Source: Thermoplasmata archaeon (GTDB lineage Archaea; Thermoplasmatota; Thermoplasmata; Lutacidiplasmatales; UBA184). Taken from it: a DNA stretch of 64,000 nucleotides. The notes beneath the pieces were generated by a model. It saw only the letters and a list, made by a program, of their open reading frames with translations. It was not told the origin of the DNA and made no database searches. The DNA lies in assembly GCA_021819135.1 (NCBI GenBank), contig JAKASE010000004.1:62001-126000 (forward strand), in the 5' to 3' direction. Both the position numbers and the translations under genes were made by a program. Shown piece by piece: positions 1-64,000 of the stretch (its first letter is position 1; every line of letters begins with the position of its first letter).

Positions 1-3000
1 CGCTCCCGATCGCGACATCGATCGTCCAGTCCTCCACCCCTCCCGAGGCGGCCGCGCTCTCGGAGATCGCCACGCTCACCGAACCGAAGCACCCCGAGCT
101 CGCCCTCGCGGCCCGGGAGCGGCTCCGCGAGGTCGACCCCCGCAACCTGCAGAACCTCCACGACCTCCGCGACCTTGCGACGCGGCTCGATCGGGCCGAT
201 CAGGCGCTCGCCGCATGCCGGGCCATCCTCGCCGCGCATCCGGACAACCTCGAGGCGATGCGCGGGGTCGCGGAGCTCGAGCTCGCCCAGGGTCACCCGG
301 AGGCGGCGATCGAGGCGTACCAGGCGATCCGAGCGGCGCACCCCCACGCGGTCGGCGAGCTCCGCAAGGGGCTCGACGTCGCCCGCGAAGCCCATCGCGC
401 GGACGTCGAGCAGGAGTTCGCGAAGTCGATCCTCGCCGAGGACCCGATCGACCTCACCGCCCAGGTCGCCCTCGCCCGGACGCTCTCCGCTTCGGGCGAC
501 ACGATGGCGTCGATCCGGGCCTACGACGATCTCCTCACCGCCCATCCCGCCGAGCTGCCGTACCTCCTCGAGAAGAAGGAGGTCGTGGCGCGCACCAACG
601 ACCCCGCGCTCCTCGCCCCCGTCCTCGACGAGATCTTCCGCCTCGACCCGACCCGTACCGAGATCGCGATCGAGCGAGGCAATCTCTACCTCGCCCTCGC
701 CTACGACCAGGCGGAGGGATCGGCCGAGCGGGACCGGGCGGCGCGGACGGCGCTCGTCTCCTACGAACGCGCGTCGACCGATCCCGGCGCCGCATCGGTC
801 GCGAACCTCGGGATCGCGCGCGCCTCCCGGCTCGTCGGGGACTCCGACCGGGCCGTGCGGGCGTACGCGACGTTCCTCGAGCCGGAAGGCAATCGACGGC
901 GGTACGACATCCAGAAGGAGCACGGCCATGCCCTCCGGGAGACCGGGCGGTACTCCGAGGCCGCGGAGGCGTACGTCGGAGCGATCTCGGGCGGCCTCGA
1001 GGACCCGGATCTCTTCTGGGGCGCGGTCGAGGTGCTCGCGCCGCTCAACCAGGACGCCCGCGCCCTCCAGCTCCTCGAGGTCCTCCTGCGCCACGACCCG
1101 AACAACCCGCTCTATCTGCGCAAGAAGGGCCAGCTCCTCCTGAAGGTCGGCAAGCGCCACGAGGCCCTCCAGGCGCTCCAGCAGGCGGTCCAGGGGGCCC
1201 ACGGGGACCCGCACTCCTACTTCGAGGTCGCCGAGGCGCTCCGTGCCGAGGGGGCGTACGCCGATGCGATCCAGTACTACCGGGAAGGGCTCAAGGTCGA
1301 CCCGAAGAGCCGGCACGGCCGTCTCGCCCTCGCCGAGACGCTGCAGCTCGCCGGCCAGTACTCCGAGGTCGTCGACCTGGTCGATCCCCTCCTCACCGAG
1401 GACGCCAACGACCTCGCGGCCTGGAAGGTCCGGGGCGATGCGCTCCGCGCGCTCGGCCGACCGTCCGAGGTGCTCTATTCGCTCCGGGCGATCCTCCTCC
1501 TCGAGCCCGAGAACGGCGGCGCGCTGCTCGAGATGTACCGGCTCCAGCGGGACGCGAAGGAGACGAAGGAGGCGTACGAGACGCTGAGCCGCCTCCTCGC
1601 CACCGACGCGCCCGAGGCCCGGGACGCGACCCTCCAGCTCGAGCGGGGAGACCTCGCGGCGGGCCTCGGCCTCACGGAGGAGGCCAACCAGTCCTACGAG
1701 AAGGCGGCCCAGATCGACCCGGTCTACGGGGTCGAGATCGCGATCCGCCGCGCGCGGCTCCGGCTGAGCGCCGGCCGCCCGGACCTCGCCCTCGCGGTCC
1801 TCGATGACGGCCTGAAGGCCCACCCGTCCGGGGCTCCCCCGAACCTCGGGGCCCTGCTGCTACGGGCCGAGGTGCTCGAGGCGCTCGAGCGGCCCACCGA
1901 GGCGCGGGCCGTCTACGAGGAGGTGCGCGCCCGCGAGCCGAAGTCCCCGGTCGCGCTCGCGGGGATCGCGAAGTCGATGCTCTCCGAGGGGAAGCACACC
2001 GAGGCCTCCGAGTTCCTTCGGTTGGCGATCCCGCAGCTCCCGCCGCAGGAGAACCTCTATCTCCTCCTCGCGGAGGCGGAGAGCGGCCTCGGTCATCTCG
2101 ATCTCGCCCACGACGCGCTCCGACGCGGCGTCGAGGTCCTCCCGAAGAGCGTCGCGCTCTGGGTACGGCTCGGCGAGGTCGGCGTCGTGCAGCAGGCCTG
2201 GGCCGACGCCGCGGGGGCGCTCGCCCATGCGCTCGCCCTCGCCCCGGCCGACGTCGACGTGCTCCTCCGGGCCGGGTTCGTCGCCGAGCGGATGAACCAT
2301 CCGAACGAAGCGCTCGCGTTCTACGAACGGGCCACCGACGCGGACCCCACGAACAAGCAGGCGTGGACGAGCCGGGGCCTCGCGCTCATCGCCACCGGTC
2401 GTCCGACCGACGCCGGCACGGCGTTCGATCGCGCGCTCGCGCTCGACTCGGACTTCGGTCCCGCGAAGGACGGCAAGAAGGTCGCGATCCAGCGTACCCG
2501 CGACGTCGAGATCCAGCGGTACGGGCGCGACGCGCTGCTCCTCGAGGCCCGGGTCAACCGCACGATCACCAAGAACGACCTCTTCGTGACCCTGCACGTC
2601 CCCTACGAGTTCCTCGAACCGGTCCTCTCCGCGATCAGCAAGACCGCCAAGATCGACCTCGAGCAGCTCGACGCGGCCGAGGTACGGGACCTCGAGAACG
2701 CGTCGTACCACCTGATCACCTCCGCCCTCGACCGGCGGCCGCCGGGGATCGAGCGGCGCGGGTTCTCCCTCGCGGACGTCGCGGTCCTTGCCCCTCCCGC
2801 CTACTCGCTCGTCCAGGACCAGCGTCTCTTCGGATACCTCAAGGCGGTCCTCGAGGCCGACCTGCGCGCGGAGAATCTCGCGCTGACGCCGGACGTGGAG
2901 GAGCTCGCGCGGCAGGCGCTCGTCCTGCCCCCCGAGCAGCGGACGCTCTTCCACATCGTGAAGAACCTGCGCGTCGGGGTCTACAAGGCTCGGCTGATCA

Positions 3001-3800
3001 AGGTCGTCGAGGAGGCCGGCTCGGCGGTCCACGCGCCGCTCCCCTCGCTCGACCTCGGCGCCTACTCGCCCGAGTTCCGCGCGTCGACAAGCGGCGAAGC
3101 CGGCGCCCCCGAGCCCGACTCCGGCGAGACGGCGGAGTTCGCCCCGCCAGAAGCGGTCCCGGCGGAGGAGGCGGCGTCGACGCCCCCCGACTGGTCGATC
3201 CCGCCTCCCGGTCATGGGACCGCGGCCGCCCACGCGGCGGCGACCCGAGGCGGCGGCTCCGCGACCGTGGCGCGATGCGTCGGCTGCGGCGGGATCGCCT
3301 CGGTGCGCCATGCCTGTTCCGCCCCGCTCTGCCAGCATTGCATCGGGCAGTTCCCGAACTGCCCGAAGTGCGGCCAGCCGGTGACGACCTCGTCGACCCG
3401 GGCCGTGGACGGTGTGGTCGTTCAGGCCGCGGCCCCGAGGACGGGCCGCGGGGGCGGAGGGATCGGAGGCGGCATCCGGAGCGTCTTCGGGCGGTCCAAG
3501 CCCGCCCGGTCCGAGCCCCCGGAGCCGAAGGCGTCGGCCCCCCGGGCCGAGCATGCCGCGAAGACCCCTCACGCTCCCACCGCCCCGCATCCTCCCGCGG
3601 CCGTTCGTCCCCCCGCCGAGAAGGGAAAGCCGGCCGAACGATCGGCCCCCGCCGCGCACCATGCGGCCGCCACCCCGGCCGCGGCAGAGTCGAAACCCGC
3701 CCCGAAGGGGCCCCCCGAGCCGCCCGCTCCCCCCACGGCCTCCGCCACGCCGCCTCCGCGTCCCCGCCGGGAGAAGCGCGACGACGAGCCCCGCCTGTAG
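1..3800 (+). CDS. TPR-repeat protein with C-terminal zinc-binding module (5' partial)
   Basis: The frame is open from base 3, so the true start lies before the window and the first ATG (258) is internal. About 1,265 codons are visible. The first ~830 residues are degenerate TPR-like helical pairs rich in Ala, Leu and Glu, a fold that normally scaffolds protein complexes. A ~180-residue helical block follows that I do not recognise. A Cys-rich segment (bases about 3276-3390) has C-x2-C, C-x2-C and C-x2-C pairs like a treble-clef or RING-type zinc site. The last ~130 residues are Pro/Ala/Lys-rich and probably disordered. No signal peptide or membrane segment is visible. It precedes four genes of which three carry zinc ribbons, so a shared assembly is plausible. 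The specific function is unknown. Confidence 0.85.
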   Translation, partial: LPIATSIVQSSTPPEAAALSEIATLTEPKHPELALAARERLREVDPRNLQNLHDLRDLATRLDRADQALAACRAILAAHPDNLEAMRGVAELELAQGHPEAAIEAYQAIRAAHPHAVGELRKGLDVAREAHRADVEQEFAKSILAEDPIDLTAQVALARTLSASGDTMASIRAYDDLLTAHPAELPYLLEKKEVVARTNDPALLAPVLDEIFRLDPTRTEIAIERGNLYLALAYDQAEGSAERDRAARTALVSYERASTDPGAASVANLGIARASRLVGDSDRAVRAYATFLEPEGNRRRYDIQKEHGHALRETGRYSEAAEAYVGAISGGLEDPDLFWGAVEVLAPLNQDARALQLLEVLLRHDPNNPLYLRKKGQLLLKVGKRHEALQALQQAVQGAHGDPHSYFEVAEALRAEGAYADAIQYYREGLKVDPKSRHGRLALAETLQLAGQYSEVVDLVDPLLTEDANDLAAWKVRGDALRALGRPSEVLYSLRAILLLEPENGGALLEMYRLQRDAKETKEAYETLSRLLATDAPEARDATLQLERGDLAAGLGLTEEANQSYEKAAQIDPVYGVEIAIRRARLRLSAGRPDLALAVLDDGLKAHPSGAPPNLGALLLRAEVLEALERPTEARAVYEEVRAREPKSPVALAGIAKSMLSEGKHTEASEFLRLAIPQLPPQENLYLLLAEAESGLGHLDLAHDALRRGVEVLPKSVALWVRLGEVGVVQQAWADAAGALAHALALAPADVDVLLRAGFVAERMNHPNEALAFYERATDADPTNKQAWTSRGLALIATGRPTDAGTAFDRALALDSDFGPAKDGKKVAIQRTRDVEIQRYGRDALLLEARVNRTITKNDLFVTLHVPYEFLEPVLSAISKTAKIDLEQLDAAEVRDLENASYHLITSALDRRPPGIERRGFSLADVAVLAPPAYSLVQDQRLFGYLKAVLEADLRAENLALTPDVEELARQALVLPPEQRTLFHIVKNLRVGVYKARLIKVVEEAGSAVHAPLPSLDLGAYSPEFRASTSGEAGAPEPDSGETAEFAPPEAVPAEEAASTPPDWSIPPPGHGTAAAHAAATRGGGSATVARCVGCGGIASVRHACSAPLCQHCIGQFPNCPKCGQPVTTSSTRAVDGVVVQAAAPRTGRGGGGIGGGIRSVFGRSKPARSEPPEPKASAPRAEHAAKTPHAPTAPHPPAAVRPPAEKGKPAERSAPAAHHAAATPAAAESKPAPKGPPEPPAPPTASATPPPRPRREKRDDEPRL

Positions 3801-4091
3801 AGACCGACCCTCCGGCCGAACCGTCCGTGTCCGACTCTTGAAGCTCCCAGATTGAGGCGATCGGGGGATCGTGGACCCATGGGGGCACTCGAACCTCGTG
3901 GAGCTCCGGCCGGGATCGCTGCGCATGGACCGGGACCAGGACGTTCCCCCCGACTCCCTGCAGGTCTAGGGTCCCTCTCCCCCACCGGAGCCTCTGAGGT
4001 CCGGCGGAGTCGGGAGGCTGCCGAGGAGTCCCCCTCGAACCGGCGACTTAGTCTCATATAGTCGCACCGGCCTTCTTGGTGGGAGCAGTTC
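3801..4091 (+). promoter_or_regulatory. Intergenic region with TATA box inside a 6-bp inverted repeat
   Basis: No gene is seen in these 291 bases. Near the end a TATA-like element (TCATATAGT, 4054-4062) sits between the arms GCGACT (4043-4048) and AGTCGC (4060-4065), an exact 6-bp inverted repeat with an 11-base spacer. The GTG start of the next gene lies about 34 bases beyond the TATA centre, so a leader of roughly 8-10 bases is expected. The flanking repeat could be an operator; that is inference. Confidence 0.5.
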
Positions 4092-4661
4092 GTGTCGAGT
4101 GTCTCCCCGCCGTTGCAGCCCGTGCGCGACAAGTGGAGCGGACTGCTGCTGACGGTCCTGTTCCTGGTCTTCGCGGTCGTCCTGTTCGCGGGGATCTACC
4201 TCGCGCTCCCGTACAACCAGCACTTCTGGGCGCTCATCGCGATCGGGATCCTCTCGCTCCTTTTCTCCCTCGGATCCTACATGGCGGAGTCGCTCTCCCG
4301 CCAGGCGACCGCCCAGCGGTCGCTCGCCTGGGGGTTCTTCGGGATGGGGTTCGCCGTCCTCCTCCTGACGATCGGTCTGGGACCCGCCTACGGCATCACC
4401 ACGGTCACCGGCACCCTGTTCAGCCTGGCCCTCATCATCGTGGCCCTGATCGTCGCGGTCGCCCTCATCGCCTGGCGGGGCCGCGCCGTGCGCGCCACCG
4501 AGAACCAGGAGGTCCCGCGCTCCGCGTGGCGCGCGGAGAACGCACCGTCCGCCTTCTCCTACGCGACCGCGAAGGCCCCGAGCGTCCCGTCGACGGCGCC
4601 GCCGGCCTCCCCCCCGTCCCCGCCCGGAGGCGGAACTCCCCCTCCTCCCCGGAGCCCCTAA
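4092..4661 (+). CDS. Four-TM membrane protein of unknown function
   Basis: A 189-residue integral membrane protein with no family I recognise. Four hydrophobic helices can be read at about residues 18-40, 45-65, 80-100 and 105-130, followed by a Pro/Ser-rich cytoplasmic-type tail (PPASPPSPPGGGTPPPP). The start is GTG (translated Met), chosen because it follows the TATA element at 4054-4062; no ATG is available before the first helix. The stop is one base from the ATG of the next zinc-ribbon gene, so the two are almost certainly co-transcribed. Its place beside an SPFH-domain protein fits a membrane-associated complex, but nothing in the sequence names an activity. Confidence 0.75.
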   Translation: MSSVSPPLQPVRDKWSGLLLTVLFLVFAVVLFAGIYLALPYNQHFWALIAIGILSLLFSLGSYMAESLSRQATAQRSLAWGFFGMGFAVLLLTIGLGPAYGITTVTGTLFSLALIIVALIVAVALIAWRGRAVRATENQEVPRSAWRAENAPSAFSYATAKAPSVPSTAPPASPPSPPGGGTPPPPRSP

Positions 4662-4662
4662 C

Positions 4663-5361
4663 ATGGCAACGAACACGACCCCCCCGGTGACGGCGACCTC
4701 GGCGACCTGCCCGAAGTGCGGCACGATCGCGCCGCCGGGCGCCCGGTTCTGCAACGCCTGCGGCTCCTCGCTCTTCGTGGGGCAGGGCGGCAGCTCGACC
4801 GGCACGCTCGCGCCGGCGGGAGCCCCTCCGCTCGACCTCCGCCAGAAGGTCGAGGGGGACCGGGGCGTCCTGAAGCGGCTCCAGCTCCTGATCCCCGGCT
4901 TCCGCGGCTACCGCCAGGGCGAGGACATCCGGGAGGCGGACAGCCTGCTCCGCATCCAGGTCGCGGACAAGGTCAAGAACGCGCGGACGACCGTCGAGAA
5001 CTCCCGGGCCGCGCTCGCGAACGCGGGCCAGTTCCAGGTCCTGAACGACCTCTCGCCGCTCATCGCAAACCTCTGGCAGCTCGAAGGCGAGATCCGCCAC
5101 GCCGAGCAGGGATACACGGGGATCTCCCCTGCGGTCCGGATCAATCCCCAGCAGCTCGACCGCCTCTACGAGTACGACTACGGGTTCGCCGAGGCGGCCG
5201 ACCAGCTCAACCAGACCCTCTCCTCGCTGCCCGGGCTCCTGATGGGCGGGAACGCGTCCCAGGCGCCGACGGTGATCGCCACCTCCCGAGGCCAGGTGAA
5301 CCGGCTCGAGCAAGCGTTCAAGGCCCGGCTCCAGGTCATCGAGGGGATCCGCGTCTCGTAG
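4663..5361 (+). CDS. Zinc-ribbon protein of unknown function
   Basis: A 232-residue protein with an N-terminal zinc ribbon (C-P-K-C at residues 16-19 and C-N-A-C at 31-34), the short double-ribbon type common in archaeal and Gram-positive adaptor proteins. The remaining ~180 residues are predominantly helical and amphipathic (Gln/Leu/Ala-rich, no membrane span) and resemble no family I can name. The ATG follows the preceding stop by one base. The next gene, an SPFH-domain protein ending in the same type of zinc ribbon, starts 44 bases downstream. The shared ribbons suggest the products assemble together. Substrate or ligand is unknown. Confidence 0.75.
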   Translation: MATNTTPPVTATSATCPKCGTIAPPGARFCNACGSSLFVGQGGSSTGTLAPAGAPPLDLRQKVEGDRGVLKRLQLLIPGFRGYRQGEDIREADSLLRIQVADKVKNARTTVENSRAALANAGQFQVLNDLSPLIANLWQLEGEIRHAEQGYTGISPAVRINPQQLDRLYEYDYGFAEAADQLNQTLSSLPGLLMGGNASQAPTVIATSRGQVNRLEQAFKARLQVIEGIRVS

Positions 5362-5405
5362 CGGCGTAGGGAAGGAACTCAGGGAGAGGACAAGAGGAAC
5401 GAACC

Positions 5406-6572
5406 ATGGTCACGAACCAACCGATACCCCAGCGCGGAGGCAGCTTCATCGGCGCGACGACGGTCAACTGGGAGGACGCCTACAAGGGCAACAACGTGAT
5501 GTGGCGCGTTCCCCGGAACATCCGGTGGAACGACAACATCGTCGTGCGCCAGGACGAGACCGCGGTCTTCTACCGGGATGGGAAGGTCCTCGCCTACCTC
5601 GAGAAGCCGGACCGTTACGCGCTGACGAGCATGAACGCCCCCCTGATCGGCGGGCTCGTGCAGCATCTCTCGGGGGTCCGCCAGGAGGCGGAGGTCTACT
5701 ACCTCCAGCGGCGCATCTTCGACGGCAAGTTCGGGAGCGCGGAGCCGTACGTCTTCCGCGACCCGGATTTCGGGCTCGTCAACCTGCGCGTCTTCGGCAG
5801 CTACCGCTGGCGGGTCGGGGCGCCGGACAACTTCATCAACCAGTTCGTCGGGACGTTCGGGGCGGTCGCGACCCCGGACGTGGAGACCCGGCTCCGCGAG
5901 CAGATGGTCCTGCTCGTCTACAACACGCTCGGCAAGATGAAGGAGCAGGGGATGCGGGTCACCGACCTCGCCTCCCAGGTGATGACGATCGAGCAGGCGG
6001 TGCTCGGCTTCGCTCCGCAGCACTTCGGTCCGCTCGGCGTCGAGATCAACCAGCTCCAGGGGCTCTCGATCAACCTCCCCGACGAGGTCACGAAGGCCGT
6101 CAACACCCGGTCGGAGATGGGCGTCCTCGGCGTGAACTACATGCAGTACCAGGCCGGCCAGGCGATGACCACCGCGGCCGCGAACCCCTCGGGGGGCGCG
6201 GGCGCGATGGCGGGCGCCGGGGTCGGTCTCGGGGCCGGCCTCGGGATGGGATACGGCATGGCCGGTCAGATGCAGGGGATGTACGCCGGCGGCGGCCCGA
6301 GCCAGCAATGCTCGAAGTGCGGTGCCCTCGTTCCCGCGGGGAACCGCTTCTGCCCGAGCTGCGGGAACTCCATGGCCCCGGCGGCCGCACCGGCGGGGGG
6401 GCCCCCGTGCCCGAAGTGCGGAAAGCCGACCCCCGGGGGCGGCGTGAAGTTCTGCCCGAACTGCGGCGCCTCCCTCGAGCCCGCGCCGCCCCGCAAGTGC
6501 CCGAAGTGCTCGGCCGACGTGCCGGCGACGAGCAAGTTCTGCCCCAACTGCGGGACCTCGATGGGCCCGTAA
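5406..6572 (+). CDS. SPFH (band 7) domain protein with three C-terminal zinc ribbons
   Basis: 388 residues. Residues ~20-240 match the SPFH/band-7-like domain of the family often labelled 'virion core protein' (B. subtilis YdjI-like), soluble relatives of flotillins that bind membranes. A Gly/Ala/Met-rich linker (~245-295) leads to three zinc ribbons, each C-x2-C followed ~11-13 residues later by C-x2-C, at about 303-322, 335-354 and 365-383. No transmembrane helix is seen. In B. subtilis, ydjI lies with a PspA paralogue and the zinc-ribbon gene ydjG; here it is between two zinc-ribbon genes, 44 and 45 bases from its neighbours. A role in membrane stress or membrane organisation is inferred from the family only. 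Confidence 0.85.
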   Translation: MVTNQPIPQRGGSFIGATTVNWEDAYKGNNVMWRVPRNIRWNDNIVVRQDETAVFYRDGKVLAYLEKPDRYALTSMNAPLIGGLVQHLSGVRQEAEVYYLQRRIFDGKFGSAEPYVFRDPDFGLVNLRVFGSYRWRVGAPDNFINQFVGTFGAVATPDVETRLREQMVLLVYNTLGKMKEQGMRVTDLASQVMTIEQAVLGFAPQHFGPLGVEINQLQGLSINLPDEVTKAVNTRSEMGVLGVNYMQYQAGQAMTTAAANPSGGAGAMAGAGVGLGAGLGMGYGMAGQMQGMYAGGGPSQQCSKCGALVPAGNRFCPSCGNSMAPAAAPAGGPPCPKCGKPTPGGGVKFCPNCGASLEPAPPRKCPKCSADVPATSKFCPNCGTSMGP

Positions 6573-6617
6573 ACCCCTTGACCCGAACCCGTTCCCGTCC
6601 CGAGAGAGGTCCGTTCG

Positions 6618-7607
6618 ATGTTCTGTGAGAAGTGCGGCGCCCAGCTTCCCGACGACGCGAAGTTCTGCTTCAAGTGCGGTACTGCGACCTCGGCCGGAGC
6701 GGCGCCGGGCCGCTCCTCCTCTTCCTCCTCCTCCACGGCCGCCTCGGGGCCGACCCTCGCCCCCGCGGGGACGCAGGAGCTGAAGTGCCCCTCCTGCGGT
6801 GCGCCGATCCACGCCGAGCTCGGGGAGATGGTGATCACCTGCGACTACTGCGGCAGCTCCGTGACGCTCGGAGGTACCGGCTGGAAGGAGATCAACAAGC
6901 ACACGATGCTCTCCCTCAAGGTCGGGGAACGCGAGGCCGCGCTCGGCATCGTGCAAGGCTACCTCGACCAGGGGTTCTTCCACCGCCACTTCTTCGAGGA
7001 GGCGAAGCTCGAGGACCAGAAGCTCACGTTCGTTCCGTTCTGGGTGCTCCCATCCTCGGCGTCCACCACGTACCAGTACCAGGCGGTCGCGACCAGCGTC
7101 GGCACCACCGTCGGGACGATCGCCGCCGGCGCCCTCCTCGGGAGCGCCCTCGGCGGCGGACGGCGCGGCGGGGGGTTCATGATGATGCCGATCCTGGCCG
7201 GCCCGGTCGTGAACCCGACGCGCAGCGCCACGATCTCGGGACAGTACGAGTACCCGATCGTCGCCGTCAAGGCGATGAGCCAGTACCAGCCCAAGGACTA
7301 CCAGTTCGCCCTCGGCGACCGCGCGCTCTTCGACCGGAAGTCGATCCCGCAGGGGGTCCCGATCCTGAACGGCGACCTCGGGGAGGATGCGGCACAGCAC
7401 GCCGCCCAGGCCTACGTCCAGGAGCTCCAGGCCGAGGAGGCGCACCACAAGCACAGCATGGTCTCGAACCTGCAGTGCCACGTCGAGGTCTCCGAAGGGG
7501 AGCTCCTGCACGTCCCGATCTGGTACTTCCAGTTCGACCACAAGGGCACGAAGCCCGCCGTCATCGTCGACGCGCACTCCGGGCGGGTCATCCAGACCGT
7601 GGGGTAG
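6618..7607 (+). CDS. Double zinc-ribbon protein, YdjG-like context
   Basis: 329 residues with two separate zinc ribbons: C-E-K-C/C-F-K-C at residues 3-21, and C-P-S-C/C-D-Y-C at about 55-78. The second is the TFIIB-like ribbon seen in DNA- or protein-binding adaptors. A Ser-rich linker joins them. The rest (~95-329) is a mixed alpha/beta region with a short glycine-rich hydrophobic stretch near residues 165-195 (TTVGTIAAGALLGSALGG) that could insert in or line a membrane. I do not recognise the C-terminal domain. It follows the SPFH gene by 45 bases in the same direction and ends this run of zinc-ribbon genes. The shared ribbon type suggests a common partner. Confidence 0.78.
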   Translation: MFCEKCGAQLPDDAKFCFKCGTATSAGAAPGRSSSSSSSTAASGPTLAPAGTQELKCPSCGAPIHAELGEMVITCDYCGSSVTLGGTGWKEINKHTMLSLKVGEREAALGIVQGYLDQGFFHRHFFEEAKLEDQKLTFVPFWVLPSSASTTYQYQAVATSVGTTVGTIAAGALLGSALGGGRRGGGFMMMPILAGPVVNPTRSATISGQYEYPIVAVKAMSQYQPKDYQFALGDRALFDRKSIPQGVPILNGDLGEDAAQHAAQAYVQELQAEEAHHKHSMVSNLQCHVEVSEGELLHVPIWYFQFDHKGTKPAVIVDAHSGRVIQTVG

Positions 7608-7660
7608 CGGCGGCGGTCGGCTCCGTGGCACCTTCCACGCGCGATCGCTCGACCTGCCAA

Positions 7661-7666
7661 CTTAAG
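7661..7666 (+). promoter_or_regulatory. TATA-like element of the propeller/PKD gene
   Basis: CTTAAG is centred 27-28 bases before the GTG at 7691. This spacing fits a leaderless archaeal transcript and fixes the start of the next gene. Confidence 0.6.
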
Positions 7667-7690
7667 CCCCCGACCTCGCTCGCCCGCCCC

Positions 7691-10600
7691 GTGCATCCCC
7701 GGCCCTTTCCCCGTTCCCGTTCCTTCTCCGGGGTCTGGCTCGGGCTGATCGTCGGGCTCGTCGTCGCGATGATACTCCCGATCGGTCTCGCGAACCCCGG
7801 CCCTCTCCCGTCGGCCCCCCCGCGGAGCGGGACCCTGAGCGTCCCGGGCGACCCGCACGCGCTCGCCCCGCCGGCGGTCACCCCTCTCGCCCCCGCGGCG
7901 GGGATCTCGAGCTCGTCGGCGGGCTCGGTGCTGCGGACCTACTTTCCCAATTACAACGGGACGCTGAACAACAATTTTCCCTGGTCCGTCAGCGGCTGGC
8001 AGATCGGCACGCCGGCGTTCGTCCCGTCCACGGGAGAGCTATGGCTTCCGAACCGCGCAGTCTCGATCCATGGTCTCCCGGCGCCCGGCATCGCCCCGGC
8101 GATCATATACAACGCATCATCGAACCAGTTCATGGGATTCGACCTGGCCGTAGAGAACAGCTCGGCGTTCGCCTTCGATCCGTCCAACGGCGACCTCTAC
8201 TCGGCCGATGTGAACAATGACACCGTGGGCGTCCTGGACGCGACCACCGGCTCGTGGGTGCATCCCGCTATCCCCGTCGGCGTGGCACCCTCCGCTCTCG
8301 CGCTTGACCTGGCGTCGGGTCTCCTCTACGTAGCCAACTCGGGTTCGAACAACGTCACCATCATCGACACGTCGATTCAGGCGGTGGGCCTACCAGGGAT
8401 TGCCGTCGGAAGATCGCCGATTGATCTAGCACTCGACTTACGTGACCATACGCTTTTCATTGCCGACTCAGGAGACTCGTTCCTTGGGACTATCGACATC
8501 CTCACGAACTCCACCGGTCCATCAGCGTCGCTGCAAGGTCCCGCCGGAGGAGTGGCGGTCTCGGCAGTCGCAAACATGGTGGGGGTCACTGTACCTGCTA
8601 GCACTCAGCTCGCCATCCTGAATGCAACAAGCTTGGCAACAAAGTGGCTGCCAGTCGTCGGCCTTGGAGCTCAACCAATCTTCACGAACCAATCTGGACC
8701 GGCTTTCGTTGTGGGAAACTCATCAGGATCCAACTTGATGATCGTAGATTCGTCTACCGGCGTAATCGAAGCAAGCCAAGTGATTGTGGGAAGCGGCGTT
8801 TCCGAACTTGCGTCTGGCCCTTCCTCATCGAGCGTTATCGCATGGGGCTCAGTCACACGGAATCTCACTCTCGTGAGCCTGGCAAGCTTCCGTTCGATAG
8901 CTCACTCCACTACGCTCAGCCCACAGCCTTGGGACACGACCTTCGATCCAGGCACGGGACGCCTGTTCTTGGCGGACACCTTTGGTGAGTCGATTGTTGA
9001 ACTCAACCTGGCGACGGGCTACACTGCGAATCAGTCGATTGTGCCCACCAACGGCGTCTCCTCCGTCGCAGTCGATTCTGGATTGAGCACTCTATACGTC
9101 GGGGAAAGCAACGTCGTTCAGTCGTACGGAGTTCAGACAAGTGCGGTGCAACACTCCAGTGCGCTCATTCCCGGCCGAAATGGACCCCTTCTAGTCGATT
9201 CCGCTGATGGGACACTGTGGGTAGTCAACAGTGTCAGCGGAATCCACGTGCTCAGTCTTTCCACTCTCGCTCCAGTTTTCAACGTGCCAATCCAACCCAC
9301 ACCTGGGACAGAAGACTCCCTTGCGCTCGTTCCACACCTCCACGAAGTCTTCGTTGTTAACGAGAGCGCGGGCATTGTGGAAGCCGTCAATTCATCTGAT
9401 GGAATCATCGAAGACTCGTCGATATCCGCCGGGTCAAGTCCATCCTCAATCGCTTTCGACTCGGGGGACAACGAATTGTACGTCGCGGGCTCCAATCTGA
9501 CGATCGTGGATCCGTCGACTTACGCGATCGTTGTCCCATCAATCCCGCTGGTCGCGCACTCGACCCTTTCCGGTATCACCTATGATCCAAGCCGGGAGTA
9601 CCTCTACCTCACGTCGTATCTGGGGGGTCCGACCTACGCGTCCACTGTTTCCGTCATCGACGGCAGTTCGATTGTAGCGAGCGAAGGCTCGCAGGCGACG
9701 ATGCCCGCCGGAGAGCTCGCGGTGGCCCCGACACCGGTCGCCCTAGGCGGGAGCGGACCGGCCGGGGACTCGATGATCGTCGTCGCGAATGCGCAGTCGG
9801 GGACGCTGAGCGTGATCGCGAGCCCGCCGGTGATCAATGCGTTCACTTCATCACCGAGCTCGATCGATGAGAATCTGACCACACAGTTCATCGTGGATGT
9901 CTCCGGCGGGACCGGCCCGCTATCCACTTCCTATTCCGGCCTGCCGCCGGGCTGCGCAAGCCAGGACCTGCTGACGCTCTCGTGCGCACCCAACCAGAGC
10001 GGCATCTTCACCGTCGTCGCGACCGTGACCGATGCGCTCGGCTACCAGGCTTCCGCCCTGACTACGCTCACGGTGGCATCGGGGCTGAGCGTGCATGCCA
10101 CCTTCATACCTGGTCCCAACGCGGTGCTCGACGTGGGGTCGGTATTGACGGGTCACGCCGGTGCCATCGGAGGGACGCCCCCGTATTCGTTCGCCTGGAA
10201 CTTCGGCGATGGCGGTACGGCCTCGGGGGCGAACGTCAACTATTCCTTCCCGAGCCCGGGGATGTATGCCGTCACCGTCACGGTCACCGACTCGCTCGGG
10301 GAGTCCTCGGGTCGGTCCACGGCCGTCACCGTGAATCCGGATCCTGTCGCTACGATCTCCACATTACCAGCCGCCGAGACGGACCCCAATGTGCCGATGC
10401 AACTGATCGCCGGGATCAGCGGCGGAACCGGTCCCGGGAACGATTCCTGGAGCTTCGGGGACGGAACGAACGGAACCGGGCCGATCGTCTCACACTCATG
10501 GACCGCCGCCGGAACCTACACCGTCCATCTGCACTATGTCGATGTCCTCGGCGTTTCGGCGAACGCCACCATTACCGTCATCGTCAATCCCCCGCTCCAC

Positions 10601-11032
10601 GCGACGTTCTCCGCGAACTCACCGGGGTCCGTGACGACCGTGGGGACCCAGATCGACTTCGTCGCGAACATCACGGGCGGGACCGTACCGTACAATGTCA
10701 CGTGGTCGTTCGCTGACGGTTCGATCGCCTACGGGATGTCGGTAACCCATGGGTATGGCAGCGCCGGTAGCTATGGGGTCGTCGTAGCCGTCGTCGACGC
10801 CGCGGGCGCGCGCTGGAACGCCACCCTGCCGATCCAGATCAGCCCGGGTTCGTCGAGCACCTTGCCCGGCGTCGGGATCGGATCCACTCCCGATGGCGAG
10901 CTTTTCCTGGGCGTCATCGTCGGCGCCGCCATCGGCGCCGTCCTGCTCTATCTTGCCGACCGCTCGCGAAGGCGCGCTCCGCCTCCCCCGTCGCCGTACG
11001 TGCCCCCGGACACATCCACGGGCGAGCACTGA
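7691..11032 (+). CDS. Surface-anchored beta-propeller protein with PKD domains
   Basis: 1,113 residues, exported and anchored. The GTG at 7691 is chosen because a TATA element lies ~27 bases upstream and the product then begins with basic residues and a hydrophobic signal segment (VWLGLIVGLVVAMILPIGL). Residues ~80-700 hold YVTN/NHL-like propeller repeats, each with a 'GxLYVAN...' strand. From ~715 there is one Ig-like and three PKD domains, the latter recognised by 'WNFGDG', 'WSFGDG' and 'WSFADG'. A C-terminal helix (~1066-1090) and a short Arg-rich tail anchor it. Many N-x-S/T sequons fit an N-glycosylated cell-surface protein. Bases about 8,390-9,660 are clearly poorer in G+C than the flanks. 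Adhesion or S-layer-associated binding is the likely role. Confidence 0.88.
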   Translation: MHPRPFPRSRSFSGVWLGLIVGLVVAMILPIGLANPGPLPSAPPRSGTLSVPGDPHALAPPAVTPLAPAAGISSSSAGSVLRTYFPNYNGTLNNNFPWSVSGWQIGTPAFVPSTGELWLPNRAVSIHGLPAPGIAPAIIYNASSNQFMGFDLAVENSSAFAFDPSNGDLYSADVNNDTVGVLDATTGSWVHPAIPVGVAPSALALDLASGLLYVANSGSNNVTIIDTSIQAVGLPGIAVGRSPIDLALDLRDHTLFIADSGDSFLGTIDILTNSTGPSASLQGPAGGVAVSAVANMVGVTVPASTQLAILNATSLATKWLPVVGLGAQPIFTNQSGPAFVVGNSSGSNLMIVDSSTGVIEASQVIVGSGVSELASGPSSSSVIAWGSVTRNLTLVSLASFRSIAHSTTLSPQPWDTTFDPGTGRLFLADTFGESIVELNLATGYTANQSIVPTNGVSSVAVDSGLSTLYVGESNVVQSYGVQTSAVQHSSALIPGRNGPLLVDSADGTLWVVNSVSGIHVLSLSTLAPVFNVPIQPTPGTEDSLALVPHLHEVFVVNESAGIVEAVNSSDGIIEDSSISAGSSPSSIAFDSGDNELYVAGSNLTIVDPSTYAIVVPSIPLVAHSTLSGITYDPSREYLYLTSYLGGPTYASTVSVIDGSSIVASEGSQATMPAGELAVAPTPVALGGSGPAGDSMIVVANAQSGTLSVIASPPVINAFTSSPSSIDENLTTQFIVDVSGGTGPLSTSYSGLPPGCASQDLLTLSCAPNQSGIFTVVATVTDALGYQASALTTLTVASGLSVHATFIPGPNAVLDVGSVLTGHAGAIGGTPPYSFAWNFGDGGTASGANVNYSFPSPGMYAVTVTVTDSLGESSGRSTAVTVNPDPVATISTLPAAETDPNVPMQLIAGISGGTGPGNDSWSFGDGTNGTGPIVSHSWTAAGTYTVHLHYVDVLGVSANATITVIVNPPLHATFSANSPGSVTTVGTQIDFVANITGGTVPYNVTWSFADGSIAYGMSVTHGYGSAGSYGVVVAVVDAAGARWNATLPIQISPGSSSTLPGVGIGSTPDGELFLGVIVGAAIGAVLLYLADRSRRRAPPPPSPYVPPDTSTGEH
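8390..9660 (+). other. Low-G+C segment inside the propeller gene
   Basis: Two 60-base lines I counted here (8641-8700, 8761-8820) are 55% and 57% G+C, with third codon positions often A or T, whereas the PKD half returns to the window's usual ~70%. The reading frame stays open throughout. The segment covers most of the propeller blades. Confidence 0.6.
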
Positions 11033-11049
11033 ACCGTTCGCGTTTGCGT

Positions 11050-11523
11050 TCAGTCCCGGTGAAGGGGCCGTCCGTCGATGCCGCCCCAGGAGAACGCGTA
11101 CCGTACCGGAACGCGGCGGAGCCGGTGCGTCCAGTAGTCGCACTGGGTGCAACGCTGTCCCAGGACCACCGTCTCATCGGAGAGCGTGCGGTTGCGGATC
11201 GGGGCCAGCGTGGCCCCGCAGACCGGGCACCGCAGGAGCGGACGCGGATCCTCCCGCTCCGTGTAGCGCACGGTCATCCGGACGCCGGGCACGGCGACCA
11301 CGAGGCGTCGAAGCCGGGCCCCGCCGATCGTCGCGAGGGGCTCCTCCCGTCTCATCTGCCGCAGGAGCGCCTCTCGGAACTCGACCTGCGAGGCGAACGT
11401 CGCCTTGCCGCCCCGGACGACTCGCCGGGCGATCCGCTGAACCAGCTCCGCCGCCGGACGTCGGAACTTCACCGACGCCGCGGACTCAGCCGGCCGCTCG
11501 CCCGTGACTTCCTTCTCGGACAC
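11050..11523 (-). CDS. C4 zinc-binding protein downstream of MCM-like ATPase
   Basis: About 157 residues from a GTG at 11523, which places the start inside the last 38 bases of the upstream ATPase gene; longer in-frame starts would overlap it further. The N-terminal half is basic and helical (Arg-rich, likely nucleic-acid contacting). The C-terminal third carries C-P-V-C (residues 99-102) and C-T-Q-C (125-128), a zinc ribbon with a 22-residue spacing. I do not recognise the family. The overlap means translational coupling with the AAA+ ATPase, so the two probably work together, perhaps with the ribbon as a DNA or partner-binding part. Convergent to the propeller gene, 17 bases away. Confidence 0.7.
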   Translation of the reverse strand: MSEKEVTGERPAESAASVKFRRPAAELVQRIARRVVRGGKATFASQVEFREALLRQMRREEPLATIGGARLRRLVVAVPGVRMTVRYTEREDPRPLLRCPVCGATLAPIRNRTLSDETVVLGQRCTQCDYWTHRLRRVPVRYAFSWGGIDGRPLHRD

Positions 11524-12940
11524 GGATCTCCTCCTCGTAGAAGCGGCGGGCCAGATCGACCTCGAGCGTGCCGATGTCAAGCGACTCGCGGCTCGGCTCG
11601 GCGAAGTACCGCAGCAGGGCCGCGGCGGCCGCGAGACGTACCGCGCGCAGCTTGAGCCGGGGCGAGAACTTCGGGTACGTGGTCACCTTGAGCGCTCGCT
11701 CGGAGACCTCGCGGAGGCGGTCATAGAGCGTGCGGTCGAGGCGGACGGGCCGTCGCTTGAAGCGGCCCGCGACGAGCGGGTGGCCGGTTTCGATCGCATG
11801 GACCAGGACCATGTGGTCGCGGATCCGGCGGGCGAGAGGGAAGTCCATCTCTCCGAGCTCGAGCCGTTCGGCGCTCGCCTCCACGGCTCGGAAGCGGGCC
11901 CGGGTCATCGGGTGGAACCGCAGCAGCATCCGGTCCTCGAGGGCGGCGAAGTTCGGGTCCCCGATCGTCGTCCAGTAGTCCTGGGCCCCGGCGGTGCGGA
12001 CGTTGTAGTTCACGGAGAAGAACGAACGGAAGGTGTAGGGACCGACCGTGCCGAGCGTCGTTTCCCACTTCACCTCGCGCTGCTCCATGACGAGCTTGAG
12101 GGGCTCGACCATCCCGCGGTACTTGAACCAGTCATTGAACTCTGGAACGATGAAGTTGAACGTGCGTCCCGAGTACGACGCCCCGACGCGGAGGAACTGG
12201 ACCGGGGTGATGCCCCCGCAGTAGCGGTTGCGGCCGGGTAGGCCGTGAGGAGGGACCCCGCTCCTCGGGTTGCCCCGGACGAGGTCGTCGATCGAGAACG
12301 TCTTCCCGGTCCCCGGCGGACCGAAGAGGGCGAGGTGGAACCCGGTCGAACCGGTCGTCCGACCCGTCGGCGCGATCAGGGGCGCGTCGGCCAGAGCGTA
12401 CTGCTGGAGGATGGAGATCAGCGAGTCGAAGTAGATCTCCTCCCCGAACAGGTCGCGCAGATAGTCGGCGAGCCGGTCGACGTGGAAGCTCCGGCCGAAC
12501 GCGATCGTCTCGTCGAGCCGGTCCCGGAGCACTTCCCGGAGGTGATCGATGAACTCCGAGTCCATCGATCGGATCTCGGCCCGCTCGTCCGGCACCGGCA
12601 TCACCGGGCCCGTCTCGGGGCTCTCCGACCGCTCCGCCTCGTCGGTGAGGAGCGCATGGAGATCCTCCGGGTACGGTACCTGGTAGGTCCGGTCCCCCCC
12701 GCCCGTCAGGGCCTCCACCAGGAGCCCCCGCTTCTTGAGCCGGGTCAGGAGCCGGCTCGGGTCCTCGAAGATCCGGTCGTGGAGGAGCCGCGCCCGAAGC
12801 TCGGAGAGCCGGAAGCGGGCGGGCTGGGTCGCCACGCCCCGGAGCGTACGTCGGCGGTCGGAGTCCTGGATCAGGTTCGCCAGCACCCGCGCGAGCGGTA
12901 CTTCCGACGCGCTCAGCTCGACCGACGCGGGGGCGGCCAC
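11486..12940 (-). CDS. MCM-like AAA+ ATPase
   Basis: 484 residues from GTG 12940. That start is preferred because the TATA-like element at 12964-12972 lies 28 bases upstream; ATGs at 12982 and 13000 are alternatives. The N-terminal ~100 residues look like a winged-helix region. Walker A is G-P-P-G-T-G-K-T at 207-214. Downstream, IVPEFND (263-269) followed by VMEQ aligns with the MCM Walker B/presensor pattern (DEFDK...AMEQ), but the first Walker B acidic residue is Pro here. VNYN resembles sensor 1, and 'LEDRMLLRF' resembles the MCM arginine-finger segment. This places it near the MCM/MoxR side of AAA+ proteins as a divergent member. It overlaps a zinc protein downstream and is divergent from an Hjc-like nuclease, so a DNA repair or replication role is inferred. 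Confidence 0.75.
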   Translation of the reverse strand: MAAPASVELSASEVPLARVLANLIQDSDRRRTLRGVATQPARFRLSELRARLLHDRIFEDPSRLLTRLKKRGLLVEALTGGGDRTYQVPYPEDLHALLTDEAERSESPETGPVMPVPDERAEIRSMDSEFIDHLREVLRDRLDETIAFGRSFHVDRLADYLRDLFGEEIYFDSLISILQQYALADAPLIAPTGRTTGSTGFHLALFGPPGTGKTFSIDDLVRGNPRSGVPPHGLPGRNRYCGGITPVQFLRVGASYSGRTFNFIVPEFNDWFKYRGMVEPLKLVMEQREVKWETTLGTVGPYTFRSFFSVNYNVRTAGAQDYWTTIGDPNFAALEDRMLLRFHPMTRARFRAVEASAERLELGEMDFPLARRIRDHMVLVHAIETGHPLVAGRFKRRPVRLDRTLYDRLREVSERALKVTTYPKFSPRLKLRAVRLAAAAALLRYFAEPSRESLDIGTLEVDLARRFYEEEIRVREGSHGRAAG

Positions 12941-12963
12941 CGTATGCCGGTAGTCGCGGGCGG

Positions 12964-12972
12964 CCTTATAGG
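12964..12972. promoter_or_regulatory. Shared bidirectional TATA element
   Basis: CCTTATAGG reads on the other strand as CCTATAAGG. Its centre (12968) is 31 bases before the ATG of the nuclease gene (12999, plus strand) and 28 bases before the GTG of the AAA+ gene (12940, minus strand), so one box could serve both leaderless transcripts. Confidence 0.5.
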
Positions 12973-12998
12973 TGAGCAGCATCCGAGGGGAGAGCGAC

Positions 12999-13553
12999 AT
13001 GGTCGGCCGGGGCTTTACCGGATACGAGCGGGAGCTTCGCAATCTTCTCGAGGGCGATCCTCCGAGCGTGCGGGCCTACAGCCGTTCGCTGCCCCCCGCG
13101 GAACGTTCGGAGTTCGAGCGCCTCATCGACGGGCCGTTCCTCGTGATCCGGGGGGCCGGTTCGCTCGGGCTCGACCTGGTCGCGATGCGCTGGGGGCTCT
13201 CGTTCCCGATCGAGGTGAAGGCCTCGTCGGAGCCGGTGATCCGGTTCACCGCCGCGAGCGGCCGCGCGAACGCCCAGCTCGCCTCGCACCGGAAGGCGAT
13301 CTCGCAGGCGGGGCTCGCCGTGCTCTACGCGTACCGGCGGCTTGGCCTCCGCTCGGAGGAGAGCTGGCGGATCTTTCTCGGGAGCGACCCCCCGGCCAAG
13401 GGGGCACTGAAGTGGCTGTGCCGGCGCCTGCCTCCCATCGGGGAGACGCGCGAGGGGAACGGGATCCTCCGGTGGGAGGAGGGCCAGCGGCTCTCGGAGT
13501 TCCTCACGGTCTCGCGGACGCTGTTCGAGTCGGACGGAGGCGGAACTCCCTGA
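12999..13553 (+). CDS. Hjc-like Holliday junction resolvase-family nuclease
   Basis: 184 residues. The pattern of archaeal Hjc is present: an N-terminal Glu in 'GYERELRNLL' (E10/E12), then 'VIRGAGS' followed by LDLVA (D59) and I-E-V-K-A-S (E72, K74), the PD-(D/E)xK metal site. A ~25-residue stretch between the first helix and the VIR strand and a long C-terminal extension make it larger than typical Hjc (~120-140 residues). ATG 12999 is chosen because it follows the TATA element by 31 bases; its first two bases overlap the alternative ATG of the opposite gene. Expected to cut branched DNA. The context with an MCM-like ATPase supports a recombination or repair role; substrate specificity is not provable here. 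Confidence 0.78.
   Translation: MVGRGFTGYERELRNLLEGDPPSVRAYSRSLPPAERSEFERLIDGPFLVIRGAGSLGLDLVAMRWGLSFPIEVKASSEPVIRFTAASGRANAQLASHRKAISQAGLAVLYAYRRLGLRSEESWRIFLGSDPPAKGALKWLCRRLPPIGETREGNGILRWEEGQRLSEFLTVSRTLFESDGGGTP
13535..13552 (+). promoter_or_regulatory. Shine-Dalgarno and CTG start of thiolase gene
   Basis: GGAGG (13536-13540) lies 9 bases before CTG 13550. The CTG overlaps the TGA stop of the nuclease gene as CTGA. No ATG, GTG or TTG in this frame lies between 13475 and 13550, and the thiolase N-terminal strand begins immediately after. Confidence 0.55.
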
Positions 13554-14683
13554 CGGTCCAAGTCGCGGCGATCGGAAGGGCCCGATTCGGCAAGCGGCCC
13601 GAGGGGCTCATTGAGCTCGCGTCCGAGGCCGCGTCGGCCGCCCTCGAGGGGGTCGGCCGGAAGTCGATCGACCTCCTGGTCGCCGGGACCATGCTCGCCC
13701 ACGGACCGTACGGCCCGGAGGCGTTCCTCCCCCGGCTCGCGGGACGCCTGAGCCTCGAGTCGGCGAACGGCCTGCGCGTTGAGTCCGCGAGCGCGACCGG
13801 CGCGATGGCGTTCCATGCCGCGGTCCTGGCCCTGGAATCCGGACGGTTCGAGCGCGCACTCGTGGTCGCGGCCGAGAAGATGACCGACCGACCGACGTCG
13901 GTGATCACGAAGGAGCTCTCCGCTTCCCTGCACACCAGCGAGGTCGCCACCGGCGCGACGATGCCGGCGCTCGCCGCGTTGGTGGTCTCGCAGTACCTCG
14001 ATCGGTACCACCTCCCGGCTACCGTGGTGGACCGGGCCACGGTGCATGCACGAGAGATGGCGGCCCGCAACCCCTACGCCCACTTCCAAAAGCCGGTGAC
14101 GCTCGAAGAGGTCGGAGCGAGCCGGCCGGTCTCCCTCCCGCTCCGGCTCCTGCACTGTTCGGCGATCTCGGACGGGGCGACCGCGGTCGTCCTCGAGCGC
14201 GGCAAGGGCCCCGCGACGGTCCTCGGCCTCGGACAGGGGTTCGACGCGTTCCGGGTCGTCGACCGACCGGACCTCTCCACGTTCACCGCGACGCGCCTGG
14301 CCGCGCGCCAGGCGTACGAGGCCGCCCACCTGACCCGGAAGGAGCTCGAGGTCCTCGAGGTCCACGACGCCTTCTCGCCGTTCGGGATGATCCATCTCGA
14401 GGACCTCGGCATCTGCGGTCCGGGGGAAGGTCCGTCGTGGTTCGAGAAAGGATGGACCTCGCTCGAGGGTCGACTCCCGGTGAACCCGAGCGGCGGCGTG
14501 ATCGGTCGGGGTCACCCGGTGGCCGCCTCGGGGCTCTGCGAGATCGCCGAGGTCGCCCTCCAGCTCCGGGGGGAGGCCGAGAAGCACGCGGTCCACCGCC
14601 GACCCAAGGTGGGCCTCGCGCACGCGATCAGCGGGATCGGCTCGCACAACTTCGTCACGATCCTCGGAAGGGAGGCCTCGTGA
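13550..14683 (+). CDS. Thiolase-fold acyltransferase lacking the nucleophilic Cys
   Basis: 377 residues of the archaeal thiolase family (acetyl-CoA C-acyltransferase or SCP-x-like). The first strand 'VAAIGRARFGKRPEG', the 'HDAFSPFGMIHLEDLG' motif and the catalytic His loop 'NPSGGVIGRGHPVAASG' are all present. At the site where the family has VEnACAtG, this protein reads V-E-S-A-S-A-T-G, so the covalent nucleophile Cys is Ser81 (AGC, 13790-13792). Activity may be lost or altered. The start seems to be CTG 13550 with a good Shine-Dalgarno; the only canonical alternative is GTG 13472, 26 codons earlier and deep inside the nuclease gene. It overlaps the next DUF35 gene by 4 bases, the usual archaeal pair in which DUF35 holds thiolase to HMG-CoA synthase. 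Confidence 0.85.
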   Translation: MTVQVAAIGRARFGKRPEGLIELASEAASAALEGVGRKSIDLLVAGTMLAHGPYGPEAFLPRLAGRLSLESANGLRVESASATGAMAFHAAVLALESGRFERALVVAAEKMTDRPTSVITKELSASLHTSEVATGATMPALAALVVSQYLDRYHLPATVVDRATVHAREMAARNPYAHFQKPVTLEEVGASRPVSLPLRLLHCSAISDGATAVVLERGKGPATVLGLGQGFDAFRVVDRPDLSTFTATRLAARQAYEAAHLTRKELEVLEVHDAFSPFGMIHLEDLGICGPGEGPSWFEKGWTSLEGRLPVNPSGGVIGRGHPVAASGLCEIAEVALQLRGEAEKHAVHRRPKVGLAHAISGIGSHNFVTILGREAS

Positions 14684-15084
14684 CCCCGTCGGCCGAGACG
14701 CTCGAGCTCTACCGGTGCGACAACTGTCAGTGGCGCTACGCGCCCACCGACAGCCCCTGTCCCCACTGTGGCGCTCCGAAGCGTACCCCGTTCGAGGCAT
14801 CGGCGCTCGGCCGGGTGGCGGCCGCCACCGAGCTCGTGAATCCGTCGGAAGGATGGCCGGCCCCGCATCGCCTCGCCCTGGTCGAGCTGAGCGAATCGGT
14901 CCGGCTCCTCGCGATCATGGACGAGAGGCTCCCCGCCGTAGGATCGGTGGTCTCGGTGCGAAAGGACGGCGAGATCTACCGGGCCCGGACGGAGCCGGCG
15001 CCTCCTCCGGCCCCGGTGGGACGCGGGGAGGGGGAGTCTCCGAGGGCCGGGGCGTCCGACCCCTCTTTTGAACCCCCGAGGTGA
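14680..15084 (+). CDS. DUF35 zinc-ribbon/OB-fold acyl-CoA partner protein
   Basis: 134 residues. An N-terminal zinc ribbon (C-D-N-C, then C-P-H-C at about residues 13-34) is followed by an OB-fold with the usual 'GRVAAATELV' strand, the DUF35 architecture. In methanogens this protein channels acetoacetyl-CoA between thiolase and HMG-CoA synthase at the head of the mevalonate pathway. The GTG overlaps the thiolase stop (GTGA). The Pro/Gly/Ser-rich C-terminal ~25 residues carry no fold and are encoded by DNA that is also, on the other strand, the 3' part and intron of tRNA-Ser. No HMG-CoA synthase gene is in the window. Confidence 0.85.
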   Translation: MTPSAETLELYRCDNCQWRYAPTDSPCPHCGAPKRTPFEASALGRVAAATELVNPSEGWPAPHRLALVELSESVRLLAIMDERLPAVGSVVSVRKDGEIYRARTEPAPPPAPVGRGEGESPRAGASDPSFEPPR

Positions 15085-15136
15085 AACCACCACTGGATTA
15101 GCAATCCAGCGCCTTACCGGGCTGGGCTATCCCCGC
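15022..15136 (-). tRNA. tRNA-Ser(GCU) with T-loop intron
   Basis: Removing 31 bases gives an 84-nt class II tRNA: acceptor GCGGGGA/TCCCCGC (7 of 7 paired), D arm GCC/GGC, anticodon stem CTGGA/TCCAG with loop TTGCTAA (anticodon GCU), long variable arm GGTG/CACC, T stem GGGGG/CCCCC with loop TTCAAAT, and discriminator G73 as expected for Ser. CCA is not encoded. The 3' half overlaps the end of the DUF35 gene on the opposite strand by 63 bases. An A/T-rich element (about 15160-15170) lies ~30 bases upstream as a probable promoter. Confidence 0.88.
15036..15066 (-). other. tRNA-Ser intron at position 59/60
   Basis: The 31-nt intron interrupts the T loop after TTCAAA. The junctions fold as a bulge-helix-bulge: outer helix GGGGG/CCCCC (the T stem), a short central helix UUCA/GGAG (U-G, U-A, C-G, one A-G mismatch), 3-nt bulges AAA and ACU with cuts AA^A and AC^U, and inner intron helix GAGGG/CCCUC. 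Confidence 0.8.
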
Positions 15137-15330
15137 GCGTTCCGGGCGAGCCATGCCCTCCTCAATAACCCTTCGCAAATCCGGCGCGGCGCCGCGGCCG
15201 CGCCGCAAGCTCTCGGAGTCCCCTGTGGTCGGGCATGCCTCGAGAGGGGGCCCTCGATCGCGAACCGGGACTCTGTCAACCCCCAGACAAAGGTTTGAGG
15301 GCGAGGTCCGTCCATCGTGCGGGCCGTCCC

Positions 15331-15714
15331 ATGTACGATCCCATGCGCTCCCGCCGGCCGGAGCACTCGTGGTTCATCCCGGCTCTGGTGGCCGGCCTGG
15401 TCGGTATCTTCATCGTCGTCTTCGTGCTGTGGATCTTATTCGGGGGTTGGGGCCCGCCCGGGACCGTCAGCCTCGGACCGTGGGGCGGTCTCCTCCTGGT
15501 CCTCTTCGTCCTCTGGGCCGCGTTCTTCGTCGTGCGGGTCGTCCTATTGTCCCGTCGGGTCCGCGGCGGATGGCAAGGTCCGGGTCCCGGGCGCCGAGAT
15601 CCCGCGGTGATGATCGCCCGGGCCCGGTTCGCCCGCGGGGAGATCACGCGTGAGCAGTTCGACCAGATCATGTCCGAGCTCGAGAGACGCCGGGAGCCCC
15701 CGTCCGGCCCCTGA
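15331..15714 (+). CDS. Two-TM protein with SHOCT domain
   Basis: 127 residues from ATG 15331. Two hydrophobic helices (about residues 18-40 and 50-72) are followed by an Arg/Gly-rich loop and a C-terminal SHOCT motif (ARFARGEITREQFDQIMSEL), a short helical hairpin found at the ends of many prokaryotic membrane proteins and thought to mediate oligomerisation. A TATA-like run (GGTTTGAG, ~15292-15299) lies 35 bases upstream. It stands alone between tRNA-Ser and the 3-hydroxyacyl-CoA dehydrogenase gene. No enzymatic function is suggested. Confidence 0.75.
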   Translation: MYDPMRSRRPEHSWFIPALVAGLVGIFIVVFVLWILFGGWGPPGTVSLGPWGGLLLVLFVLWAAFFVVRVVLLSRRVRGGWQGPGPGRRDPAVMIARARFARGEITREQFDQIMSELERRREPPSGP

Positions 15715-15789
15715 GCCGGTCTTCCCGGAACCGGTCGCCCCCCGTGGGAGGTAAAATAGGCCGCTCCCGTCGCGCTCCCGAGGCCGACG

Positions 15790-16752
15790 ATGCGGGTCAC
15801 GAAGGCGGGCGTGGTGGGCGCCGGGACGATGGGAGCGGCAGTGGCGGAAGTGCTCGCGCTCAACGGGATACCGGTCGTGCTCAAGGACATCGATGCCCCG
15901 CTGGTCGAGAAGGGGCTCGCCCGCGTCCGGGGGTTCGTCGACGAGCTGGTCCGCTTCCACGCGGAGCGGGCTCCGAAGGAGATCGCTCGGATCACCGAGC
16001 TCACCGGCGAGCTGACGCCGGCCCAGGTAGAGAAGATCCGGAGCAAGCTCGCCCCGAAGGTCAATCGGGCCCGCGGGGACGAGGTCATCTCCCGGGTCCA
16101 GGGGACGACCGACTACGCGTCGTTCTCCGACGTCGACTTCGTCGTCGAGGCGGTGTTCGAGCGGGCGGAGGTCAAGCGGCCGGTCCTCGAGGCCCTTGAC
16201 CGGGTCCTGCCGGAGCACGCGGTCATCGGGTCGAACACCTCGTCGCTCTCCATCACGCGCCTCGCCCGGGGTCTTTCCCACGCGCGGCAGACGCTCGTCA
16301 CCCACTTCTTCAACCCCCCGTACACCCTTCCGCTGGTCGAGGTCGCGGGCGGGGTCGAGACCCGCGAGGACGTCCTCACGGAGACGATCGACTTCCTCCA
16401 GGGACTCCGCAACCACCGCTACCCGCTCCTTCCGATCCGCGTGAAGGAGTCCCCGGCGTTCGTCGTGAACCGACTCCTGATCCCGGTGCTCAACGAGGCG
16501 TGCTTCGCGCTCGACGAGAACCTCGCCTCGTCGCGGGATATCGACAACGCGATGAAGGCCGGGGCGGGGATGCCGATGGGCCCGTTCGAGCTCGCCGACA
16601 TGATCGGGCTCGACGTCTCGCTCGAGGTCGCCGAGACGCTCTACCGGGAGTACGCCGATCCGAAGTACCGTCCATCGTACCTCCTGAAGCGCCTCGTGGA
16701 CTCGGGGCACCTCGGTCGGAAGACCGGGCAAGGGTTCTACGAGTACTCCTGA
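15790..16752 (+). CDS. 3-hydroxyacyl-CoA dehydrogenase
   Basis: 320 residues, the length of stand-alone monofunctional enzymes. It oxidises (S)-3-hydroxyacyl-CoA to 3-ketoacyl-CoA with NAD+ in beta-oxidation. The N-terminal Rossmann motif is G-A-G-T-M-G (residues 10-15). 'GSNTSSLSI' and the catalytic His in 'THFFNPP' follow, and the C-terminal helical domain has 'VNRLLIPVLNEA' and 'GPFELADMIGLD'. It is read in the same direction as the acyl-CoA dehydrogenase and ligase genes downstream and as the thiolase upstream, making an archaeal fatty-acid or branched-acid degradation cluster. No enoyl-CoA hydratase domain is fused, and none is present in the window. Confidence 0.9.
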   Translation: MRVTKAGVVGAGTMGAAVAEVLALNGIPVVLKDIDAPLVEKGLARVRGFVDELVRFHAERAPKEIARITELTGELTPAQVEKIRSKLAPKVNRARGDEVISRVQGTTDYASFSDVDFVVEAVFERAEVKRPVLEALDRVLPEHAVIGSNTSSLSITRLARGLSHARQTLVTHFFNPPYTLPLVEVAGGVETREDVLTETIDFLQGLRNHRYPLLPIRVKESPAFVVNRLLIPVLNEACFALDENLASSRDIDNAMKAGAGMPMGPFELADMIGLDVSLEVAETLYREYADPKYRPSYLLKRLVDSGHLGRKTGQGFYEYS

Positions 16753-16899
16753 ACGCCACCGGGAGCGAAACGGGCCGGCGGACCGGTCCTTTCCGGGGGC
16801 CCGGGCCGGTCGCCGCGACCTTCGCGGGCGGCCTCAAACGCAGGCCCTCTCCGTTCAGGTTATCCGAACGGCCCTCGTACCGGGAGGGCAGGGACGAAC

Positions 16900-18558
16900 G
16901 TGCGGGCGGACCGGGTCTACGGGGACCTTTCGAACTCCTACGGCCGAAACCACTGGGAGGTCGACGCCCCGTTCCGGTGGATGCTCCGTCACTTCGCGCC
17001 CCAGGCCGCCGACCTCACCGCGCTCGGTGCGTACGCGGGAACGGAGGTGTCCGAGGTCGCGGACTACGTGGACAAGACCGCCCACCCGCGTCTCCTGACC
17101 TGGACGGTCGAGGGCGAGCGGGTCGACGACGTCTGGCTCGACCCGGCCGAACGGAGGGTGCTCGAACGGCTCACCCGGGAGTTCGGGGTCAGCCGTCCCC
17201 CGTACCGGGGCGGTACGTGGTTCGACCACTTCGCGGCGATCTACCTCGTTTCGGATCCGGGGATCGCCTGCATCCTGACGGTGACCAACCAGACCGCGTA
17301 CGCACTCCACAAGTACGGCAACGCGGCCCAGCGCTCGCTCGTGCCGGCCCTCATCGGCGAGACGGCCGACCCCACGTTCGGAGCGACGTGGTTCACGGAG
17401 CTTCAGGGGGGGAGCGACCTCGGCGCGAACCGGGTCGAGGCCCGCGAGGCGGAGGGACGCTGGAGGATCTCGGGCGACACGAAGTACTTCGCGAGCAACG
17501 CGGGGCTCGCCGACTTTGCCCTGGTCTCCGCGCGGCCCCGGGGGGCCGCGCCGGGCGCGAAGGGGCTCGGGCTCTTCCTCGTTCCCAGGATCGATGCGAA
17601 GGGACGCCGGAACTTCACTATCCGGAGATTGAAGGAGAAGAGCGCGACGATCAGCGTCCCAACGGGCGAGGTAGAGTTCCACGACGCGGAGGCCGAAGCG
17701 GTCGGCGACCTCAAGCAGGGGATCTACTACATCCTCGAGGACCTGATGGTCTCGCGTCTCTCGAACTCGTTCGGTGCCTTAGGAGTGGCCCGGAAGGCCT
17801 ACCTCGAAGCATACTACTACGCCCAGAAGAGGAAGGCGTTCGACCGAGCGCTGATCGAGCACCCGCTCGTACAGCGCGACCTTCTCGACATGGAGGTGGC
17901 GATCGAGGGGGCGCTCGCCCTGGCCTTCCACGCGGTCGACGAGTTCGAGCGGTCCTGGCGAGAGGTCCCGCCGTACTCGAAGACCTACCATCATGCCCGT
18001 CTTCTCACGCACATCGCGAAGAACCTCACCGCCGATATGGCCGCCGAGACGACGAGGACCGCGATGGAGCTCATGGGGGGCCTCGGGTTCCTGGGAGAGT
18101 TCCCGGTGGAACGCTGGCACCGCGAGGCCCTCGTGCTCCCGATCTGGGAAGGCCCGAGCAATATCCAGGCCCTCGACCTCCTCGAGGTGATCGCGAAGAA
18201 GCAGGCCCACCGGACCCTCCTCGATGACCTTCGGGCCCGGGCGATGCGGGTGGGGAAGGAGCGAGAGATCGCCGAACGGGCCGTGCAACGGATCGAGAGG
18301 ACGCTCACGGAGCTCGCGAGCTCGACGCCCGAGGCCGCGCAGTTCTCGGCGAAGGACACGCTCAACTCCCTCGGCCATGCCGTGGCGACGATCCTCCTGC
18401 TCGAGATCGGGAGCCGCCTCGGATCGCCCCGCTTCACCGAGGTCGGGGAGCTCTACGCGGCCCGCTTCGTCGATCGGCGGCCCTACCCGGCGCGAGCCCT
18501 GGTCGACGCCCGCACGATCTTCGGGATCGACGCGCCCCTCGCGCTCGCGGCGGTATGA
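16900..18558 (+). CDS. AidB-like acyl-CoA dehydrogenase
   Basis: 552 residues, longer than ordinary acyl-CoA dehydrogenases (~380) and like the AidB branch with an extra C-terminal helical region. FAD-binding patterns such as 'GATWFTELQGGSDLGAN' and the C-terminal 'LPIWEGPSNIQALDLLEV' are clear; the Glu in IWEG is the usual region of the active site in this branch. Expected to introduce the alpha-beta double bond into an acyl-CoA using FAD. The GTG at 16900 gives the start; the 147 bases before it hold a TATA-like GGTTATCC near 16863. Its stop overlaps the ATG of the acyl-CoA ligase (ATGA), so the two are translationally coupled, which supports true acyl-CoA oxidation rather than a DNA-repair role. 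Confidence 0.88.
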   Translation: MRADRVYGDLSNSYGRNHWEVDAPFRWMLRHFAPQAADLTALGAYAGTEVSEVADYVDKTAHPRLLTWTVEGERVDDVWLDPAERRVLERLTREFGVSRPPYRGGTWFDHFAAIYLVSDPGIACILTVTNQTAYALHKYGNAAQRSLVPALIGETADPTFGATWFTELQGGSDLGANRVEAREAEGRWRISGDTKYFASNAGLADFALVSARPRGAAPGAKGLGLFLVPRIDAKGRRNFTIRRLKEKSATISVPTGEVEFHDAEAEAVGDLKQGIYYILEDLMVSRLSNSFGALGVARKAYLEAYYYAQKRKAFDRALIEHPLVQRDLLDMEVAIEGALALAFHAVDEFERSWREVPPYSKTYHHARLLTHIAKNLTADMAAETTRTAMELMGGLGFLGEFPVERWHREALVLPIWEGPSNIQALDLLEVIAKKQAHRTLLDDLRARAMRVGKEREIAERAVQRIERTLTELASSTPEAAQFSAKDTLNSLGHAVATILLLEIGSRLGSPRFTEVGELYAARFVDRRPYPARALVDARTIFGIDAPLALAAV

Positions 18559-20126
18559 GCGACGCGTTCACCGTCTTCGACATCCTCCGGCGGGCCAACG
18601 AACTGTTCCCGGACTCGGAGATCCGGTTCGGCGAGCACCGGCAGAGCTTTCATCGGACGTACGAGCGGGTGCTCCAGCTCTCCTCCGCGCTCTCGGAGAT
18701 CGGGATCGGACGGGGGACCGTGTTCGGGGTCGCGGACTGGAACACCCCGCGGTTCGTCGAGCTGTTCTACGCGGCGGCGGAGACCGGCGCGGTGATCTAT
18801 CCGGTGAACATCCGCCTTCCTCCCGAGCAGATCGCCCACACGATCCGTAGCGCGGGCGTCGAGTGGCTGTTTCTCTCCTCGGACTTCCTTCCTCTGGCGA
18901 AGTCCCTGCCCTCTCCGGAGAAGGTGGTCGCGCTCGACCCGGATCCGGACTTCCCGCGCACCTACGACGCGCTGCTCGCCGGCTCGCGGGGGCCTGCGCC
19001 CGAGGTCTCGGTCCGCGGGAGCGACCCGTACTCGATCCTGTTCACCTCGGGCACGACCGGTCTTCCGAAGGCCGTGCGGTATACGCACGAGAAGGTGCTC
19101 CACGGGGCCCTCAGCATCGCCTACCAGCTCGGCTTCTGGGACACGCCGGCGAAGCTCGGATCGGGCGACGTCATCTTCCCGTTCATCCCGTTCTACCACC
19201 TGTGGGCGTGGGGCAGCGTGTTCCACGCCCCGTACCTCGGCGCGCGGTACGTCCTCGGGGGCCGGTTCGACCCGGCCCGGGCGGTCCGGACGATCGCCGA
19301 GGAGAAGGTCACCTGGGTGAACGCCATCCCGACGATGATCCAGATGCTCCTCGCCGTCAGCTCCGGCACCGAGCTCGAGGGCCTCAAGGCCCTGGTCGGG
19401 GGCATGACGATCCCGTCCCGGCTTGCGCGGGCGATGACCGACGCCGGGATCCACTTCTCGACGATCTACGGCGGCACCGACATGCTCGCGACGTCGATCT
19501 CGATCCTGCCGACCGGCATCGAGATGCGGGACCCGGCGGACTACCTTCGGTCGACGACCCACGCCGTCCCGTTCGCCGAGGTGAAGATCGTTCGTCCGGA
19601 CGGAGCGGTCGCCGCAACGGGCGAGATGGGGGAGCTCTGCCTCAGGGCTCCCTGGCTTCCGGGAGAGTACTACCAGGACCCGGAGAAGACCGCCTCCGCG
19701 TATGTCGACGGATGGTTCCACACCGGCGACTACGCCTTCGTGACCGCCGAGGGCGGGATACGGGTCGTCGACCGGGTGAAGGATGTGATCAAGAGCGGGG
19801 GAGAGTGGATCCCCAGCAGCCTCGTCGAATCGATCATCTCCGAGGTACCCGGCGTGGAGTCCGCGGCGGTGCTCGGCGCTCCGGACGAGAAGTGGGGCGA
19901 ACGCCCCGTCGCGGCCGTCCAGCCGCGTCGCGGCGCCACGGTGGCCGAGGGCGAAATCCGGGCCCGTCTCGACCGGGCGGTCCACGAGGGGAAGATCCAG
20001 CGCTGGTGGGTCCCCGAGAAGGTCACGTTCGTCGACGAGCTGCCTCTGACGAGCACCGCCAAGGTCAACAAGGCGGCGCTTCGACGGCGGCTGTTCGAGA
20101 AGCCGTCACCGGATCCCGGCCGGTGA
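18555..20126 (+). CDS. Acyl-CoA synthetase (AMP-forming)
   Basis: 523 residues of the ANL adenylating superfamily. The AMP-binding P-loop is FTSGTTGLPKA (~residues 163-173), the A5 motif is Y-G-G-T-D rather than Y-G-x-T-E, 'GWFHTGDYA' is the hinge-side motif, and the C-terminal catalytic Lys lies in 'LTSTAKVNK'. It activates a carboxylic acid to acyl-AMP and then acyl-CoA. Its ATG overlaps the stop of the acyl-CoA dehydrogenase gene, so it probably supplies that enzyme's substrate. Chain length cannot be told from sequence; medium- to long-chain fatty acid is the family norm. Confidence 0.9.
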   Translation: MSDAFTVFDILRRANELFPDSEIRFGEHRQSFHRTYERVLQLSSALSEIGIGRGTVFGVADWNTPRFVELFYAAAETGAVIYPVNIRLPPEQIAHTIRSAGVEWLFLSSDFLPLAKSLPSPEKVVALDPDPDFPRTYDALLAGSRGPAPEVSVRGSDPYSILFTSGTTGLPKAVRYTHEKVLHGALSIAYQLGFWDTPAKLGSGDVIFPFIPFYHLWAWGSVFHAPYLGARYVLGGRFDPARAVRTIAEEKVTWVNAIPTMIQMLLAVSSGTELEGLKALVGGMTIPSRLARAMTDAGIHFSTIYGGTDMLATSISILPTGIEMRDPADYLRSTTHAVPFAEVKIVRPDGAVAATGEMGELCLRAPWLPGEYYQDPEKTASAYVDGWFHTGDYAFVTAEGGIRVVDRVKDVIKSGGEWIPSSLVESIISEVPGVESAAVLGAPDEKWGERPVAAVQPRRGATVAEGEIRARLDRAVHEGKIQRWWVPEKVTFVDELPLTSTAKVNKAALRRRLFEKPSPDPGR

Positions 20127-20244
20127 GGGGGCGGGGGCAGGTACCCCGCGGTTCGGGTTGGCGGAGGCGCCCGGCCCGTCATCTCGTCCCGGTATCGCCG
20201 TTCGCGGCCCCAAAGGATTTCTCTCCGTTTGCCTGAGCTCGCCC

Positions 20245-20643
20245 ATGCAGTTTCCTTCGGCCGAGTGGGCTCAGGCGTACCGGGATGCGCTGAACGCGAA
20301 CACGGCCTACCAGGAGGCGGCGCAGTCCTGGGTCGGGGACATCCTCCTTCTCATCCGTCCCAGCGACCCGAACGCGCCGGCCCCGGGGGTCCACCTCGTG
20401 CTCGCCCACGGCGAGTGCTCGGCCGCCACGTACCACCCTGACGCCCGGTCGGTGTCGAGCGAGTTCGTCTACGAGGGTCCGCCGGAGAGCTGGCAGCGCC
20501 TCATGCGCCACGAGGTCGACCCGGTGAAGGCGATCCTCGACGGGACGTTCCGGATCAAGGGCAACCTCGCGAAGATGATGCGGTTCACCCGCGCGGCGAA
20601 GGAGCTCGTGGAGACGGCCGCCCGGATCCCGGGGAGCCCGTAG
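20245..20643 (+). CDS. SCP2 sterol-carrier domain protein
   Basis: 132 residues comprising a single SCP2 fold: 'SAEWAQAYRDALNAN...YQEAA', a central beta-sheet with 'GVHLVLAHGECSAATY', and the 'VDPVKAILDGTFRIKGNLAKMM' region typical of SCP2 lipid-binding proteins. The domain binds fatty acyl chains or acyl-CoA in a hydrophobic tunnel. The ATG at 20245 is chosen because AAAGGATTT (20212-20220) lies ~29 bases upstream, which fits a leaderless mRNA. Its place right after two acyl-CoA enzymes fits a carrier for their substrates. Confidence 0.83.
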   Translation: MQFPSAEWAQAYRDALNANTAYQEAAQSWVGDILLLIRPSDPNAPAPGVHLVLAHGECSAATYHPDARSVSSEFVYEGPPESWQRLMRHEVDPVKAILDGTFRIKGNLAKMMRFTRAAKELVETAARIPGSP

Positions 20644-20687
20644 GGTAGTTCCTCGGCGGCGATCGGTCCGTACCGGGCGCGTCGGTC

Positions 20688-21719
20688 TCAACCGGGCGAC
20701 GCGGTGACCTTCGGGGCGGGGGCCATCGCCCCCTTGGGAGTCGCGGCCGCCGGGGGCGCGGCCGGATCCGGTCGTGAGACCGGAGCGGGCGGGGGACGGG
20801 GCGGGGGAGGGAGAAGCCGCTCCTTCAGGAACCCGACGAGGTATCCCCACGCTTCCTCGGCCTTCGCGAGGTCGTAGGCGGGGAGGTCCCGGGAGAGGAA
20901 GTGGTGACGGACCTCCGGGAGCACCCGGAAGTCGAACCGGGCCCCGGAGTCGTCGCGGACCCGGATCAGCTGCTCGCGCGCGCGCGCCGATGCGGGGTCG
21001 TTCGAGCCCCCGACATAGAGGAGCGGGGCGGTCACGAGCTTCGCGAGGTCCTTCGGCGTCACCGGCATCGGGTACGCGAGCGCGACGGCGGACAGCTGGG
21101 TCTCCTGGGCGGCGAGGGCGAGGGCCAGGCTTCCGCCGTAGGAGATCCCGAAGACGGCCGACTTCGTCGGGTCGACCATCTCGCCGCCCCGGAGGTACTC
21201 GAGGGCGTCCTGGTAGAGGCGGAGGAGCGTCCGCACGCGCTTCGAGGCGACCGGCACGCCGCCGCGGAGCCGGGCCCCGCTCGACATCGTCGCCTGGTCC
21301 AGGGCGCCGACACCCGCGGTCTTCACGGTGTCCGGCATCAGGACCTCGAACCCCTCTCGGGCGAACCGGATCCCCGCATCGAGGACGGTCGTGGTGAGGC
21401 CGTAGGCGTCGGGGGTCACGAGGACGATCGGATGGCGGACCTGCTTCGCGGGACGGAGCAGGATCCCCTGCGCCTTCCCTCCGGGCACGGCCGGGGACTC
21501 GAACCAGACCCGTTCGCTGCGGTAGAGCGGGACGGGGACGCCGGGCTTCTTGTCGGTCTTGATCCAGGTCTTGTTCAGGAAGTCGAGGACACACAGCTTG
21601 AACCGTTCCTTCGTGAGCACGATGACGGCCTGCCGGGTACCGCAGATGTCGCAGACCCCGACCACGCCGCTGCCGAACTCGACCTCGGGCAGGTCGAGGA
21701 GCTTGTCGTCGTCCCTCAC
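20688..21719 (-). CDS. Alpha/beta hydrolase (dienelactone hydrolase-like) with N-terminal CxxC
   Basis: 343 residues. The first ~60 hold a C-D-I-C pair and a further Cys, perhaps half of a metal site. Residues ~75-300 are an alpha/beta hydrolase of the dienelactone hydrolase type: nucleophile Ser in G-I-S-Y-G-G, acid Asp in 'GGSNDPAS', and His in 'PEVRHHFLS'. A Pro/Ala-rich tail of ~40 residues follows. The start is GTG 21719 with a weak GAGG 6-9 bases before it; an A/T-rich box (CTTTTTAAC, 21761-21769) lies farther up, near the end of the PIN ORF. Substrate unknown; carboxyl-ester or thioester hydrolysis is likely. It is convergent to the SCP2 gene. Confidence 0.82.
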   Translation of the reverse strand: MRDDDKLLDLPEVEFGSGVVGVCDICGTRQAVIVLTKERFKLCVLDFLNKTWIKTDKKPGVPVPLYRSERVWFESPAVPGGKAQGILLRPAKQVRHPIVLVTPDAYGLTTTVLDAGIRFAREGFEVLMPDTVKTAGVGALDQATMSSGARLRGGVPVASKRVRTLLRLYQDALEYLRGGEMVDPTKSAVFGISYGGSLALALAAQETQLSAVALAYPMPVTPKDLAKLVTAPLLYVGGSNDPASARAREQLIRVRDDSGARFDFRVLPEVRHHFLSRDLPAYDLAKAEEAWGYLVGFLKERLLPPPPRPPPAPVSRPDPAAPPAAATPKGAMAPAPKVTASPG

Positions 21720-21764
21720 GGTTGACCTCGGGAGTACCGGGTACGCTCGAGCGGTGCGCGCTTT

Positions 21765-22172
21765 TTAACGGTGGCGGCGCCGGCGTTCCTTCGGTGTCGG
21801 GGCGGGGCGCTCCGGGGCGAACCGCTCGAGGCGGGCGCGGTCGCGCGGAGAGAGGACCGTGACCCCTTCCGACCGCAGCCGCTCCCGCAGCGCCCGATCG
21901 GCCGTCACGACCCAGGCGTGCCGTCGGACCGCGAGGGCTTGGACCGCCGCGTCGCCCCTTCCGGGCCCGGTCAGCGTCGGGTAGCGGGAGGCGAGCGAAC
22001 GGGATGCCACGGCCCCCTCGACCCCCCGCTCCGCGAGACGATCGAGCTCGCCCAGCACCGAGGTCGGTACGGCGAGGCGGGCCCCCGGGGAGATCCGGGC
22101 GACCTCGGCCTCGACCGGGAAGCGTTTCCGGGCGATCAGGAAGAGCGCGTTGGTGTCGAGGAGGACGAGCCG
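21765..22172 (-). CDS. PIN-domain ORF without a normal start codon
   Basis: The frame encodes a PIN-type ribonuclease: 'LVLLDTNALFLIARK' with the first catalytic Asp, then 'VPTSVLGELDRL', and a C-terminal 'GRGDAAVQALAVRRHAWVVTADRALRERL' with the later acidic residues. This is like archaeal VapC/FAF1-type proteins of ~130 residues. The frame is open up to 22280, but I find no ATG, GTG or TTG in it before the first Asp; the first GTG (22058) would drop the DTN motif. A non-canonical start, a decayed start or a sequence error are all possible. The 3' end of the acyl-CoA ligase gene is 22 bases away on the same strand. No antitoxin-like partner is seen. Confidence 0.6.
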   Translation of the reverse strand, partial: RLVLLDTNALFLIARKRFPVEAEVARISPGARLAVPTSVLGELDRLAERGVEGAVASRSLASRYPTLTGPGRGDAAVQALAVRRHAWVVTADRALRERLRSEGVTVLSPRDRARLERFAPERPAPTPKERRRRHR

Positions 22173-22194
22173 TCGCGCCGGGGTCCGACGGGCG

Positions 22195-23787
22195 CTAGGG
22201 GCGTCGGAGGGCGACCCCGAGGGCTTCGCGGTCGTACTCGGTCCCTCCCTTCCGCTCGCGGAGGACGTAGCGCTGGGCCTTCAGGTTCGCGGTCTTCGGG
22301 ATCTCCTCGACGAACTCGAGATAGCGCGGGACCATGAAGAACGGCAGCTGCTCGACGCAGTACTCGAAGAGCTCCTTAGCGGTCGCCTCGGCTCCCGGCT
22401 TCAGCTGGACGAACGCCTTGACGTCCTCCTCGCCCAGGGGCGACGGGATCCCGACCACGACGGTCTCGAAGACCGCCGGATGGCGGTTCAGGGCCGACTC
22501 GACGTCGTAGGGGGCGAGGTTCTCCCCCCGCCGCCGGATGATGTCCTTCTTGCGGTCGACGAAGTAGTAGTACCCGTCCGCGTCGCGCGTCACGTAGTCG
22601 CCGGTGTGGAACCAGAGGTTGCGCCACGCCTCGACCGTCTTCTCCGGCTTGTTGAGGTAGCCGGAGAACATCGCGAACGGCGACCTCGGGCGGACGATGA
22701 GCTCCCCGCGGGTATCGGGCGGTACCGGGCGGTCGTCGTCGTCGACCACGTCGGCCTCGACGAACCCGAGCGGGGTGCCGACCGAGCCGACCCGGATGCG
22801 GTCGGGAGGGTTCATGAGGGTAGTGCACCCGCACTCGGTCATCCCGTACAGCTCCACGATCGTGAGGCCGAACCGACGTTCGAAGTCCGGCCAGATCGCC
22901 CGGGTCGCCCCGGCGGTGAGGGCCGTCCGGACCCGGTGCGTGGTGTCGGACGGCTTCGCGGGCTGCTTGAACAGCACGTTCACCATCGAGACGAGGAGCG
23001 AGACGTGGGTCGCGTCGAACCCGGCCGCCACGTCCCAGTAGGTCGAGGCGTGGAACCGCTCGTCGAACGCCGCCGTGAGGTCGTTGAGCAGGGCGGTGAG
23101 GAGCGTCATCTCCTGGGCGTTGCAGTGGAAGAGCGGGAGCGCGGTGAACAGGACCGATCCCGGGGAAAGCCGGCTCCTCCGCCCGATCTCCCGGGGAGTG
23201 ATGATCTGCTTCTCGTGCGGGATGATCGCCCCCTTCGGGGGGCCGGTCGTCCCGCTCGTGTACATGATCGATACCGGGTCGCTCGGCCGGACCGCCGGCG
23301 TCGGCACGAGCGGCTCGTCCGACGGAAGGGACGCGAAGGACTCCGTCCCTCTCGGGAGCGGTTCGCTCGCGCCCCCGGGGTCCGCGATCCACTCGAGCCG
23401 GATGCGGAGGCCCTCCCGGAGGGGTTCGTAGGCCGGCCAGAGGCGCCGGTCGACGACGACCCCGACCGGTGCGCTGTCCGCGAGCTCGTAGCGAAGGATC
23501 TCGCCCTTGAGCGCGGTGTTGAGCGGAACGAGCGTCGCCCCGCGCTTCGCGGCGCCGAACCAGAGCAGCGGGAACTCCGGCGTGTTGAACAGCAGCGCGG
23601 CGACCCGGTCGCCGGCCTTCACGCCCGAGGCGGCGAGGCCGTTCGCGACCCGGTCGGTCTCGCGGTCGAGCTCCCGGTAGCCGATCGTGCGGTCGGCGAA
23701 CCGCAGCGCCGGCCGGTCGGCGTTTTTGCGGGCCTTCTCCCGGACCAGGGTCGCGAGGTCGTGGTAGTCCTCGCCGGTCTCGAGCAT
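22195..23787 (-). CDS. Acyl-CoA ligase (CaiC/FadD-like, AMP-forming)
   Basis: 530 residues of the ANL superfamily and clearly distinct from the ligase at 18555. Motifs: YTSGTTGPPKGA, A5 'LYGMTECG', 'LWFHTGDYVTRD', 'DRKKDIIRRRGENLAPYDVE' and the C-terminal catalytic Lys in 'TANLKAQRYVLRE'. Closest in pattern to crotonobetaine/carnitine-CoA and long-chain fatty-acid-CoA ligases. The ATG at 23787 has CTTAAG centred 26-27 bases upstream, which indicates a leaderless mRNA. It is divergent from the Nudix gene and followed by the PIN ORF. Confidence 0.88.
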   Translation of the reverse strand: MLETGEDYHDLATLVREKARKNADRPALRFADRTIGYRELDRETDRVANGLAASGVKAGDRVAALLFNTPEFPLLWFGAAKRGATLVPLNTALKGEILRYELADSAPVGVVVDRRLWPAYEPLREGLRIRLEWIADPGGASEPLPRGTESFASLPSDEPLVPTPAVRPSDPVSIMYTSGTTGPPKGAIIPHEKQIITPREIGRRSRLSPGSVLFTALPLFHCNAQEMTLLTALLNDLTAAFDERFHASTYWDVAAGFDATHVSLLVSMVNVLFKQPAKPSDTTHRVRTALTAGATRAIWPDFERRFGLTIVELYGMTECGCTTLMNPPDRIRVGSVGTPLGFVEADVVDDDDRPVPPDTRGELIVRPRSPFAMFSGYLNKPEKTVEAWRNLWFHTGDYVTRDADGYYYFVDRKKDIIRRRGENLAPYDVESALNRHPAVFETVVVGIPSPLGEEDVKAFVQLKPGAEATAKELFEYCVEQLPFFMVPRYLEFVEEIPKTANLKAQRYVLRERKGGTEYDREALGVALRRP

Positions 23788-23810
23788 CGGCTCGAGGAGA
23801 CGCTCCCGCT

Positions 23811-23816
23811 CTTAAG
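23811..23816 (-). promoter_or_regulatory. TATA-like element of acyl-CoA ligase
   Basis: CTTAAG is centred 26-27 bases before the ATG at 23787, fitting a leaderless transcript. Confidence 0.55.
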
Positions 23817-23864
23817 GCCGGAGGGATTGTATCGGCTTGCCGGCCCCGTGGGCCGACGCGAAGC

Positions 23865-24347
23865 ATGGCGCGCGAAGGCACAGCGAGGATGCGACGCCGG
23901 ATCGATTACCGCCCGGGCGCCCCGATCCGGCCCGAGCTCGCCGCCGGAGTGATCCTCGTCCACCGCCGACGTCGGGACCTCTGCCTGCTCCATCACCGTG
24001 ACGAGGACCGCTGGTGCCTGCCCAAGGGCCATGTGGACCCCGGCGAGTCGCTGCGCGACGCCGCCGTCCGCGAGACCCGGGAGGAGACCGGTTTCTCCCG
24101 GATCCGGCTCGGCCCCGAGGTCGGCGAGGTATCCTACCGGTTCTACCGTCCCGGCGAGCGCCATAACGTCTACAAGAGCGTGGTGTACTATCTCGCCAGC
24201 ACCGCCGAGCGGGAGCCCCGACCCGAGACGCCGACGTTCGACCGCTGTGAATGGGTCGGGTTCCCCGCCGCCCTACGCCGGGTCCCGTTCGAGACCGACC
24301 GGGCGATGATCCGGGCCGCGCGCCGACGGCTCGCCCGGAAGGCCTGA
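23865..24347 (+). CDS. Nudix hydrolase (Ap4A hydrolase-like)
   Basis: 160 residues with a complete Nudix box at about residues 55-77: G-x5-E-x7-R-E-x2-E-E-x-G (GHVDPGES... RETREETG). It hydrolyses nucleoside diphosphates linked to another group; the small size and the 'LPKGHVDPGE' form recall diadenosine tetraphosphate hydrolases. The start may be ATG 23865 or the in-frame ATG at 23889. It stands alone, divergent from an acyl-CoA ligase and convergent to a surface protein. Substrate not provable from sequence. Confidence 0.85.
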   Translation: MAREGTARMRRRIDYRPGAPIRPELAAGVILVHRRRRDLCLLHHRDEDRWCLPKGHVDPGESLRDAAVRETREETGFSRIRLGPEVGEVSYRFYRPGERHNVYKSVVYYLASTAEREPRPETPTFDRCEWVGFPAALRRVPFETDRAMIRAARRRLARKA

Positions 24348-24432
24348 CCCGACGCAGATCCGAAACCCCAGGATCGGTCCGGAAGGGGTTCGGTGGGCCC
24401 CGGGGGCCTACCGGGAACGGAGCGGTTACGCT

Positions 24433-25866
24433 TCACTCCTCTCGCTGAGGGCCCTCCGCCGGGACCGGTGCGTGCGCCGGCTCCGTGGGAATGGGGGCGA
24501 CAGGGGGGGCCATCACGCCGGGGGGAATGCCTCCGACCTCGTACCCGGCCATCGGACCTGTCGATCGATGCGAAGCCTTCCGCTGCGAGTAGGCGCTCCC
24601 TCGGACGACCCCAAGGGCCACGACCACGACCACGACCGCCACTGCTGCCACCGCAAGGCCGATCAGGAACCCGGCGAACCGCGGGTGCGCCGTGGTTCCG
24701 CTCGCGCCCGGGCCGAGGAGCATCTGGCTGGACTCCGCCTGAGCCTGGGCGACGCTCACCGGCTGGGCAAGCACGGTCCCCGAGGGGTTGGTGTCCGTGG
24801 TCGAGACGCCCGAGACCATGTCGACGCTGCCGCTGTTGATCGCACTGTTGTCCGCTCCGAAGCCGGTCCCCGCGGCCGTCAGCCGGGGCCCGTGCGGGCC
24901 CATGCTGAAGTAGAGCGCCTCCGCCGACAGGACGGTCGCCGAGCCCATGGAGTCGCCATCAAAGGCCTGGGCTGCCCCGCCAAAGAGATCGAAACCGTGC
25001 GGGAGGAAGACGAAGCCATCCCGGACATCCAGCGGACCCTGGATCGTCAGGACGACGCCCAGGCGGGCCATGTGGTCCGAAAAGCGGAGACCGGAGGTCC
25101 CCGCTTGGTACCCGCTCAGAAAGACGGGGAAGGTCCCGCTCAGGTTCCCGTCCCGGGAGGCCGACGCGGAGGAGGTCTGGCCGCTGAACGACGTGTGGGA
25201 CCAGCTCCAGTCGAGCGCCCAGGCCGCCGAGGCGTTCGCCATGGCGGTCGCGTTCCACATCGAGACCCCAGTGAGGTTCCGCGGGACCAGCCCGAGGCTG
25301 GGGGTGAACGCGACGGAGGCGGAGGCGTTCCCCTGCACCGAGAGCGATGAGCTCGCGGTCGCCGTCCCCTCGGTGGCGTGGAACGACTGGTGGATCGAGG
25401 AGTTATCGAAGGCGGAGGCATTGACGACGCCGAGCGCCGCGAGCGGCTGCCCACCCGAGTAGACGACCGAGTCGTTCGTCACGTTCGCGAACGCCACGTC
25501 CTGCTCCTGCGCATGGTAGGAATACGTGAGGGTCAGGTACGGGCTCGTAAGGGACGCCACGACCGAGACCGCCATCGTGCGGTTGAGCTCGAGCGTCGCG
25601 TTGTCCGAGCTCGTCGGCGTCACATGGAAGATCGTGCACCACGCAAACGTCGCGTTCCAGCTCCGCGTCACGGTGCCGTTCGTCATCGAGTGATTCCACG
25701 AACCGCTCCCGCAGTACGCCCATGGGGAGGGGGCGTTCGCCGGGAGCGTGCTCGTCGTCGGCGTGGCGCTGGCGGCGCCCGAGAGCGCCGGAACCACGAC
25801 GAACGCCAGGAGCAGCCCGAGGCCGATCGCGACCACTCCGCTCTTCGTTCCGCTCCGTTCCATCAT
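24433..25866 (-). CDS. Exported, heavily N-glycosylated membrane-anchored protein
   Basis: 477 residues: basic N-terminus and signal helix (VVAIGLGLLLAFVVVPALSG), a Ser/Thr/Ala-rich extracellular region with more than a dozen N-x-S/T sequons (for example NHS, NGT, NAT, NRT, NVT, NLT), then a C-terminal helix (FLIGLAVAAVAVVVVVVALG) and a Pro-rich cytoplasmic tail. The architecture is that of archaeal surface glycoproteins. Only two Cys are visible near the N-terminus, perhaps a disulfide. I do not recognise the extracellular fold. No clear operon partner. Confidence 0.82.
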   Translation of the reverse strand: MMERSGTKSGVVAIGLGLLLAFVVVPALSGAASATPTTSTLPANAPSPWAYCGSGSWNHSMTNGTVTRSWNATFAWCTIFHVTPTSSDNATLELNRTMAVSVVASLTSPYLTLTYSYHAQEQDVAFANVTNDSVVYSGGQPLAALGVVNASAFDNSSIHQSFHATEGTATASSSLSVQGNASASVAFTPSLGLVPRNLTGVSMWNATAMANASAAWALDWSWSHTSFSGQTSSASASRDGNLSGTFPVFLSGYQAGTSGLRFSDHMARLGVVLTIQGPLDVRDGFVFLPHGFDLFGGAAQAFDGDSMGSATVLSAEALYFSMGPHGPRLTAAGTGFGADNSAINSGSVDMVSGVSTTDTNPSGTVLAQPVSVAQAQAESSQMLLGPGASGTTAHPRFAGFLIGLAVAAVAVVVVVVALGVVRGSAYSQRKASHRSTGPMAGYEVGGIPPGVMAPPVAPIPTEPAHAPVPAEGPQREE

Positions 25867-26046
25867 GTTCGGTTCTCGCTGACGGGACTCTTTCCGTCGG
25901 GCCCCTATCGAGAGGTCGGCGACATAAGGGAGGGGTCCGAACCTCGGCGGGTCGGCTGGACCGCGTGCTACTGTATAGCACGGGACCCGTCTTCGGAGGC
26001 GTCGGTGCCTTCCGTCCCTGGCCCTCTCGGCCTGCGGACCGACCGT

Positions 26047-27708
26047 TCAGGGGATCCGGAACCGGGCCGTCTTCGCGAGAGCGATCGACTCCGGGTACCC
26101 GGCGTCCGCGTGCCGCGCGACCCCGATGCCGGGGTCGTTGTGCAGGGCGCGGCCGATCTTCCGGTCCGCGACGGGCGTCCCATCGGCCACGATCACGAGG
26201 CCGGCGTGGATCGCGTTCCCGATGCCGACCCCTCCGCCGTGGTGGACCGAGACCCATGTGGCTCCGCTGGCCACATTGAGGAGGGCGTTCAGGATCGGCC
26301 AGTCGGCGATCGCGTCTGACCCGTCGCGCATGGCCTCCGTCTCCCGGAACGGGCTCGCCACGCTGCCCGTGTCGTGATGATCGCGGCCGATCGCGATGGG
26401 GGCGGAGACCTCGCCGACGTGCACGAGGGTGTTCACGAGGTGGCCGAACCGTTCGCGCTCGCCGTAGCCCATGTAACAGATCCGTGCGGGAAGCCCCTGG
26501 AACTTGACCCGCTCGCCCGCGAGGCGGATCCACCGGCAGAGATGCTCGTTCGCGCGGAACTCGTCGAGGATCATTCGGTCGATGCGCTGGATGTCCTTCG
26601 GATCCCCGCTCAGCGCGAGCCAGCGGAACGGTCCGCTCCCGACCGCGAACAAGGGGCGGATGTACTTCGGCACATAGCCGGCGATGTCGAAGGCGTTCGT
26701 GACCCCCGCGTCGCGCGCCTGGGTACGGAAGTTGTTCCCGTAATCGAACGCCTTCGACCCGGCGCCGATCAGGTCGAGGATGGCGCGGGCCTCCACGGCG
26801 ATCGACGCACGCACGCGGGCGAGATAGCCGGCGAGGTCGGCCGCGCGCGCCCGCTCGGCCTCCTCGACGGTCATCCCCTGAGGAATGTAACCGACGCGCA
26901 GGTCGTGGGCGGCCGTCTGGTCGCTCACGATGTCGGGGCGCACCCGGCGACGTACGGTCTCGGGGTAGACGTCGGCCGCGTTCGCACAGAGGCCGACCGA
27001 CAGGGGCCGGCGCTCCGCGACCGCCCGGTGCACGAGCGCAAGCGCCTCGTCGAGGGAGTGCGCTTCCACGTCCAGATACCGATGGGCGAGCCGGCGCGTG
27101 AGCGCCTTCGGGTCCACGTCGACGATCAACCCGACGCCGCCGAGCATCGTCACGGCGAGCGGTTGCGCCCCGCCCATCTCGCCGAGGCCCGAGGTCAGCA
27201 TCCAGCGTCCGGCGAGGTCGGCGGCGCCGAACTCGACCCGGGCGAGCGAGGCGAGGGTCTCGTAGGTCCCTTGCAGGATCCCCTGCGTTCCGATGTAGAC
27301 CCAGCTGCCGGCGGTCATCTGGCCGAACATCGTGAGCCCGCGGCTCTCGAGGTCCCAGAAGATGTCGTCCGTCGCCCACCGGGGCACGATCATCGCGTTC
27401 GAGATCAGCACGCGCGGCGCCTCCGAGTGGGTCGGGAACACGCCCACGGGTTTCCCCGACTGGACCAGGAGGGTCTCCTCCTCCGAGAGCGACCGGAGGG
27501 TCGCCACGATCCGATCGAAAGACTCCCAGTCCCGGGCCGCCTTGCCGCGGCCCCCGTACACGATCAGGTGCGAGGGATCCCGGGCGACCTCGGGATCGAG
27601 GTTGTTCATGAGGAGACGCAGGGCGGCCTCCGTCGACCAGCTCCGGCAGCTTCGCTCGGACCCTCTCGGCGCCGTGATGTGCCGGTCCGCGACGAGTGTG
27701 CGCGCCAT
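26047..27708 (-). CDS. hutU: Urocanate hydratase
   Basis: 553 residues, the normal length. It converts urocanate to 4-imidazolone-5-propionate with tightly bound NAD+, the second step of histidine degradation. Seen: '[15 protein letters not shown]' near the N-terminus, the NAD-binding '[16 protein letters not shown]', the active-site Cys in '[15 protein letters not shown]', and the C-terminal '[23 protein letters not shown]'-type segment. ATG 27708 is chosen over the ATG at 27720 because TCTTAGG (27731-27738) lies ~27 bases upstream. No hutH, hutI or hutG gene is nearby, so the rest of the pathway must lie elsewhere. Confidence 0.95.
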
Positions 27709-27730
27709 CGTACCGCGCACACGGAGCGCC

Positions 27731-27739
27731 CCTAAGAGA
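27731..27739 (-). promoter_or_regulatory. TATA-like element of hutU
   Basis: TCTCTTAGG on the minus strand is centred ~27 bases before ATG 27708. Confidence 0.5.
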
Positions 27740-27815
27740 TTCCGGGGCGGCCATCCCGTTCCGCCCCGGGTCCAGGGAGCGTCTTAAGAGCTCGATTCCG
27801 AATCCGTACGAGTGC

Positions 27816-27888
27816 GCCGCCGTAGCTCAGTCGGTAGAGCGGCTGATTTGTAATCAGCAGGTCGGGAGTTCGATCCTCTCCGGCGGCT
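27816..27888 (+). tRNA. tRNA-Thr(UGU)
   Basis: A 73-nt cloverleaf: acceptor GCCGCCG/CGGCGGC (7 pairs), D arm GCTC...GAGC, anticodon stem GCTGA/TCAGC with loop TTTGTAA (anticodon UGU), T stem GGGAG/CTCTC (one G-U) with loop TTCGATC, and discriminator U73. CCA is not encoded and there is no intron. CTTAAG at 27783-27788 is ~30 bases upstream and is the probable TATA box. Confidence 0.95.
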
Positions 27889-27974
27889 GTCGGGCACCGA
27901 CCGCGGGCCCGTGGCGGACGGCGGGCCTCTTCGGAGTCGGAGCCTTTACCCGTCCCGGTCGGTCTGCCCACGGC

Positions 27975-28367
27975 GTGGCGCCACCGGGGAGGACCTGGAT
28001 CGGGTCGATCGTGATCGATTGCCGGAGGTTCGATGAGATGGTCGCCTTCTGGAAGGGGGCGCTCGGCTACGAGCAGCAGGGTCCCCGGGACGAGGGGTGG
28101 ACCCTGCTCCGCGATCCTCAACGCTCCGGCCCGAACCTCGCGTTCCGGAGGGAGCCAGAGGCCCCCGGCCCCTACTGGTGGTTCCACCTCGACCTCTATT
28201 CCTCGGACCCGGTGGGCGAGGTGGCGCGGCTCGTCGGATTGGGAGCGACCGTACGGGAGCCGGCCCAGGACGACCACGACTTCGTCACGCTGGCCGACCC
28301 GGACGGGAACCTGTTCGACCTGGTGGCCACCCGGGGGTACTCCTTCGGTCAGCGCACGGACGGTTGA
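27975..28367 (+). CDS. Glyoxalase/VOC-fold protein
   Basis: 130 residues from GTG 27975; the frame is open further up but runs back into tRNA-Thr. It shows the two beta-alpha-beta-beta-beta modules of the vicinal-oxygen-chelate fold: 'IVIDCRRFDEMVAFWKGALGY', 'WWFHLDLYSSDP' and 'DFVTLADPDGNLFDLVA'. The terminal 'DPDGN' pattern is typical of the glyoxalase-like subfamily. Metal ligands would be His in FHLDL and acidic residues near both module ends. Substrate unknown. It is a single gene just after tRNA-Thr. Confidence 0.8.
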   Translation: MAPPGRTWIGSIVIDCRRFDEMVAFWKGALGYEQQGPRDEGWTLLRDPQRSGPNLAFRREPEAPGPYWWFHLDLYSSDPVGEVARLVGLGATVREPAQDDHDFVTLADPDGNLFDLVATRGYSFGQRTDG

Positions 28368-28618
28368 TCGACCGGGGCTGCATCTCGAGGGGGCGTTTCG
28401 GTTCGGGGACGCCGGTTCCTGGTGGGTAGAGGGATCGAGGGGGAGGTCTGCCCTGGAGTGTCGGACCCGGCCCGCACGCTCGAGGGGAGGTCTCTCTGTT
28501 CGGGGGCCCCCGGCAGGCGCGCTCCCGGCCGTCAGCGGGAGTCGGTCGCCGGCCCGCTCGACGGGGTGAAGCCAAGTTCACTTCAGGTTCATCGGGCCAA
28601 ATTCGCAGTTTGATACAC
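28368..28618. other. Non-coding gap before the pilin-like gene
   Basis: 251 bases with no plausible gene. The last ~50 bases are more A/T-rich (GCCAAGTTCACTTCAGGTTC and GCCAAATTCGCAG), with two GTTCA copies. I cannot place a convincing TATA box at the usual distance from ATG 28619. Confidence 0.4.
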
Positions 28619-29548
28619 ATGCGACGGCGACGGTCCTGGCACCGGACCCGTCGACGAGGGGTCGCCGAGATCATCGGGGCGATCCTTCTCGTGGCCCTGA
28701 CGATCGTCGCCGGCCTCATCCTTTGGACGTTCCGGATCAACACCCCTTCCGCGCCGCCGACGGTCGGGTTCGTGGCGCGCTCGGGATTGAGCTACCCCGT
28801 GTATGGGGACCCCAGCGACTGCCAGCCGCAGGGCAATTGGGTCTACCCACTCACGAGCGCGGAAAAGACTCCCTGGTCGAACGAGTGGTACCCGCAATGC
28901 TACACCGCGAACGGCGGAGGCAACTTCTCCACGATGAACGCGAGCGAGCTCATCGTCTCCACGGTCTCGACCACCGGGATCCCGCTCTCGCAGATCCAAC
29001 TCACGTTCCTGTGCAACGGAGCCTACGCGCCGGCTCCGTACACGACCCAGAACACGACGGCGCTCGTGAGCGGGACGCTCGCGTCGATGACCTGGTTCCC
29101 CGGCTCGACCTCCCAGCCGGCCCCGAATGCCCCGTACCTGGGCTGGTGCGGAGGTTTCGACGCCGGCAATTGGTCGTACGTCCCCGGCCTCCAACCCGCC
29201 TATGGCTGGCTCTACAATCGCCTCGCGCTCTTCGTTCCCCTGACCCCGGGGAACCTGGTCCTCCAGGCGGGCGACACCTTCATCCTGTACCTCCACGACC
29301 CCCAGCCGCTCGGCTACCCCCTCGATTTCCTGTGCGTGTCGGCGAGCCTCGGGTTCTACCCGTCCTGGGTCTGCCCCTCAGGCTGGGGCCCGGTCCCGCA
29401 CCTCGATTTCGACGACTTCCACGGGGCCCCCTACTGGTGCCAGCTGAGCGCCGCCGCGTGCACCATCCAGATCACCTACACGGGAAACCCCTCGACGGTC
29501 CTCGCGCAGATACCGGTGACCAACCTCCTCGGCCCGCGGAGCTCGTAG
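28619..29548 (+). CDS. Archaeal type IV pilin-like surface protein
   Basis: 309 residues. The N-terminus has the class III signal of archaeal pilins: a basic stretch ending T-R-R-R-G followed by V-A-E-I-I-G and a ~20-residue hydrophobic helix (AILLVALTIVAGLILWTF). Prepilin peptidase would cut after the Gly, and the helix would form the filament core. The remaining ~270 residues are Tyr/Trp/Pro/Asn-rich extracellular sequence with several Cys (possible disulfides) and sequons. ATG 28619 is preferred over TTG 28610. The next gene, 61 bases on, encodes another single-helix exported protein and is probably a co-assembled minor subunit. Much longer than ordinary pilins, so an adhesin-type tip or minor pilin is possible. 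Confidence 0.8.
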   Translation: MRRRRSWHRTRRRGVAEIIGAILLVALTIVAGLILWTFRINTPSAPPTVGFVARSGLSYPVYGDPSDCQPQGNWVYPLTSAEKTPWSNEWYPQCYTANGGGNFSTMNASELIVSTVSTTGIPLSQIQLTFLCNGAYAPAPYTTQNTTALVSGTLASMTWFPGSTSQPAPNAPYLGWCGGFDAGNWSYVPGLQPAYGWLYNRLALFVPLTPGNLVLQAGDTFILYLHDPQPLGYPLDFLCVSASLGFYPSWVCPSGWGPVPHLDFDDFHGAPYWCQLSAAACTIQITYTGNPSTVLAQIPVTNLLGPRSS

Positions 29549-29609
29549 CGGGAGCCCCGATGTCGCGCCGCGGCGTCCACCGACCGTCCCGTGCGGGTCG
29601 TCCGGAGGG

Positions 29610-30098
29610 GTGAGCAAGCGCATGCGGAAGCTCGGGCGGCGCGAGTGGTGGGCGATCGTGGACGGGATCGCGGTGGCCGTCGTGGTCTCGCTCCTCGTCC
29701 TGATCGGGATCGGGTACCTCGTCCTGCCGTCGCCGGCCGCCGCGAAGGTGACCGTCACCGGGATCACCGTCCAGATCAACCAGGGGTCGACCTCCCACGG
29801 CACCGGGTGGTTCGGTCCCAGCACGCGCAATCTGACGGTGCAGGACGGGCTCCCCACGCAGGTCGGCCCGGGCCAGGTGCTCGCGCTCTCGCTGATCCTG
29901 CCGAACATGGACGACGTGAACCACACGATCGTCAGCGCGGTCGTGGCGGCGCCGTTCTCGCTCGACAAGACCGCCCCGACCCTGCCGGCGATGGTCGTGA
30001 CCGGGAACGACGACTGGCTGCTCGTCGTGACCGTCGTGGCGCCTTCCGGCTCGGGCGGCGGGACCTACTCCATCAGCCTCACGCTCAACGCCGAGTAG
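29610..30098 (+). CDS. Single-TM exported protein next to pilin-like gene
   Basis: 162 residues from GTG 29610. A basic N-terminus (MSKRMRKLGRREWW) leads into a hydrophobic helix (~residues 16-40), then ~120 extracellular residues rich in Val/Thr/Ser with a beta-sandwich feel and sequons at NLT and NHT. There is no clear prepilin cleavage motif, so it looks like an N-terminally anchored ectodomain. It lies 61 bases after the pilin-like gene in the same direction, probably in one transcript. No family recognised. Confidence 0.72.
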   Translation: MSKRMRKLGRREWWAIVDGIAVAVVVSLLVLIGIGYLVLPSPAAAKVTVTGITVQINQGSTSHGTGWFGPSTRNLTVQDGLPTQVGPGQVLALSLILPNMDDVNHTIVSAVVAAPFSLDKTAPTLPAMVVTGNDDWLLVVTVVAPSGSGGGTYSISLTLNAE

Positions 30099-30124
30099 CC
30101 AACATGGGCGGGATCCGGTCTGCA

Positions 30125-31330
30125 CTACCTGCGGCGGCGGGCCGAGCCTAGGTGCCGGCGTACCCAGGTCCCCCCGATCACCCACGGGGGCTCGGGCCCG
30201 ATCGGGTCGACCATGTCGGAACGGTACTTCTCGACCGCGCTCTCCACGACCTCGATCCCCAGGCCGGGCTTCTTCGGGATCGCGAACTCCCCGGAGTCGA
30301 CCGCGTAGCCGCGGACGAGCGAGCGCTTCCACTCCGGCCAGCTCGCCTCAAAGCTCTCCTGGAGGAAGAACGTCGGAAGGGTCGCGTCCATCTGCAACGT
30401 CGCGGCGGTCTGCACGGGACCGAAGGCGTTGTGGTAGGCGACCGGGGCGCCGTAGGCCGCGGCGACCCCCGCGATCTCGCGTCCGTAGCTGAACCCGCCG
30501 GAGTTGGTGATGTCCGGCTGGAGGATGTCAACGAGCCCTCGCCGAAGGAAGCTCTCGAAGTCGGCGGCGGTGAGCAACCGCTCCCCGAGCGCCACCGGCG
30601 TGCGCACCGACCGGCGGAACTCCGCGAGCGCGTCCGAGAGCTCCGGGATCACGGGCTCTTCCATGAACCGAGGGTGGAATGCGTCGAGGGCCCGGCCGGC
30701 GCGCACGGCCGCCTCCGGCAGGAACCGACCGTGGTACTCGATCAGAAGATCGACCATCGCCCCGACCGCGCTCCGCACGGCCCCGACCCGGTCGATGGCC
30801 GCCTGGAGGCCCTCCGGCGAGAGGGTCCGGTACTGGTCCCCGAAGGGGTCGAACTTCAGCGCACGGAACCCCTGTCGCACCATCGCCTTCGCCTTTTCGG
30901 CGAACTCTTCGGGCGCGATCGCGTCGGAGTACCAGCCGTTCGAGTAGGCGCGGACCCGGTCACGGACCGCGCCGCCGAGGAGGGTCGCGATGGGGGTGCC
31001 GAGCTCCCGGCCGATGAGGTCGTGGCAGGCGATGTCCACCGCGGAGAGGGCACTGGTCGCCTCCATCGAGCGGGACCGATAGAACGAGTAGCGCTCGAAC
31101 TCCCGCAGGCACGCCGCGTGCTCGGAAAGGTCGTGGCCGGCGTAGAACCGTCCGACCTCCCGGACGCTCTCCCGGACCGGGTGGGTCATGAGCGTCGTGG
31201 GGGCCTCCCCCCAGCCGACCGCGCCGTTCGAGGTCGTTACGCGGACCAGGATGACCGTCGAGCTCCAGGGAGAGGAGAGCTCGTCGGCCGGCGCGGCGAC
31301 TTCGATCGGTTCCACCGACTGGATCTTCAT
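30125..31330 (-). CDS. Enolase-superfamily sugar-acid dehydratase (gluconate/galactonate dehydratase-like)
   Basis: 401 residues of the mandelate racemase/muconate lactonising group. The N-terminal capping domain is followed by a TIM barrel with 'ALKFDPFGDQY' (KxD region), 'EYHGRF' where homologues usually have D-x-H-G-R, 'MEEPV', 'ALGERLLT' and the C-terminal 'AYHNAFGPVQTAA' His. These fit acid-sugar dehydratases such as galactonate or gluconate dehydratase, which in Thermoplasma and Sulfolobus start the non-phosphorylative Entner-Doudoroff route. The first metal-ligand Asp seems to be Glu. No other pathway gene is adjacent. Exact substrate unproven. Confidence 0.82.
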   Translation of the reverse strand: MKIQSVEPIEVAAPADELSSPWSSTVILVRVTTSNGAVGWGEAPTTLMTHPVRESVREVGRFYAGHDLSEHAACLREFERYSFYRSRSMEATSALSAVDIACHDLIGRELGTPIATLLGGAVRDRVRAYSNGWYSDAIAPEEFAEKAKAMVRQGFRALKFDPFGDQYRTLSPEGLQAAIDRVGAVRSAVGAMVDLLIEYHGRFLPEAAVRAGRALDAFHPRFMEEPVIPELSDALAEFRRSVRTPVALGERLLTAADFESFLRRGLVDILQPDITNSGGFSYGREIAGVAAAYGAPVAYHNAFGPVQTAATLQMDATLPTFFLQESFEASWPEWKRSLVRGYAVDSGEFAIPKKPGLGIEVVESAVEKYRSDMVDPIGPEPPWVIGGTWVRRHLGSARRRR

Positions 31331-31414
31331 GGACGACCTTGGCTACCAGACCCGGGGATGGCTCTTGACCGTTTGCGATGGCCCGCCACCGCCCCCCGCG
31401 CGCGGGCCGTCGGA

Positions 31415-31864
31415 CTACGCGCCCGGCTTCGTGGCGAGCCGCTCGACGGCGCGCCGGACATGAGGACCTGGGAGGATTCCCTCGAGGACCTCCACGATCC
31501 GTCCGTCCGGCCCGAGGAAGAACGTCACGCGTTTCGCGATCCCGAGCAGCCCGAGCACCCCGTACCGTCGGGCGATCGCGCGGTCCCGGTCGGCGATCAG
31601 GGGGTACGGGATCCCGCACTTCTCGCGGAACGAGGCCTGGGTCTCGACGGTGTCCACGCTGACGCCCACGACGGCGATCCCGGCCTGCGAGAACTCAGCG
31701 TAGTGCTCGGTGAACCCCCGGGCCTCGGCCGTGCACCCGGGAGTGTTCGCCTTCGGGTAGAAGTACAGGACGACCGGACGCCCTTTCAGCGACGAGAGGG
31801 AGAACGTCGAGCCGTCCGCCGCCGCTCCCGTGAACTCCGGCGCCGAATCGCCCACCGCGAGCAT
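31415..31864 (-). CDS. bcp: Bcp-type peroxiredoxin
   Basis: 149 residues from ATG 31864, with GAAATACC ~24 bases upstream. The thioredoxin fold has the peroxidatic motif 'NTPGCTAEARGF' (Cys44). The resolving Cys five residues later, found in E. coli BCP, is absent (Arg at that place). The only other Cys is C83 in 'REKCGIPYPL', so this is an atypical 2-Cys or a 1-Cys enzyme. It reduces H2O2 and organic peroxides with thiol donors. It lies 84 bases beyond the dehydratase start on the same strand. Confidence 0.92.
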   Translation of the reverse strand: MLAVGDSAPEFTGAAADGSTFSLSSLKGRPVVLYFYPKANTPGCTAEARGFTEHYAEFSQAGIAVVGVSVDTVETQASFREKCGIPYPLIADRDRAIARRYGVLGLLGIAKRVTFFLGPDGRIVEVLEGILPGPHVRRAVERLATKPGA

Positions 31865-31883
31865 GGACCGCAAGATGAACCGC

Positions 31884-31892
31884 GGTATTTCA
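31884..31892 (-). promoter_or_regulatory. TATA-like element of bcp
   Basis: TGAAATACC on the minus strand lies 24-25 bases before ATG 31864, inside the 32-base gap to the neighbouring gene end. Confidence 0.5.
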
Positions 31893-31896
31893 GTCC

Positions 31897-32868
31897 TCAG
31901 AACGGATCCGTATCGCCCGGTGCGACGGCCCCGGACTCGATGCGGTCGATCTCCTCCGGGGTGAGAGGCCGAAGCCGGTCGAGGTCCAGGAACTGGGCCT
32001 GCCGCTCCGGCGGAAGCGCTGGCAGGAACACCGTTTCGACCCACGGTTTCGTCAGGAGGTACTGGACCGCCGCCTGGGCAAGAGTCCGTCCTCGGTGCTC
32101 GGTCAGGAAGCCGAGGGCGAGGACCGGGGCGAACTCCGCCTGGAGCTCCGGCAGACGGGTCGGACCGGCCCTCGGTCGCCGGTCGGACAGCCCCTCGGCG
32201 ATGCGGGAGCCGTCGAGCCGCCCCGAGGCAAAGGGGTTCCGGACGAAGACCGAAACGGAGCGGCCGTCGACCGATGCGGAGATCGACGCCGCCCGAGCCC
32301 CCTCGAGCAGCGAGAGCTCGATCGAGAAGTGGGGCACCGGCTCGCTTCCGACCTCCGCCGGCGGGAGATCCTGCTCGCGGGTCGCCCGGAGCGACCAACC
32401 ATCCAGCTCATGGTCCGTGACCCGGCGATGGAGGGCCGCGACCCGTTCGGGGATCCCCGTCGTGCCGGTGGACCAAGGCGGTACTTCGAGGAGGACCCGA
32501 GCCTGAGGCGGGAGCGAGTCGCGCACGGATCGGAGGGCCCCCGGTACCACGGGCACGACGGGGGTCCGGGCGAGCGACGGAGTCGAGCGACCGGCGGGGG
32601 CGGCGGGTGCCGGTTCTCGCTCCGTTCTCCCGAGCAGGACCGTGATCTCGGGAGACGGAGCCGGAAAGGCGGTCCGGAGGAGCGACACCGCCCGCCCGGG
32701 ACTCCGGGCGGCCGCGAGATCGAACCGGGTGATCCCGTTCGCGTGCGCTCGACGCAGATGCTCCACGAGCGCACGATCTCCGGCGGGCCCGGTGCCCATG
32801 CTCGGATCGACGGTGATCCCAAGGCGGTCCGTGACCCGTTGGGATCGTGAGAGCTCGTTCGGACTCAT
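31897..32868 (-). CDS. Divergent aldo/keto reductase-like protein
   Basis: 323 residues from ATG 32868; an ATG at 32934 would add a Pro-rich stretch that looks non-coding. The overall order of an aldo/keto reductase TIM barrel is visible: 'HANGITRFDLAAARSPG' where the family has DTAxxYG, and a C-terminal 'TLAQAAVQYLLTKPWVETVFLPALP...LTPEEIDRIES'. The catalytic Tyr of DTAxxYG is replaced by Arg (D-L-A-A-A-R), and no clear catalytic Lys or His is found, so it may not be a reductase any more. It is divergent from RfcL with 144 bases between them. Confidence 0.65.
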   Translation of the reverse strand: MSPNELSRSQRVTDRLGITVDPSMGTGPAGDRALVEHLRRAHANGITRFDLAAARSPGRAVSLLRTAFPAPSPEITVLLGRTEREPAPAAPAGRSTPSLARTPVVPVVPGALRSVRDSLPPQARVLLEVPPWSTGTTGIPERVAALHRRVTDHELDGWSLRATREQDLPPAEVGSEPVPHFSIELSLLEGARAASISASVDGRSVSVFVRNPFASGRLDGSRIAEGLSDRRPRAGPTRLPELQAEFAPVLALGFLTEHRGRTLAQAAVQYLLTKPWVETVFLPALPPERQAQFLDLDRLRPLTPEEIDRIESGAVAPGDTDPF

Positions 32869-33012
32869 GTGGGGGGGCGCGGCCGCCGGGGGCGGACCCG
32901 TATCGCGGGCGAGCCCTTCCCGGCGGAAAAGCATTGGTCGCGCCCGTCCTCGAGGCCCGCCGGGCAGAGGTTATGGACGGGGCGGCATGACCGACGGTCG
33001 TCGACCGCATCC

Positions 33013-34671
33013 ATGCCCACCCTTCCTCTCACCGAGCGACTTCGGCCGAAGCACCTGAGGGACCTGGTCGGCAACCCCCGTGCGAAGTCGGAGCTCGCGG
33101 CCTGGGCCGAACGGTGGAGCTCGACCGAGCCCCCGGCCCGTCGCGCGGCCGTGCTCTCCGGTCCGGCCGGGGTCGGGAAGACCTCGGCGGCGATCGCGCT
33201 CGCCCGCGACCTCGGCTGGACACTGGTCGAGATGAACGCGTCGGAGGCCCGGAACGAGAGCGCGATCGAGCGCATCGCAGGCCGGGCATCGATCACCCAC
33301 ACGCTCGACCCGCGGAGCGTCGGAACCGGCCCCGCCCGGGCCCTCATCCTCCTCGACGAGGCCGACTGTCTCACCGGCCGGCTCGATGCGGGCGCGGCGC
33401 CCCGGCGGGAGCCGCCGCCCCTCCGGGAGTACCTGCGGGGGCGGTACGGTACGGTCGAGGCGCTGAACGCCGCCTACGGCCTTAAGCCCTCGGCGAAGCC
33501 GGCGCCGTTCGCCGACTGGGAGGCGGTCCCGAAGAGCCCGGGCCACTTCGCCTGGGCGCGGCTTCCCGCCGCGCGGCGGGACATCGAGGACTGGCGTTCC
33601 TCCCAGCGCACGACCGACCTCTCCGATCGCGGCGGCATGGCCGCGATCGCCCGCCTGGTCCGGGCGACGCGACAGCCGGTCGTTCTGACGGTGAACGACG
33701 AGCAGGTGCTGACCCGGTACTCGACCGTGTTCCGCACCGCGGTCGAGCGCGTCCGATTCTATCCGATCCGCGACGCGGAGATGCGCGCCCACCTGGATGC
33801 GGTCGCCCGGTCGGAGAAGATCCGGCTCGCCCCGGGCGCGCTCGATACCATCGTGCGGCGGGCGCAGGGGGACCTCCGGGCTGCCCTGAACGATCTCGAC
33901 GCGGTCGCCCCCCTCGAGGCCGGGCCGTTGCAACTGAGCGTGCTCGGGTTCCGGGACCGGGGGAGCGACTTCGCCGCCTTCACCGAGGAGGCGCTCTCGG
34001 CCTCCCGGTTCTACCGGTCGGTCGAGGTGCAGGAACGGCTGGACGCCCCGCCGGACGACCTCCTTCCGTGGATCGAGGAGAACCTTCCGCACTTCGCCCC
34101 GGACCCCGGGCGTCGGGCCGCCGCGTTCGATGTGCTCGCCGTCGCCGAGCGGTTCCTCGGCCGGGCCCGTCGCGCGCGGGTCTGGAGCCAGTGGAGCTAT
34201 GCGAGCGAGCTCCTCTCCGGAGGGGTCGGACTCGCGCTCCGCGACCGCCCGGCCGGACGAAGCGCCGGGGCCGCGTTCCCCCGGTTCCTCGGCGAGATGG
34301 GCCGCTCGCGCTCGCTCCGGGCGGTCCGGGACGGCATCCTGGCAAGGGTCGGAGAACGGCTCCATCTGTCCCAGGCGAAGTCGCGGGAGCTGGCCCTCCC
34401 CTTCCTCGAGAACCTGTTCCGCCCGGTCACCGGCCGTCGGGGGGCGGGGGCGGTACGGGAGGGTGCCCGACGTGTCGCCCAGGAGCTCGCGCTCACCCCG
34501 GAAGAGGTCGCGTTCCTGATGGACGCCCCGCCCGACTCGGCCGAGGTCCGTCGGATCCTCGAGGCGCCCGAACCGGAACCGGATACACGGGAACCCGCCT
34601 CCGAACCGGAACGCGAGCGCCCGGGACCGCCGGGGCGCCGCCAGCGCTCCCTCGCCGACTTCGGCGGGTGA
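33013..34671 (+). CDS. rfcL: Replication factor C large subunit with internal insertion
   Basis: 552 residues. It is the large subunit of the clamp loader that opens PCNA in an ATP-dependent way at primer ends. Walker A GPAGVGKT is at 50-57, Walker B LILLDEAD at 111-118, sensor 1 VLTVND at 224-229, and a C-terminal collar follows. The tail ends 'QRSLADFGG', a PIP-like box for PCNA. Between Walker B and sensor 1, residues ~125-204 (33385-33624) have no counterpart in standard RfcL; the usual 'DRGG' loop resumes at 205. The start is the first ATG before 'LTERLRPKHLRDLVG'. A TATA-like GGTTATGG lies ~40 bases upstream. Confidence 0.93.
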   Translation: MPTLPLTERLRPKHLRDLVGNPRAKSELAAWAERWSSTEPPARRAAVLSGPAGVGKTSAAIALARDLGWTLVEMNASEARNESAIERIAGRASITHTLDPRSVGTGPARALILLDEADCLTGRLDAGAAPRREPPPLREYLRGRYGTVEALNAAYGLKPSAKPAPFADWEAVPKSPGHFAWARLPAARRDIEDWRSSQRTTDLSDRGGMAAIARLVRATRQPVVLTVNDEQVLTRYSTVFRTAVERVRFYPIRDAEMRAHLDAVARSEKIRLAPGALDTIVRRAQGDLRAALNDLDAVAPLEAGPLQLSVLGFRDRGSDFAAFTEEALSASRFYRSVEVQERLDAPPDDLLPWIEENLPHFAPDPGRRAAAFDVLAVAERFLGRARRARVWSQWSYASELLSGGVGLALRDRPAGRSAGAAFPRFLGEMGRSRSLRAVRDGILARVGERLHLSQAKSRELALPFLENLFRPVTGRRGAGAVREGARRVAQELALTPEEVAFLMDAPPDSAEVRRILEAPEPEPDTREPASEPERERPGPPGRRQRSLADFGG

Positions 34672-34703
34672 GCGCCGCGCGCGCCGGGCGCGCGGGGGAC
34701 CGT

Positions 34704-35141
34704 CTATTCGAGCTTCGCGGTCAGCGAGATCGCGACGTTGCCCTTGAGCGCGCCCGAGATCGGGCAGCCCTGGCTGGCGGCGGTCGCCGCCGACTGGAAG
34801 TCGGCCGCGGAGATGCCGGGGACCTTCCCCAAGACGTCGAGCTCCATCGTGGTGACCTTCCAGGCGTCGCCGACCTTGTCGAAGGTCGCCGTCGCCCGTA
34901 CGCGGAGACGCTCGGGGGGGTGCTGCTGCCGACCGAGCCCGGCCGACAGCGCCATGGAAAAGCACGCCGCGTGGGCGGCGGCCAGGAGCTCCTCGGGGCT
35001 CGTCTTCCCGGCGGGCGCCTCGGTACGCGAGGCCCACGTCACCGCGACCTCGCCCAGGCCGCCGCTCGTTCCCTTCACGACCCCATGCCCGTGCGCGAGA
35101 TCGTGCTCCCAGACCGCCTCCGCCGTGCGTTTCGCCGTCAT
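34704..35141 (-). CDS. OsmC-family peroxiredoxin
   Basis: 145 residues from ATG 35141, chosen because CGTTAAAT lies ~27 bases upstream on this strand; the longer frame runs through low-complexity sequence. OsmC hallmarks: 'TSPEELLAAAHAACFSMAL' with reactive Cys60 and the second Cys126 in 'SQGCPISGAL'. These thiol peroxidases detoxify organic hydroperoxides as dimers. It is convergent with rfcL, 32 bases apart. Confidence 0.92.
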   Translation of the reverse strand: MTAKRTAEAVWEHDLAHGHGVVKGTSGGLGEVAVTWASRTEAPAGKTSPEELLAAAHAACFSMALSAGLGRQQHPPERLRVRATATFDKVGDAWKVTTMELDVLGKVPGISAADFQSAATAASQGCPISGALKGNVAISLTAKLE

Positions 35142-35164
35142 CGGGCGCGCGAGAGACCGACGCG

Positions 35165-35172
35165 ATTTAACG
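35165..35172 (-). promoter_or_regulatory. TATA-like element of the osmC-family gene
   Basis: CGTTAAAT is centred 27 bases before ATG 35141. Confidence 0.5.
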
Positions 35173-35236
35173 GGTATCCCGCGCGCGATCGAGAACCGTG
35201 GCCAAGGCTTTTGTCGAGTGCTCGCCCTAGCGGACC

Positions 35237-35662
35237 GTGGCGCTCGCGCTTCGGGACCTCCCACGGTATCTCGTGATCGCCGCGGCCTCGACGCTCCGGC
35301 TGGACATGCATCTCGATGCGCCGGCCTGTGAGATCGACATCTCCCTCGATAATCCGAAGCCGGGACGGTCGTTCGTGATGCTCATCGGCCACCCCGGGGG
35401 ACCGATGGTACAGCGGGTCCGTCTGGCCGGGCGGGCTCGGATCTTCTTCGACCCGGAGTCGCCGGGGGACTACGTGCTCCTGCTCTCGAACCCGGACCGG
35501 GCGCCGATCGTCCTGAGGCTCCGGGCCCGGGGGGTCGGTGCTGTCGTCCGGGGCAAGAAAGCGCCCAAGCGAAAGCTCCGGGGACGGAGCCCTCGGGCGG
35601 CGCGGGGGGAGAGCGACCGGTCGGCCGCGGCCGATGTCCCGTCTCGTTCGGAAGGGGTCTAA
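35237..35662 (+). CDS. Small hypothetical protein, basic tail
   Basis: 141 residues from GTG 35237, with TTTTGTCG ~27 bases before it. The first ~90 residues read as an all-beta domain ('EIDISLDNPKPGRSF', 'RARIFFDPESPGDYVLLLSN'), like a small jelly-roll or Ig-type module. The last ~40 are Arg/Lys/Ser-rich and likely disordered. No family recognised. Its 3' end overlaps the methyltransferase gene start by 29 bases, so the two are probably in one transcript. Confidence 0.6.
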   Translation: MALALRDLPRYLVIAAASTLRLDMHLDAPACEIDISLDNPKPGRSFVMLIGHPGGPMVQRVRLAGRARIFFDPESPGDYVLLLSNPDRAPIVLRLRARGVGAVVRGKKAPKRKLRGRSPRAARGESDRSAAADVPSRSEGV

Positions 35663-36512
35663 GCGGCCCCGCCGGGCGCGCCCGGCTCCCGTCCGTCAGC
35701 GTTACCTTTACGAACGGCTCGCGCGGGCACCCGTGACCGGATTCCGACCGCGCCTCTCCCCCGTCACCGCCCGCGCCTGGCGGGCCCGGTGGGACCGTCA
35801 GCAGGACCGGCTGGTGCCCGACCGGTCGCGGCGTTTCGACCGGATCGCCTCGATGCTGGGCGGCGTGCTCGGCCCGCGGTTCCGGGCGCTCGACCTCGGG
35901 TGCGGCACCGGCTCGCTCTCCGAGCATATCCTTGCCGCGAACCTTCGGGCCCGCATGGTGGCCCTCGACTTCGATCCGGTGCTCCTCGCGCTCGGACGCA
36001 CGGCGCTCGGGGATCTTGGGGGGCGGCTCACGTGGGCGGAAGCGGACCTACGGGAACGGGACTGGGCGTCCCGACTTCCTCCGGGTCGGTACGATGGGGC
36101 GGTCTCGAGCACCGCCCTCCACTGGCTCACCGAGGCGGAACTTTCCCGCACCTATGCGATCGTCGCCCGGCGGCTTCGGCCGGGCGGTCTCTTCCTCAAC
36201 TCCGACCATCTCGCCTACGATCCCCGTTCGGTCCGGCTGACCCGGTGGGACCGGCGCCAGCGGCATCGTCTCCGCCCGGCCCCGTCCGCCCGGTCGGGAG
36301 AGACCTGGGCCGAGTGGTGGCGCGCGGCGCTCTCTGATCCCCGGCTCGCCGACGAGGCCGCCCTCCATCGCCTCCGGTTCCCCCGGGCCCATGTTCGGAC
36401 CCCGACCCCCGACCTGGCCGGACACGTGCGTCTCCTGCGCCGGGCCGGGTTCCGGGAGGTCGAGGTCGTGTGGGCCGACGGCCCCGCCCGCATCCTCGCG
36501 GCGGTCCGGTGA
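35634..36512 (+). CDS. SAM-dependent methyltransferase (class I)
   Basis: 292 residues from ATG 35634. A class I Rossmann methyltransferase with motif I 'ALDLGCGTGSLSEHIL', motif II acidic 'VALDFDP', and 'YDGAVSSTALHWLTEAEL' with 'RLRPGGLFLNSDHLAY', the pattern of small-molecule (UbiE/trans-aconitate-type) methyltransferases. The basic N-terminal ~50 residues precede the fold. The start overlaps the preceding small gene by 29 bases. Substrate unknown. Confidence 0.85.
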   Translation: MSRLVRKGSKRPRRARPAPVRQRYLYERLARAPVTGFRPRLSPVTARAWRARWDRQQDRLVPDRSRRFDRIASMLGGVLGPRFRALDLGCGTGSLSEHILAANLRARMVALDFDPVLLALGRTALGDLGGRLTWAEADLRERDWASRLPPGRYDGAVSSTALHWLTEAELSRTYAIVARRLRPGGLFLNSDHLAYDPRSVRLTRWDRRQRHRLRPAPSARSGETWAEWWRAALSDPRLADEAALHRLRFPRAHVRTPTPDLAGHVRLLRRAGFREVEVVWADGPARILAAVR

Positions 36513-36595
36513 CGGACCGATCGGTGGGCCCTCCGAAGGATTGATGTCATGGGACGCTCCCCGGTCGCCTGCGGCCGAGGCGGAGGATTGGACCG

Positions 36596-37231
36596 GTGAC
36601 CGAGATCGGGTTCTACGCCGCGGTGATCGTGAGCCTGTTCGCGATCGTCGACCCGATCGGGACCCTCCCGTTCTTCGTCGCCCTGACCGAGGGGTTCGAG
36701 GAAGAGGACCGGCGGATCATGTTGCGCCGGGCGATCATGGTCCTCGGCGGCCTGCTCGCGGTCTTCGCCCTGGTGGGACGGTTCGTCTTCGCCGCGTTCG
36801 GGCTCTCGCTCGCTGCGTTCGAGATCGCGGGCGGGATCCTCCTGTTCGTGATCGCCTACGACATGCTCCAGGGGGAGCTCGGGCGCACGCGGCTCTCGGC
36901 CGAGGACCGGGAGGAGGCGATCGCCCGCCGCGATGAGATCTCGGTGGTCCCGCTCGGGATCCCGCTCCTGGCCGGGCCCGGCGCCCTATCGACCGTGATG
37001 ATCTATGAGGGGAACGCGGGGAGCGATCCGTATCTCATCGTCGCGACGTTCGTGGGGATCGCCGTCGTCACCGTGGCCGCGTACCTCATCCTGCGATTCG
37101 GCCAGAAGATCCTGCGCTCCCTCGGCCGGGTCGGCGTGATGGCGATGACCCGGGTGCTCGGTCTCCTGCTCGCCGCGGTCGGGGTGCAGTTCGTGATCAA
37201 CGCGCTGTTCAGCCTGCACGTCCTCGGCTAG
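36596..37231 (+). CDS. MarC-family integral membrane protein
   Basis: 211 residues with six hydrophobic helices and the MarC pattern: 'VSLFAIVDPIGTLPFFVALT' near the start, 'IVAGGILLF'-type segment, 'SVVPLGIPLLAGPGALSTVM' in the middle and 'RVLGLLLAAVGVQFVINAL' at the end. The family has two inverted repeats of three helices; its transport substrate is not settled despite the multiple-antibiotic-resistance name. The start is GTG 36596. The gene end overlaps the convergent DUF1684 gene by 23 bases. Confidence 0.9.
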   Translation: MTEIGFYAAVIVSLFAIVDPIGTLPFFVALTEGFEEEDRRIMLRRAIMVLGGLLAVFALVGRFVFAAFGLSLAAFEIAGGILLFVIAYDMLQGELGRTRLSAEDREEAIARRDEISVVPLGIPLLAGPGALSTVMIYEGNAGSDPYLIVATFVGIAVVTVAAYLILRFGQKILRSLGRVGVMAMTRVLGLLLAAVGVQFVINALFSLHVLG

Positions 37232-37889
37232 GCCGGGCGCGCCGCGGGCGGGCGGGACGGGCGCGCCTCGTGCCGGACGCCGCGGGACGCGGGGCGGCCG
37301 CGGCGCGGCCCTGGCGCGCCAGCACGACCGAGGAGGGCGTCCGGGGGTTCCGGTCGGCGGCCCAGACCCGCTCCCCGGCCCGGACCGGGACCGGGAGGTC
37401 GTTCTCGGCCGGCGGGAAACTGCACTCGTACTCCTCCGTGTAGGCGCAGTACGGGTTGAACGCGCGGTTGAAGTCGAGGTCGTAGCGGTCGGCCTCGTTG
37501 AGCTCGAGCGTGAGGTACCGGCCCGGTCCGTAGCTCTCCTCCCCGCTCGTCGTGTCGCGGAACGGCACGAAGACCGCGGTCCCGACCCCCTCGCCCGCAT
37601 GGTAAACCCGAAGCCGCAGCGACCGTCCCCGGAGCTCGAAGGCAAGGTCCCCGAGATAGCGCATCACCGCCTGGTTGTCGCGGTTGGTCCGGAGGTACGT
37701 CTCCTCGGGGGACGCGACCCGTTCCAAGGTCGCGGTCACCCGGTAGGCCGGGTCGGGCGGATAGTACCGCAGCGCGTGGAACGGGACCCGGCCCGCGATG
37801 AACGGCGACTCCGGATGCCGGGCCATGAACTCGTCCTTCATCGCCCGCTCGGTCTCGAGCTCCCGGTGCCAAGGATCGGGGCGCGCCAT
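37209..37889 (-). CDS. DUF1684 protein
   Basis: 226 residues. Characteristic DUF1684 signatures are 'RYLTLELNEADRYDLDFNRAFNPYC' and 'YECSFPPAENDLPVPVRAGER', with 'VFVPFRDTTSGEESYGPGRY' before them. The family is widespread in bacteria and archaea with no established function. An Arg/Ala/Pro-rich tail of ~35 residues extends past the domain and overlaps the marC gene end. ATG 37889 is supported by ATTAAAC ~26 bases upstream. Confidence 0.85.
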   Translation of the reverse strand: MARPDPWHRELETERAMKDEFMARHPESPFIAGRVPFHALRYYPPDPAYRVTATLERVASPEETYLRTNRDNQAVMRYLGDLAFELRGRSLRLRVYHAGEGVGTAVFVPFRDTTSGEESYGPGRYLTLELNEADRYDLDFNRAFNPYCAYTEEYECSFPPAENDLPVPVRAGERVWAADRNPRTPSSVVLARQGRAAAAPRPAASGTRRARPARPRRARPSRGRAG

Positions 37890-37911
37890 CGCCGGCCCGA
37901 GCCGCGGCGCC

Positions 37912-37918
37912 GTTTAAT
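37912..37918 (-). promoter_or_regulatory. TATA box of DUF1684 gene overlapping a stop codon
   Basis: ATTAAAC on the minus strand is centred 26 bases before ATG 37889. The TAA in it (37916-37914) is also the stop codon of the GNAT gene just upstream. Confidence 0.5.
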
Positions 37919-38501
37919 GGTTCGCGGGCGCCGCGGCGCCGTCGTCGAAGAGGAGGATCATCTCCTCCTCGTCGAAGTAGGTGCCTCCGCGCTTCACGGC
38001 CCGGGGTCCGTGGCCCGACGGACGGAAACCGAACCGCTCGTAGAGCCGCCGCGCCCCCTCGTTGACCGAGAAGACCGAGAGGCGGACGACCTCGAACTTC
38101 TCCCGGGCCGCCGTGAGGGCGTGGCGCAGGAGGGCGGAGCCGACCCCCGTCCCCCGGTGGTCGGCGTGCACCAGGATCCCGAGCACGCCAACGTGGGCCT
38201 GCTCGGAGGTCGCGGTGGCCCCGAGGCGGTGGATCTCGCAGGAACCGACCGCATGGCCGTCGCGCTCCGCGACCGACCAGACCGCCTCCCCCATCAGGAC
38301 CTTGCGGTACCCGCCGGCGAACCAGAGAACCTCATCGGCCAGGGAGGGACGCTCCTCGGAGTAGAGCGTGATCCCGATCGGGTCGCCCCGGTCCCGCTCC
38401 TCGTAGAGGTGGTAGTAGATCTCCCGCAGCTCGTCGAAATCGGTCCACACCACCTCCCGCACCCGAACGGGGGATGACCCGGTCACCGGGACGGCGGACA
38501 C
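37914..38501 (-). CDS. GNAT-family N-acetyltransferase
   Basis: 195 residues. The GNAT fold is clear: 'VGVLGILVHADHRGTGVGSALLRHAL' carries the acetyl-CoA pyrophosphate loop (R-x2-G-x-G/A), followed by 'FEVVRLSVFSVNEGARRLYERFGF', the C-terminal strand-helix. The acceptor is unknown; RimI-like or small-molecule acetylation are both possible. GTG 38501 lies 9 bases from the stop of the DUF59 gene upstream, so it is in that operon. Confidence 0.88.
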   Translation of the reverse strand: MSAVPVTGSSPVRVREVVWTDFDELREIYYHLYEERDRGDPIGITLYSEERPSLADEVLWFAGGYRKVLMGEAVWSVAERDGHAVGSCEIHRLGATATSEQAHVGVLGILVHADHRGTGVGSALLRHALTAAREKFEVVRLSVFSVNEGARRLYERFGFRPSGHGPRAVKRGGTYFDEEEMILLFDDGAAAPANH

Positions 38502-38510
38502 GGGAGCGCT

Positions 38511-38903
38511 TCAGGCGTAGCCGAACTGACGCTTCGCGAAGTCGCTCATCCGCTCGGGGGTCCAGGGAGGGTCCCACGTCATCTCGACCGTGGCCGACTT
38601 CACGTTCGGGACCTTCTCGATCGCCATCTTCACCTCTTCCGCAAGGATCCCCGCCACCGGGCAGCCGGGGGCGGTGAGGGTCATCTTGAGCGTGACCGCG
38701 TCCCCCGACCACTCGAAGCCGTAGATGAGGCCGAGATCGACGATGTTCATCGGGATCTCGGGGTCGTAGATCTGCTTCAGGTTCTCCGTGATCAGCCGCT
38801 CCCGGTCGGCGTAGGGCCCGGCCGCGCTCGGGACCGGCGCGCCTGCTGGGGGCGGGGCGGACGTTCCCGTCCCGGTGCCTTCGGGAGCGGTCGGCTCGCT
38901 CAT
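38511..38903 (-). CDS. DUF59/MIP18-family Fe-S assembly protein (SufT-like)
   Basis: 130 residues from ATG 38903 with CCTTATAGG 27 bases upstream. After a Pro/Ala-rich N-terminal ~40 residues comes the DUF59 domain: 'YDPEIPMNIVDLGLIYGFE' and 'TLTAPGCPVAGILAEEV' with its conserved Cys, then 'WDPPWTPERMSD'. Members (SufT, PaaD, MIP18/CIAO2) help deliver Fe-S clusters. It lies ~10 kb from the suf genes, in an operon with a GNAT protein. Confidence 0.9.
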   Translation of the reverse strand: MSEPTAPEGTGTGTSAPPPAGAPVPSAAGPYADRERLITENLKQIYDPEIPMNIVDLGLIYGFEWSGDAVTLKMTLTAPGCPVAGILAEEVKMAIEKVPNVKSATVEMTWDPPWTPERMSDFAKRQFGYA

Positions 38904-38925
38904 CGAGGAGACCACCCGTCTCCCG

Positions 38926-38934
38926 CCTATAAGG
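38926..38934 (-). promoter_or_regulatory. TATA box of the DUF59/GNAT operon
   Basis: CCTTATAGG on the minus strand is centred 27 bases before ATG 38903; the same nonamer is the TATA box at 12964. Confidence 0.6.
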
Positions 38935-39010
38935 GTGCGTCCCGGGTCAGTTACCCTCTCGATATCGGCGCCCCCAAACCGTTTGAACCGACCCATCGTC
39001 CCCGGGCCCC

Positions 39011-39919
39011 ATGCGCGACGTGCACGCGGAGGCCCCGGCGCGGGGCCACCTGAGATTGCGGTCCGTCGGGGTCGCGGGCATCCGCAAGCCCTTGGTCGTC
39101 CAGCGAGCCGACCGCCAGGTCACGCTCGCCGTCACCTTCCGGGTCATGGTCGACCTCCCGTCTGGCCGCAAGGGGTCCGACCTCTCGCGGAACGCGGAGA
39201 TCCTCGCCGAGGTCGTCGACTCGACCGTGACCCGGCCGGTCGACAGCCTCGAGTCGGCCTGCTCGTCGATCGCCCGGGAGCTGCTCGTCCGCCATGCCTA
39301 CGCGACCGAGGCGTCGGTCGAGGCGTCGGCCGAGTACTTCCTGCGCAAGGGGGTCTCCGAGGAGAAGCGCAGCTACGAGGACTACCTATTGCTCGCCGAG
39401 GCCCGGGCGGTGCGGGAGCCCGACGGGGCGGTCCGGCTCTCTCGGGCCGTAGGCGCGGAGGCGGTCGGCATGACCGCCTGCCCCTGCGCGATGGAGACGT
39501 GCCGGGCCGAGCTCGTCCGCGAGCACCCCGATCTCGCCGGGCCCCAGTTCGCCGACCTCCCGATGATCTCCCACAACCAGCGCAACCGGACGCGGCTCGT
39601 CTTCGAGCTCGCCGACGCGGAGGAGGTGGAGGTCGACCGGGTGATCGAGGCGATCGAGGCCGCCCAGTCGAGCCCTACGTACGCGATCCTGAAGCGCGGG
39701 GACGAGGGGGCCGTCGTCCTCGACGCGCACCGCCACCCGAAGTTCGTGGAGGATGTGATCCGCGACCTGCTCGCGGGGGTCCCCGAGCGGTTCCCGGAGC
39801 TACCGGACTCGGCGGGGGTCCGGGCCAGCACGGTGAGCGAGGAGTCGATCCACAAGTACAACGTCGAGGCGTCACACCGGCTCACGATGGGGGAACTGCG
39901 CCGCCCGAACGGCGGCTAG
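39011..39919 (+). CDS. mptA: GTP cyclohydrolase MptA (type IV/FolE2 family)
   Basis: 302 residues. It hydrolyses GTP to 7,8-dihydroneopterin 2',3'-cyclic phosphate, the first step of archaeal methanopterin or folate biosynthesis. The metal and active-site region reads 'GMTACPCAMETCR', and 'ISHNQRNRTRLVFELAD' and 'SPTYAILKRGDE' are typical of MptA. ATG 39011 is 27 bases after GTTTGAA (38981-38987), a TATA-like box. It lies 15 bases before an ABC permease gene and is likely transcribed into it, though a functional link is not evident. Confidence 0.95.
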   Translation: MRDVHAEAPARGHLRLRSVGVAGIRKPLVVQRADRQVTLAVTFRVMVDLPSGRKGSDLSRNAEILAEVVDSTVTRPVDSLESACSSIARELLVRHAYATEASVEASAEYFLRKGVSEEKRSYEDYLLLAEARAVREPDGAVRLSRAVGAEAVGMTACPCAMETCRAELVREHPDLAGPQFADLPMISHNQRNRTRLVFELADAEEVEVDRVIEAIEAAQSSPTYAILKRGDEGAVVLDAHRHPKFVEDVIRDLLAGVPERFPELPDSAGVRASTVSEESIHKYNVEASHRLTMGELRRPNGG

Positions 39920-39934
39920 ACCCGAGAGGGAACC

Positions 39935-41230
39935 GTGCCGTACGCCTTTGACGCCCTCCGACGGCGGCCCGGCCGGTCGGCGACGACCGCGCTCGGGATC
40001 GGACTCGCCATCGGGCTCGTCGTGATGCTCCTCGCCCTGTCGAACGGGATCACGGCGAGCGCGACCGAGCTCGCGAACGCGAGCGGCGTCGACCTCATCG
40101 GGGCGAGCGCGAGCACGACCCTCAACATGCAGCAGTTCCCCCCGTTCGGGGACGCCCACTCGGTCGCGACCGAGGTCCCCCGGGTGGACGCGAACGTCGT
40201 GACGGCGAGCCCGTGGCTCGTGGGGAACCTCCTGTTCGGCAACGCCTCCCTCTGGGCGGCCGCGAACGCAAGCGCGGTACCGAGCGACTGGGGCACCACC
40301 CCGTCCGGCACCGTGGGCTGGATCCCCTCCGACACCGTGGGGCTCCAGACCCCGGCGCTCTACCGCGGTCCGGGCTTCACCGTGCCGGGGGACCCGCACT
40401 ACGCGAACGGGAGCTACACCGGACCGTTGACGCACGCGATCGTGCTCGACCAGACCCTGGCGGCGGTCCTCGGCGTGACGAACGGGAGTCGGGTCTGGGC
40501 GAGCCCGGTGAGCCCGCCGTCGAACGCGGCGCTCGAAGGCTGGTACGCGAACGCGACCCCATTCGTCGTCGTCGGGATCTCCGGCCCGTACTTCCTCGTC
40601 CCGACGGCGACCCTCGCCTTCGTCTATCTTTCCGAGCTCCAGACGGTCCTCGGGAGCACGTACACCACGAACGACTACGCGTCGCTCCTTCTGATCCATC
40701 TGCACGACCCGACCACCGCCGCCGCCGACCAGGCCAAGATCCAGGCGGCCTTTCCGGGACTCTCCGTGTTCACGCTCTCCGACATCCTGGGAGCGATCCA
40801 GCACGTCGTGAACCTCTACCGTACGTTCGGCACCCTCGTCGGGCTCATCGGCGTGGTCGTGGCGGCGCTGTTCACGACCACCGTCCTCCAGATGTCGGTG
40901 GACGACCGGAGCCGCGAGCTCGCCCTCCTGCGTGCGATCGGCCATACGCGGAGCTCGATCGGCCTCACGGTGGTGGAGGAGGCGTTCCTCCTCGCGGGGA
41001 TCGGGCTCGCGATCGGGATCCCGGTCGCCTACCTCGGAGCGAACGCGCTCAACCTGTTCCTCATCAGCCTCATCCCCGGCCTTCCGACCGCGTTCTCGTT
41101 CGTCGGCTTCGACGCGACCGTGATCCTGGACGGCGTGCTGATCGTGCTGGCCGTCGGGCTTCTCGCGGCCATCGCACCGGCGGCCCGCGCGATGCGGCTT
41201 CCCGTCGCCGAGGAGCTGAGGGCGCCATGA
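39935..41230 (+). CDS. MacB/FtsX-like ABC transporter permease
   Basis: 431 residues: an N-terminal helix (TTALGIGLAIGLVVMLLALSNGI), a large extracytoplasmic domain (~residues 45-285) with sequons, then three C-terminal helices containing the FtsX signature ('DDRSRELALLRAIGHTRSSI', 'EEAFLLAGIGLAIGIPVAYLG'). This is the type VII ABC (MacB/LolC) topology used for mechanotransmission or lipoprotein and peptide export. The start is GTG 39935. The stop overlaps the ATG of a second permease, and an ATPase follows, giving a complete heteromeric exporter. Confidence 0.88.
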   Translation: MPYAFDALRRRPGRSATTALGIGLAIGLVVMLLALSNGITASATELANASGVDLIGASASTTLNMQQFPPFGDAHSVATEVPRVDANVVTASPWLVGNLLFGNASLWAAANASAVPSDWGTTPSGTVGWIPSDTVGLQTPALYRGPGFTVPGDPHYANGSYTGPLTHAIVLDQTLAAVLGVTNGSRVWASPVSPPSNAALEGWYANATPFVVVGISGPYFLVPTATLAFVYLSELQTVLGSTYTTNDYASLLLIHLHDPTTAAADQAKIQAAFPGLSVFTLSDILGAIQHVVNLYRTFGTLVGLIGVVVAALFTTTVLQMSVDDRSRELALLRAIGHTRSSIGLTVVEEAFLLAGIGLAIGIPVAYLGANALNLFLISLIPGLPTAFSFVGFDATVILDGVLIVLAVGLLAAIAPAARAMRLPVAEELRAP

Positions 41231-42480
41231 AGGAGCGGCGGCTCTCGCGCGGACGGGCGCTCCGGCACTCCCGGCTCCAGCTCGCGCTCGCGGTCGCCGC
41301 GATCGCCGCGGCCGTGTCCCTCCCCGTCGTCCTGATCAGCGTCGGGGGCGGGGTCTCCGCCCACGAGCTCGCGAACCTCCAGAGCGCGGGCTCGCAGATC
41401 GTGGTCAGCACCTCGGGCCTCCACAGCATCGCGCAGTCCCACACGCTGGCCCAGCAGATCCTCCGGATCGGTTCCGTCACTGCGGCCTCTCCCATCCTGA
41501 GCGTCGCGATCGACGCCTTCAATGCGACCGGGTCGGTCGACCCCGTGCTCGCCGAGGGGGTCATTCCGGCCGAGTTCCTTCCGACCGTGAGTCCGGTGGA
41601 GCGGGCCCTGTTCCCCTCGCCGCTTCCGCTCGGGGAGCCGACGGACCTCGTCCACTTCGACAATGGGACCTATGGCGGCCCGGCGAACTACAGCGTGATC
41701 ATCTCGACGCCCTACGCGCAGCACGCGAACCTCACGGTCGGCGACCGGATCCTGCTCGCGCCGTCGCCGAACCCCGCCCTCGGGGTCGAATACAACATCA
41801 CCGGGGTCTTCGGGGTGCCCCCGACCGTCATCGGTCCCACCGGGGCGTTCGCCGTGATGCTGCCGCTCTCCGACCTTCAGGTCCTGACCGGGTACGGGCC
41901 CGCCGCCACCTCCCCGGTCCCGGACGGATCCGACACGATCCAGGTCTCGGTGACCGGCGCGGCCGCGACCCATCCCGCGGCGCTCCAGAACGTGGTGGAC
42001 GCGATCCAGCAACTGGTCCCGAAGTACTCGGTCTCCACCCTTTCCCAGCAGGTCCAGCAGCTCGAGGCGGCGAGCGGCGTCCTGACTGGGTTCTACGTGG
42101 CGCTCAGCTCCGTGGGCCTCACGATCGGCCTGCTCTTCCTCGCCCTCGTCCTCCTTCGCCGGGTCGAATCGGACCGACGATCGATCGGGATCCGCCGCGC
42201 GATCGGGCTCCCCGGGCGGATGATCGCGAGCGAGATCCTGCGCGCGGGCCTCGCGATCTCCGTGGCCGGGGCCCTGATCGGCATCCTGGTCGGCTGGGCG
42301 GTCGTCGAGGGGCTCGCGACGTGGGCGACGTCGACGGTCCAGGAGGCCGCCCAGCTCGCGATCTTCTCGCCGGTGGTCCTGACGGAGATCGCGCTCGGGG
42401 TGGCCGGCCTCTCGCTCCTCGCCGGCGCCCTTGCGGCCCGCTCGGCGCTTCGCCTGGAGATCGGGGAGGCGCTCCGGTGA
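41227..42480 (+). CDS. Second MacB/FtsX-like ABC permease
   Basis: 417 residues with the same topology as its neighbour: signal-anchor helix (LALAVAAIAAAVSLPVVLISVG), ectodomain of ~230 residues with sequons (NAT, NYS, NLT, NIT), and three C-terminal helices with 'ESDRRSIGIRRAIGLPGRMI'. It differs enough from the first to be a paralogous half rather than a recent copy. ATG 41227 overlaps the previous stop (ATGA), and its own stop overlaps the ATPase GTG (GTGA), so the three are tightly coupled. Confidence 0.88.
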   Translation: MKERRLSRGRALRHSRLQLALAVAAIAAAVSLPVVLISVGGGVSAHELANLQSAGSQIVVSTSGLHSIAQSHTLAQQILRIGSVTAASPILSVAIDAFNATGSVDPVLAEGVIPAEFLPTVSPVERALFPSPLPLGEPTDLVHFDNGTYGGPANYSVIISTPYAQHANLTVGDRILLAPSPNPALGVEYNITGVFGVPPTVIGPTGAFAVMLPLSDLQVLTGYGPAATSPVPDGSDTIQVSVTGAAATHPAALQNVVDAIQQLVPKYSVSTLSQQVQQLEAASGVLTGFYVALSSVGLTIGLLFLALVLLRRVESDRRSIGIRRAIGLPGRMIASEILRAGLAISVAGALIGILVGWAVVEGLATWATSTVQEAAQLAIFSPVVLTEIALGVAGLSLLAGALAARSALRLEIGEALR

Positions 42481-43187
42481 ACGGCCCCGAGTACCGGGTC
42501 CCCTCGGTCGAGCTCGCCGGGGTCACCCGGACGTACCTCGAGGGCACCGCCGAGGAGGTCCACGCCCTGCGGGGGATCGACCTCACGATCGGGAGCGGCG
42601 AGTTCGTCAGCGTCGAGGGGCCGAGCGGCTGCGGAAAGACGACGCTGCTCAACCTGCTCGGGCTCCTCGACGCGCCGACCGCAGGAGAGATCCGCTGGGA
42701 CGGGCGCTCGGTCGGCGCGCTCACCGACCGGGCCCGCGCCCGCCTCCGCCTCGAGGGGGTCGGGTTCATCTTTCAGCGGTTCTACCTCCTGCCGACCTTG
42801 ACCGCCCGCGAGAACGTCGAACTCCCGATGCGCGCCCTCCGCGTCCCCCGGGCCGACCGGGTCGAGCGGGCGCGCGAGCTACTCCGCGAGGTCGGTCTCA
42901 CGGAGCGGGAGCGGTCGTACCCGCACCAGCTCTCCGGCGGCGAGGAGCAGCGGGTCGCCGTCGCCCGCGCGCTCGCGAACCGGCCGGGGCTCCTGCTCGC
43001 CGACGAGCCGACCGGCGAGCTCGACAGCGGGAACACGCGGGCGATCCTCGACCTGCTCGTTCGGGTCCGCGAGGCGCGGAAGGCGACCCTGATCCTGGTG
43101 AGCCACAATCCTGAGGTCGCCGCCCGCGCCGGCCGCCACCTCACGATGCGGGACGGGGCGGTCGCCCGAGATCTCCGGGAGGCGTGA
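42477..43187 (+). CDS. ABC transporter ATPase (LolD/MacB type)
   Basis: 236 residues. Walker A G-P-S-G-C-G-K-T-T, Q-loop 'FIFQRFYLLPTLTARENVELP', signature 'LSGGEEQRVAVARAL', Walker B 'LLLADEPTGELDSGN' and H-loop 'LVSHNPEVA'. The ADEPTGxLD form and size match the LolD/MacB/FtsE group, in agreement with the two FtsX-type permeases before it. Start GTG 42477 overlaps the previous stop. Substrate unknown. Confidence 0.93.
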   Translation: MNGPEYRVPSVELAGVTRTYLEGTAEEVHALRGIDLTIGSGEFVSVEGPSGCGKTTLLNLLGLLDAPTAGEIRWDGRSVGALTDRARARLRLEGVGFIFQRFYLLPTLTARENVELPMRALRVPRADRVERARELLREVGLTERERSYPHQLSGGEEQRVAVARALANRPGLLLADEPTGELDSGNTRAILDLLVRVREARKATLILVSHNPEVAARAGRHLTMRDGAVARDLREA

Positions 43188-43193
43188 GCGCCG

Positions 43194-44972
43194 TTGGCGC
43201 GTATCGCGATCCTCCTCAACGACCGCTGCCACCCGAAGGAGTGCCAGTGGGAGTGCCAGTCGTACTGCCCGCCGGTCCGGATGGGCCAGGAGTGCATCAT
43301 CGAGGGTCCGACGGGCAAGCCGATCATCAGCGAGACCCTGTGCATCGGATGCGGGATCTGCGTCCACAAGTGCCCGTTCGACGCGATCAAGATCCTCAAC
43401 ACCCCCGAGGCGGACGAGTCGGAGATCGTCCACCGGTACGGCTACAACGGCTTCCGTCTCTACCGCCTGCCGATCCCGCCGGCCCAGGGGATCACGGGCC
43501 TCCTCGGTCCGAACGGCACGGGCAAGTCGACGGCGCTCCGGCTGCTCGCGGGGGTCGAGGTGCCGAACCTCGGCAACTACGACGCGCCGGCCGACTGGTC
43601 GAAGGTCCTCGAGCACTACCGGGGGACGGCGCTGCGGGCGCACTTCGACCGGATCGCGAAGGGCGAGCTCCGCAGCGTCGTCAAGCCGCAGTACGTCGAC
43701 CGGATCGCCGAGGAGCCGGTCACGGTCGGGGAGTTCGTCGCGGCCGGAGGTCCGGGCGGCGCCCGGGTCCTCGAGGAGGTCGGGCTCGCCGCCGCGGCCG
43801 GCCGTCCGCTCGGCGAGCTCTCGGGGGGCCACCTCCAGCTCGCGGCGATCGCCCGGGCCCTCGCCACGGACGCCGACCTCTACCTGATCGACGAGCCGTC
43901 GAGCTATCTCGACATCATCCATCGGCTGCGCGTCGCCCGGATCCTGCGCCGCCTCGGCGCGACCAAGAGCGTTCTCGTCGTGGAGCACGACCTCGGGCTC
44001 CTCGACTACCTCGCCGACACGGCCCACCTCCTCTACGGCGAGGCGGCCGCCTTCGGCGTCATCAGCCACCCGATCCCCATGCGGACCGCGATCAACACGT
44101 ATCTTTCGGGCTACCTCAAGGACGAGAACGTCCGGTTCCGCCCCGAGCCGGTGCGGTTCGTCGCGCATCCGCCGAAGACGGCCTCCCGGGCGAACGTCCG
44201 GGTCGCCTTCCCGGCCCTCGAGAAGGAGTTCCCCCGGTTCCGTCTCTCCGTGGGGGAGGGGACGCTCGCGAAGGGCGAGACGGTCGGCATCGTCGGCCCG
44301 AACGCCACCGGTAAGACGACGTTCGTCCGGATGCTCGCCGGGGTCGAGCCGCCGACCCGCGGCACCCCGCCCGAGGGCGTCACGGTGAGCTACAAGCCCC
44401 AGTACCTCCGCGCGACGCAACCCGCGAGCCTCCGGGAGCGGATGGAGGCGCTCGCGAACGACCCGACGTTCGACGCGAAGCTCTTCGAGCGCGAGCTCGT
44501 CCCCGGTCTCCACCTCGACGGGATCCTGGACGTCGCCCTCCCGGACCTCTCGGGGGGGGAGCTCCAGCGGGCCGCCGTCGCCCTCGCCCTCGCCCGGCCC
44601 GCGACGCTCTACCTGCTCGACGAGCCGTCCGCCTACCTCGACGCCGACGAACGGATGGCGATGGCCCGCCTCCTTCGGCGGCAGGTCGAGCGTCAGGCGG
44701 TGACCGCGCTCGTCGTCGACCACGATGTCTACTTCCTCGACCTCGCCTGCGACGCGCTGATGGTCTTCCGTACCGAGGACGAGGCGATGACCCGCGGACG
44801 GGGCGACGGGCCGTTCCCGATGCGGGAGGGGATGAACCGGCTCCTCCGGACGGTCGACATCACCTACCGCCGCGACGCGGAGACCCTGCGACCGCGGATC
44901 AACCGCGAGGGCTCGGCGCTCGACCGGGAGCAGCGGGAGAAGGGCGAGTACTACTACGAGGCGGTCGCGTAG
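43194..44972 (+). CDS. ABCE1/Rli1 ribosome recycling ATPase
   Basis: 592 residues. ABCE1 splits 70S/80S-type ribosomes after termination with aEF1/aRF1. The N-terminal Fe-S domain has 'CHPKECQWECQSYC' and 'CIGCGICVHKCP', giving two [4Fe-4S] clusters. Two nucleotide-binding domains follow: Walker A 'GPNGTGKST' near residue 104 and 'GPNATGKTT' near 367. The first signature reads L-S-G-G-H-L-Q-L rather than the usual LSGGELQR; the second is LSGGELQR. The start is TTG 43194; no ATG or GTG fits the conserved N-terminus. It follows the ABC exporter by 6 bases, an odd neighbour functionally. Confidence 0.95.
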   Translation: MARIAILLNDRCHPKECQWECQSYCPPVRMGQECIIEGPTGKPIISETLCIGCGICVHKCPFDAIKILNTPEADESEIVHRYGYNGFRLYRLPIPPAQGITGLLGPNGTGKSTALRLLAGVEVPNLGNYDAPADWSKVLEHYRGTALRAHFDRIAKGELRSVVKPQYVDRIAEEPVTVGEFVAAGGPGGARVLEEVGLAAAAGRPLGELSGGHLQLAAIARALATDADLYLIDEPSSYLDIIHRLRVARILRRLGATKSVLVVEHDLGLLDYLADTAHLLYGEAAAFGVISHPIPMRTAINTYLSGYLKDENVRFRPEPVRFVAHPPKTASRANVRVAFPALEKEFPRFRLSVGEGTLAKGETVGIVGPNATGKTTFVRMLAGVEPPTRGTPPEGVTVSYKPQYLRATQPASLRERMEALANDPTFDAKLFERELVPGLHLDGILDVALPDLSGGELQRAAVALALARPATLYLLDEPSAYLDADERMAMARLLRRQVERQAVTALVVDHDVYFLDLACDALMVFRTEDEAMTRGRGDGPFPMREGMNRLLRTVDITYRRDAETLRPRINREGSALDREQREKGEYYYEAVA

Positions 44973-45033
44973 CCGCGGCCGCCGGCGCCCCCGGTCGCTG
45001 TCCTCGGGAGAGCCGCGTCCCGGTGCGAATTCT

Positions 45034-45042
45034 ATGTATAGG
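45034..45042 (+). promoter_or_regulatory. TATA box of PH-like membrane protein
   Basis: ATGTATAGG is centred 27 bases before GTG 45065, which fixes the start of the next gene. Confidence 0.6.
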
Positions 45043-45064
45043 GTCGTCCCGGTCGGACTCCCGG

Positions 45065-45697
45065 GTGAGGGGGGTCGGTAGCACGTCGGCCCAGGCTCCG
45101 GGTCCGTCCCCTGCTCCCTCCCCGGTGCGCTCGCAGGGGGGTGGGCACGTCGACCGGGAGGGCCGGTTCCATGCCTGGGGGCAGCTCTCGGTCACGATCG
45201 TCGCGGCGTACATCGTCCTGTTCCTCGTGGTCCTGGCCGTCTTCCGCTACGAGGCGGGGTCGGCCGCGTGGTGGACGCCGTGGCTGCTCACGGTCCTCAT
45301 CCTCGGCTCGCTCGCCCGGTACCTGACGACCCACTATCGGATCGACGACAGCCGCCTGCACGCGAGCCGGCTGCTCGGGGGCCAGACGATCCTCCTCGAG
45401 GAGGTGCGCCGGATCGAGTACGCGAGGATCCGGGACCTCTCCCCGACCGGTTTCTTCGGTTCGTGGGGATGGCGGGGGCGGATGTGGAGCCCGATCGTCG
45501 GGCGGTTCGACGCGATCTACACCGACCCGGTGCGGGGGCTTCTGATCACCGCGGGGGAGCACCCGATCTACGTTTCGCCGCGGGACGTGGAGGGGTTCGC
45601 GCGGGAGCTTTCCCGACGCGTACGGTCGTACACGGGCCGGCTCGCGGCGGATGTCGGCGATCCGCTCGGCTCCCTGAACGTGATCGAGGGAGCGTAG
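45065..45697 (+). CDS. Two-TM protein with PH-like domain
   Basis: 210 residues from GTG 45065. After ~35 Pro/Ser/Gly-rich residues there are two hydrophobic helices ('VTIVAAYIVLFLVVLAVF' and 'WWTPWLLTVLILGSLARYL'), then ~110 residues with the pattern of bacterial PH domains (DUF304/YdbS type): 'THYRIDDSRLHASRLLGGQTILLEEVRRIEY' through 'EHPIYVSPRDVEGFARELSRRV'. Such proteins are membrane-bound with no assigned activity. It is convergent to the sulfur operon, 33 bases apart. Confidence 0.8.
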   Translation: MRGVGSTSAQAPGPSPAPSPVRSQGGGHVDREGRFHAWGQLSVTIVAAYIVLFLVVLAVFRYEAGSAAWWTPWLLTVLILGSLARYLTTHYRIDDSRLHASRLLGGQTILLEEVRRIEYARIRDLSPTGFFGSWGWRGRMWSPIVGRFDAIYTDPVRGLLITAGEHPIYVSPRDVEGFARELSRRVRSYTGRLAADVGDPLGSLNVIEGA

Positions 45698-45730
45698 CGC
45701 CGGCCGATCGGTCCGGCGGATCTCGCGTCG

Positions 45731-47218
45731 TCAGTACCGGGCGACCGTCGGATCGACGCGGTCGGACCAGGCGTTGATGCCGCCCTTCAGGTTGCGGACG
45801 TGCTGGAAACCGAGGTCGAGGAGGAGCCGGGTCGACTGCGCCGACCGGGCGCCCGACGAACAGACGAGCACGACCTCGCGGGCCCGGGTGATCTCGTCGA
45901 CGCGCTCGGCGAGCTCCGCGCGCGGGATCAGCACGGCGCCCGGGATCGCCGAGATCGCGAGCTCCTGGGGCTCCCGAACGTCCACCACGAGCGGCGGGTC
46001 GTCGCCCTTGAGCGCGGCGGCGAGCTCTTCGGGCTCGATCGTCGGCACCCCCCCGGCGCCGGCCGCCTCCTCCCCCGCGCCGGGGACGCCGCAGAACGCC
46101 GGATAGTCGATCAGGCCCTTCTGGGTCGCCTCGGCCGAGCAGAGGACGCAGTGGGGGTTCTTGCGGAGCGTGAGCTCCCGGAACGTGAGACCGAGTGCGT
46201 CGAACAGGAGGAGACGACCGATCAGCGGATCGCCCTGGCCGAGCAGGAGCTTCACCGTCTCGGTCGCCTGCAGGACGCCCACGAGCCCGGGCAGGACACC
46301 GAGGACCCCGGCCTCCGCGCACGACGGGACGAGGTCCGCCGGCGGCGGCTCTGGGTACAGGCAGCGGTAGCATGGCCCCCGCCGGGCGTCGAAGACGCTC
46401 ACCTGTCCCTCGAACCGGTAGATCGATCCGTAGACGTTCGGCTTCCCGAGGAGCACCGCTGCGTCGTTCACGAGGTAGCGGGTCGGGAAGTTGTCGGTCC
46501 CGTCCACGACCACATCGTACGGCCGCAGGATCTCGAGGGCGTTGTCGGCGGTGAGGCGCTCCTCGTGGGGGATGACCCGGACCCCGGGGTTCAGCGCCTC
46601 GAGCCGCTCCTTCGCGGCCAGGAGCTTCGGCCGGCCGACGTCCCGGGTCGTGTAGAGGACCTGGCGCTGGAGGTTCGAGAGGTCGACCGCGTCGAACTCC
46701 ACGAGGCCGAGCGTGCCGACCCCGGCGGCGGCGAGGTAGAGGGCCGCGGGCGAGCCCAACCCTCCGGCCCCCACGAGGAGAACCTTGGCATGCTTGAGCC
46801 TCCGCTGGCCCACGACTCCCACCTCCGGCAACAGAAGGTGGCGGCTGTACCGCCGCAGCTCCTCCGAGGAGAAGCGCTCGGGCGGCTCAGGGGCGGAACC
46901 GCTCCGGTCGAGCCCGGCCGGGCTCGGGGGGGCCGCGGTGGAACCCCCGGCGATCGCCGGGACGATCGACACGACGTCGCCTTCCCGCACCGGGGTCGCC
47001 TCCCGCTCGAGGTAGCGGACATCCTCGTCGTTGAGATAGACGGTCACGAAGCTGCGGAGCCGACCGTCGGGGGTGAATAGGTGGCGGCGGAGCTCCGGGT
47101 GCTCGTGCGTGAGCTCCTCGACGAGCCCGCCGACCGTTGTCGCCTCGAGCGCCAGCTCGGCCTTGCCGCCGGTGAACGTGCGCAGAGGGGTCGGGACCTT
47201 GACCGTAGCCTTCGACAT
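45731..47218 (-). CDS. MoaD/ThiS-MoeB-rhodanese triple fusion (CysO-MoeZ-like)
   Basis: 495 residues from ATG 47218 with three domains in order. Residues 1-92 are a ubiquitin-like sulfur carrier of the ThiS/MoaD/CysO type ending 'VPAIAGG'. After a ~20-residue Pro/Ser linker, residues ~114-370 are an E1-like adenylyltransferase with G-A-G-G-L-G-S (150-156) and zinc pairs C-Y-R-C and C-V-L-C. Residues ~395-495 are a rhodanese with active loop C-S-S-G-A-R-S. Known relatives: the E1 adenylates a carrier's C-terminal Gly-Gly and the rhodanese passes sulfur to give a thiocarboxylate. Here the Gly-Gly (91-92) is internal, so activation would need cleavage after it. The JAMM protease gene lies 26 bases upstream and cysM just before that, in one operon. 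Confidence 0.93.
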   Translation of the reverse strand: MSKATVKVPTPLRTFTGGKAELALEATTVGGLVEELTHEHPELRRHLFTPDGRLRSFVTVYLNDEDVRYLEREATPVREGDVVSIVPAIAGGSTAAPPSPAGLDRSGSAPEPPERFSSEELRRYSRHLLLPEVGVVGQRRLKHAKVLLVGAGGLGSPAALYLAAAGVGTLGLVEFDAVDLSNLQRQVLYTTRDVGRPKLLAAKERLEALNPGVRVIPHEERLTADNALEILRPYDVVVDGTDNFPTRYLVNDAAVLLGKPNVYGSIYRFEGQVSVFDARRGPCYRCLYPEPPPADLVPSCAEAGVLGVLPGLVGVLQATETVKLLLGQGDPLIGRLLLFDALGLTFRELTLRKNPHCVLCSAEATQKGLIDYPAFCGVPGAGEEAAGAGGVPTIEPEELAAALKGDDPPLVVDVREPQELAISAIPGAVLIPRAELAERVDEITRAREVVLVCSSGARSAQSTRLLLDLGFQHVRNLKGGINAWSDRVDPTVARY

Positions 47219-47244
47219 TTCGCCGTACTCCTGCGGTGCCGCTC

Positions 47245-47730
47245 TTAGCGGCTCGCTAACCCCCGGGCCACCGGGACTCCCGCCGGTGGGGCGGTTTCCG
47301 TAACGAGAGGGACCTCCGAGAACGTGCCCGAATCGGGGTCGAGCTCGAACGCCCGGGTATCCCCGACCGCCTTCTCGGTGACGCCGAGGACGATGTAGGT
47401 GTACCACGGCCAAGCGTGGTCCTGGTCGTACTGCGACGGGCGCGCCGGGTGGTCGGGATGCGAGTGATAGAACCCTGCGACGACCCGCCCGGACGGCTCG
47501 AGCGTATGCTCCAGGGCCCGGAGCTCGCCGGGTCGGACGAGGAACCGCCGGCGCCGTTCCCCCTCGAACTCGTTCGGGACCGGGACGACGTCGAGGATGG
47601 TCCGGAGCTGCGACGGGTCCGACGGATCGGGTTCCGCGATGAGGAATCCGCAGCACTCCTCCGGATAGGCGCGGCGGGCGTGCTCGGCCATCGCCGCCTT
47701 CAGCGCCCCCGATACCGCGATCGACCTCAT
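47245..47730 (-). CDS. JAMM/MPN+ metalloprotease (Mec-like)
   Basis: 161 residues. The JAMM zinc site is intact: Glu in 'YPEECCGF' (24/25), H89-S-H91-P, then S99 and D102 in 'HPARPSQYD'. M. tuberculosis Mec releases cysteine from CysO-Cys, and archaeal homologues remove SAMP modifiers. Here the gene sits between cysM and a CysO-like fusion, matching the Mec arrangement. Its ATG overlaps the cysM stop (ATGA). It may also cut the Gly-Gly/Ser bond in the neighbouring fusion; that part is inference. Confidence 0.92.
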   Translation of the reverse strand: MRSIAVSGALKAAMAEHARRAYPEECCGFLIAEPDPSDPSQLRTILDVVPVPNEFEGERRRRFLVRPGELRALEHTLEPSGRVVAGFYHSHPDHPARPSQYDQDHAWPWYTYIVLGVTEKAVGDTRAFELDPDSGTFSEVPLVTETAPPAGVPVARGLASR

Positions 47731-48698
47731 GCGTCCTCCGCCGGGGCCGGGCCGTGCCCCGCATCGGGCAGGACCGTGACGATCACCGCGCCTGGCGCGG
47801 TGAGCCCGACGCCGATAGAGGCCGAGACCGCCGCCGCGGCCGACATCCCCACCTCGAGCCCCTCGAGGCGGGCGAGCCGCCCGCGCATCGTCTCGGCCTC
47901 CTCGGTCTCCACCCGAACCGTGCGGTCGACGATGCGCTCGTCGTAGGTCGACGGGCGCAGGGCGGTCGGCAGGTGCTTCAGGCCCTCGAGGCCGTGCATC
48001 GGGCCCGCGGGCTCCACGCCGACCACCGCGAGCGAGGCGCGCTGCTCCTTGAGGTAGCGGCCGGTCCCCGTGATGGTCCCGCCGGTCCCGACGCCCGCCA
48101 CGAAATGCGTTACGCGGCCGCCGCTCTGGTGCCAGATCTCCGGACCCGTCGAGGCGTAGTGGGCATCCGGGTTGGCCGGGTTGTTGTACTGGTCGGAGTA
48201 GAAGTAGTGCAGGGGGTCCTCGGTGGCGCGCCGTCGGGCCTCGCGCTGCGAACCGTCGGTCGACTCGAGCGGGTCGGTGAAGACGAGACGGGCCCCGAAG
48301 GCCCGCAGTCGCTCTAGCTGGCTCGGATGGGCATTGCGCGGAAGTACGATCTCGACCCCGAACCCGAGCCGGGCCCCGAGCATGGCGTACGCCACCGCCG
48401 TGTTCCCACTGGAGGCGTCGATCAGCGTCCGGCCCGCGTCGAGCCGGCCCTCCGCGATCGCCTGTCGGACGATCCCGAACGCCGCCCGATCCTTGACCGA
48501 GCCGGTAGGGTTCAGGAACTCCGCCTTGGCCCAGAGCTCGAACTCGCCGCCCGCGGACTCGACCAACCGTGACAGCGGCACGAGGGGAGTCCCCCCGACC
48601 GAGCGCAGGAACGGGTCATCGACCCGGAGCGGACGGGCCGCCGGCCCGCTCCCGGCGTCGACGCCCGGGCCGAGCATGCGGGGATCCGTAGCCACCAT
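47727..48698 (-). CDS. cysM: Cysteine synthase (CysM-type)
   Basis: 323 residues. A PLP enzyme of the O-acetylserine/O-phosphoserine sulfhydrylase family: PLP Lys in 'NPTGSVKDRAAFG', substrate loop 'SSGNTAVAYAM', and phosphate-binding 'GVGTGGTITGTG'. The start is ATG 48698 because GGGAGGG lies 6-7 bases before it; an ATG at 48764 would overlap the regulator gene. Next to a JAMM protease and sulfur carrier, it probably uses a protein thiocarboxylate instead of free sulfide, as M. tuberculosis CysM does with O-phosphoserine. Use of OPS rather than OAS is not proven by sequence. Confidence 0.92.
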   Translation of the reverse strand: MVATDPRMLGPGVDAGSGPAARPLRVDDPFLRSVGGTPLVPLSRLVESAGGEFELWAKAEFLNPTGSVKDRAAFGIVRQAIAEGRLDAGRTLIDASSGNTAVAYAMLGARLGFGVEIVLPRNAHPSQLERLRAFGARLVFTDPLESTDGSQREARRRATEDPLHYFYSDQYNNPANPDAHYASTGPEIWHQSGGRVTHFVAGVGTGGTITGTGRYLKEQRASLAVVGVEPAGPMHGLEGLKHLPTALRPSTYDERIVDRTVRVETEEAETMRGRLARLEGLEVGMSAAAAVSASIGVGLTAPGAVIVTVLPDAGHGPAPAEDA

Positions 48699-48741
48699 CG
48701 AACCCTCCCAGACCCCGTGTCGCGCGATCGAACCCTCGGGA

Positions 48742-49470
48742 CTACTCGGCGTGAGCACCGCCATACGACGGTCGACGCGCGGTCGGCTTCGCTTCCGGCG
48801 GCGCGAAGGAGGACGGGACACCGGCGAGCAGCGGCACGAGGTGCGTGCACCGGAAGCCGCCGCGGCCGATCGAGTCCTGGAGGTCGACCCCGACCTGTCC
48901 GAGCAGCGATTCGGTGAGATGCTTATCGAAGACGTCGCAGAGCAGGTACGGATGCGACAGCGCGCTGTGCCGGAAGACGCAGTTCGTGCGGATGACGCGG
49001 AGCGTCCCGTCGTCCATCTTCTCGGCGGTGCACCGGAAGCCGAGGCGGTTCAGCGCCGCGACGAGGTTCCGGACGCGTGCCTCGGGCGTGCCGCCCTTCG
49101 GGATCTCCTTCGCCACGACGGCGGCCATGCGGCGCGCCGACTGCGCGAAGAGCGCGCTCACGTACCCCTCCCCCTCGCGGTCGAGGAGCTCGTTGACGAC
49201 CGTGTCGAGGATGAGGTCGTACTTCTTCGGGAAGAGGTCCTGGCCGAGACTGGTCAGGGTGTAACGCTTGCGCGGACGCCCGACCCCTTCCCGACGGAAC
49301 GTGGCCGAGACGAGTCCCCGCTCCTCCATCCGGTCGAGATGACCGCGGGCCGCGCTCTCCTGGATCCCGAACTTCTGCGCGAGGTCCTTCGCCGTGCGGG
49401 GAGCGACGGCGAGCTCCTCGAGGATCTGGCCCCGTGTGCCTTCCAGCAGCTCCTCCGATGCGACCGTCAT
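48742..49470 (-). CDS. SufR-like winged-helix transcription regulator
   Basis: 242 residues from ATG 49470. An N-terminal winged helix-turn-helix (~residues 12-75, 'TRGQILEELAVAPRTAKDLAQ') is followed by a sensor domain with Cys at 147, 164, 178 and 208. The pattern C164-x13-C178 in 'NCVFRHSALSHPYLLC' plus C208 resembles the [4Fe-4S] ligands of bacterial SufR, which represses suf genes when loaded with a cluster. It is divergent from sufC, with 86 bases between, and is first gene of the cysM-JAMM-fusion operon. So it likely controls both sides. Confidence 0.85.
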   Translation of the reverse strand: MTVASEELLEGTRGQILEELAVAPRTAKDLAQKFGIQESAARGHLDRMEERGLVSATFRREGVGRPRKRYTLTSLGQDLFPKKYDLILDTVVNELLDREGEGYVSALFAQSARRMAAVVAKEIPKGGTPEARVRNLVAALNRLGFRCTAEKMDDGTLRVIRTNCVFRHSALSHPYLLCDVFDKHLTESLLGQVGVDLQDSIGRGGFRCTHLVPLLAGVPSSFAPPEAKPTARRPSYGGAHAE

Positions 49471-49556
49471 CGCCGACCGTACTCCCGGACCGAAGGGTCC
49501 TCGAAATTTACACACCACGCCATGCTTAAATAACGGTATCGGCTCGTATGGGACCG
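49471..49556. promoter_or_regulatory. Divergent sufR/sufC promoter region
   Basis: Rightward: CTTAAATAA (49525-49533), centred 28 bases before ATG 49557. Leftward: GTAAATTTC (about 49503-49511), ~37 bases before ATG 49470. Between the boxes lies TTTACACACCACGCCATG; its TTTACACAC also begins the inverted repeat in the sufD promoter (56042-56050). It may be a half-site for the neighbouring regulator. Confidence 0.55.
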
Positions 49557-50333
49557 ATGACGGAGCCCAGCGCACCGAAGCAGCACTCCCTCGTGGTCGA
49601 GGACTTCCACGCGGAGGTCGCCGGCAAGGAGATCCTCCGGGGGGTCAACCTGACCCTCAAGAGCGGGGAACTGACCGCGCTGATGGGCCCGAACGGATCC
49701 GGCAAGAGCACCCTCGCCTACGCCCTCATGGGACACCCGAAGTACAAGGTGACCCGCGGACGGGCGCTCCTCGACGGGCAGGACCTCCTCGCGCTGAGCG
49801 TCGACAAGCGGGCCCGGGCGGGCCTCTTCCTCGGGTTCCAGTATCCGCAGGAGATCTCCGGCCTCTCCCTCTCGAAGTTCCTCTGGACCTCCTACATGCA
49901 GAGCCACACCGCCGAGACGGCGGACACCGCCGCGTACGACCGGGAGCTGCAGACGCACCTCGGGTTCCTCGGGATGGATTCGGCGCTGCTGAAGCGGTCC
50001 CTCAACGAGGGGTTCTCGGGCGGGGAGAAGAAGCGCGTAGAGGTCCTCCAGATGGCGACGCTCCACCCGATCTTTGCGATCCTCGACGAGCCGGACTCCG
50101 GTCTCGACATCGACGCGGTGCGCGCCGTCGGGGAGACGGTCGCGAAGCTGCACCGGCCCGACGCGGGGATCCTGTTGATCACGCACTACCAGCGGATCCT
50201 GAAGTACGTGAAGCCGGACCGCGTGCACGTCATGGTCGACGGCGTCATCGCCCGGTCGGGCGGGCGCGAGCTCGCCGAAGAGCTCGAAGCGAAGGGGTAC
50301 GACTTCGTTCGGCCGGCTCAAGCGACTGCCTAA
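49557..50333 (+). CDS. sufC: SufC Fe-S assembly ATPase
   Basis: 258 residues from ATG 49557, preferred over ATG 49548 because of the TATA spacing. ABC-type ATPase that drives the SufBCD scaffold: Walker A G-P-N-G-S-G-K-S-T, 'FQYPQEISGLSLSKFL', signature 'FSGGEKKRVEVLQM' and Walker B 'FAILDEPDSGLDIDAV' are all SufC-typical, with the His switch in 'LITHYQRIL'. sufS follows in 43 bases and sufB after that. sufD is absent from this operon and lies convergent to sufB. Confidence 0.97.
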   Translation: MTEPSAPKQHSLVVEDFHAEVAGKEILRGVNLTLKSGELTALMGPNGSGKSTLAYALMGHPKYKVTRGRALLDGQDLLALSVDKRARAGLFLGFQYPQEISGLSLSKFLWTSYMQSHTAETADTAAYDRELQTHLGFLGMDSALLKRSLNEGFSGGEKKRVEVLQMATLHPIFAILDEPDSGLDIDAVRAVGETVAKLHRPDAGILLITHYQRILKYVKPDRVHVMVDGVIARSGGRELAEELEAKGYDFVRPAQATA

Positions 50334-50376
50334 GTACGCGGCGGAGGCTCTCTCGCGCTCCGAGAGAGGCAGAGCG

Positions 50377-51636
50377 ATGGACGTGGGACGCATCCGGAAG
50401 GACTTTCCGCTCCTCGAGCGCACCACGACGGACGGGCGGCCGCTCGTCTACCTCGATTCGGCGGCGACCTCGCAGAAGCCGCGGTCGGTCATCGAGGCCG
50501 AGGCGCGCTTCTACGAGCACACGAACGCGAACGTGCGGCGCGGGGTCTACGCCCTCAGCCAGGAGGCGGACGACGCCTTCGAGGCGGCGCGCGGACGCGT
50601 CGCCCGATTTCTCCACGCCCGGTCCCCCTCGGAGATCGTGTTCCTGCGCGGGACGACCGAGGCGATCAACGTGGTCGCCCGGAGCCTGGGCCGCTCGAGG
50701 CTCGCGAAGGGCGACCGGGTCATCTCCACGGTGATGGAGCACCACTCGAACATCATCCCCTGGCATTTCCTGCGCGAGGATTCCGGCATCGACCTCGAGT
50801 TCGTCGGCGTCGATGACGACGGGACGCTTCGGCTTGACGAGCTCGACCGTCTCCTCGACAAGCGCACGAAGGTCGTGACGGTCACGCACGTCTCGAACGT
50901 GCTCGGAACGGTGAACCCGATCCGCGAGATCGCCGATCGGGCGCATGCGGTCGGGGCGCTCGTGTTCGTCGACGCGGCCCAGTCCGCCCCGCATCTTCCG
51001 ATCGACGTCGAACGGCTCGGCGCCGACCTCCTCGCGTTCTCCGGTCACAAGACGCTCGGTCCGATGGGGATCGGGGCCCTCTGGGGCCGGGCGTCGCTCC
51101 TCGCCGAGCTTCCCCCGGCGCTGGGTGGCGGCGAGATGATCCGCGAGGTCCATCTCGATCGCGTCTCGTACGCCGAGGCACCGGCAAAGTTCGAGGCCGG
51201 CACCCCGAACGTGGGGGGCGCGGTAGGGCTTGCCGCGGCCCTCGACTACCTCGAAGGGATCGGTTGGGAAGAGATCGCGGCGCACGAGCACCGTCTCCAG
51301 GAGCTCGCGCTTCGCCTGGCCCATGAGACCCTCGAGGGCGAGATATCGATCGTCGGTCCAGAGTCACCGGCCGACCGGGTGGCGGTCCTCGCCTTCTGGT
51401 TGCGCGGCGCTCACCCCCACGACATCGCGAGCCTTCTCGATGCCCGAGGGATCTGCATCCGCGCCGGCCACCACTGCGCCCAGCCACTGATGGAGCGACT
51501 GGGGGTATCGGCCCTGACGCGGGCGAGCCCGTACATCTACAACACCGAGGAGGAGGTCCGGCAGCTGTTCGACGGTCTCATCGAGATCTCCCGGATGTTC
51601 CGGCCTCGCCCCACATCCGCCGCGCGGGCGTCCTAG
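50377..51636 (+). CDS. sufS: SufS-type cysteine desulfurase
   Basis: 419 residues. A group II (SufS/CsdA) PLP enzyme that takes sulfur from cysteine to an active-site persulfide. N-terminal 'KDFPLLERTTTDGRPLVYLDSAATSQKP', PLP Lys in 'LLAFSGHKTLGPMG', and active Cys in 'IRAGHHCAQPLMERLG' are all present. ATG 50377 follows sufC by 43 bases. Usual SufS partners are SufE or SufU; a SufU gene is present at 58926. Confidence 0.96.
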   Translation: MDVGRIRKDFPLLERTTTDGRPLVYLDSAATSQKPRSVIEAEARFYEHTNANVRRGVYALSQEADDAFEAARGRVARFLHARSPSEIVFLRGTTEAINVVARSLGRSRLAKGDRVISTVMEHHSNIIPWHFLREDSGIDLEFVGVDDDGTLRLDELDRLLDKRTKVVTVTHVSNVLGTVNPIREIADRAHAVGALVFVDAAQSAPHLPIDVERLGADLLAFSGHKTLGPMGIGALWGRASLLAELPPALGGGEMIREVHLDRVSYAEAPAKFEAGTPNVGGAVGLAAALDYLEGIGWEEIAAHEHRLQELALRLAHETLEGEISIVGPESPADRVAVLAFWLRGAHPHDIASLLDARGICIRAGHHCAQPLMERLGVSALTRASPYIYNTEEEVRQLFDGLIEISRMFRPRPTSAARAS

Positions 51637-51719
51637 GTCGGCTTTGCATACGGCACCGTCGCGGGGCCACACGGCCCGGCCGGCCGCCATCACCCACGTT
51701 GTAGCCTCTCGGAGCACGC

Positions 51720-51740
51720 CTTATTTAAATACATCAATGT
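51720..51740 (+). promoter_or_regulatory. sufB promoter: TATA box plus inverted repeat
   Basis: TTATTTAAATA (51720-51730) is followed directly by ACAT-CA-ATGT (51731-51740), an inverted repeat with the same CA spacer as the longer repeat in the sufD promoter. Transcription should begin near 51752, so the repeat lies between TATA box and start site. Confidence 0.55.
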
Positions 51741-51762
51741 GATGGAATTATTCGAGGTCGAT

Positions 51763-54240
51763 ATGGCTCAGGCGGGCGAGATCACTCCTCTCGATTACAC
51801 GCGGTACGACTTCAAAAATCCCGAAACGTACCGACTGCGGATCCCGAAGGGTCTGAGCCGCGACGTCGTCACGCAGATCTCGAAGTTCAAGGACGAGCCG
51901 ACGTGGATGCTCGAGTACCGGCTTCGGGCGTACGATCATTTCGTCGAACGCCCAATGCCCGACTGGGGCCCCGACCTTGGTGATATCGACTTCGACTCCT
52001 ACACGTACTACGCGAACCCGCTGCTCGAGGGCGAGACGAAGCGGAAGTGGGAGGACCTTCCCGACGACATCAAGAACACGTTCGAGAAGCTCGGCATCCC
52101 GAAGGCCGAGCGCGAGTACTTCGGCGGGGTCGGCGCCCAGTACGACAGCGGTACGGTCTACCACAAGATCCGCGAGGACCTCGTCAAGAAGGGCGTCGTC
52201 TTTTGCGACACCGACACCGCGGTGAAGGAGCACCCCGACATCGTCCGCAAGTACTTCGGGAAGATCGTCCCGTACAACGACAACAAGTTCTCGGCGCTCA
52301 ACAGCGCGGTCTGGTCCGGCGGCAGCTTCGTTTACGTTCCGCCCGGGGTCGACGCGGGCATCCCCCTCCAGGCGTACTTCCGTATCAACGCGAAGAACGT
52401 GGGGCAGTTCGAGCGTACCCTGATCATCGCCGACCAGGGCGCGAAGGTGCACTATATTGAGGGATGTGGTCCCGCCGGCGAAGAGATTCTGGTCGGCGAC
52501 CGGGTAACCCCTATCGAACAGATCGCCGTGGGCCAGCGGGTCCTCAATAGCGACGGTGTCGAGACAACTGTTGAGAAGACCATGGTTCGCCGGTACGACG
52601 GCGATCTCGTTGGAGTCCACCCTGCTTCGCCCGGGAACGCGTTCCAACTCACGCCCGAGCACCCGGTTCTCTGCATTCCTCGTCGGAAGGTGTCCAAGGG
52701 TCAGTATGGGTTCCAGAGCTACGATATTCTAGATCATGAGAGGATACAGACCATCACACCCGAGTTCGTGCCTGCGGGTGAACTGCACCCGGGCGACTTC
52801 CTTGTCTACCCGATCAATAAGACGACGCGCGATGACTCGTCGTTTACCGATGCCACGATGGTCGTGCTCGGGTACTATCTTGCCGAGGGTTGTGTCCAGC
52901 TGATTAACGAGTGTAAGGCCGTCACGTTCACCTTCCACATCGACGAGACCGAGTACGTTGAGGAACTCAGCAAGGCGATCACGGAACTCACGGGAAAGGT
53001 TCCGTGGAAGAACCCGCAGCCGGAGCGCCATGCTGTCACCGTAGGTGTGTATTCTGAGGCGCTCTACGAACGCTGCCTAGAGCATGCCGGAAAGTACGCC
53101 GAAGCGAAGGCGCTCAGCAAGGCGGTGATGGATCTCCCTCCTGCGAAGCAGAGGTCCCTGCTCCGATGCTACTACAACGGCGACGGAAACGTCTCGCAGA
53201 TGCACGGGACCGTCCTTCGGGTCATGACCGTGTCACGGCAGCTGGCGTTCCAGGTCCAGGAACTTCAGGCGCGCCAAGGTTTCTTCGCCACGATTCGCAT
53301 CCGCGAGCCGTTCGAAGAAACGATGAAGGACGGACGCAGGATCTCTCACCGTCGGATGTATACCATCTACCACCGGCCAAACCGGCATGTTCGGACGGTC
53401 ATTCGCCGGGGCGATTCCTTCTTGGTCCCGATCCGAGAAATGTCTTGGACGCCTTACCACGGTGATGTCTACAACTTCCACGTCGCTGGTGAGAACAACA
53501 CCTACCTCGTCAAGGGGTTCTCGGTGCACAACTGCACCGCGCCCATCTACTCGACCGATTCGCTCCACGCGGCCGTGGTGGAGGTCGTCGCCGAGCCTCA
53601 CGCCAAGGTTCGGTACACGACCGTGCAGAACTGGTCGAAGAACGTGTACAACCTCGTAACAAAGCGGGCCGTCGCCTACGAGGACGCCCTCGTCGAGTGG
53701 GTCGACGGGAACATGGGCTCGAAGGTGACGATGAAGTATCCGTCGGTCTACCTCCGGGGCCGCCGGGCACGCGCCGACATCCTGTCGGTGGCGTTTGCGA
53801 GCCAGGGCCAGATCATCGACTCGGGGGCCAAGGCGGTGCATTCTGCCCCGGACACCTCGAGCAAGATCATCTCGAAGTCGATCGCCATCCGTGGTGGCCA
53901 GACAAGCTACCGCGGTCTCCTCCACGTGGCGCCGGGAGCGACGGGCGTGAAGGCCGCCGTCCGATGCGACGCGCTCCTCCCTGATGAGAGCGGACGCTCC
54001 GACACGTACCCGTACAACGAGATCCACGAGGAGGACGCGACGATCACCCACGAGGCGGTCGTCGGGAAGATCGGCGAGGAGCAGATCTTCTACCTCATGA
54101 GCCGGGGCCTCTCCGAGTCGGATGCGATCCATCTGATCCTCATGGGATTCCTCGCCGAGTTCTCGAAGGAGCTCCCCGTCGACTACGCCCTCGAGCTCAA
54201 CCGCCTGATCCAGCTCGAGATGGCCGGCGCGGTCGGGTAG
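51763..54240 (+). CDS. sufB: SufB Fe-S scaffold protein, intein-containing
   Basis: 825 residues as translated, 469 after intein removal, the usual SufB length. ATG 51763 is chosen since the TATA box would place the transcript start at ~51752; ATG 51742 lies upstream of it. The N-extein has 'YFGGVGAQYDSGTVYHKI' and ends Y-I-E-G; the C-extein begins C-T-A-P-I-Y-S-T-D-S, the conserved SufB site, and the end has the 'SRGLSESDAIHLILMGF' helix. SufB forms the SufBCD scaffold for [4Fe-4S] assembly. It has its own promoter despite following sufC-sufS. Confidence 0.97.
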   Translation: MAQAGEITPLDYTRYDFKNPETYRLRIPKGLSRDVVTQISKFKDEPTWMLEYRLRAYDHFVERPMPDWGPDLGDIDFDSYTYYANPLLEGETKRKWEDLPDDIKNTFEKLGIPKAEREYFGGVGAQYDSGTVYHKIREDLVKKGVVFCDTDTAVKEHPDIVRKYFGKIVPYNDNKFSALNSAVWSGGSFVYVPPGVDAGIPLQAYFRINAKNVGQFERTLIIADQGAKVHYIEGCGPAGEEILVGDRVTPIEQIAVGQRVLNSDGVETTVEKTMVRRYDGDLVGVHPASPGNAFQLTPEHPVLCIPRRKVSKGQYGFQSYDILDHERIQTITPEFVPAGELHPGDFLVYPINKTTRDDSSFTDATMVVLGYYLAEGCVQLINECKAVTFTFHIDETEYVEELSKAITELTGKVPWKNPQPERHAVTVGVYSEALYERCLEHAGKYAEAKALSKAVMDLPPAKQRSLLRCYYNGDGNVSQMHGTVLRVMTVSRQLAFQVQELQARQGFFATIRIREPFEETMKDGRRISHRRMYTIYHRPNRHVRTVIRRGDSFLVPIREMSWTPYHGDVYNFHVAGENNTYLVKGFSVHNCTAPIYSTDSLHAAVVEVVAEPHAKVRYTTVQNWSKNVYNLVTKRAVAYEDALVEWVDGNMGSKVTMKYPSVYLRGRRARADILSVAFASQGQIIDSGAKAVHSAPDTSSKIISKSIAIRGGQTSYRGLLHVAPGATGVKAAVRCDALLPDESGRSDTYPYNEIHEEDATITHEAVVGKIGEEQIFYLMSRGLSESDAIHLILMGFLAEFSKELPVDYALELNRLIQLEMAGAVG
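52465..53532 (+). mobile_element. SufB intein with DOD homing endonuclease
   Basis: 356 residues inserted between Gly234 and the Cys of C-T-A-P-I-Y-S, a recurring SufB insertion point. It starts with Cys ('CGPAGEEILVGDRV', block A), has 'LTPEHPVL' (block B), LAGLIDADG-type motifs 'LGYYLAEGC' and 'YYNGDGN', then 'GDVYNFHVAGENNTYLV' and ends H-N before the +1 Cys. All splicing residues are in place, so self-splicing should work. One 60-base line counted here (52861-52920) is 55% G+C against 68% in the N-extein line at 52321-52380, which suggests acquisition from elsewhere. Both endonuclease motifs look intact. Confidence 0.93.
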
Positions 54241-54320
54241 ACGTTCCCCGATCCGGGTGCGGCACGCGCCCCCGCGCGACCCTGCCTCCCAGAAGGGGAC
54301 CGGGCCGGGATCGCGCCCGA

Positions 54321-54629
54321 CTATCGGTGCTGGGGGACGCGAGGGACGTCCGTGTGCGACTTCACGAGGTCGATCGTCGCGAGCAGCGTGGCGTAGGCGA
54401 GGTTCGCCCGTCGGATCAGGACCGCGGGATCGGTCGACCCTTCCCGCCGGATCTCGTCGAGCACGCTCACCACCAGGGCGTCCGCGGTCCCAAGGCTCAC
54501 GGGGTCGCGCACGGGACCCCGAGGGCTCTGGATCAGTTGTCGCGTCTCCTCGAGCTCGGTCGTGAGCTCTTGAAGCAACTCCGTCAGTGTCTCGGGGGTG
54601 TAGTTCCCGTCCTCGAACAGCAGCGGCAC
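54321..54629 (-). CDS. Small helical protein downstream of sufD
   Basis: 102 residues, 13 bases after sufD on the same strand and so almost surely co-transcribed. The sequence is mostly helical and acidic at the start ('TPETLTELLQELTTELEETRQLIQ'), with no Cys and no membrane segment. I do not recognise a family. Its steady link to sufD would suggest an accessory of the Suf machinery, but nothing else supports that. The 80 bases to the sufB stop hold no further gene. Confidence 0.65.
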   Translation of the reverse strand: MPLLFEDGNYTPETLTELLQELTTELEETRQLIQSPRGPVRDPVSLGTADALVVSVLDEIRREGSTDPAVLIRRANLAYATLLATIDLVKSHTDVPRVPQHR

Positions 54630-54642
54630 GGAGGCTCCCGCC

Positions 54643-56037
54643 CTAGCGGAGCTTGCTGTCGAACCGCCACTCGGGAGCCGTCTCGGTGCCGGCCACGGAG
54701 AGCGCCGGCAGGGTCGGGTAGTCGCCGTCCTTCCAGACGATGTCCCCTCCCTCCCATCGCCGGGTGAGGGTCGGGTACAAGATCTCCCGCAGACCGGAGA
54801 TCGGTGCCCGCTCGTGGACGTAGGCGAGGAACCCCTCTCCGATCAGGCGGACCGCTTCCTCCCGCGGCACGCCGCGGGTCTCGAGATAGAAGATACGCTC
54901 CGGATCGACCGGAGCCACGGAGGTCGAGTGCGTCGCCTTCACGTCGCGGCAGAGGATCTCGAGGATCGGGATCGTGTCCGACCGCGCGCCGCGGGAGAGG
55001 AGCATCGCGTGCTCGGAGACGTAGGCGAGGGTCTTCCGCGCATCCGGTTCGATCCGGATCAGGCCCCGGCTCATCCCTCGGGCGTCGTCGGTGAACACCC
55101 CGCGGGTGACCGAGTTGGCCCGCGTGTCCTGGGCCACGTGCGTGACGTCGACCGAACTGTCGTAGGACTGGTTCTTCGCCCCGTAGAACGTCTGCAGGTC
55201 GTCCACCACCGATCCGCGTCCCGTGAGCTTCGTCGCGTTCCGCACCTTGGTGCGGAACCCCCCGAGGCCGTTCCACAGCCACGCGATGCGCGCGTCCGCG
55301 CCGGTGGTCGCGGTCCGCCGATAGAGGGATACCGTGCGCAGGTCCGGGGCGTGTACTGTCAGTACGGCGACCTTGGCCCGGTCACCGACATCGAGATCGG
55401 TCTGGGACGCGTAGAGTCGCTGGCCCTCGGGGACCGACGGGGTCGAGTAGACCTCCTCGGTGAGCAGCACCTGGGTGTCGGCCCCGGCGTGCAGCGAACG
55501 TCGTACCGAGATCGCCTCATGGGGTCGGGAGAGCACGGTGATCTCCTGGATGCGGATCGGCTCCCGATGCCCGTCGGGGACCTCGAGGCGATAGCCCCGG
55601 TTGAGCAGCGCTGTGGCGAGCGCGGAAAGTCGGTCGGGAGGCTCCTCTACCCCCCGCAAGTAGGCGGAAAGATGGCCGTTGCCTCCCTTCCATAGCTCGT
55701 CGAGGGGCACGAACCGGATCCCCGTGGATCCGACCGAGGGCGGGATCTCGACCCGCGTGCCGGAGGCATCGTGAACGATGCGGACGGCCCCCGGAAGTGC
55801 CGGGGGAAGATCGACCGGGCTCGCCCGGAGGGCCGGGTCGATGTGGGATAGGTCGACGCCGGCGAAGTACCCGTATCCCCGGTAGAGCGGATTCGGCTCC
55901 AGCGGCAGCTCCCGGAACCGACCGAAAGCCTCACGACGCGTGGTGCCGTAGGCCGTCGGGTCGCCGAGCGTCTTCGAGAGGTCCGTCACCTGCTCCGCGG
56001 TGAGCCATTCCCGGAACTGGGGAGTCGAGGTGGCCAT
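54643..56037 (-). CDS. sufD: SufD Fe-S scaffold protein
   Basis: 464 residues, homologous to SufB in its C-terminal half: 'DARKTLAYVSEHAMLLSRGARSDTIPILEI' then 'DVKATHSTSVAPVDPERIFYLETRG' with the conserved His. N-terminal 'GYFAGVDLSHIDPAL' is typical of the archaeal SufD/SufB paralogue. It forms the heterodimer with SufB on SufC. ATG 56037 has CCTTATAAA centred ~27 bases upstream. Unusually it is not in the sufC-sufS-sufB operon but faces it from the other side. Confidence 0.92.
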   Translation of the reverse strand: MATSTPQFREWLTAEQVTDLSKTLGDPTAYGTTRREAFGRFRELPLEPNPLYRGYGYFAGVDLSHIDPALRASPVDLPPALPGAVRIVHDASGTRVEIPPSVGSTGIRFVPLDELWKGGNGHLSAYLRGVEEPPDRLSALATALLNRGYRLEVPDGHREPIRIQEITVLSRPHEAISVRRSLHAGADTQVLLTEEVYSTPSVPEGQRLYASQTDLDVGDRAKVAVLTVHAPDLRTVSLYRRTATTGADARIAWLWNGLGGFRTKVRNATKLTGRGSVVDDLQTFYGAKNQSYDSSVDVTHVAQDTRANSVTRGVFTDDARGMSRGLIRIEPDARKTLAYVSEHAMLLSRGARSDTIPILEILCRDVKATHSTSVAPVDPERIFYLETRGVPREEAVRLIGEGFLAYVHERAPISGLREILYPTLTRRWEGGDIVWKDGDYPTLPALSVAGTETAPEWRFDSKLR

Positions 56038-56044
56038 CGGATTT

Positions 56045-56069
56045 ACACACTCAAGTGTGTTTATAAGGT
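56045..56069. promoter_or_regulatory. sufD promoter with 7-bp inverted repeat operator
   Basis: ACACACT-CA-AGTGTGT (56045-56060) is an exact 7-bp inverted repeat with a 2-base spacer, directly followed by TTTATAAGG (about 56060-56068), the TATA box of the leftward sufD. A protein bound here would block sufD transcription. A TATA core of this symmetry could also act rightward. Confidence 0.65.
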
Positions 56070-56195
56070 GTGCCTCCCGGGGCCCGGATGAGCGGGGGAA
56101 GGATGCGCCGGGTCTCCGATCCGGGTGCCGTACGCATCTCCCTGCGACCCGGGGTGCGAGGCTCTATCTGGCCGCACGGCTCGACCGGCGACGCC

Positions 56196-57293
56196 ATGGA
56201 GATCGAGCTGCCCGGACCGGAAGAGCCGAAGCCGCCGTACGGACGGACGGCCCACCCGTACTATCTCCACGACATGATCCGCTCGCAACCGAGTGCCATC
56301 GCGAAGACGGTGTCCGCGATCCGCTCCGAGGCCCGCTCGATCCCTCCTCCGCCGCCGGACCGTACCCTGCTCTTCACCGGGATGGGGACGTCGTTCCACG
56401 CCGCGCGGGCGAGCGCGTGGGCCGCCGCCTCGGCCTTCGAGTACGAGCTGCCGATCCGCGCGGTCGACGCGTTCGACCTCCTGCTCGAGCCCGATCTCCT
56501 CCGCCGGGCCGGTACGGCCATCATCTTCTCCTCGTCCGGCGAGACCGCGCTCACACTGCGTGCGCAGTCGGCCCTCCGGGCCGCCCGGGTCCCTGTGATC
56601 CTCATCACGGGGACCCCGACCAGCCGCTCCGGCGCCCTCGCCGACCATCGGCTCCTGACCCAGGAGGCGAACGACGCGGCCTGGGTGCACACCGTGAGCT
56701 ACACGACCGCCATCGCCGCGGCGTTGACCCTGCTCGACGAGTGGACCGGGGCGCCCTCGGTCGAACCAACCGCGATCGAGGGCGCGGTGCGGTCCGTCGT
56801 CGAACGGGAGGAGGATTGGAAACACCTCGCCGTTCGCCTCGATCCGCGTCCCCAGGTCCTCTGTCTCGGCTCCGGGCCGGCGGAGACGACCGCCCGCGAG
56901 GCGGCCCTGAAGCTCCGCGAGGGCGCGGCGCGCTACGTCGTCGCGGCCGGCGTCGAGGAGTTCCTGCACGGGATCCTGCCGTCGATCGATGCGTCCGTCG
57001 CGGCCCTCGCGGTCGCGACGTCCGACCTGGATCGGCGCAGGGCCGTGACCTCTCTCGCGGCGGCGGCGCGCGCGGGGGCCGAGAGCGTCCTGTTCGCCCG
57101 CGGGCTCCCGAACGGGGAGTCGCCGAACGAGTTCGAGCTGCCGAAGGTCGAGGCCGCCCTGACCCCGATCGTCGACATCGTCCCGTTCCAGTTCCTCACC
57201 TACTGGCTCGCGGTCGGACGGGGGCGGAACCCGGATGTGATGGGATTCGACGACCCCCGCATCCTCGCCGCGCGGTCGGGCTACGGTATCTAG
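56196..57293 (+). CDS. SIS-domain protein, GlmS isomerase-like
   Basis: 365 residues from ATG 56196, preceded at 30 bases by TCTATCTG; ATGs at 56088 and 56103 are alternatives with a 30-36 residue low-complexity extension. Two SIS domains are seen, as in the isomerase half of GFAT/GlmS: 'HPYYLHDMIRSQPSAI', 'LLFTGMGTSFHAARASAW', 'IIFSSSGETALTL' and 'LCLGSGPAETTAREAALKLREG'. No glutaminase domain is present. It may isomerise or deaminate a hexosamine phosphate, or act in glycan precursor synthesis for the surface glycoproteins seen elsewhere. Precise reaction uncertain. Confidence 0.83.
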   Translation: MEIELPGPEEPKPPYGRTAHPYYLHDMIRSQPSAIAKTVSAIRSEARSIPPPPPDRTLLFTGMGTSFHAARASAWAAASAFEYELPIRAVDAFDLLLEPDLLRRAGTAIIFSSSGETALTLRAQSALRAARVPVILITGTPTSRSGALADHRLLTQEANDAAWVHTVSYTTAIAAALTLLDEWTGAPSVEPTAIEGAVRSVVEREEDWKHLAVRLDPRPQVLCLGSGPAETTAREAALKLREGAARYVVAAGVEEFLHGILPSIDASVAALAVATSDLDRRRAVTSLAAAARAGAESVLFARGLPNGESPNEFELPKVEAALTPIVDIVPFQFLTYWLAVGRGRNPDVMGFDDPRILAARSGYGI

Positions 57294-57340
57294 CGGAGCC
57301 GCGGCGAGCGCCTTCCGTCGGGTCCGGTCAGGACCCGAGC

Positions 57341-58747
57341 CTACCGGACCGCGGGCGGAGGGACCGAGGCGACCGTGCCCTTCCGACGGAAGTGCGCCGT
57401 GAAGTGCGGAAGCCGCTCGGGACGATAGGACATCTCGAACCCCCGGATCGTCGACCGTCGCGCATAGACGCGGGCGATCACGTCGGCGACGTACGCGAGG
57501 TGGCTCGCCGAATACGAGCGCCGGGGGATCGCGAGGCGCACGAGCTCGATCGACCCGCTCGGCGCGAGCTCGCTCTGGGGGAACATGATCGCGCCGATCT
57601 CGACCGTGCGGACCCCGCCCTCGAGGTAGATCTCGACGGCGAGCGCCTGACCCGGGAGGTCCTCGGGCGGGAGGTGCGGCAGGAACCGGCGCACGTCGAG
57701 GTAGATCCCGTGGCCCCCCGGCGGATGGAGGAACGGCACCCCGGCCCGGTCGAGGAGCGAGGCGAGGTAGCGCACCTGCCCCACGCGGTGCGCGAGGTAC
57801 TCGAGGTCCATCGCCTCCCCGAGCCCGACCGCGACCGCCTCGAGGTCGCGGCGCGCGAGGCCCCCGTACGTCGGGAACCCCTCGTACAGGATCAGCGTCT
57901 CCTTCATCCGGTCGGCGAGCGCCGCGTCGCGGGTCGCGACGAAGCCCCCGATGTTGACGAGCCCATCCTTCTTCGCGCTCATCGTCGCGCCGTCGGCGAG
58001 GTCGAAGAATCCCCGACCGATCTCGGCGATCGAGCGGCCCGACATCCCCGGCTCGCGCTCGCGGACGAAGTAGGCGTTCTCCGCCCATCGGCACATGTCG
58101 AGGTAGAGTGGGATACTATGGGCGCGCGCGACCCGGGCGACCTCGCGGAAGTTCGCGAGCGAGACCGGCTGTCCGCCGCCGGTGTTGTTCGTGACCGTCA
58201 CCATGACGAGCGGGACCCGTCCCCGGTCGGTCCGGTCGAGCAAGTGCTCGAGGCTGCCGATGTCGACGTTCCCCTTGAACGGGTAGTCGCTCTGCGTGTC
58301 GTACGCCTCGGGGATCGCGAGGTTGATCGCCTTCGCCCCCTGGTGGAGCACGTGGGCCTGGGTCGTGTCGAAGTGCATGTTGTTGGGGACGATGTCCCCC
58401 GGCCGGCAGAGCGCCGAGAAGAGCAGGTGCTCCGCGGCACGGCCCTGGTGCGCGGGCAGGACGTACGGGAAGCCGGTGATCGACCGGACCGTGCTCTCGA
58501 ACCGGGCGAAGTTGCGGCTCCCGGCATAGGTCTCGTCCCCGACCATCATCGCCGCCCACTGGTGGTCGCTCATCGCGCCGGTCCCGGAGTCGGTCAGGAG
58601 ATCGATGCGGATCTCGTCGGAGCGCAGGTTGAACAGGTTGTACCACGCCCGCTCGATCGCGCGCTCCCGGTCCTCCCGGGACGGGTTCGGGATCCGCTCG
58701 ACGACCTTGGTGCGGTACGGTTCGAACGGCAGTTCGGGGTCGCTCAC
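57341..58747 (-). CDS. tnaA: Tryptophanase/tyrosine phenol-lyase family enzyme
   Basis: 468 residues from GTG 58747, close to E. coli TnaA (471). That start gives 'MSDPELPFEPYRTKVVERIP', like TnaA's 'LPEPFRIRVIEP', and has CTCAAATAC 26 bases upstream; the ATG at 58897 adds a Pro-rich stretch. The PLP Lys lies in 'ATMSAKKDGLVNIGG'; 'LTDSGTGAMSDHQWAAMM', 'NNTGGGQPVS' and 'LYLDMCRWAENAYF' are family signatures. The reaction is beta-elimination giving pyruvate, ammonia and indole or phenol. Tryptophan versus tyrosine is not decidable here. It lies beside sufU and could feed amino-acid catabolism. Confidence 0.92.
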   Translation of the reverse strand: MSDPELPFEPYRTKVVERIPNPSREDRERAIERAWYNLFNLRSDEIRIDLLTDSGTGAMSDHQWAAMMVGDETYAGSRNFARFESTVRSITGFPYVLPAHQGRAAEHLLFSALCRPGDIVPNNMHFDTTQAHVLHQGAKAINLAIPEAYDTQSDYPFKGNVDIGSLEHLLDRTDRGRVPLVMVTVTNNTGGGQPVSLANFREVARVARAHSIPLYLDMCRWAENAYFVREREPGMSGRSIAEIGRGFFDLADGATMSAKKDGLVNIGGFVATRDAALADRMKETLILYEGFPTYGGLARRDLEAVAVGLGEAMDLEYLAHRVGQVRYLASLLDRAGVPFLHPPGGHGIYLDVRRFLPHLPPEDLPGQALAVEIYLEGGVRTVEIGAIMFPQSELAPSGSIELVRLAIPRRSYSASHLAYVADVIARVYARRSTIRGFEMSYRPERLPHFTAHFRRKGTVASVPPPAVR

Positions 58748-58768
58748 GTCGTCATCGAGCGGGCCACC

Positions 58769-58777
58769 GTATTTGAG
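58769..58777 (-). promoter_or_regulatory. TATA box of tnaA
   Basis: CTCAAATAC on the minus strand is centred 26 bases before GTG 58747. Confidence 0.55.
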
Positions 58778-58925
58778 TTCGGAGGGAAGGTCGACCGAAT
58801 CGCTCGGTTCCGGGGCCCGGTCGGGGAGCGGCGGCCCCGGTAACGGCGGGCGGGGGGTTCCGCCGCGCAGCCGCACGGGGAGCGCTTTTGTAGGCACGGC
58901 GGGCTAGCGGGGACGCAGGTGTCCG

Positions 58926-59318
58926 ATGGCCTACGACATGTATCAGGAGATCATCCTCCAGCATTATCGCACCCCGAGAAACTTCGGCCCGCTCGAGGGG
59001 GCCGACAAGGTCGGGGAGGAGTCGAACCCGCTCTGCGGGGACCACATCACCCTGCGCCTCAAGGTCAACCCGAAGGACCAGACGATCGAGACGGCGCGGT
59101 TCGAGGGGGACGGCTGCGCCATCTCGGTGGCGAGCACGTCGATGCTCACGGAGAAGCTCCGCGGACAGAGCCTCGAGTCCGCGGGCCGGATGACCCAGGA
59201 CGACGTCATCGCCATGCTCGGCATCCCGCTCTCCCCGGTGCGCGTGAAGTGCGCGCTGACCGGGTTCGCCGCCCTCGGCCGGGCCCTCCATCCCGAAGCG
59301 ACGGCGACGACGGGCTGA
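58926..59318 (+). CDS. sufU: SufU/IscU-type Fe-S assembly protein
   Basis: 130 residues. The three conserved Cys of the IscU fold are present in 'NPLCGD', 'GDGCAIS' and 'VRVKCALTG', with Asp after the first. N-terminal 'MYQEIILQHYRTPRNFGPLEGAD' and the lack of the LPPVK loop mark it as SufU-like rather than IscU. SufU normally takes sulfur from SufS. It lies ~7 kb from sufS. A ferredoxin gene follows 32 bases later in the same direction. A TATA-like CTTTTGTAGG (58885-58894) is ~36 bases before the ATG. Confidence 0.93.
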   Translation: MAYDMYQEIILQHYRTPRNFGPLEGADKVGEESNPLCGDHITLRLKVNPKDQTIETARFEGDGCAISVASTSMLTEKLRGQSLESAGRMTQDDVIAMLGIPLSPVRVKCALTGFAALGRALHPEATATTG

Positions 59319-59350
59319 ACCGCGCGGCCCGAGAGCGCACCCGGTCTCCG

Positions 59351-59554
59351 ATGGTCGTACGGATCGACGAGGACGTCTGCGTCCTGTGCGGTCTCTGCAC
59401 CGGGGTCTGCCCGCCGAACGCGCTCGAGCTGGATCCGACCCGGCTCGTCGTCCTCCCGCACTGCACCGACTGTGGCTGGTGCGTCCCGTACTGTCCGGTG
59501 GGGGCGATCTCGGGCGGTCGCCCGATCCGGCGGAAGGGAAGGACATCGCCCTGA
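59351..59554 (+). CDS. 2[4Fe-4S] ferredoxin
   Basis: 67 residues from ATG 59351. Two cluster motifs: 'CVLCGLCTGVCPPNA' (C-x2-C-x2-C-x3-C-P) and 'CTDCGWCVPYCPVGA'. This is a small electron carrier with two [4Fe-4S] clusters. It lies 32 bases after sufU, likely co-transcribed, and could supply electrons for cluster assembly or for an acyl-CoA or 2-oxoacid enzyme. No longer domain is attached. Confidence 0.92.
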   Translation: MVVRIDEDVCVLCGLCTGVCPPNALELDPTRLVVLPHCTDCGWCVPYCPVGAISGGRPIRRKGRTSP

Positions 59555-59587
59555 TCGATCCGGGTGCGCACGGGGGACTCGACCCGT

Positions 59588-59707
59588 TTAGTCGTGCTCG
59601 GACTTGCCGTGGATCGGGCAGCGTCGCTTGAGCCGACAGAACCGGCACTTGTCGGGAGGTACCGGAGGGATCGGCTTTCGCAGGTGGCCGTACTTCCGGC
59701 GGGGCAT
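59588..59707 (-). CDS. 39-residue zinc-finger-like peptide
   Basis: A very short gene. ATG 59707 to TAA 59590 encodes a basic peptide with 'DKCRFCRLKRRCPIHGK': C-x2-C, then C-x2-H, a plausible single zinc site. The rest is Arg/Lys/Pro-rich ('MPRRKYGHLRKPIPPVPP'). A TATA-like CTGAAAAGG (about 59734-59742) lies ~29 bases upstream. Similar small basic zinc peptides in archaea bind ribosomes or RNA, but I cannot name a family. It lies in the gap between ferredoxin and aldo/keto reductase. Confidence 0.65.
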   Translation of the reverse strand: MPRRKYGHLRKPIPPVPPDKCRFCRLKRRCPIHGKSEHD

Positions 59708-59782
59708 GCGTTCGCGACGAACGAGACCGAACGCCTTTTCAGCTTGCCGCGTGCGCCCGGCTCGAACGGGTCGGACCGCTCC

Positions 59783-59791
59783 CCTTTTGAG
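59783..59791 (+). promoter_or_regulatory. TATA-like element of aldo/keto reductase
   Basis: CCTTTTGAG is centred 26 bases before GTG 59813, supporting that start. Confidence 0.45.
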
Positions 59792-59812
59792 GGCCCGCGG
59801 TCCCCCCGTCGC

Positions 59813-60919
59813 GTGCCGTTCCTTCCGGGAATGGCGACCTCCGAGGGTACGCGCCGGTACCGGGACCGGGGCGTGCGGGACCGTCGCCTACCGCTCGCAC
59901 ACTACCGGAAGGCCCCGGGGGACCTGTGGCTCACCTCGCTCGGGCTCGGCACCTATATCGGTCCGCCGGACGCCGAGACCGACCTCGCCGTGGAGCAGGC
60001 CGTCCAGGTCTGCCTCGCTTCCGGCCGCGTCAACGTCCTCGACACGGCCATCAACTACCGGCACCAGCGCGCCGAGCGCAGCGTCGGTCGGGCGCTCTCC
60101 CGGCTCGCCGAGCGTGGCGAGGTCCAACGGGACGAGATCTTCGTCGCCACCAAGAACGGCTACCTCGCGCCGGACGGCGAGTCGAAGACGCCGCCCGAAC
60201 GCTGGGTCGAGGAGGAGCTCGTCCGGACGGGGGTCCTCGACCCGAACGACGTCGTGGACGGATGCCACGCGATGAGCCCGTCGTACCTCGCCGACCAGTT
60301 CTCGCGCAGCCGCCGGAACCTCGGCGTCGAGACGATCGACCTCCTCTACCTCCACAACGCGCCGGACACCCAGCTGCCGGTGATCGGACGGGACCGGTTC
60401 CTCGCGCGCCTCGAGAAGGCGTTCCACCTGTACGAGGGGTTCCGCGCCGAAGGGATCCTCGGGGCGTACGGCCTCGCGACCTGGGACTGCCTGCGGGCCA
60501 CGCCGGAGGAGCCCGGGTTCCTCTCCCTCGAGAGCGCGGTCCGGGTCGCCCGGAAGGTGGGCGGACCCGACCACGGGTTCCGCTTCGTGCAGTTCCCCTA
60601 CAACCTCGCCATGCCCGAGGCCGCCTCGCTCCGATACCAGCCGGTGGGGTCCGAGCGGTTCGACCTGTTCACCGCGGCCCAGAAGCTCGGCCTCGGATGC
60701 TTCACGAGCGTGCCGCTCTTCCAGGGCCAATTCGCCCGGAACGGCCCGAAGCGCAACGGTCTCTCCTCGGCCCAGACCGCGATCCAGTTCGCCCGATCCA
60801 CCCCGGGGAACCTCGCCCCGCTGGTCGGTCAGAAGCGGAGCGAGCATCTCTCCGAGAACCTCGAGCTCGCGGGCCGGCCCCCCTGGGAAGCCGCGACGTT
60901 CCGCGAGCTCCTCGCCTGA
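59813..60919 (+). CDS. Aldo/keto reductase
   Basis: 368 residues from GTG 59813 (ATG 59831 is an alternative six codons on). The catalytic tetrad is intact: Asp and Tyr in 'LDTAINYRHQRAER', Lys in 'FVATKNGY', His in 'LLYLHNAPDTQ'. The TIM barrel continues with 'GAYGLATWDCLR' and the NADP(H)-binding C-terminal 'TSVPLFQGQF' region. Substrate unknown. It ends 9 bases from the convergent rad50 stop. In contrast to the protein at 31897, all active-site residues are kept. Confidence 0.88.
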   Translation: MPFLPGMATSEGTRRYRDRGVRDRRLPLAHYRKAPGDLWLTSLGLGTYIGPPDAETDLAVEQAVQVCLASGRVNVLDTAINYRHQRAERSVGRALSRLAERGEVQRDEIFVATKNGYLAPDGESKTPPERWVEEELVRTGVLDPNDVVDGCHAMSPSYLADQFSRSRRNLGVETIDLLYLHNAPDTQLPVIGRDRFLARLEKAFHLYEGFRAEGILGAYGLATWDCLRATPEEPGFLSLESAVRVARKVGGPDHGFRFVQFPYNLAMPEAASLRYQPVGSERFDLFTAAQKLGLGCFTSVPLFQGQFARNGPKRNGLSSAQTAIQFARSTPGNLAPLVGQKRSEHLSENLELAGRPPWEAATFRELLA

Positions 60920-60928
60920 ACCGATCCG

Positions 60929-63574
60929 TCAGGACCGATCCGCGCCCTCCGCCCGTCCCGGGCCGCCCCGAGCGGTCCGACCGGGCGACGACCGCCGTGT
61001 GGGCGACGGGGCCGGCGCTTCCTGCGCATCCGCGGACGGCGCCCCCGACGCCGGGACGAGGCGGGACCGGCCGTCCTGCTTCTCGACGCGGACGACCCGG
61101 TCGGCGATCGCGGCCAGCTCTCCCTCGTGCGAGACGATGACCACCTGGGGGAGGGCGAGCTCGTCGAGGAGCTCCCCCATCCGGACGACCTGCTCGGGCG
61201 AGAAACCGTCGGTCGGCTCGTCGAGCAGTACCGTCTCGAGCTGGAGGTTCCCGAGACCGCGCACGACCTGGGCGAGCGCGAGCCGGAAGGCGAGCGCGAG
61301 GCTCGTCCGCTCCCCGCCGCTGAGCGCCTCCGCCGGCGTCCACTCGCCGTCGATCGAGACGGCGGGCGTGAACCCGATGTCCGTCTCGGCGACCAGCGCC
61401 GGGTCGTCGATGAGCGAGGCGAAGTACCGGGCGAAGTCCCGCTCGAACGCCGCCACGGCATGGGCGAGGAGCTTCTGTTCCATCGCGAGGAGCGCGGTGC
61501 GGAACGGTCCGGCGACCCACTCCGCCTTCGCCTCGAGATCCTTCGCCTCGGCGAGGAGGTTCGCCCGCTCGACCCGGCCCTTCTCCGCCGCCCGAAGGCG
61601 TCGGGCCGCCTCGAGGAGCTGGGTCTCGGCGCGGGCGGCCGCCACCTTCTCGACGGCCACGGCCCGTTCCGCCGCGAGCTGGTCCGACTCGGCTCTTCGG
61701 AGCTCGTCGCGGGCCTTCGATAGGCCTTGCGACGCCCGGCGGAGCTCTTCGCGCCGGGGAGCGCGGGCCCGCACCCGCTCCTCGGCCCGGGCGATCTCCG
61801 CGTCGGTGCGCTCGAGCACGGCATCGATCGAACGCGCCGCCTCGAGGGCGGCCCGCCGACGCTCGGCCGCCGCCGCCGACCGCTCGACCGCCTCGGCCGC
61901 CCGCCGGTACGCCTCTTCGCCGGCGCTCACCGCCGCCCGGACCCGGCCCTCTTCGGCCTCCGCGGGACCGAGCGACGCCACCCGGGCCTCCGCCGCGCTC
62001 AGCGTCCCCTCGGCCGCTCGGAGCTCATCGGTCGCCTCCGCGAGCGACGCCTCCGATCGGGCGAGCGCCCCCTCGGCAAGCTCCCGCCGGCGGGCGACCT
62101 CGTTCCACCGCTCGATCGCCCGATCGTAGCGCTCTCGCGCCCGTCGCTCCTGCTCGAGCCGCTCGCGGTTCCGGGTCGCCTCCGTGAGGGCCGAGCGAAG
62201 CCGCTCGGTCTCGGCACCGGTCTCGGCGCGGTGCGCGGCGAACTCCTCCGGGCGAACGGACTGGTGACAGCGAGGGCAAACCCCGGCGGTGAGGAGCTCG
62301 TCGAGCTCGGCCAGGGCGCTCTCGCTCCGGGTCCGGGCGGCGAGGCTCTCGTCCTCGGCCGTCCGGGCGGCGGCGATCGCCCGGTCGATGTCGGCGACGC
62401 TACGGTCCGTCGGCGAGGGGGGAGCGTGGGCCGGCCCCTCCCGAGCGGCCGCATCCCGTTCGAGACGGCGTGCCTCCCGTTCGGCCTCCGCCCGCTGCCG
62501 CCGCTCCTCGGCGCTCGCGCGGGCCGTACGCCCCGCGGTCCGCTCCGCGTTCGCCTCGGAGAGCGCGCGCAGCGTTCCGGCGAGCGCGTCGAGCCGTGCG
62601 AGCGCGGCCGCCCGTTCCCGGTCCATCGCGGCCAGCGTCGCCCGCGCCGCGTCGAGCTGCGAGGACTCGGGCTCAGCCGCGGTGGCGGTCGAACGCAGGC
62701 GTTCTGCCTCCGCGCGGCGGGCGGCCTGGGCCTCCGCGGCCGACCCGAGGAACCGTTCGTCCGTCGCGTGCTCGCGCTCGAGACCCTCGAGCTCCCGTGC
62801 GTCCGCCTCGCCTCGGCGGATCGTCGCCTCGGCCTCCCCCCGCGCCGTCCGGGCCCGCTCGAGGCCCGCCTCCGTCTCGGCGAGACGGGTGTCGAGCGCC
62901 CGCCGTTCGAGGCTCAGCCGGTCGGAGTCCGCGGTCGCCTCGGCGTGCTCGACGTCGAAGTGACGGAGCCGGTCCGCCTCGGCGAGACGCTCCCGGCCCG
63001 TCCGACGCAGGTCGGTCGCGAGCTCCTGGGCGTTCTCGGCCGCCGTGCGGTACCGCTCGACGCCGAGCGCCTTGCGGACGGTCTCGAGCCGGTCCTGGGC
63101 TCGAGCGGAGAGGATGTCCCGCATCCGCTCCTGCGGGACGTAGACGGCCCATCGCCAGAGATCGGAATGGGCCTGGGGGTTCGGATTGTCGGGAAAGCCG
63201 AGGAGCTCGATCACGCGCTGTCTAAGCTCGGTCGCGGAGTACGTCGTCTCGGCGCCGTCGATGCGGAACGCGATCTTCTCCGGCTCGAACGTCTCCTTGC
63301 CGCGCCGGCGGACCCGGCGGAACCGCCGACCGATGCGGTAGCGGTGTCCGCTCCCCTCGAAGTCGACCTCGACCTCGGCGTGGCCGGCGCCGTGCCGGAC
63401 GAGATAGGCGGCGTCGACCTCCGAGATCCCGAACAGGGCCATCTCGATCGCGTAGAGGAGGCTCGTCTTGCCGGCCCCCACGTCGCCCGAGACGAGGGTC
63501 GTCCCCGGCCCGAAGTCGATCTGTCCGGACTCGTAGCTGCGGATGTTCTTGACCCGGAGACGACGCAGCTGCAC
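60929..63574 (-). CDS. rad50: Rad50 DNA double-strand break repair ATPase
   Basis: 881 residues from GTG 63574. SMC-like architecture: N-terminal lobe with Walker A 'GDVGAGKTSLLYAIEMALFG', a long Ala/Glu/Arg coiled coil, the zinc hook C-P-R-C near residues 431-434 that joins two molecules, a returning coil, then signature 'ALSGGERTSLALAFRLAL' and Walker B 'ETVLLDEPTDGFS', with 'VIVSHEGELA'. With Mre11 it tethers and processes DNA ends. A Pro/Ser/Ala tail of ~40 residues extends past the lobe. The start is 13 bases after the preceding gene's stop. Confidence 0.95.
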   Translation of the reverse strand: MQLRRLRVKNIRSYESGQIDFGPGTTLVSGDVGAGKTSLLYAIEMALFGISEVDAAYLVRHGAGHAEVEVDFEGSGHRYRIGRRFRRVRRRGKETFEPEKIAFRIDGAETTYSATELRQRVIELLGFPDNPNPQAHSDLWRWAVYVPQERMRDILSARAQDRLETVRKALGVERYRTAAENAQELATDLRRTGRERLAEADRLRHFDVEHAEATADSDRLSLERRALDTRLAETEAGLERARTARGEAEATIRRGEADARELEGLEREHATDERFLGSAAEAQAARRAEAERLRSTATAAEPESSQLDAARATLAAMDRERAAALARLDALAGTLRALSEANAERTAGRTARASAEERRQRAEAEREARRLERDAAAREGPAHAPPSPTDRSVADIDRAIAAARTAEDESLAARTRSESALAELDELLTAGVCPRCHQSVRPEEFAAHRAETGAETERLRSALTEATRNRERLEQERRARERYDRAIERWNEVARRRELAEGALARSEASLAEATDELRAAEGTLSAAEARVASLGPAEAEEGRVRAAVSAGEEAYRRAAEAVERSAAAAERRRAALEAARSIDAVLERTDAEIARAEERVRARAPRREELRRASQGLSKARDELRRAESDQLAAERAVAVEKVAAARAETQLLEAARRLRAAEKGRVERANLLAEAKDLEAKAEWVAGPFRTALLAMEQKLLAHAVAAFERDFARYFASLIDDPALVAETDIGFTPAVSIDGEWTPAEALSGGERTSLALAFRLALAQVVRGLGNLQLETVLLDEPTDGFSPEQVVRMGELLDELALPQVVIVSHEGELAAIADRVVRVEKQDGRSRLVPASGAPSADAQEAPAPSPTRRSSPGRTARGGPGRAEGADRS

Positions 63575-63587
63575 AGCGCCCCCATTC

Positions 63588-64000
63588 CTAGGCGAGGGGA
63601 TCCTCCCGGATCCCGAGCAGGCGGCGGGCGTTCGCGATGCGCGTGGCGGAGTAGTCCTGGCGGGCTTCCCCCTCGGCCTTCGGCAGCCCGAGCTCCCGGA
63701 GCAGCTCGCGGACCCGACGCTCCCCGTCGGTCCCTTCGAGCCACGGGGACCCGGGACGCGTTGCCTCGAGCAGGGCCCGGAGCTCGGCGCCCTCGATGTC
63801 GCTCTCCGAGGCCGGGGGCGCGCCGTCCGGAGTCCCCGGGACCAGGTCCCGGACGTCCCAGTGGACGGTCCCTCCGGCCGCGCCGACCGCACGGGTCACC
63901 TCGGTGAGAGCGAGTCCCGCGAGCGAGCCGTCGACCAGCGTCCCGTGGACCCGGGGGAAGACGAGGATCCCCGGGGCCAACGCGGCCTCGAGCCGGTGCG
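63588..64000 (-). CDS. mre11: C-terminal end of probable Mre11 nuclease (5' partial)
   Basis: 137 codons are visible and the frame runs off the window, so only the C-terminal part is here; the TTG at 63980 is internal. It has no catalytic motifs, as expected for the C-terminal region that binds the Rad50 coil: 'LLRELGLPKAEGEARQDYSATRIANARRLLG' is helical and charged. The call rests mainly on position: it ends 13 bases before rad50 on the same strand, the standard archaeal mre11-rad50 order. The phosphodiesterase domain would lie past the window edge. Confidence 0.7.
   Translation of the reverse strand, partial: HRLEAALAPGILVFPRVHGTLVDGSLAGLALTEVTRAVGAAGGTVHWDVRDLVPGTPDGAPPASESDIEGAELRALLEATRPGSPWLEGTDGERRVRELLRELGLPKAEGEARQDYSATRIANARRLLGIREDPLA

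Follow-up and report, generated by a model that had tools for sequence, protein, structure and literature searches.

The DNA analysed here, a stretch of 64,000 nucleotides (the window), comes from the 91% complete genome of a Thermoplasmata archaeon. An operon on its minus strand, at window positions 45731-48698, encodes a cysteine synthase, a JAMM protease, and a 495-residue fusion protein. The frame of the CysM-like synthase runs from 48821 to 47727, with its likely start at 48698 (gene 47727-48698); its stop overlaps the start of the JAMM gene (47245-47730) in the sequence ATGA, and 26 bases separate the JAMM gene from that of the fusion (45731-47218). Open reading frames and Pfam domains confirm what a first, sequence-only reading had described, namely a three-domain chain with an internal Gly91-Gly92, an intact JAMM, and a cysteine synthase in one operon. 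A SufR-like regulator gene (48742-49575, minus strand), missing from that description, lies directly upstream and is probably the first gene of the operon. It matches TIGR02702 with an E-value of 7.6e-12, below the model's cut-off, and sufC, sufS, and sufB run the opposite way from it. At 9 of the 30 loci searched, a SufR-like gene stands upstream of the E1 gene in the same direction, and four of these nine are unfused.

The fusion begins with a CysO-like carrier domain of the ThiS/MoaD type (residues 1-92, 46943-47218, minus strand like all features below). Its Pfam ThiS match (PF02597, residues 6-92, E = 4.7e-16) closes at Gly91-Gly92 (46943-46948), the last residues of a P-x-x-A-G-G end, so that the carrier has the Gly-Gly of its class, though internally. 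Among the matches listed, the top-scoring solved carrier is the 93-residue chain 3dwg_C, named there as 9.5 kDa culture filtrate antigen, which we take to be CysO of M. tuberculosis. This chain aligns to fusion residues 4-92 with its last residue opposite Gly92; the Gly-Gly is thus terminal there and internal in the fusion. A variable linker follows (residues 93-122, 46853-46942), the proposed first part of a "propeptide." In the predicted structure, pLDDT is below 50 at residues 91-112, between well-folded domains, and the linker is predicted to be disordered from Gly91. Since the 50 Foldseek matches listed for this model are all E1-type enzymes (e.g., Uba4, ThiF, and MoeB), they confirm only its centre.

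The E1-like adenylyltransferase domain (ThiF/MoeB type, residues 124-357, 46148-46849; E = 2.2e-82) is the sole PF00899 (ThiF) match in this 91% complete genome. It carries two paired CxxC motifs, C283/C286 and C357/C360, the last cysteine lying just past the Pfam match, and all four are invariant in alignment A2. The rhodanese domain (residues 396-486, 45761-46033; E = 3.6e-19) has a presumed active-site cysteine, C453, which is invariant with R458 and S459 in an alignment of 37 fusions. Despite having the same domain content, the E1-rhodanese part fails the NCBI MoeZ model PRK07878 (466.7 bits, cut-off 647), and it passes the MoeB model PRK08762 (493.3 bits, cut-off 449).

The operon-type JAMM, of 161 residues, matches Prok-JAB (E = 4.7e-21) and has the complete catalytic motif: E25, H89-S-H91-P, S99, and D102 (H89 to D102 at 47425-47466) are among the invariant columns in an alignment of 47. 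A second JAMM encoded in the genome is 27% identical to it. The synthase matches PALP over its cut-off (E = 7.5e-68), with core columns conserved, and fails the NCBI CysM model TIGR01138 (295.6 bits, cut-off 394.2). Among solved structures, the closest chains carry the name cysteine synthase B or O-acetylserine sulfhydrylase B; the cysteine synthase B chains 2jc3, 2bhs, 2v03, and 2bht, presumably of the E. coli type, come first, and the M. tuberculosis enzyme chains 3dwg_A and 3dki_A stand lower in the list.

Distribution of the fusion and fate of its Gly-Gly

Nearly full-length, single-frame matches to the fusion are present in 57 of 250 genomes of the class, which rules out a chance or assembly artefact. 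Nor is the fusion special to archaea: it is present in several Thermoplasmata families and many bacterial phyla, and of at least 595 relatives found, the best 80 include bacteria of many phyla. As these top 80, the named loci, were drawn from at least 595, the sample leans toward close and fused relatives. From the 57 archaeal matches, 43 were analysed and 14, in families f11 and f25, were left out; two named Thermoplasmata loci bring the fused archaeal set to 45. Four of 130 loci were dropped for having an E1-rhodanese sequence identical to another, leaving 126. Plasmid records with a match number 464, only two of them having one place that covers 80% of the query.

The sequence-only reading had staked itself on the Gly-Gly not being routinely lost where the operon is kept. 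Such losses were sought and not found, since the Gly-Gly is kept in all 77 fused proteins examined, and its loss in relatives is excluded on that count. In the same 77 proteins, the spacing between the Gly-Gly and an R-Y-S-R-H motif varies from 10 to 46 residues, and the residue after the Gly-Gly is Ser or Ala in 64.

Of the 126 loci, 106 have a carrier near the E1 gene, and at 29 of these the carrier is made as a separate protein. Where the operon-type JAMM is missing (L035, L041, L038, and L143), these unfused carriers end exactly at the Gly-Gly; that of L038 lies on the other strand, about 2.5 kb off. The SufR, sufC, and sufS genes are still in place at L035 and L041, which marks these as the same locus as the fused form. 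Separate bacterial carriers that adjoin a JAMM have 1-14 residues after the Gly-Gly at 20 of 21 loci. All 21 paralogous carriers that were resolved, from 14 archaeal genomes (five with the fusion), end in Gly-Gly.

Coupling of the JAMM to the masked Gly-Gly

Within the window's family, 45 genomes were searched: the operon-type JAMM is found in each of the 36 that carry the fusion, so that a JAMM accompanies the fusion in the same genome as for JAMM-processed carrier fusions, and in none of the nine without the fusion. Seven of these nine have an unfused E1-rhodanese, and two (G227 and G239) have none. Across the 126 loci, genome checks included, a masked Gly-Gly is found with a JAMM at 98 and without one at three, while loci with an unmasked Gly-Gly or no carrier have a JAMM once and lack it 24 times; in these counts the JAMM was entered as present by hand for seven loci after genome checks, and for bacterial loci without a carrier it was sought in the fetched stretch only. 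The three fused loci counted as lacking a JAMM are L119, whose genome has no match to PF14464, and L087 (on a short contig) and L153, with weak PF14464 matches only. Among the other exceptions, a JAMM occurs at L148 together with a carrier that ends in Gly-Gly, and the stretch at L129 contains an E1-rhodanese and a synthase but no JAMM or carrier.

On an archaeal tree of 52 rows, whose bootstrap is not settled and in which L035 and L042 are long branches, fusion and JAMM change six times each, at the same places, and at least four of the fusion changes are forced by supported branches. Independent pairs on supported branches agree in four cases out of four (p = 0.125; four pairs cannot reach p = 0.05), and the paired test across all loci, with too few supported pairs, gives a median p of 0.125. 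Neither JAMM nor synthase is present at any of the tree's seven unfused archaeal loci, so the two might have been lost with the fused carrier as a single gene block, which would make the coupling uninformative about processing. We consider this very improbable, as fusion and JAMM persist at 10 of the 45 fused archaeal loci, in genomes with no operon-type synthase, the splits sit exactly after the Gly-Gly, and separate bacterial carriers beside a JAMM keep their short tails. We likewise reject a JAMM distribution tied to the synthase and not to the fusion.

Based on the conservation of the Gly-Gly, the co-occurrence of the JAMM, the splits at the Gly-Gly, and the tails of separate carriers, the JAMM most likely cuts the fusion after Gly92. 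The earlier proposal that it frees the carrier there is well supported by such comparisons, since the JAMM tracks the masked Gly-Gly and the splits fall at it. Could the carrier domain instead never be cut, serving as a docking or regulatory part of an E1 that charges the cell's separate carriers? The source genome does encode two further carriers, both ending in Gly-Gly, and the fusion is its only ThiF match. However, the Gly-Gly is invariant in 77 fusions, begins the low-confidence linker, and stands precisely at the C-terminus of the unfused L035 and L041 carriers, and the JAMM follows its masking; an uncut carrier is therefore hardly to be expected. It is also unlikely that the JAMM only releases cysteine, as Mec does, while cleavage of the fusion falls to a different protease (the second JAMM, for example) or to the fusion itself. 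A synthase is in the stretch at 60 of the 71 fused loci with a JAMM, all 36 fused family genomes have at least two PF14464 matches, and the part of the MoaX report used here does not identify the protease that cuts that fusion (PMC4326299). But the JAMM is kept at the 10 loci without a synthase, and the second JAMM is kept in eight of the nine fusion-less family genomes, none of which has the operon type.

In the scheme that we consider probable as a whole, and whose chemical steps we infer, the fusion would be a precursor. The neighbouring JAMM would hydrolyse the bond after Gly92, yielding a separate E1-rhodanese and a CysO-like carrier whose Gly-Gly end is free. The E1 would adenylate the freed carrier, and sulfur carried as a persulfide on Cys453 of the rhodanese would convert it into a thiocarboxylate. 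Wherever the operon synthase occurs, an activated serine (probably O-phosphoserine) would accept this sulfur, and the JAMM that made the first cut would also release cysteine from its adduct with the Gly-Gly end. The two JAMM steps would then be one reaction, the cutting of a peptide bond after Gly-Gly. If so, two known JAMM roles, the maturing of a ubiquitin-like protein and the removal of its attachments, are joined in one operon, and such a small metabolic operon spans archaea and many bacterial phyla.

A more speculative extension, to which we give only a small chance, is that the uncut carrier blocks the E1 site in cis. The E1 would then serve as propeptide to its own substrate and would at the same time be an inactive precursor, activated by the JAMM cut that frees the carrier, and the JAMM would later free cysteine. 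One JAMM cut would thereby switch on, one to one, the only E1 found in the genome, and the JAMM would control all of its sulfur-carrier chemistry.

Possible uses of the carrier: cysteine and others

Release of cysteine by the operon JAMM is plausible by analogy with CysO, CysM, and Mec. Serine acetyltransferase (TIGR01172) has no match in 44 of the 45 family genomes, the source genome included; the lone match, in G221, is in a genome without the operon, with a cysteine synthase match some 520 bases away. The source genome has four PGDH-like matches, all below cut-off. The 10 fused archaeal loci without an operon-type synthase show that this enzyme is dispensable, and cysteine cannot be the sole use of the system. 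Since some synthase relative is found in all 72 genomes searched, another cysteine route may exist.

The claim of a self-contained system is doubtful: as the fusion is the only ThiF match and the two other carriers end in Gly-Gly, its E1 probably charges those too. The freed carrier might even act mainly outside cysteine synthesis, as a protein modifier or by donating sulfur to tRNA or molybdopterin. The 10 synthase-less loci and the single E1 point that way, as does a match of the carrier domain to SAMP1 (NF041918), below its cut-off. Against this, the synthase is included at 60 of the 71 fused loci with a JAMM and serine acetyltransferase goes unmatched in all family genomes but one, and we regard a mainly non-cysteine use as a possibility of some weight, though not the likely one.

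Comparison with known systems

Carriers that are made blocked have familiar counterparts. Ubiquitin precursors are synthesised with a blocked Gly-Gly and then cut after it, as proposed here, and in QbsE/QbsD and HcyS/HcyD a short carrier tail after the Gly-Gly is removed by a JAMM. One or two residues are lost in those pairs, and about 400 would be lost here. The natural split and fused forms provide a set of proteins for testing whether residues after the Gly-Gly make the protease necessary.

The sequence-only reading knew of no description of this arrangement. That claim is only partly right and overstates the novelty, as publications already cover the fusion (2024), this type of operon (2006), and the cutting of MoaD-MoaE fusions by a JAMM. 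As described, the CysO-MoeZ-CysM-Mec cysteine pathway of M. tuberculosis shares the Gly-Gly carrier, the E1 with rhodanese, the PLP synthase, and the JAMM, but CysO has a free Gly-Gly end whereas the archaeal carrier and E1 form one chain (PMC3227635). Operon class 4c likewise has a ThiS/MoaD, an E1-rhodanese, a JAB, and a cysteine synthase in one neighbourhood, as here; its carrier is a separate gene, and the description, in the passages used, includes neither a carrier-E1-rhodanese fusion nor a role for residues after the Gly-Gly (Iyer 2006; PMC1779556). A 2024 survey of archaeal fusions lists a MoaD-MoeB-rhodanese protein (cluster 356.3), mainly in unclassified Euryarchaeota and Poseidoniales, and suggests transfer from Acidobacteria. 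Compared by domain content, it has the same carrier, E1, and rhodanese in one archaeal protein, and its account, as far as drawn on here, is silent on the Gly-Gly, on cleavage of this protein, and on any neighbouring JAMM or synthase (PMC11237513). The Ubl-E1-TBP proteins of Thaumarchaeota also place a ubiquitin-like domain ahead of an E1; they are listed without a rhodanese, and the listing consulted states no link to a JAMM or cysteine synthase (PMC2948915).

There are also published fusions in which a carrier with an internal Gly-Gly is joined to a partner domain, as it is here, and in which cleavage is reported as necessary for activity. HvJAMM1 cuts SAMP1-MoaE, an engineered linear fusion (PMC4443979), DRJAMM cuts a MoaD-MoaE fusion (PMC8832034), and cleavage of MoaX falls between Gly82 and Ser83 (PMC4326299). 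One report states, with reference to earlier work, that HvJAMM1 does not require the diglycine when it cuts linear fusions (PMC8832034). In all three the partner is MoaE, which takes the sulfur, whereas in the archaeal fusion it is the E1 that activates the carrier.

A fused carrier in a likely operon beside the suf genes

The carrier, E1 and rhodanese domains are encoded as a single chain of 495 residues (45731-47218, minus strand), in which the ThiS/MoaD carrier precedes an E1 of the ThiF/MoeB kind. On the same strand lie the JAMM protease (47245-47730), a cysteine synthase (47727-48698) and a SufR-like regulator (48742-49575), and the order regulator, synthase, JAMM and fusion likely represents one operon, starting with the regulator. 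The sequence-only reading had placed the fusion, the JAMM and the synthase together, and this is confirmed; the motifs are intact. The JAMM motif is intact in the window and invariant in an alignment of 47, and 37 fusions share without exception the four cysteines of paired CxxC motifs, rhodanese Cys453 and the Gly-Gly. The C-terminal end of 3dwg_C, which we take to be CysO of M. tuberculosis, aligns at Gly91-Gly92 of the carrier. An AlphaFold2 model (37 sequences; mean pLDDT 86.9, pTM 0.82) shows the carrier, E1 and rhodanese as well folded; pLDDT drops below 50 at residues 91-112 and 385-387. The residue following the Gly-Gly is Ser or Ala in 64 of 77 fusions, and the E1 motif R-Y-S-R-H comes 10-46 residues downstream of the Gly-Gly (median 23).

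The genes sufC, sufS and sufB diverge from the regulator and the carrier operon. The SufR-like regulator sits between the two groups, as it also does in the unfused archaeal loci L035, L036, L037 and L041, a placing that suggests shared iron-sulfur control. SufB (51739-54240, plus strand) is interrupted in frame by an insert that matches LAGLIDADG at 471-528; since parts of SufB match on both sides, the insert looks like an intein.

The JAMM protease and the residues after the diglycine

A search of archaeal genomes, proposed with the initial reading, recovered the same fusion elsewhere: in 57 of the 250 class genomes, a single open frame gives a nearly full-length match. Any match at E 0.001 occurs in 241 of the 250, a tally that takes in plain E1 enzymes. 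At least 595 relatives occur in GTDB contigs, and the best 80 of these, kept for comparison, include both fused and separate forms from Acidobacteria, Gemmatimonadota, Chloroflexi, Ignavibacteria, Bacteroidota, Omnitrophota, Moritella, Shewanella and others.

Within the organism's own family, 36 of the 45 genomes searched have the fusion (G152 carries a fragment, at the end of a contig), and all 36 have an operon-type PF14464 match. This JAMM adjoins the fusion in 35 of them (in G032 it is cut by the contig end) and lies on another contig in G142. The operon-type JAMM was found in none of the nine genomes lacking the fusion, seven of which have an unfused E1-rhodanese and two (G227 and G239) neither form; G239 is a weak case, being a fragmentary genome of 83% completeness in which the operon-type synthase is partial. 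Eight of these nine keep a second JAMM, and G233 has no PF14464 match. The second JAMM, represented by L177 (G000:C37:49900-51200) and its orthologues, occurs in 44 of the family's 45 searched genomes. By sequence it is a distinct family: the copy in the window's genome shares 27% identity with the operon JAMM and 57-82% with its counterparts in the 12 other family genomes compared. A candidate second JAMM of G032 (L192) was rejected, as it proved to be operon-type.

Of 27 genomes outside the family, 26 give a JAMM match at E 1e-15 or better; the other, G031, has none at that threshold, and its contig ends at the position expected for the JAMM from L046. In L046 and L047, loci of the archaeal family f11, about 4.5 kb, including a SufS-like gene, separate the end of the fusion gene from the JAMM beyond it, and coupling therefore persists without adjacency.

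We classed 126 non-identical loci by carrier state and by JAMM in the fetched stretch. The JAMM is found in 71 of 77 fused loci, in 20 of 24 with a separate carrier bearing residues after the Gly-Gly, in one (L148) of five whose carrier ends exactly there, and in none of 20 with no carrier near the E1 gene. Ten loci with a masked Gly-Gly have no JAMM in the stretch. L005 (G142) has it on another contig, and PF14464 searches of the other nine genomes gave strong matches for L106, L108, L109, L126 (partial), L132 and L150, weak ones for L087 and L153, and none for L119. The corrected table stands at 98 masked loci with and 3 without JAMM, and 1 with and 24 without among loci with an unmasked or no carrier (Fisher p 1.8e-21, relatedness ignored). 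Restricted to carrier-bearing rows, the counts are 98/3 against 1/4 (p 3.4e-5). In 20 of 21 bacterial loci with a JAMM and a separate carrier, 1-14 residues follow the carrier's Gly-Gly, the exception being L148. As a control, 21 paralogous carriers were resolved from 14 archaeal genomes, eight of them from five fusion-bearing genomes, and all 21 end in Gly-Gly with nothing after; several are weak against the fused-carrier profile, yet accepted by Pfam ThiS, and L070 gave no match in this search. Residues after the diglycine, few or four hundred, thus accompany the protease. In four related acidobacterial carriers (L096, L103, L112 and L123) the tails are rich in Cys and Arg, ending for example in RCICR or RCACS, and may themselves act as a signal.

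A careful archaeal tree with 52 rows, of which 45 are fused and 7 unfused, shows fusion and JAMM distributed identically, with six changes each. Bootstrap support is unsettled, and long branches lead to L035 and L042; the supported branches force at least four fusion changes. The independent pairs on these supported branches agree in four of four (p 0.125, four being too few to reach significance). Three of the seven unfused loci have a carrier ending in Gly-Gly: in L035 a TAA directly follows it and the E1 frame restarts with GTG, in L041 the carrier and E1 frames overlap, and in L038 the carrier lies on the opposite strand, about 2.5 kb off. The other four have no carrier in the fetched stretch. 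SufR, sufC and sufS are in place in L035, L036, L037 and L041, so it is this same locus that lacks the synthase and JAMM. A quick tree of all 126 loci has 18 changes of the fused state, of which at least six fall on supported branches.

The cysteine synthase and its substrate

By sequence the operon synthase is CysM-like: its best NCBIfam model is TIGR01138, under the cut-off, and its nearest solved chains are cysteine synthase B. It is present in 60 of the 71 fused loci having JAMM in the stretch, and for 10 of the 45 fused archaeal loci the whole genome lacks the operon form; the JAMM is therefore tied more tightly to the fusion than to the synthase.

The serine acetyltransferase profile TIGR01172 was sought in 53 genomes, 45 from the family and 8 outside, and 44 of the family genomes gave no match. 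Outside the family, seven matches are weak and mostly partial, and one genome has none; all 14 control genomes matched at E 0.001, eight exceeding the cut-off. The sole family match, in G221 (E 8.6e-52, 175 bits), does not reach the curated cut-off of 210.65. A cysteine synthase match lies some 520 bases away (L193, G221:C4:317000-322000), and G221 has neither fusion nor operon-type JAMM; the pair looks like a classical pathway in place of the operon. G173, a near relative, has no serine acetyltransferase match. This scarcity fits O-phosphoserine as substrate, as in the pathway of M. tuberculosis (PMC3227635). Other routes to cysteine may exist.

Comparison with known systems

A Ubl-E1-TBP fusion in Thaumarchaeota is among those listed by Makarova and Koonin in 2010 (PMC2948915), and a 2024 survey reports MoaD-MoeB-rhodanese fusions in archaea, adding that in MoaD-MoaE the carrier end needs freeing (PMC11237513). 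Operon class 4c groups a carrier, E1-rhodanese, JAB and cysteine synthase (Iyer et al., 2006; PMC1779556), but its carrier is a separate gene, whereas that of the window is fused to E1-rhodanese. Cleavage of linear fusions has precedents: SAMP1-MoaE is cut in cells by HvJAMM1, which is required for its function, in a paper that also contrasts deletion variants (PMC4443979), MoaD-MoaE is cut by DRJAMM (PMC8832034), and MoaX is cleaved between Gly82 and Ser83 (PMC4326299). Archaeal Rpn11 is reported to process a ubiquitin precursor (PMC6043591). According to earlier work cited in PMC8832034, HvJAMM1 does not require the diglycine in linear fusions, which counts against a simple Gly-Gly rule.

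In the literature searched, which included few subscription journals, no paper connects the fusion with the adjacent JAMM or suggests that it is cleaved. The fusion is real and widespread, and the comparative evidence is best explained if it is a pro-carrier that the JAMM would mature, the propeptide being the carrier's own E1. The parts were already known; what appears to be new is their combination, together with the evolutionary signature that it leaves.
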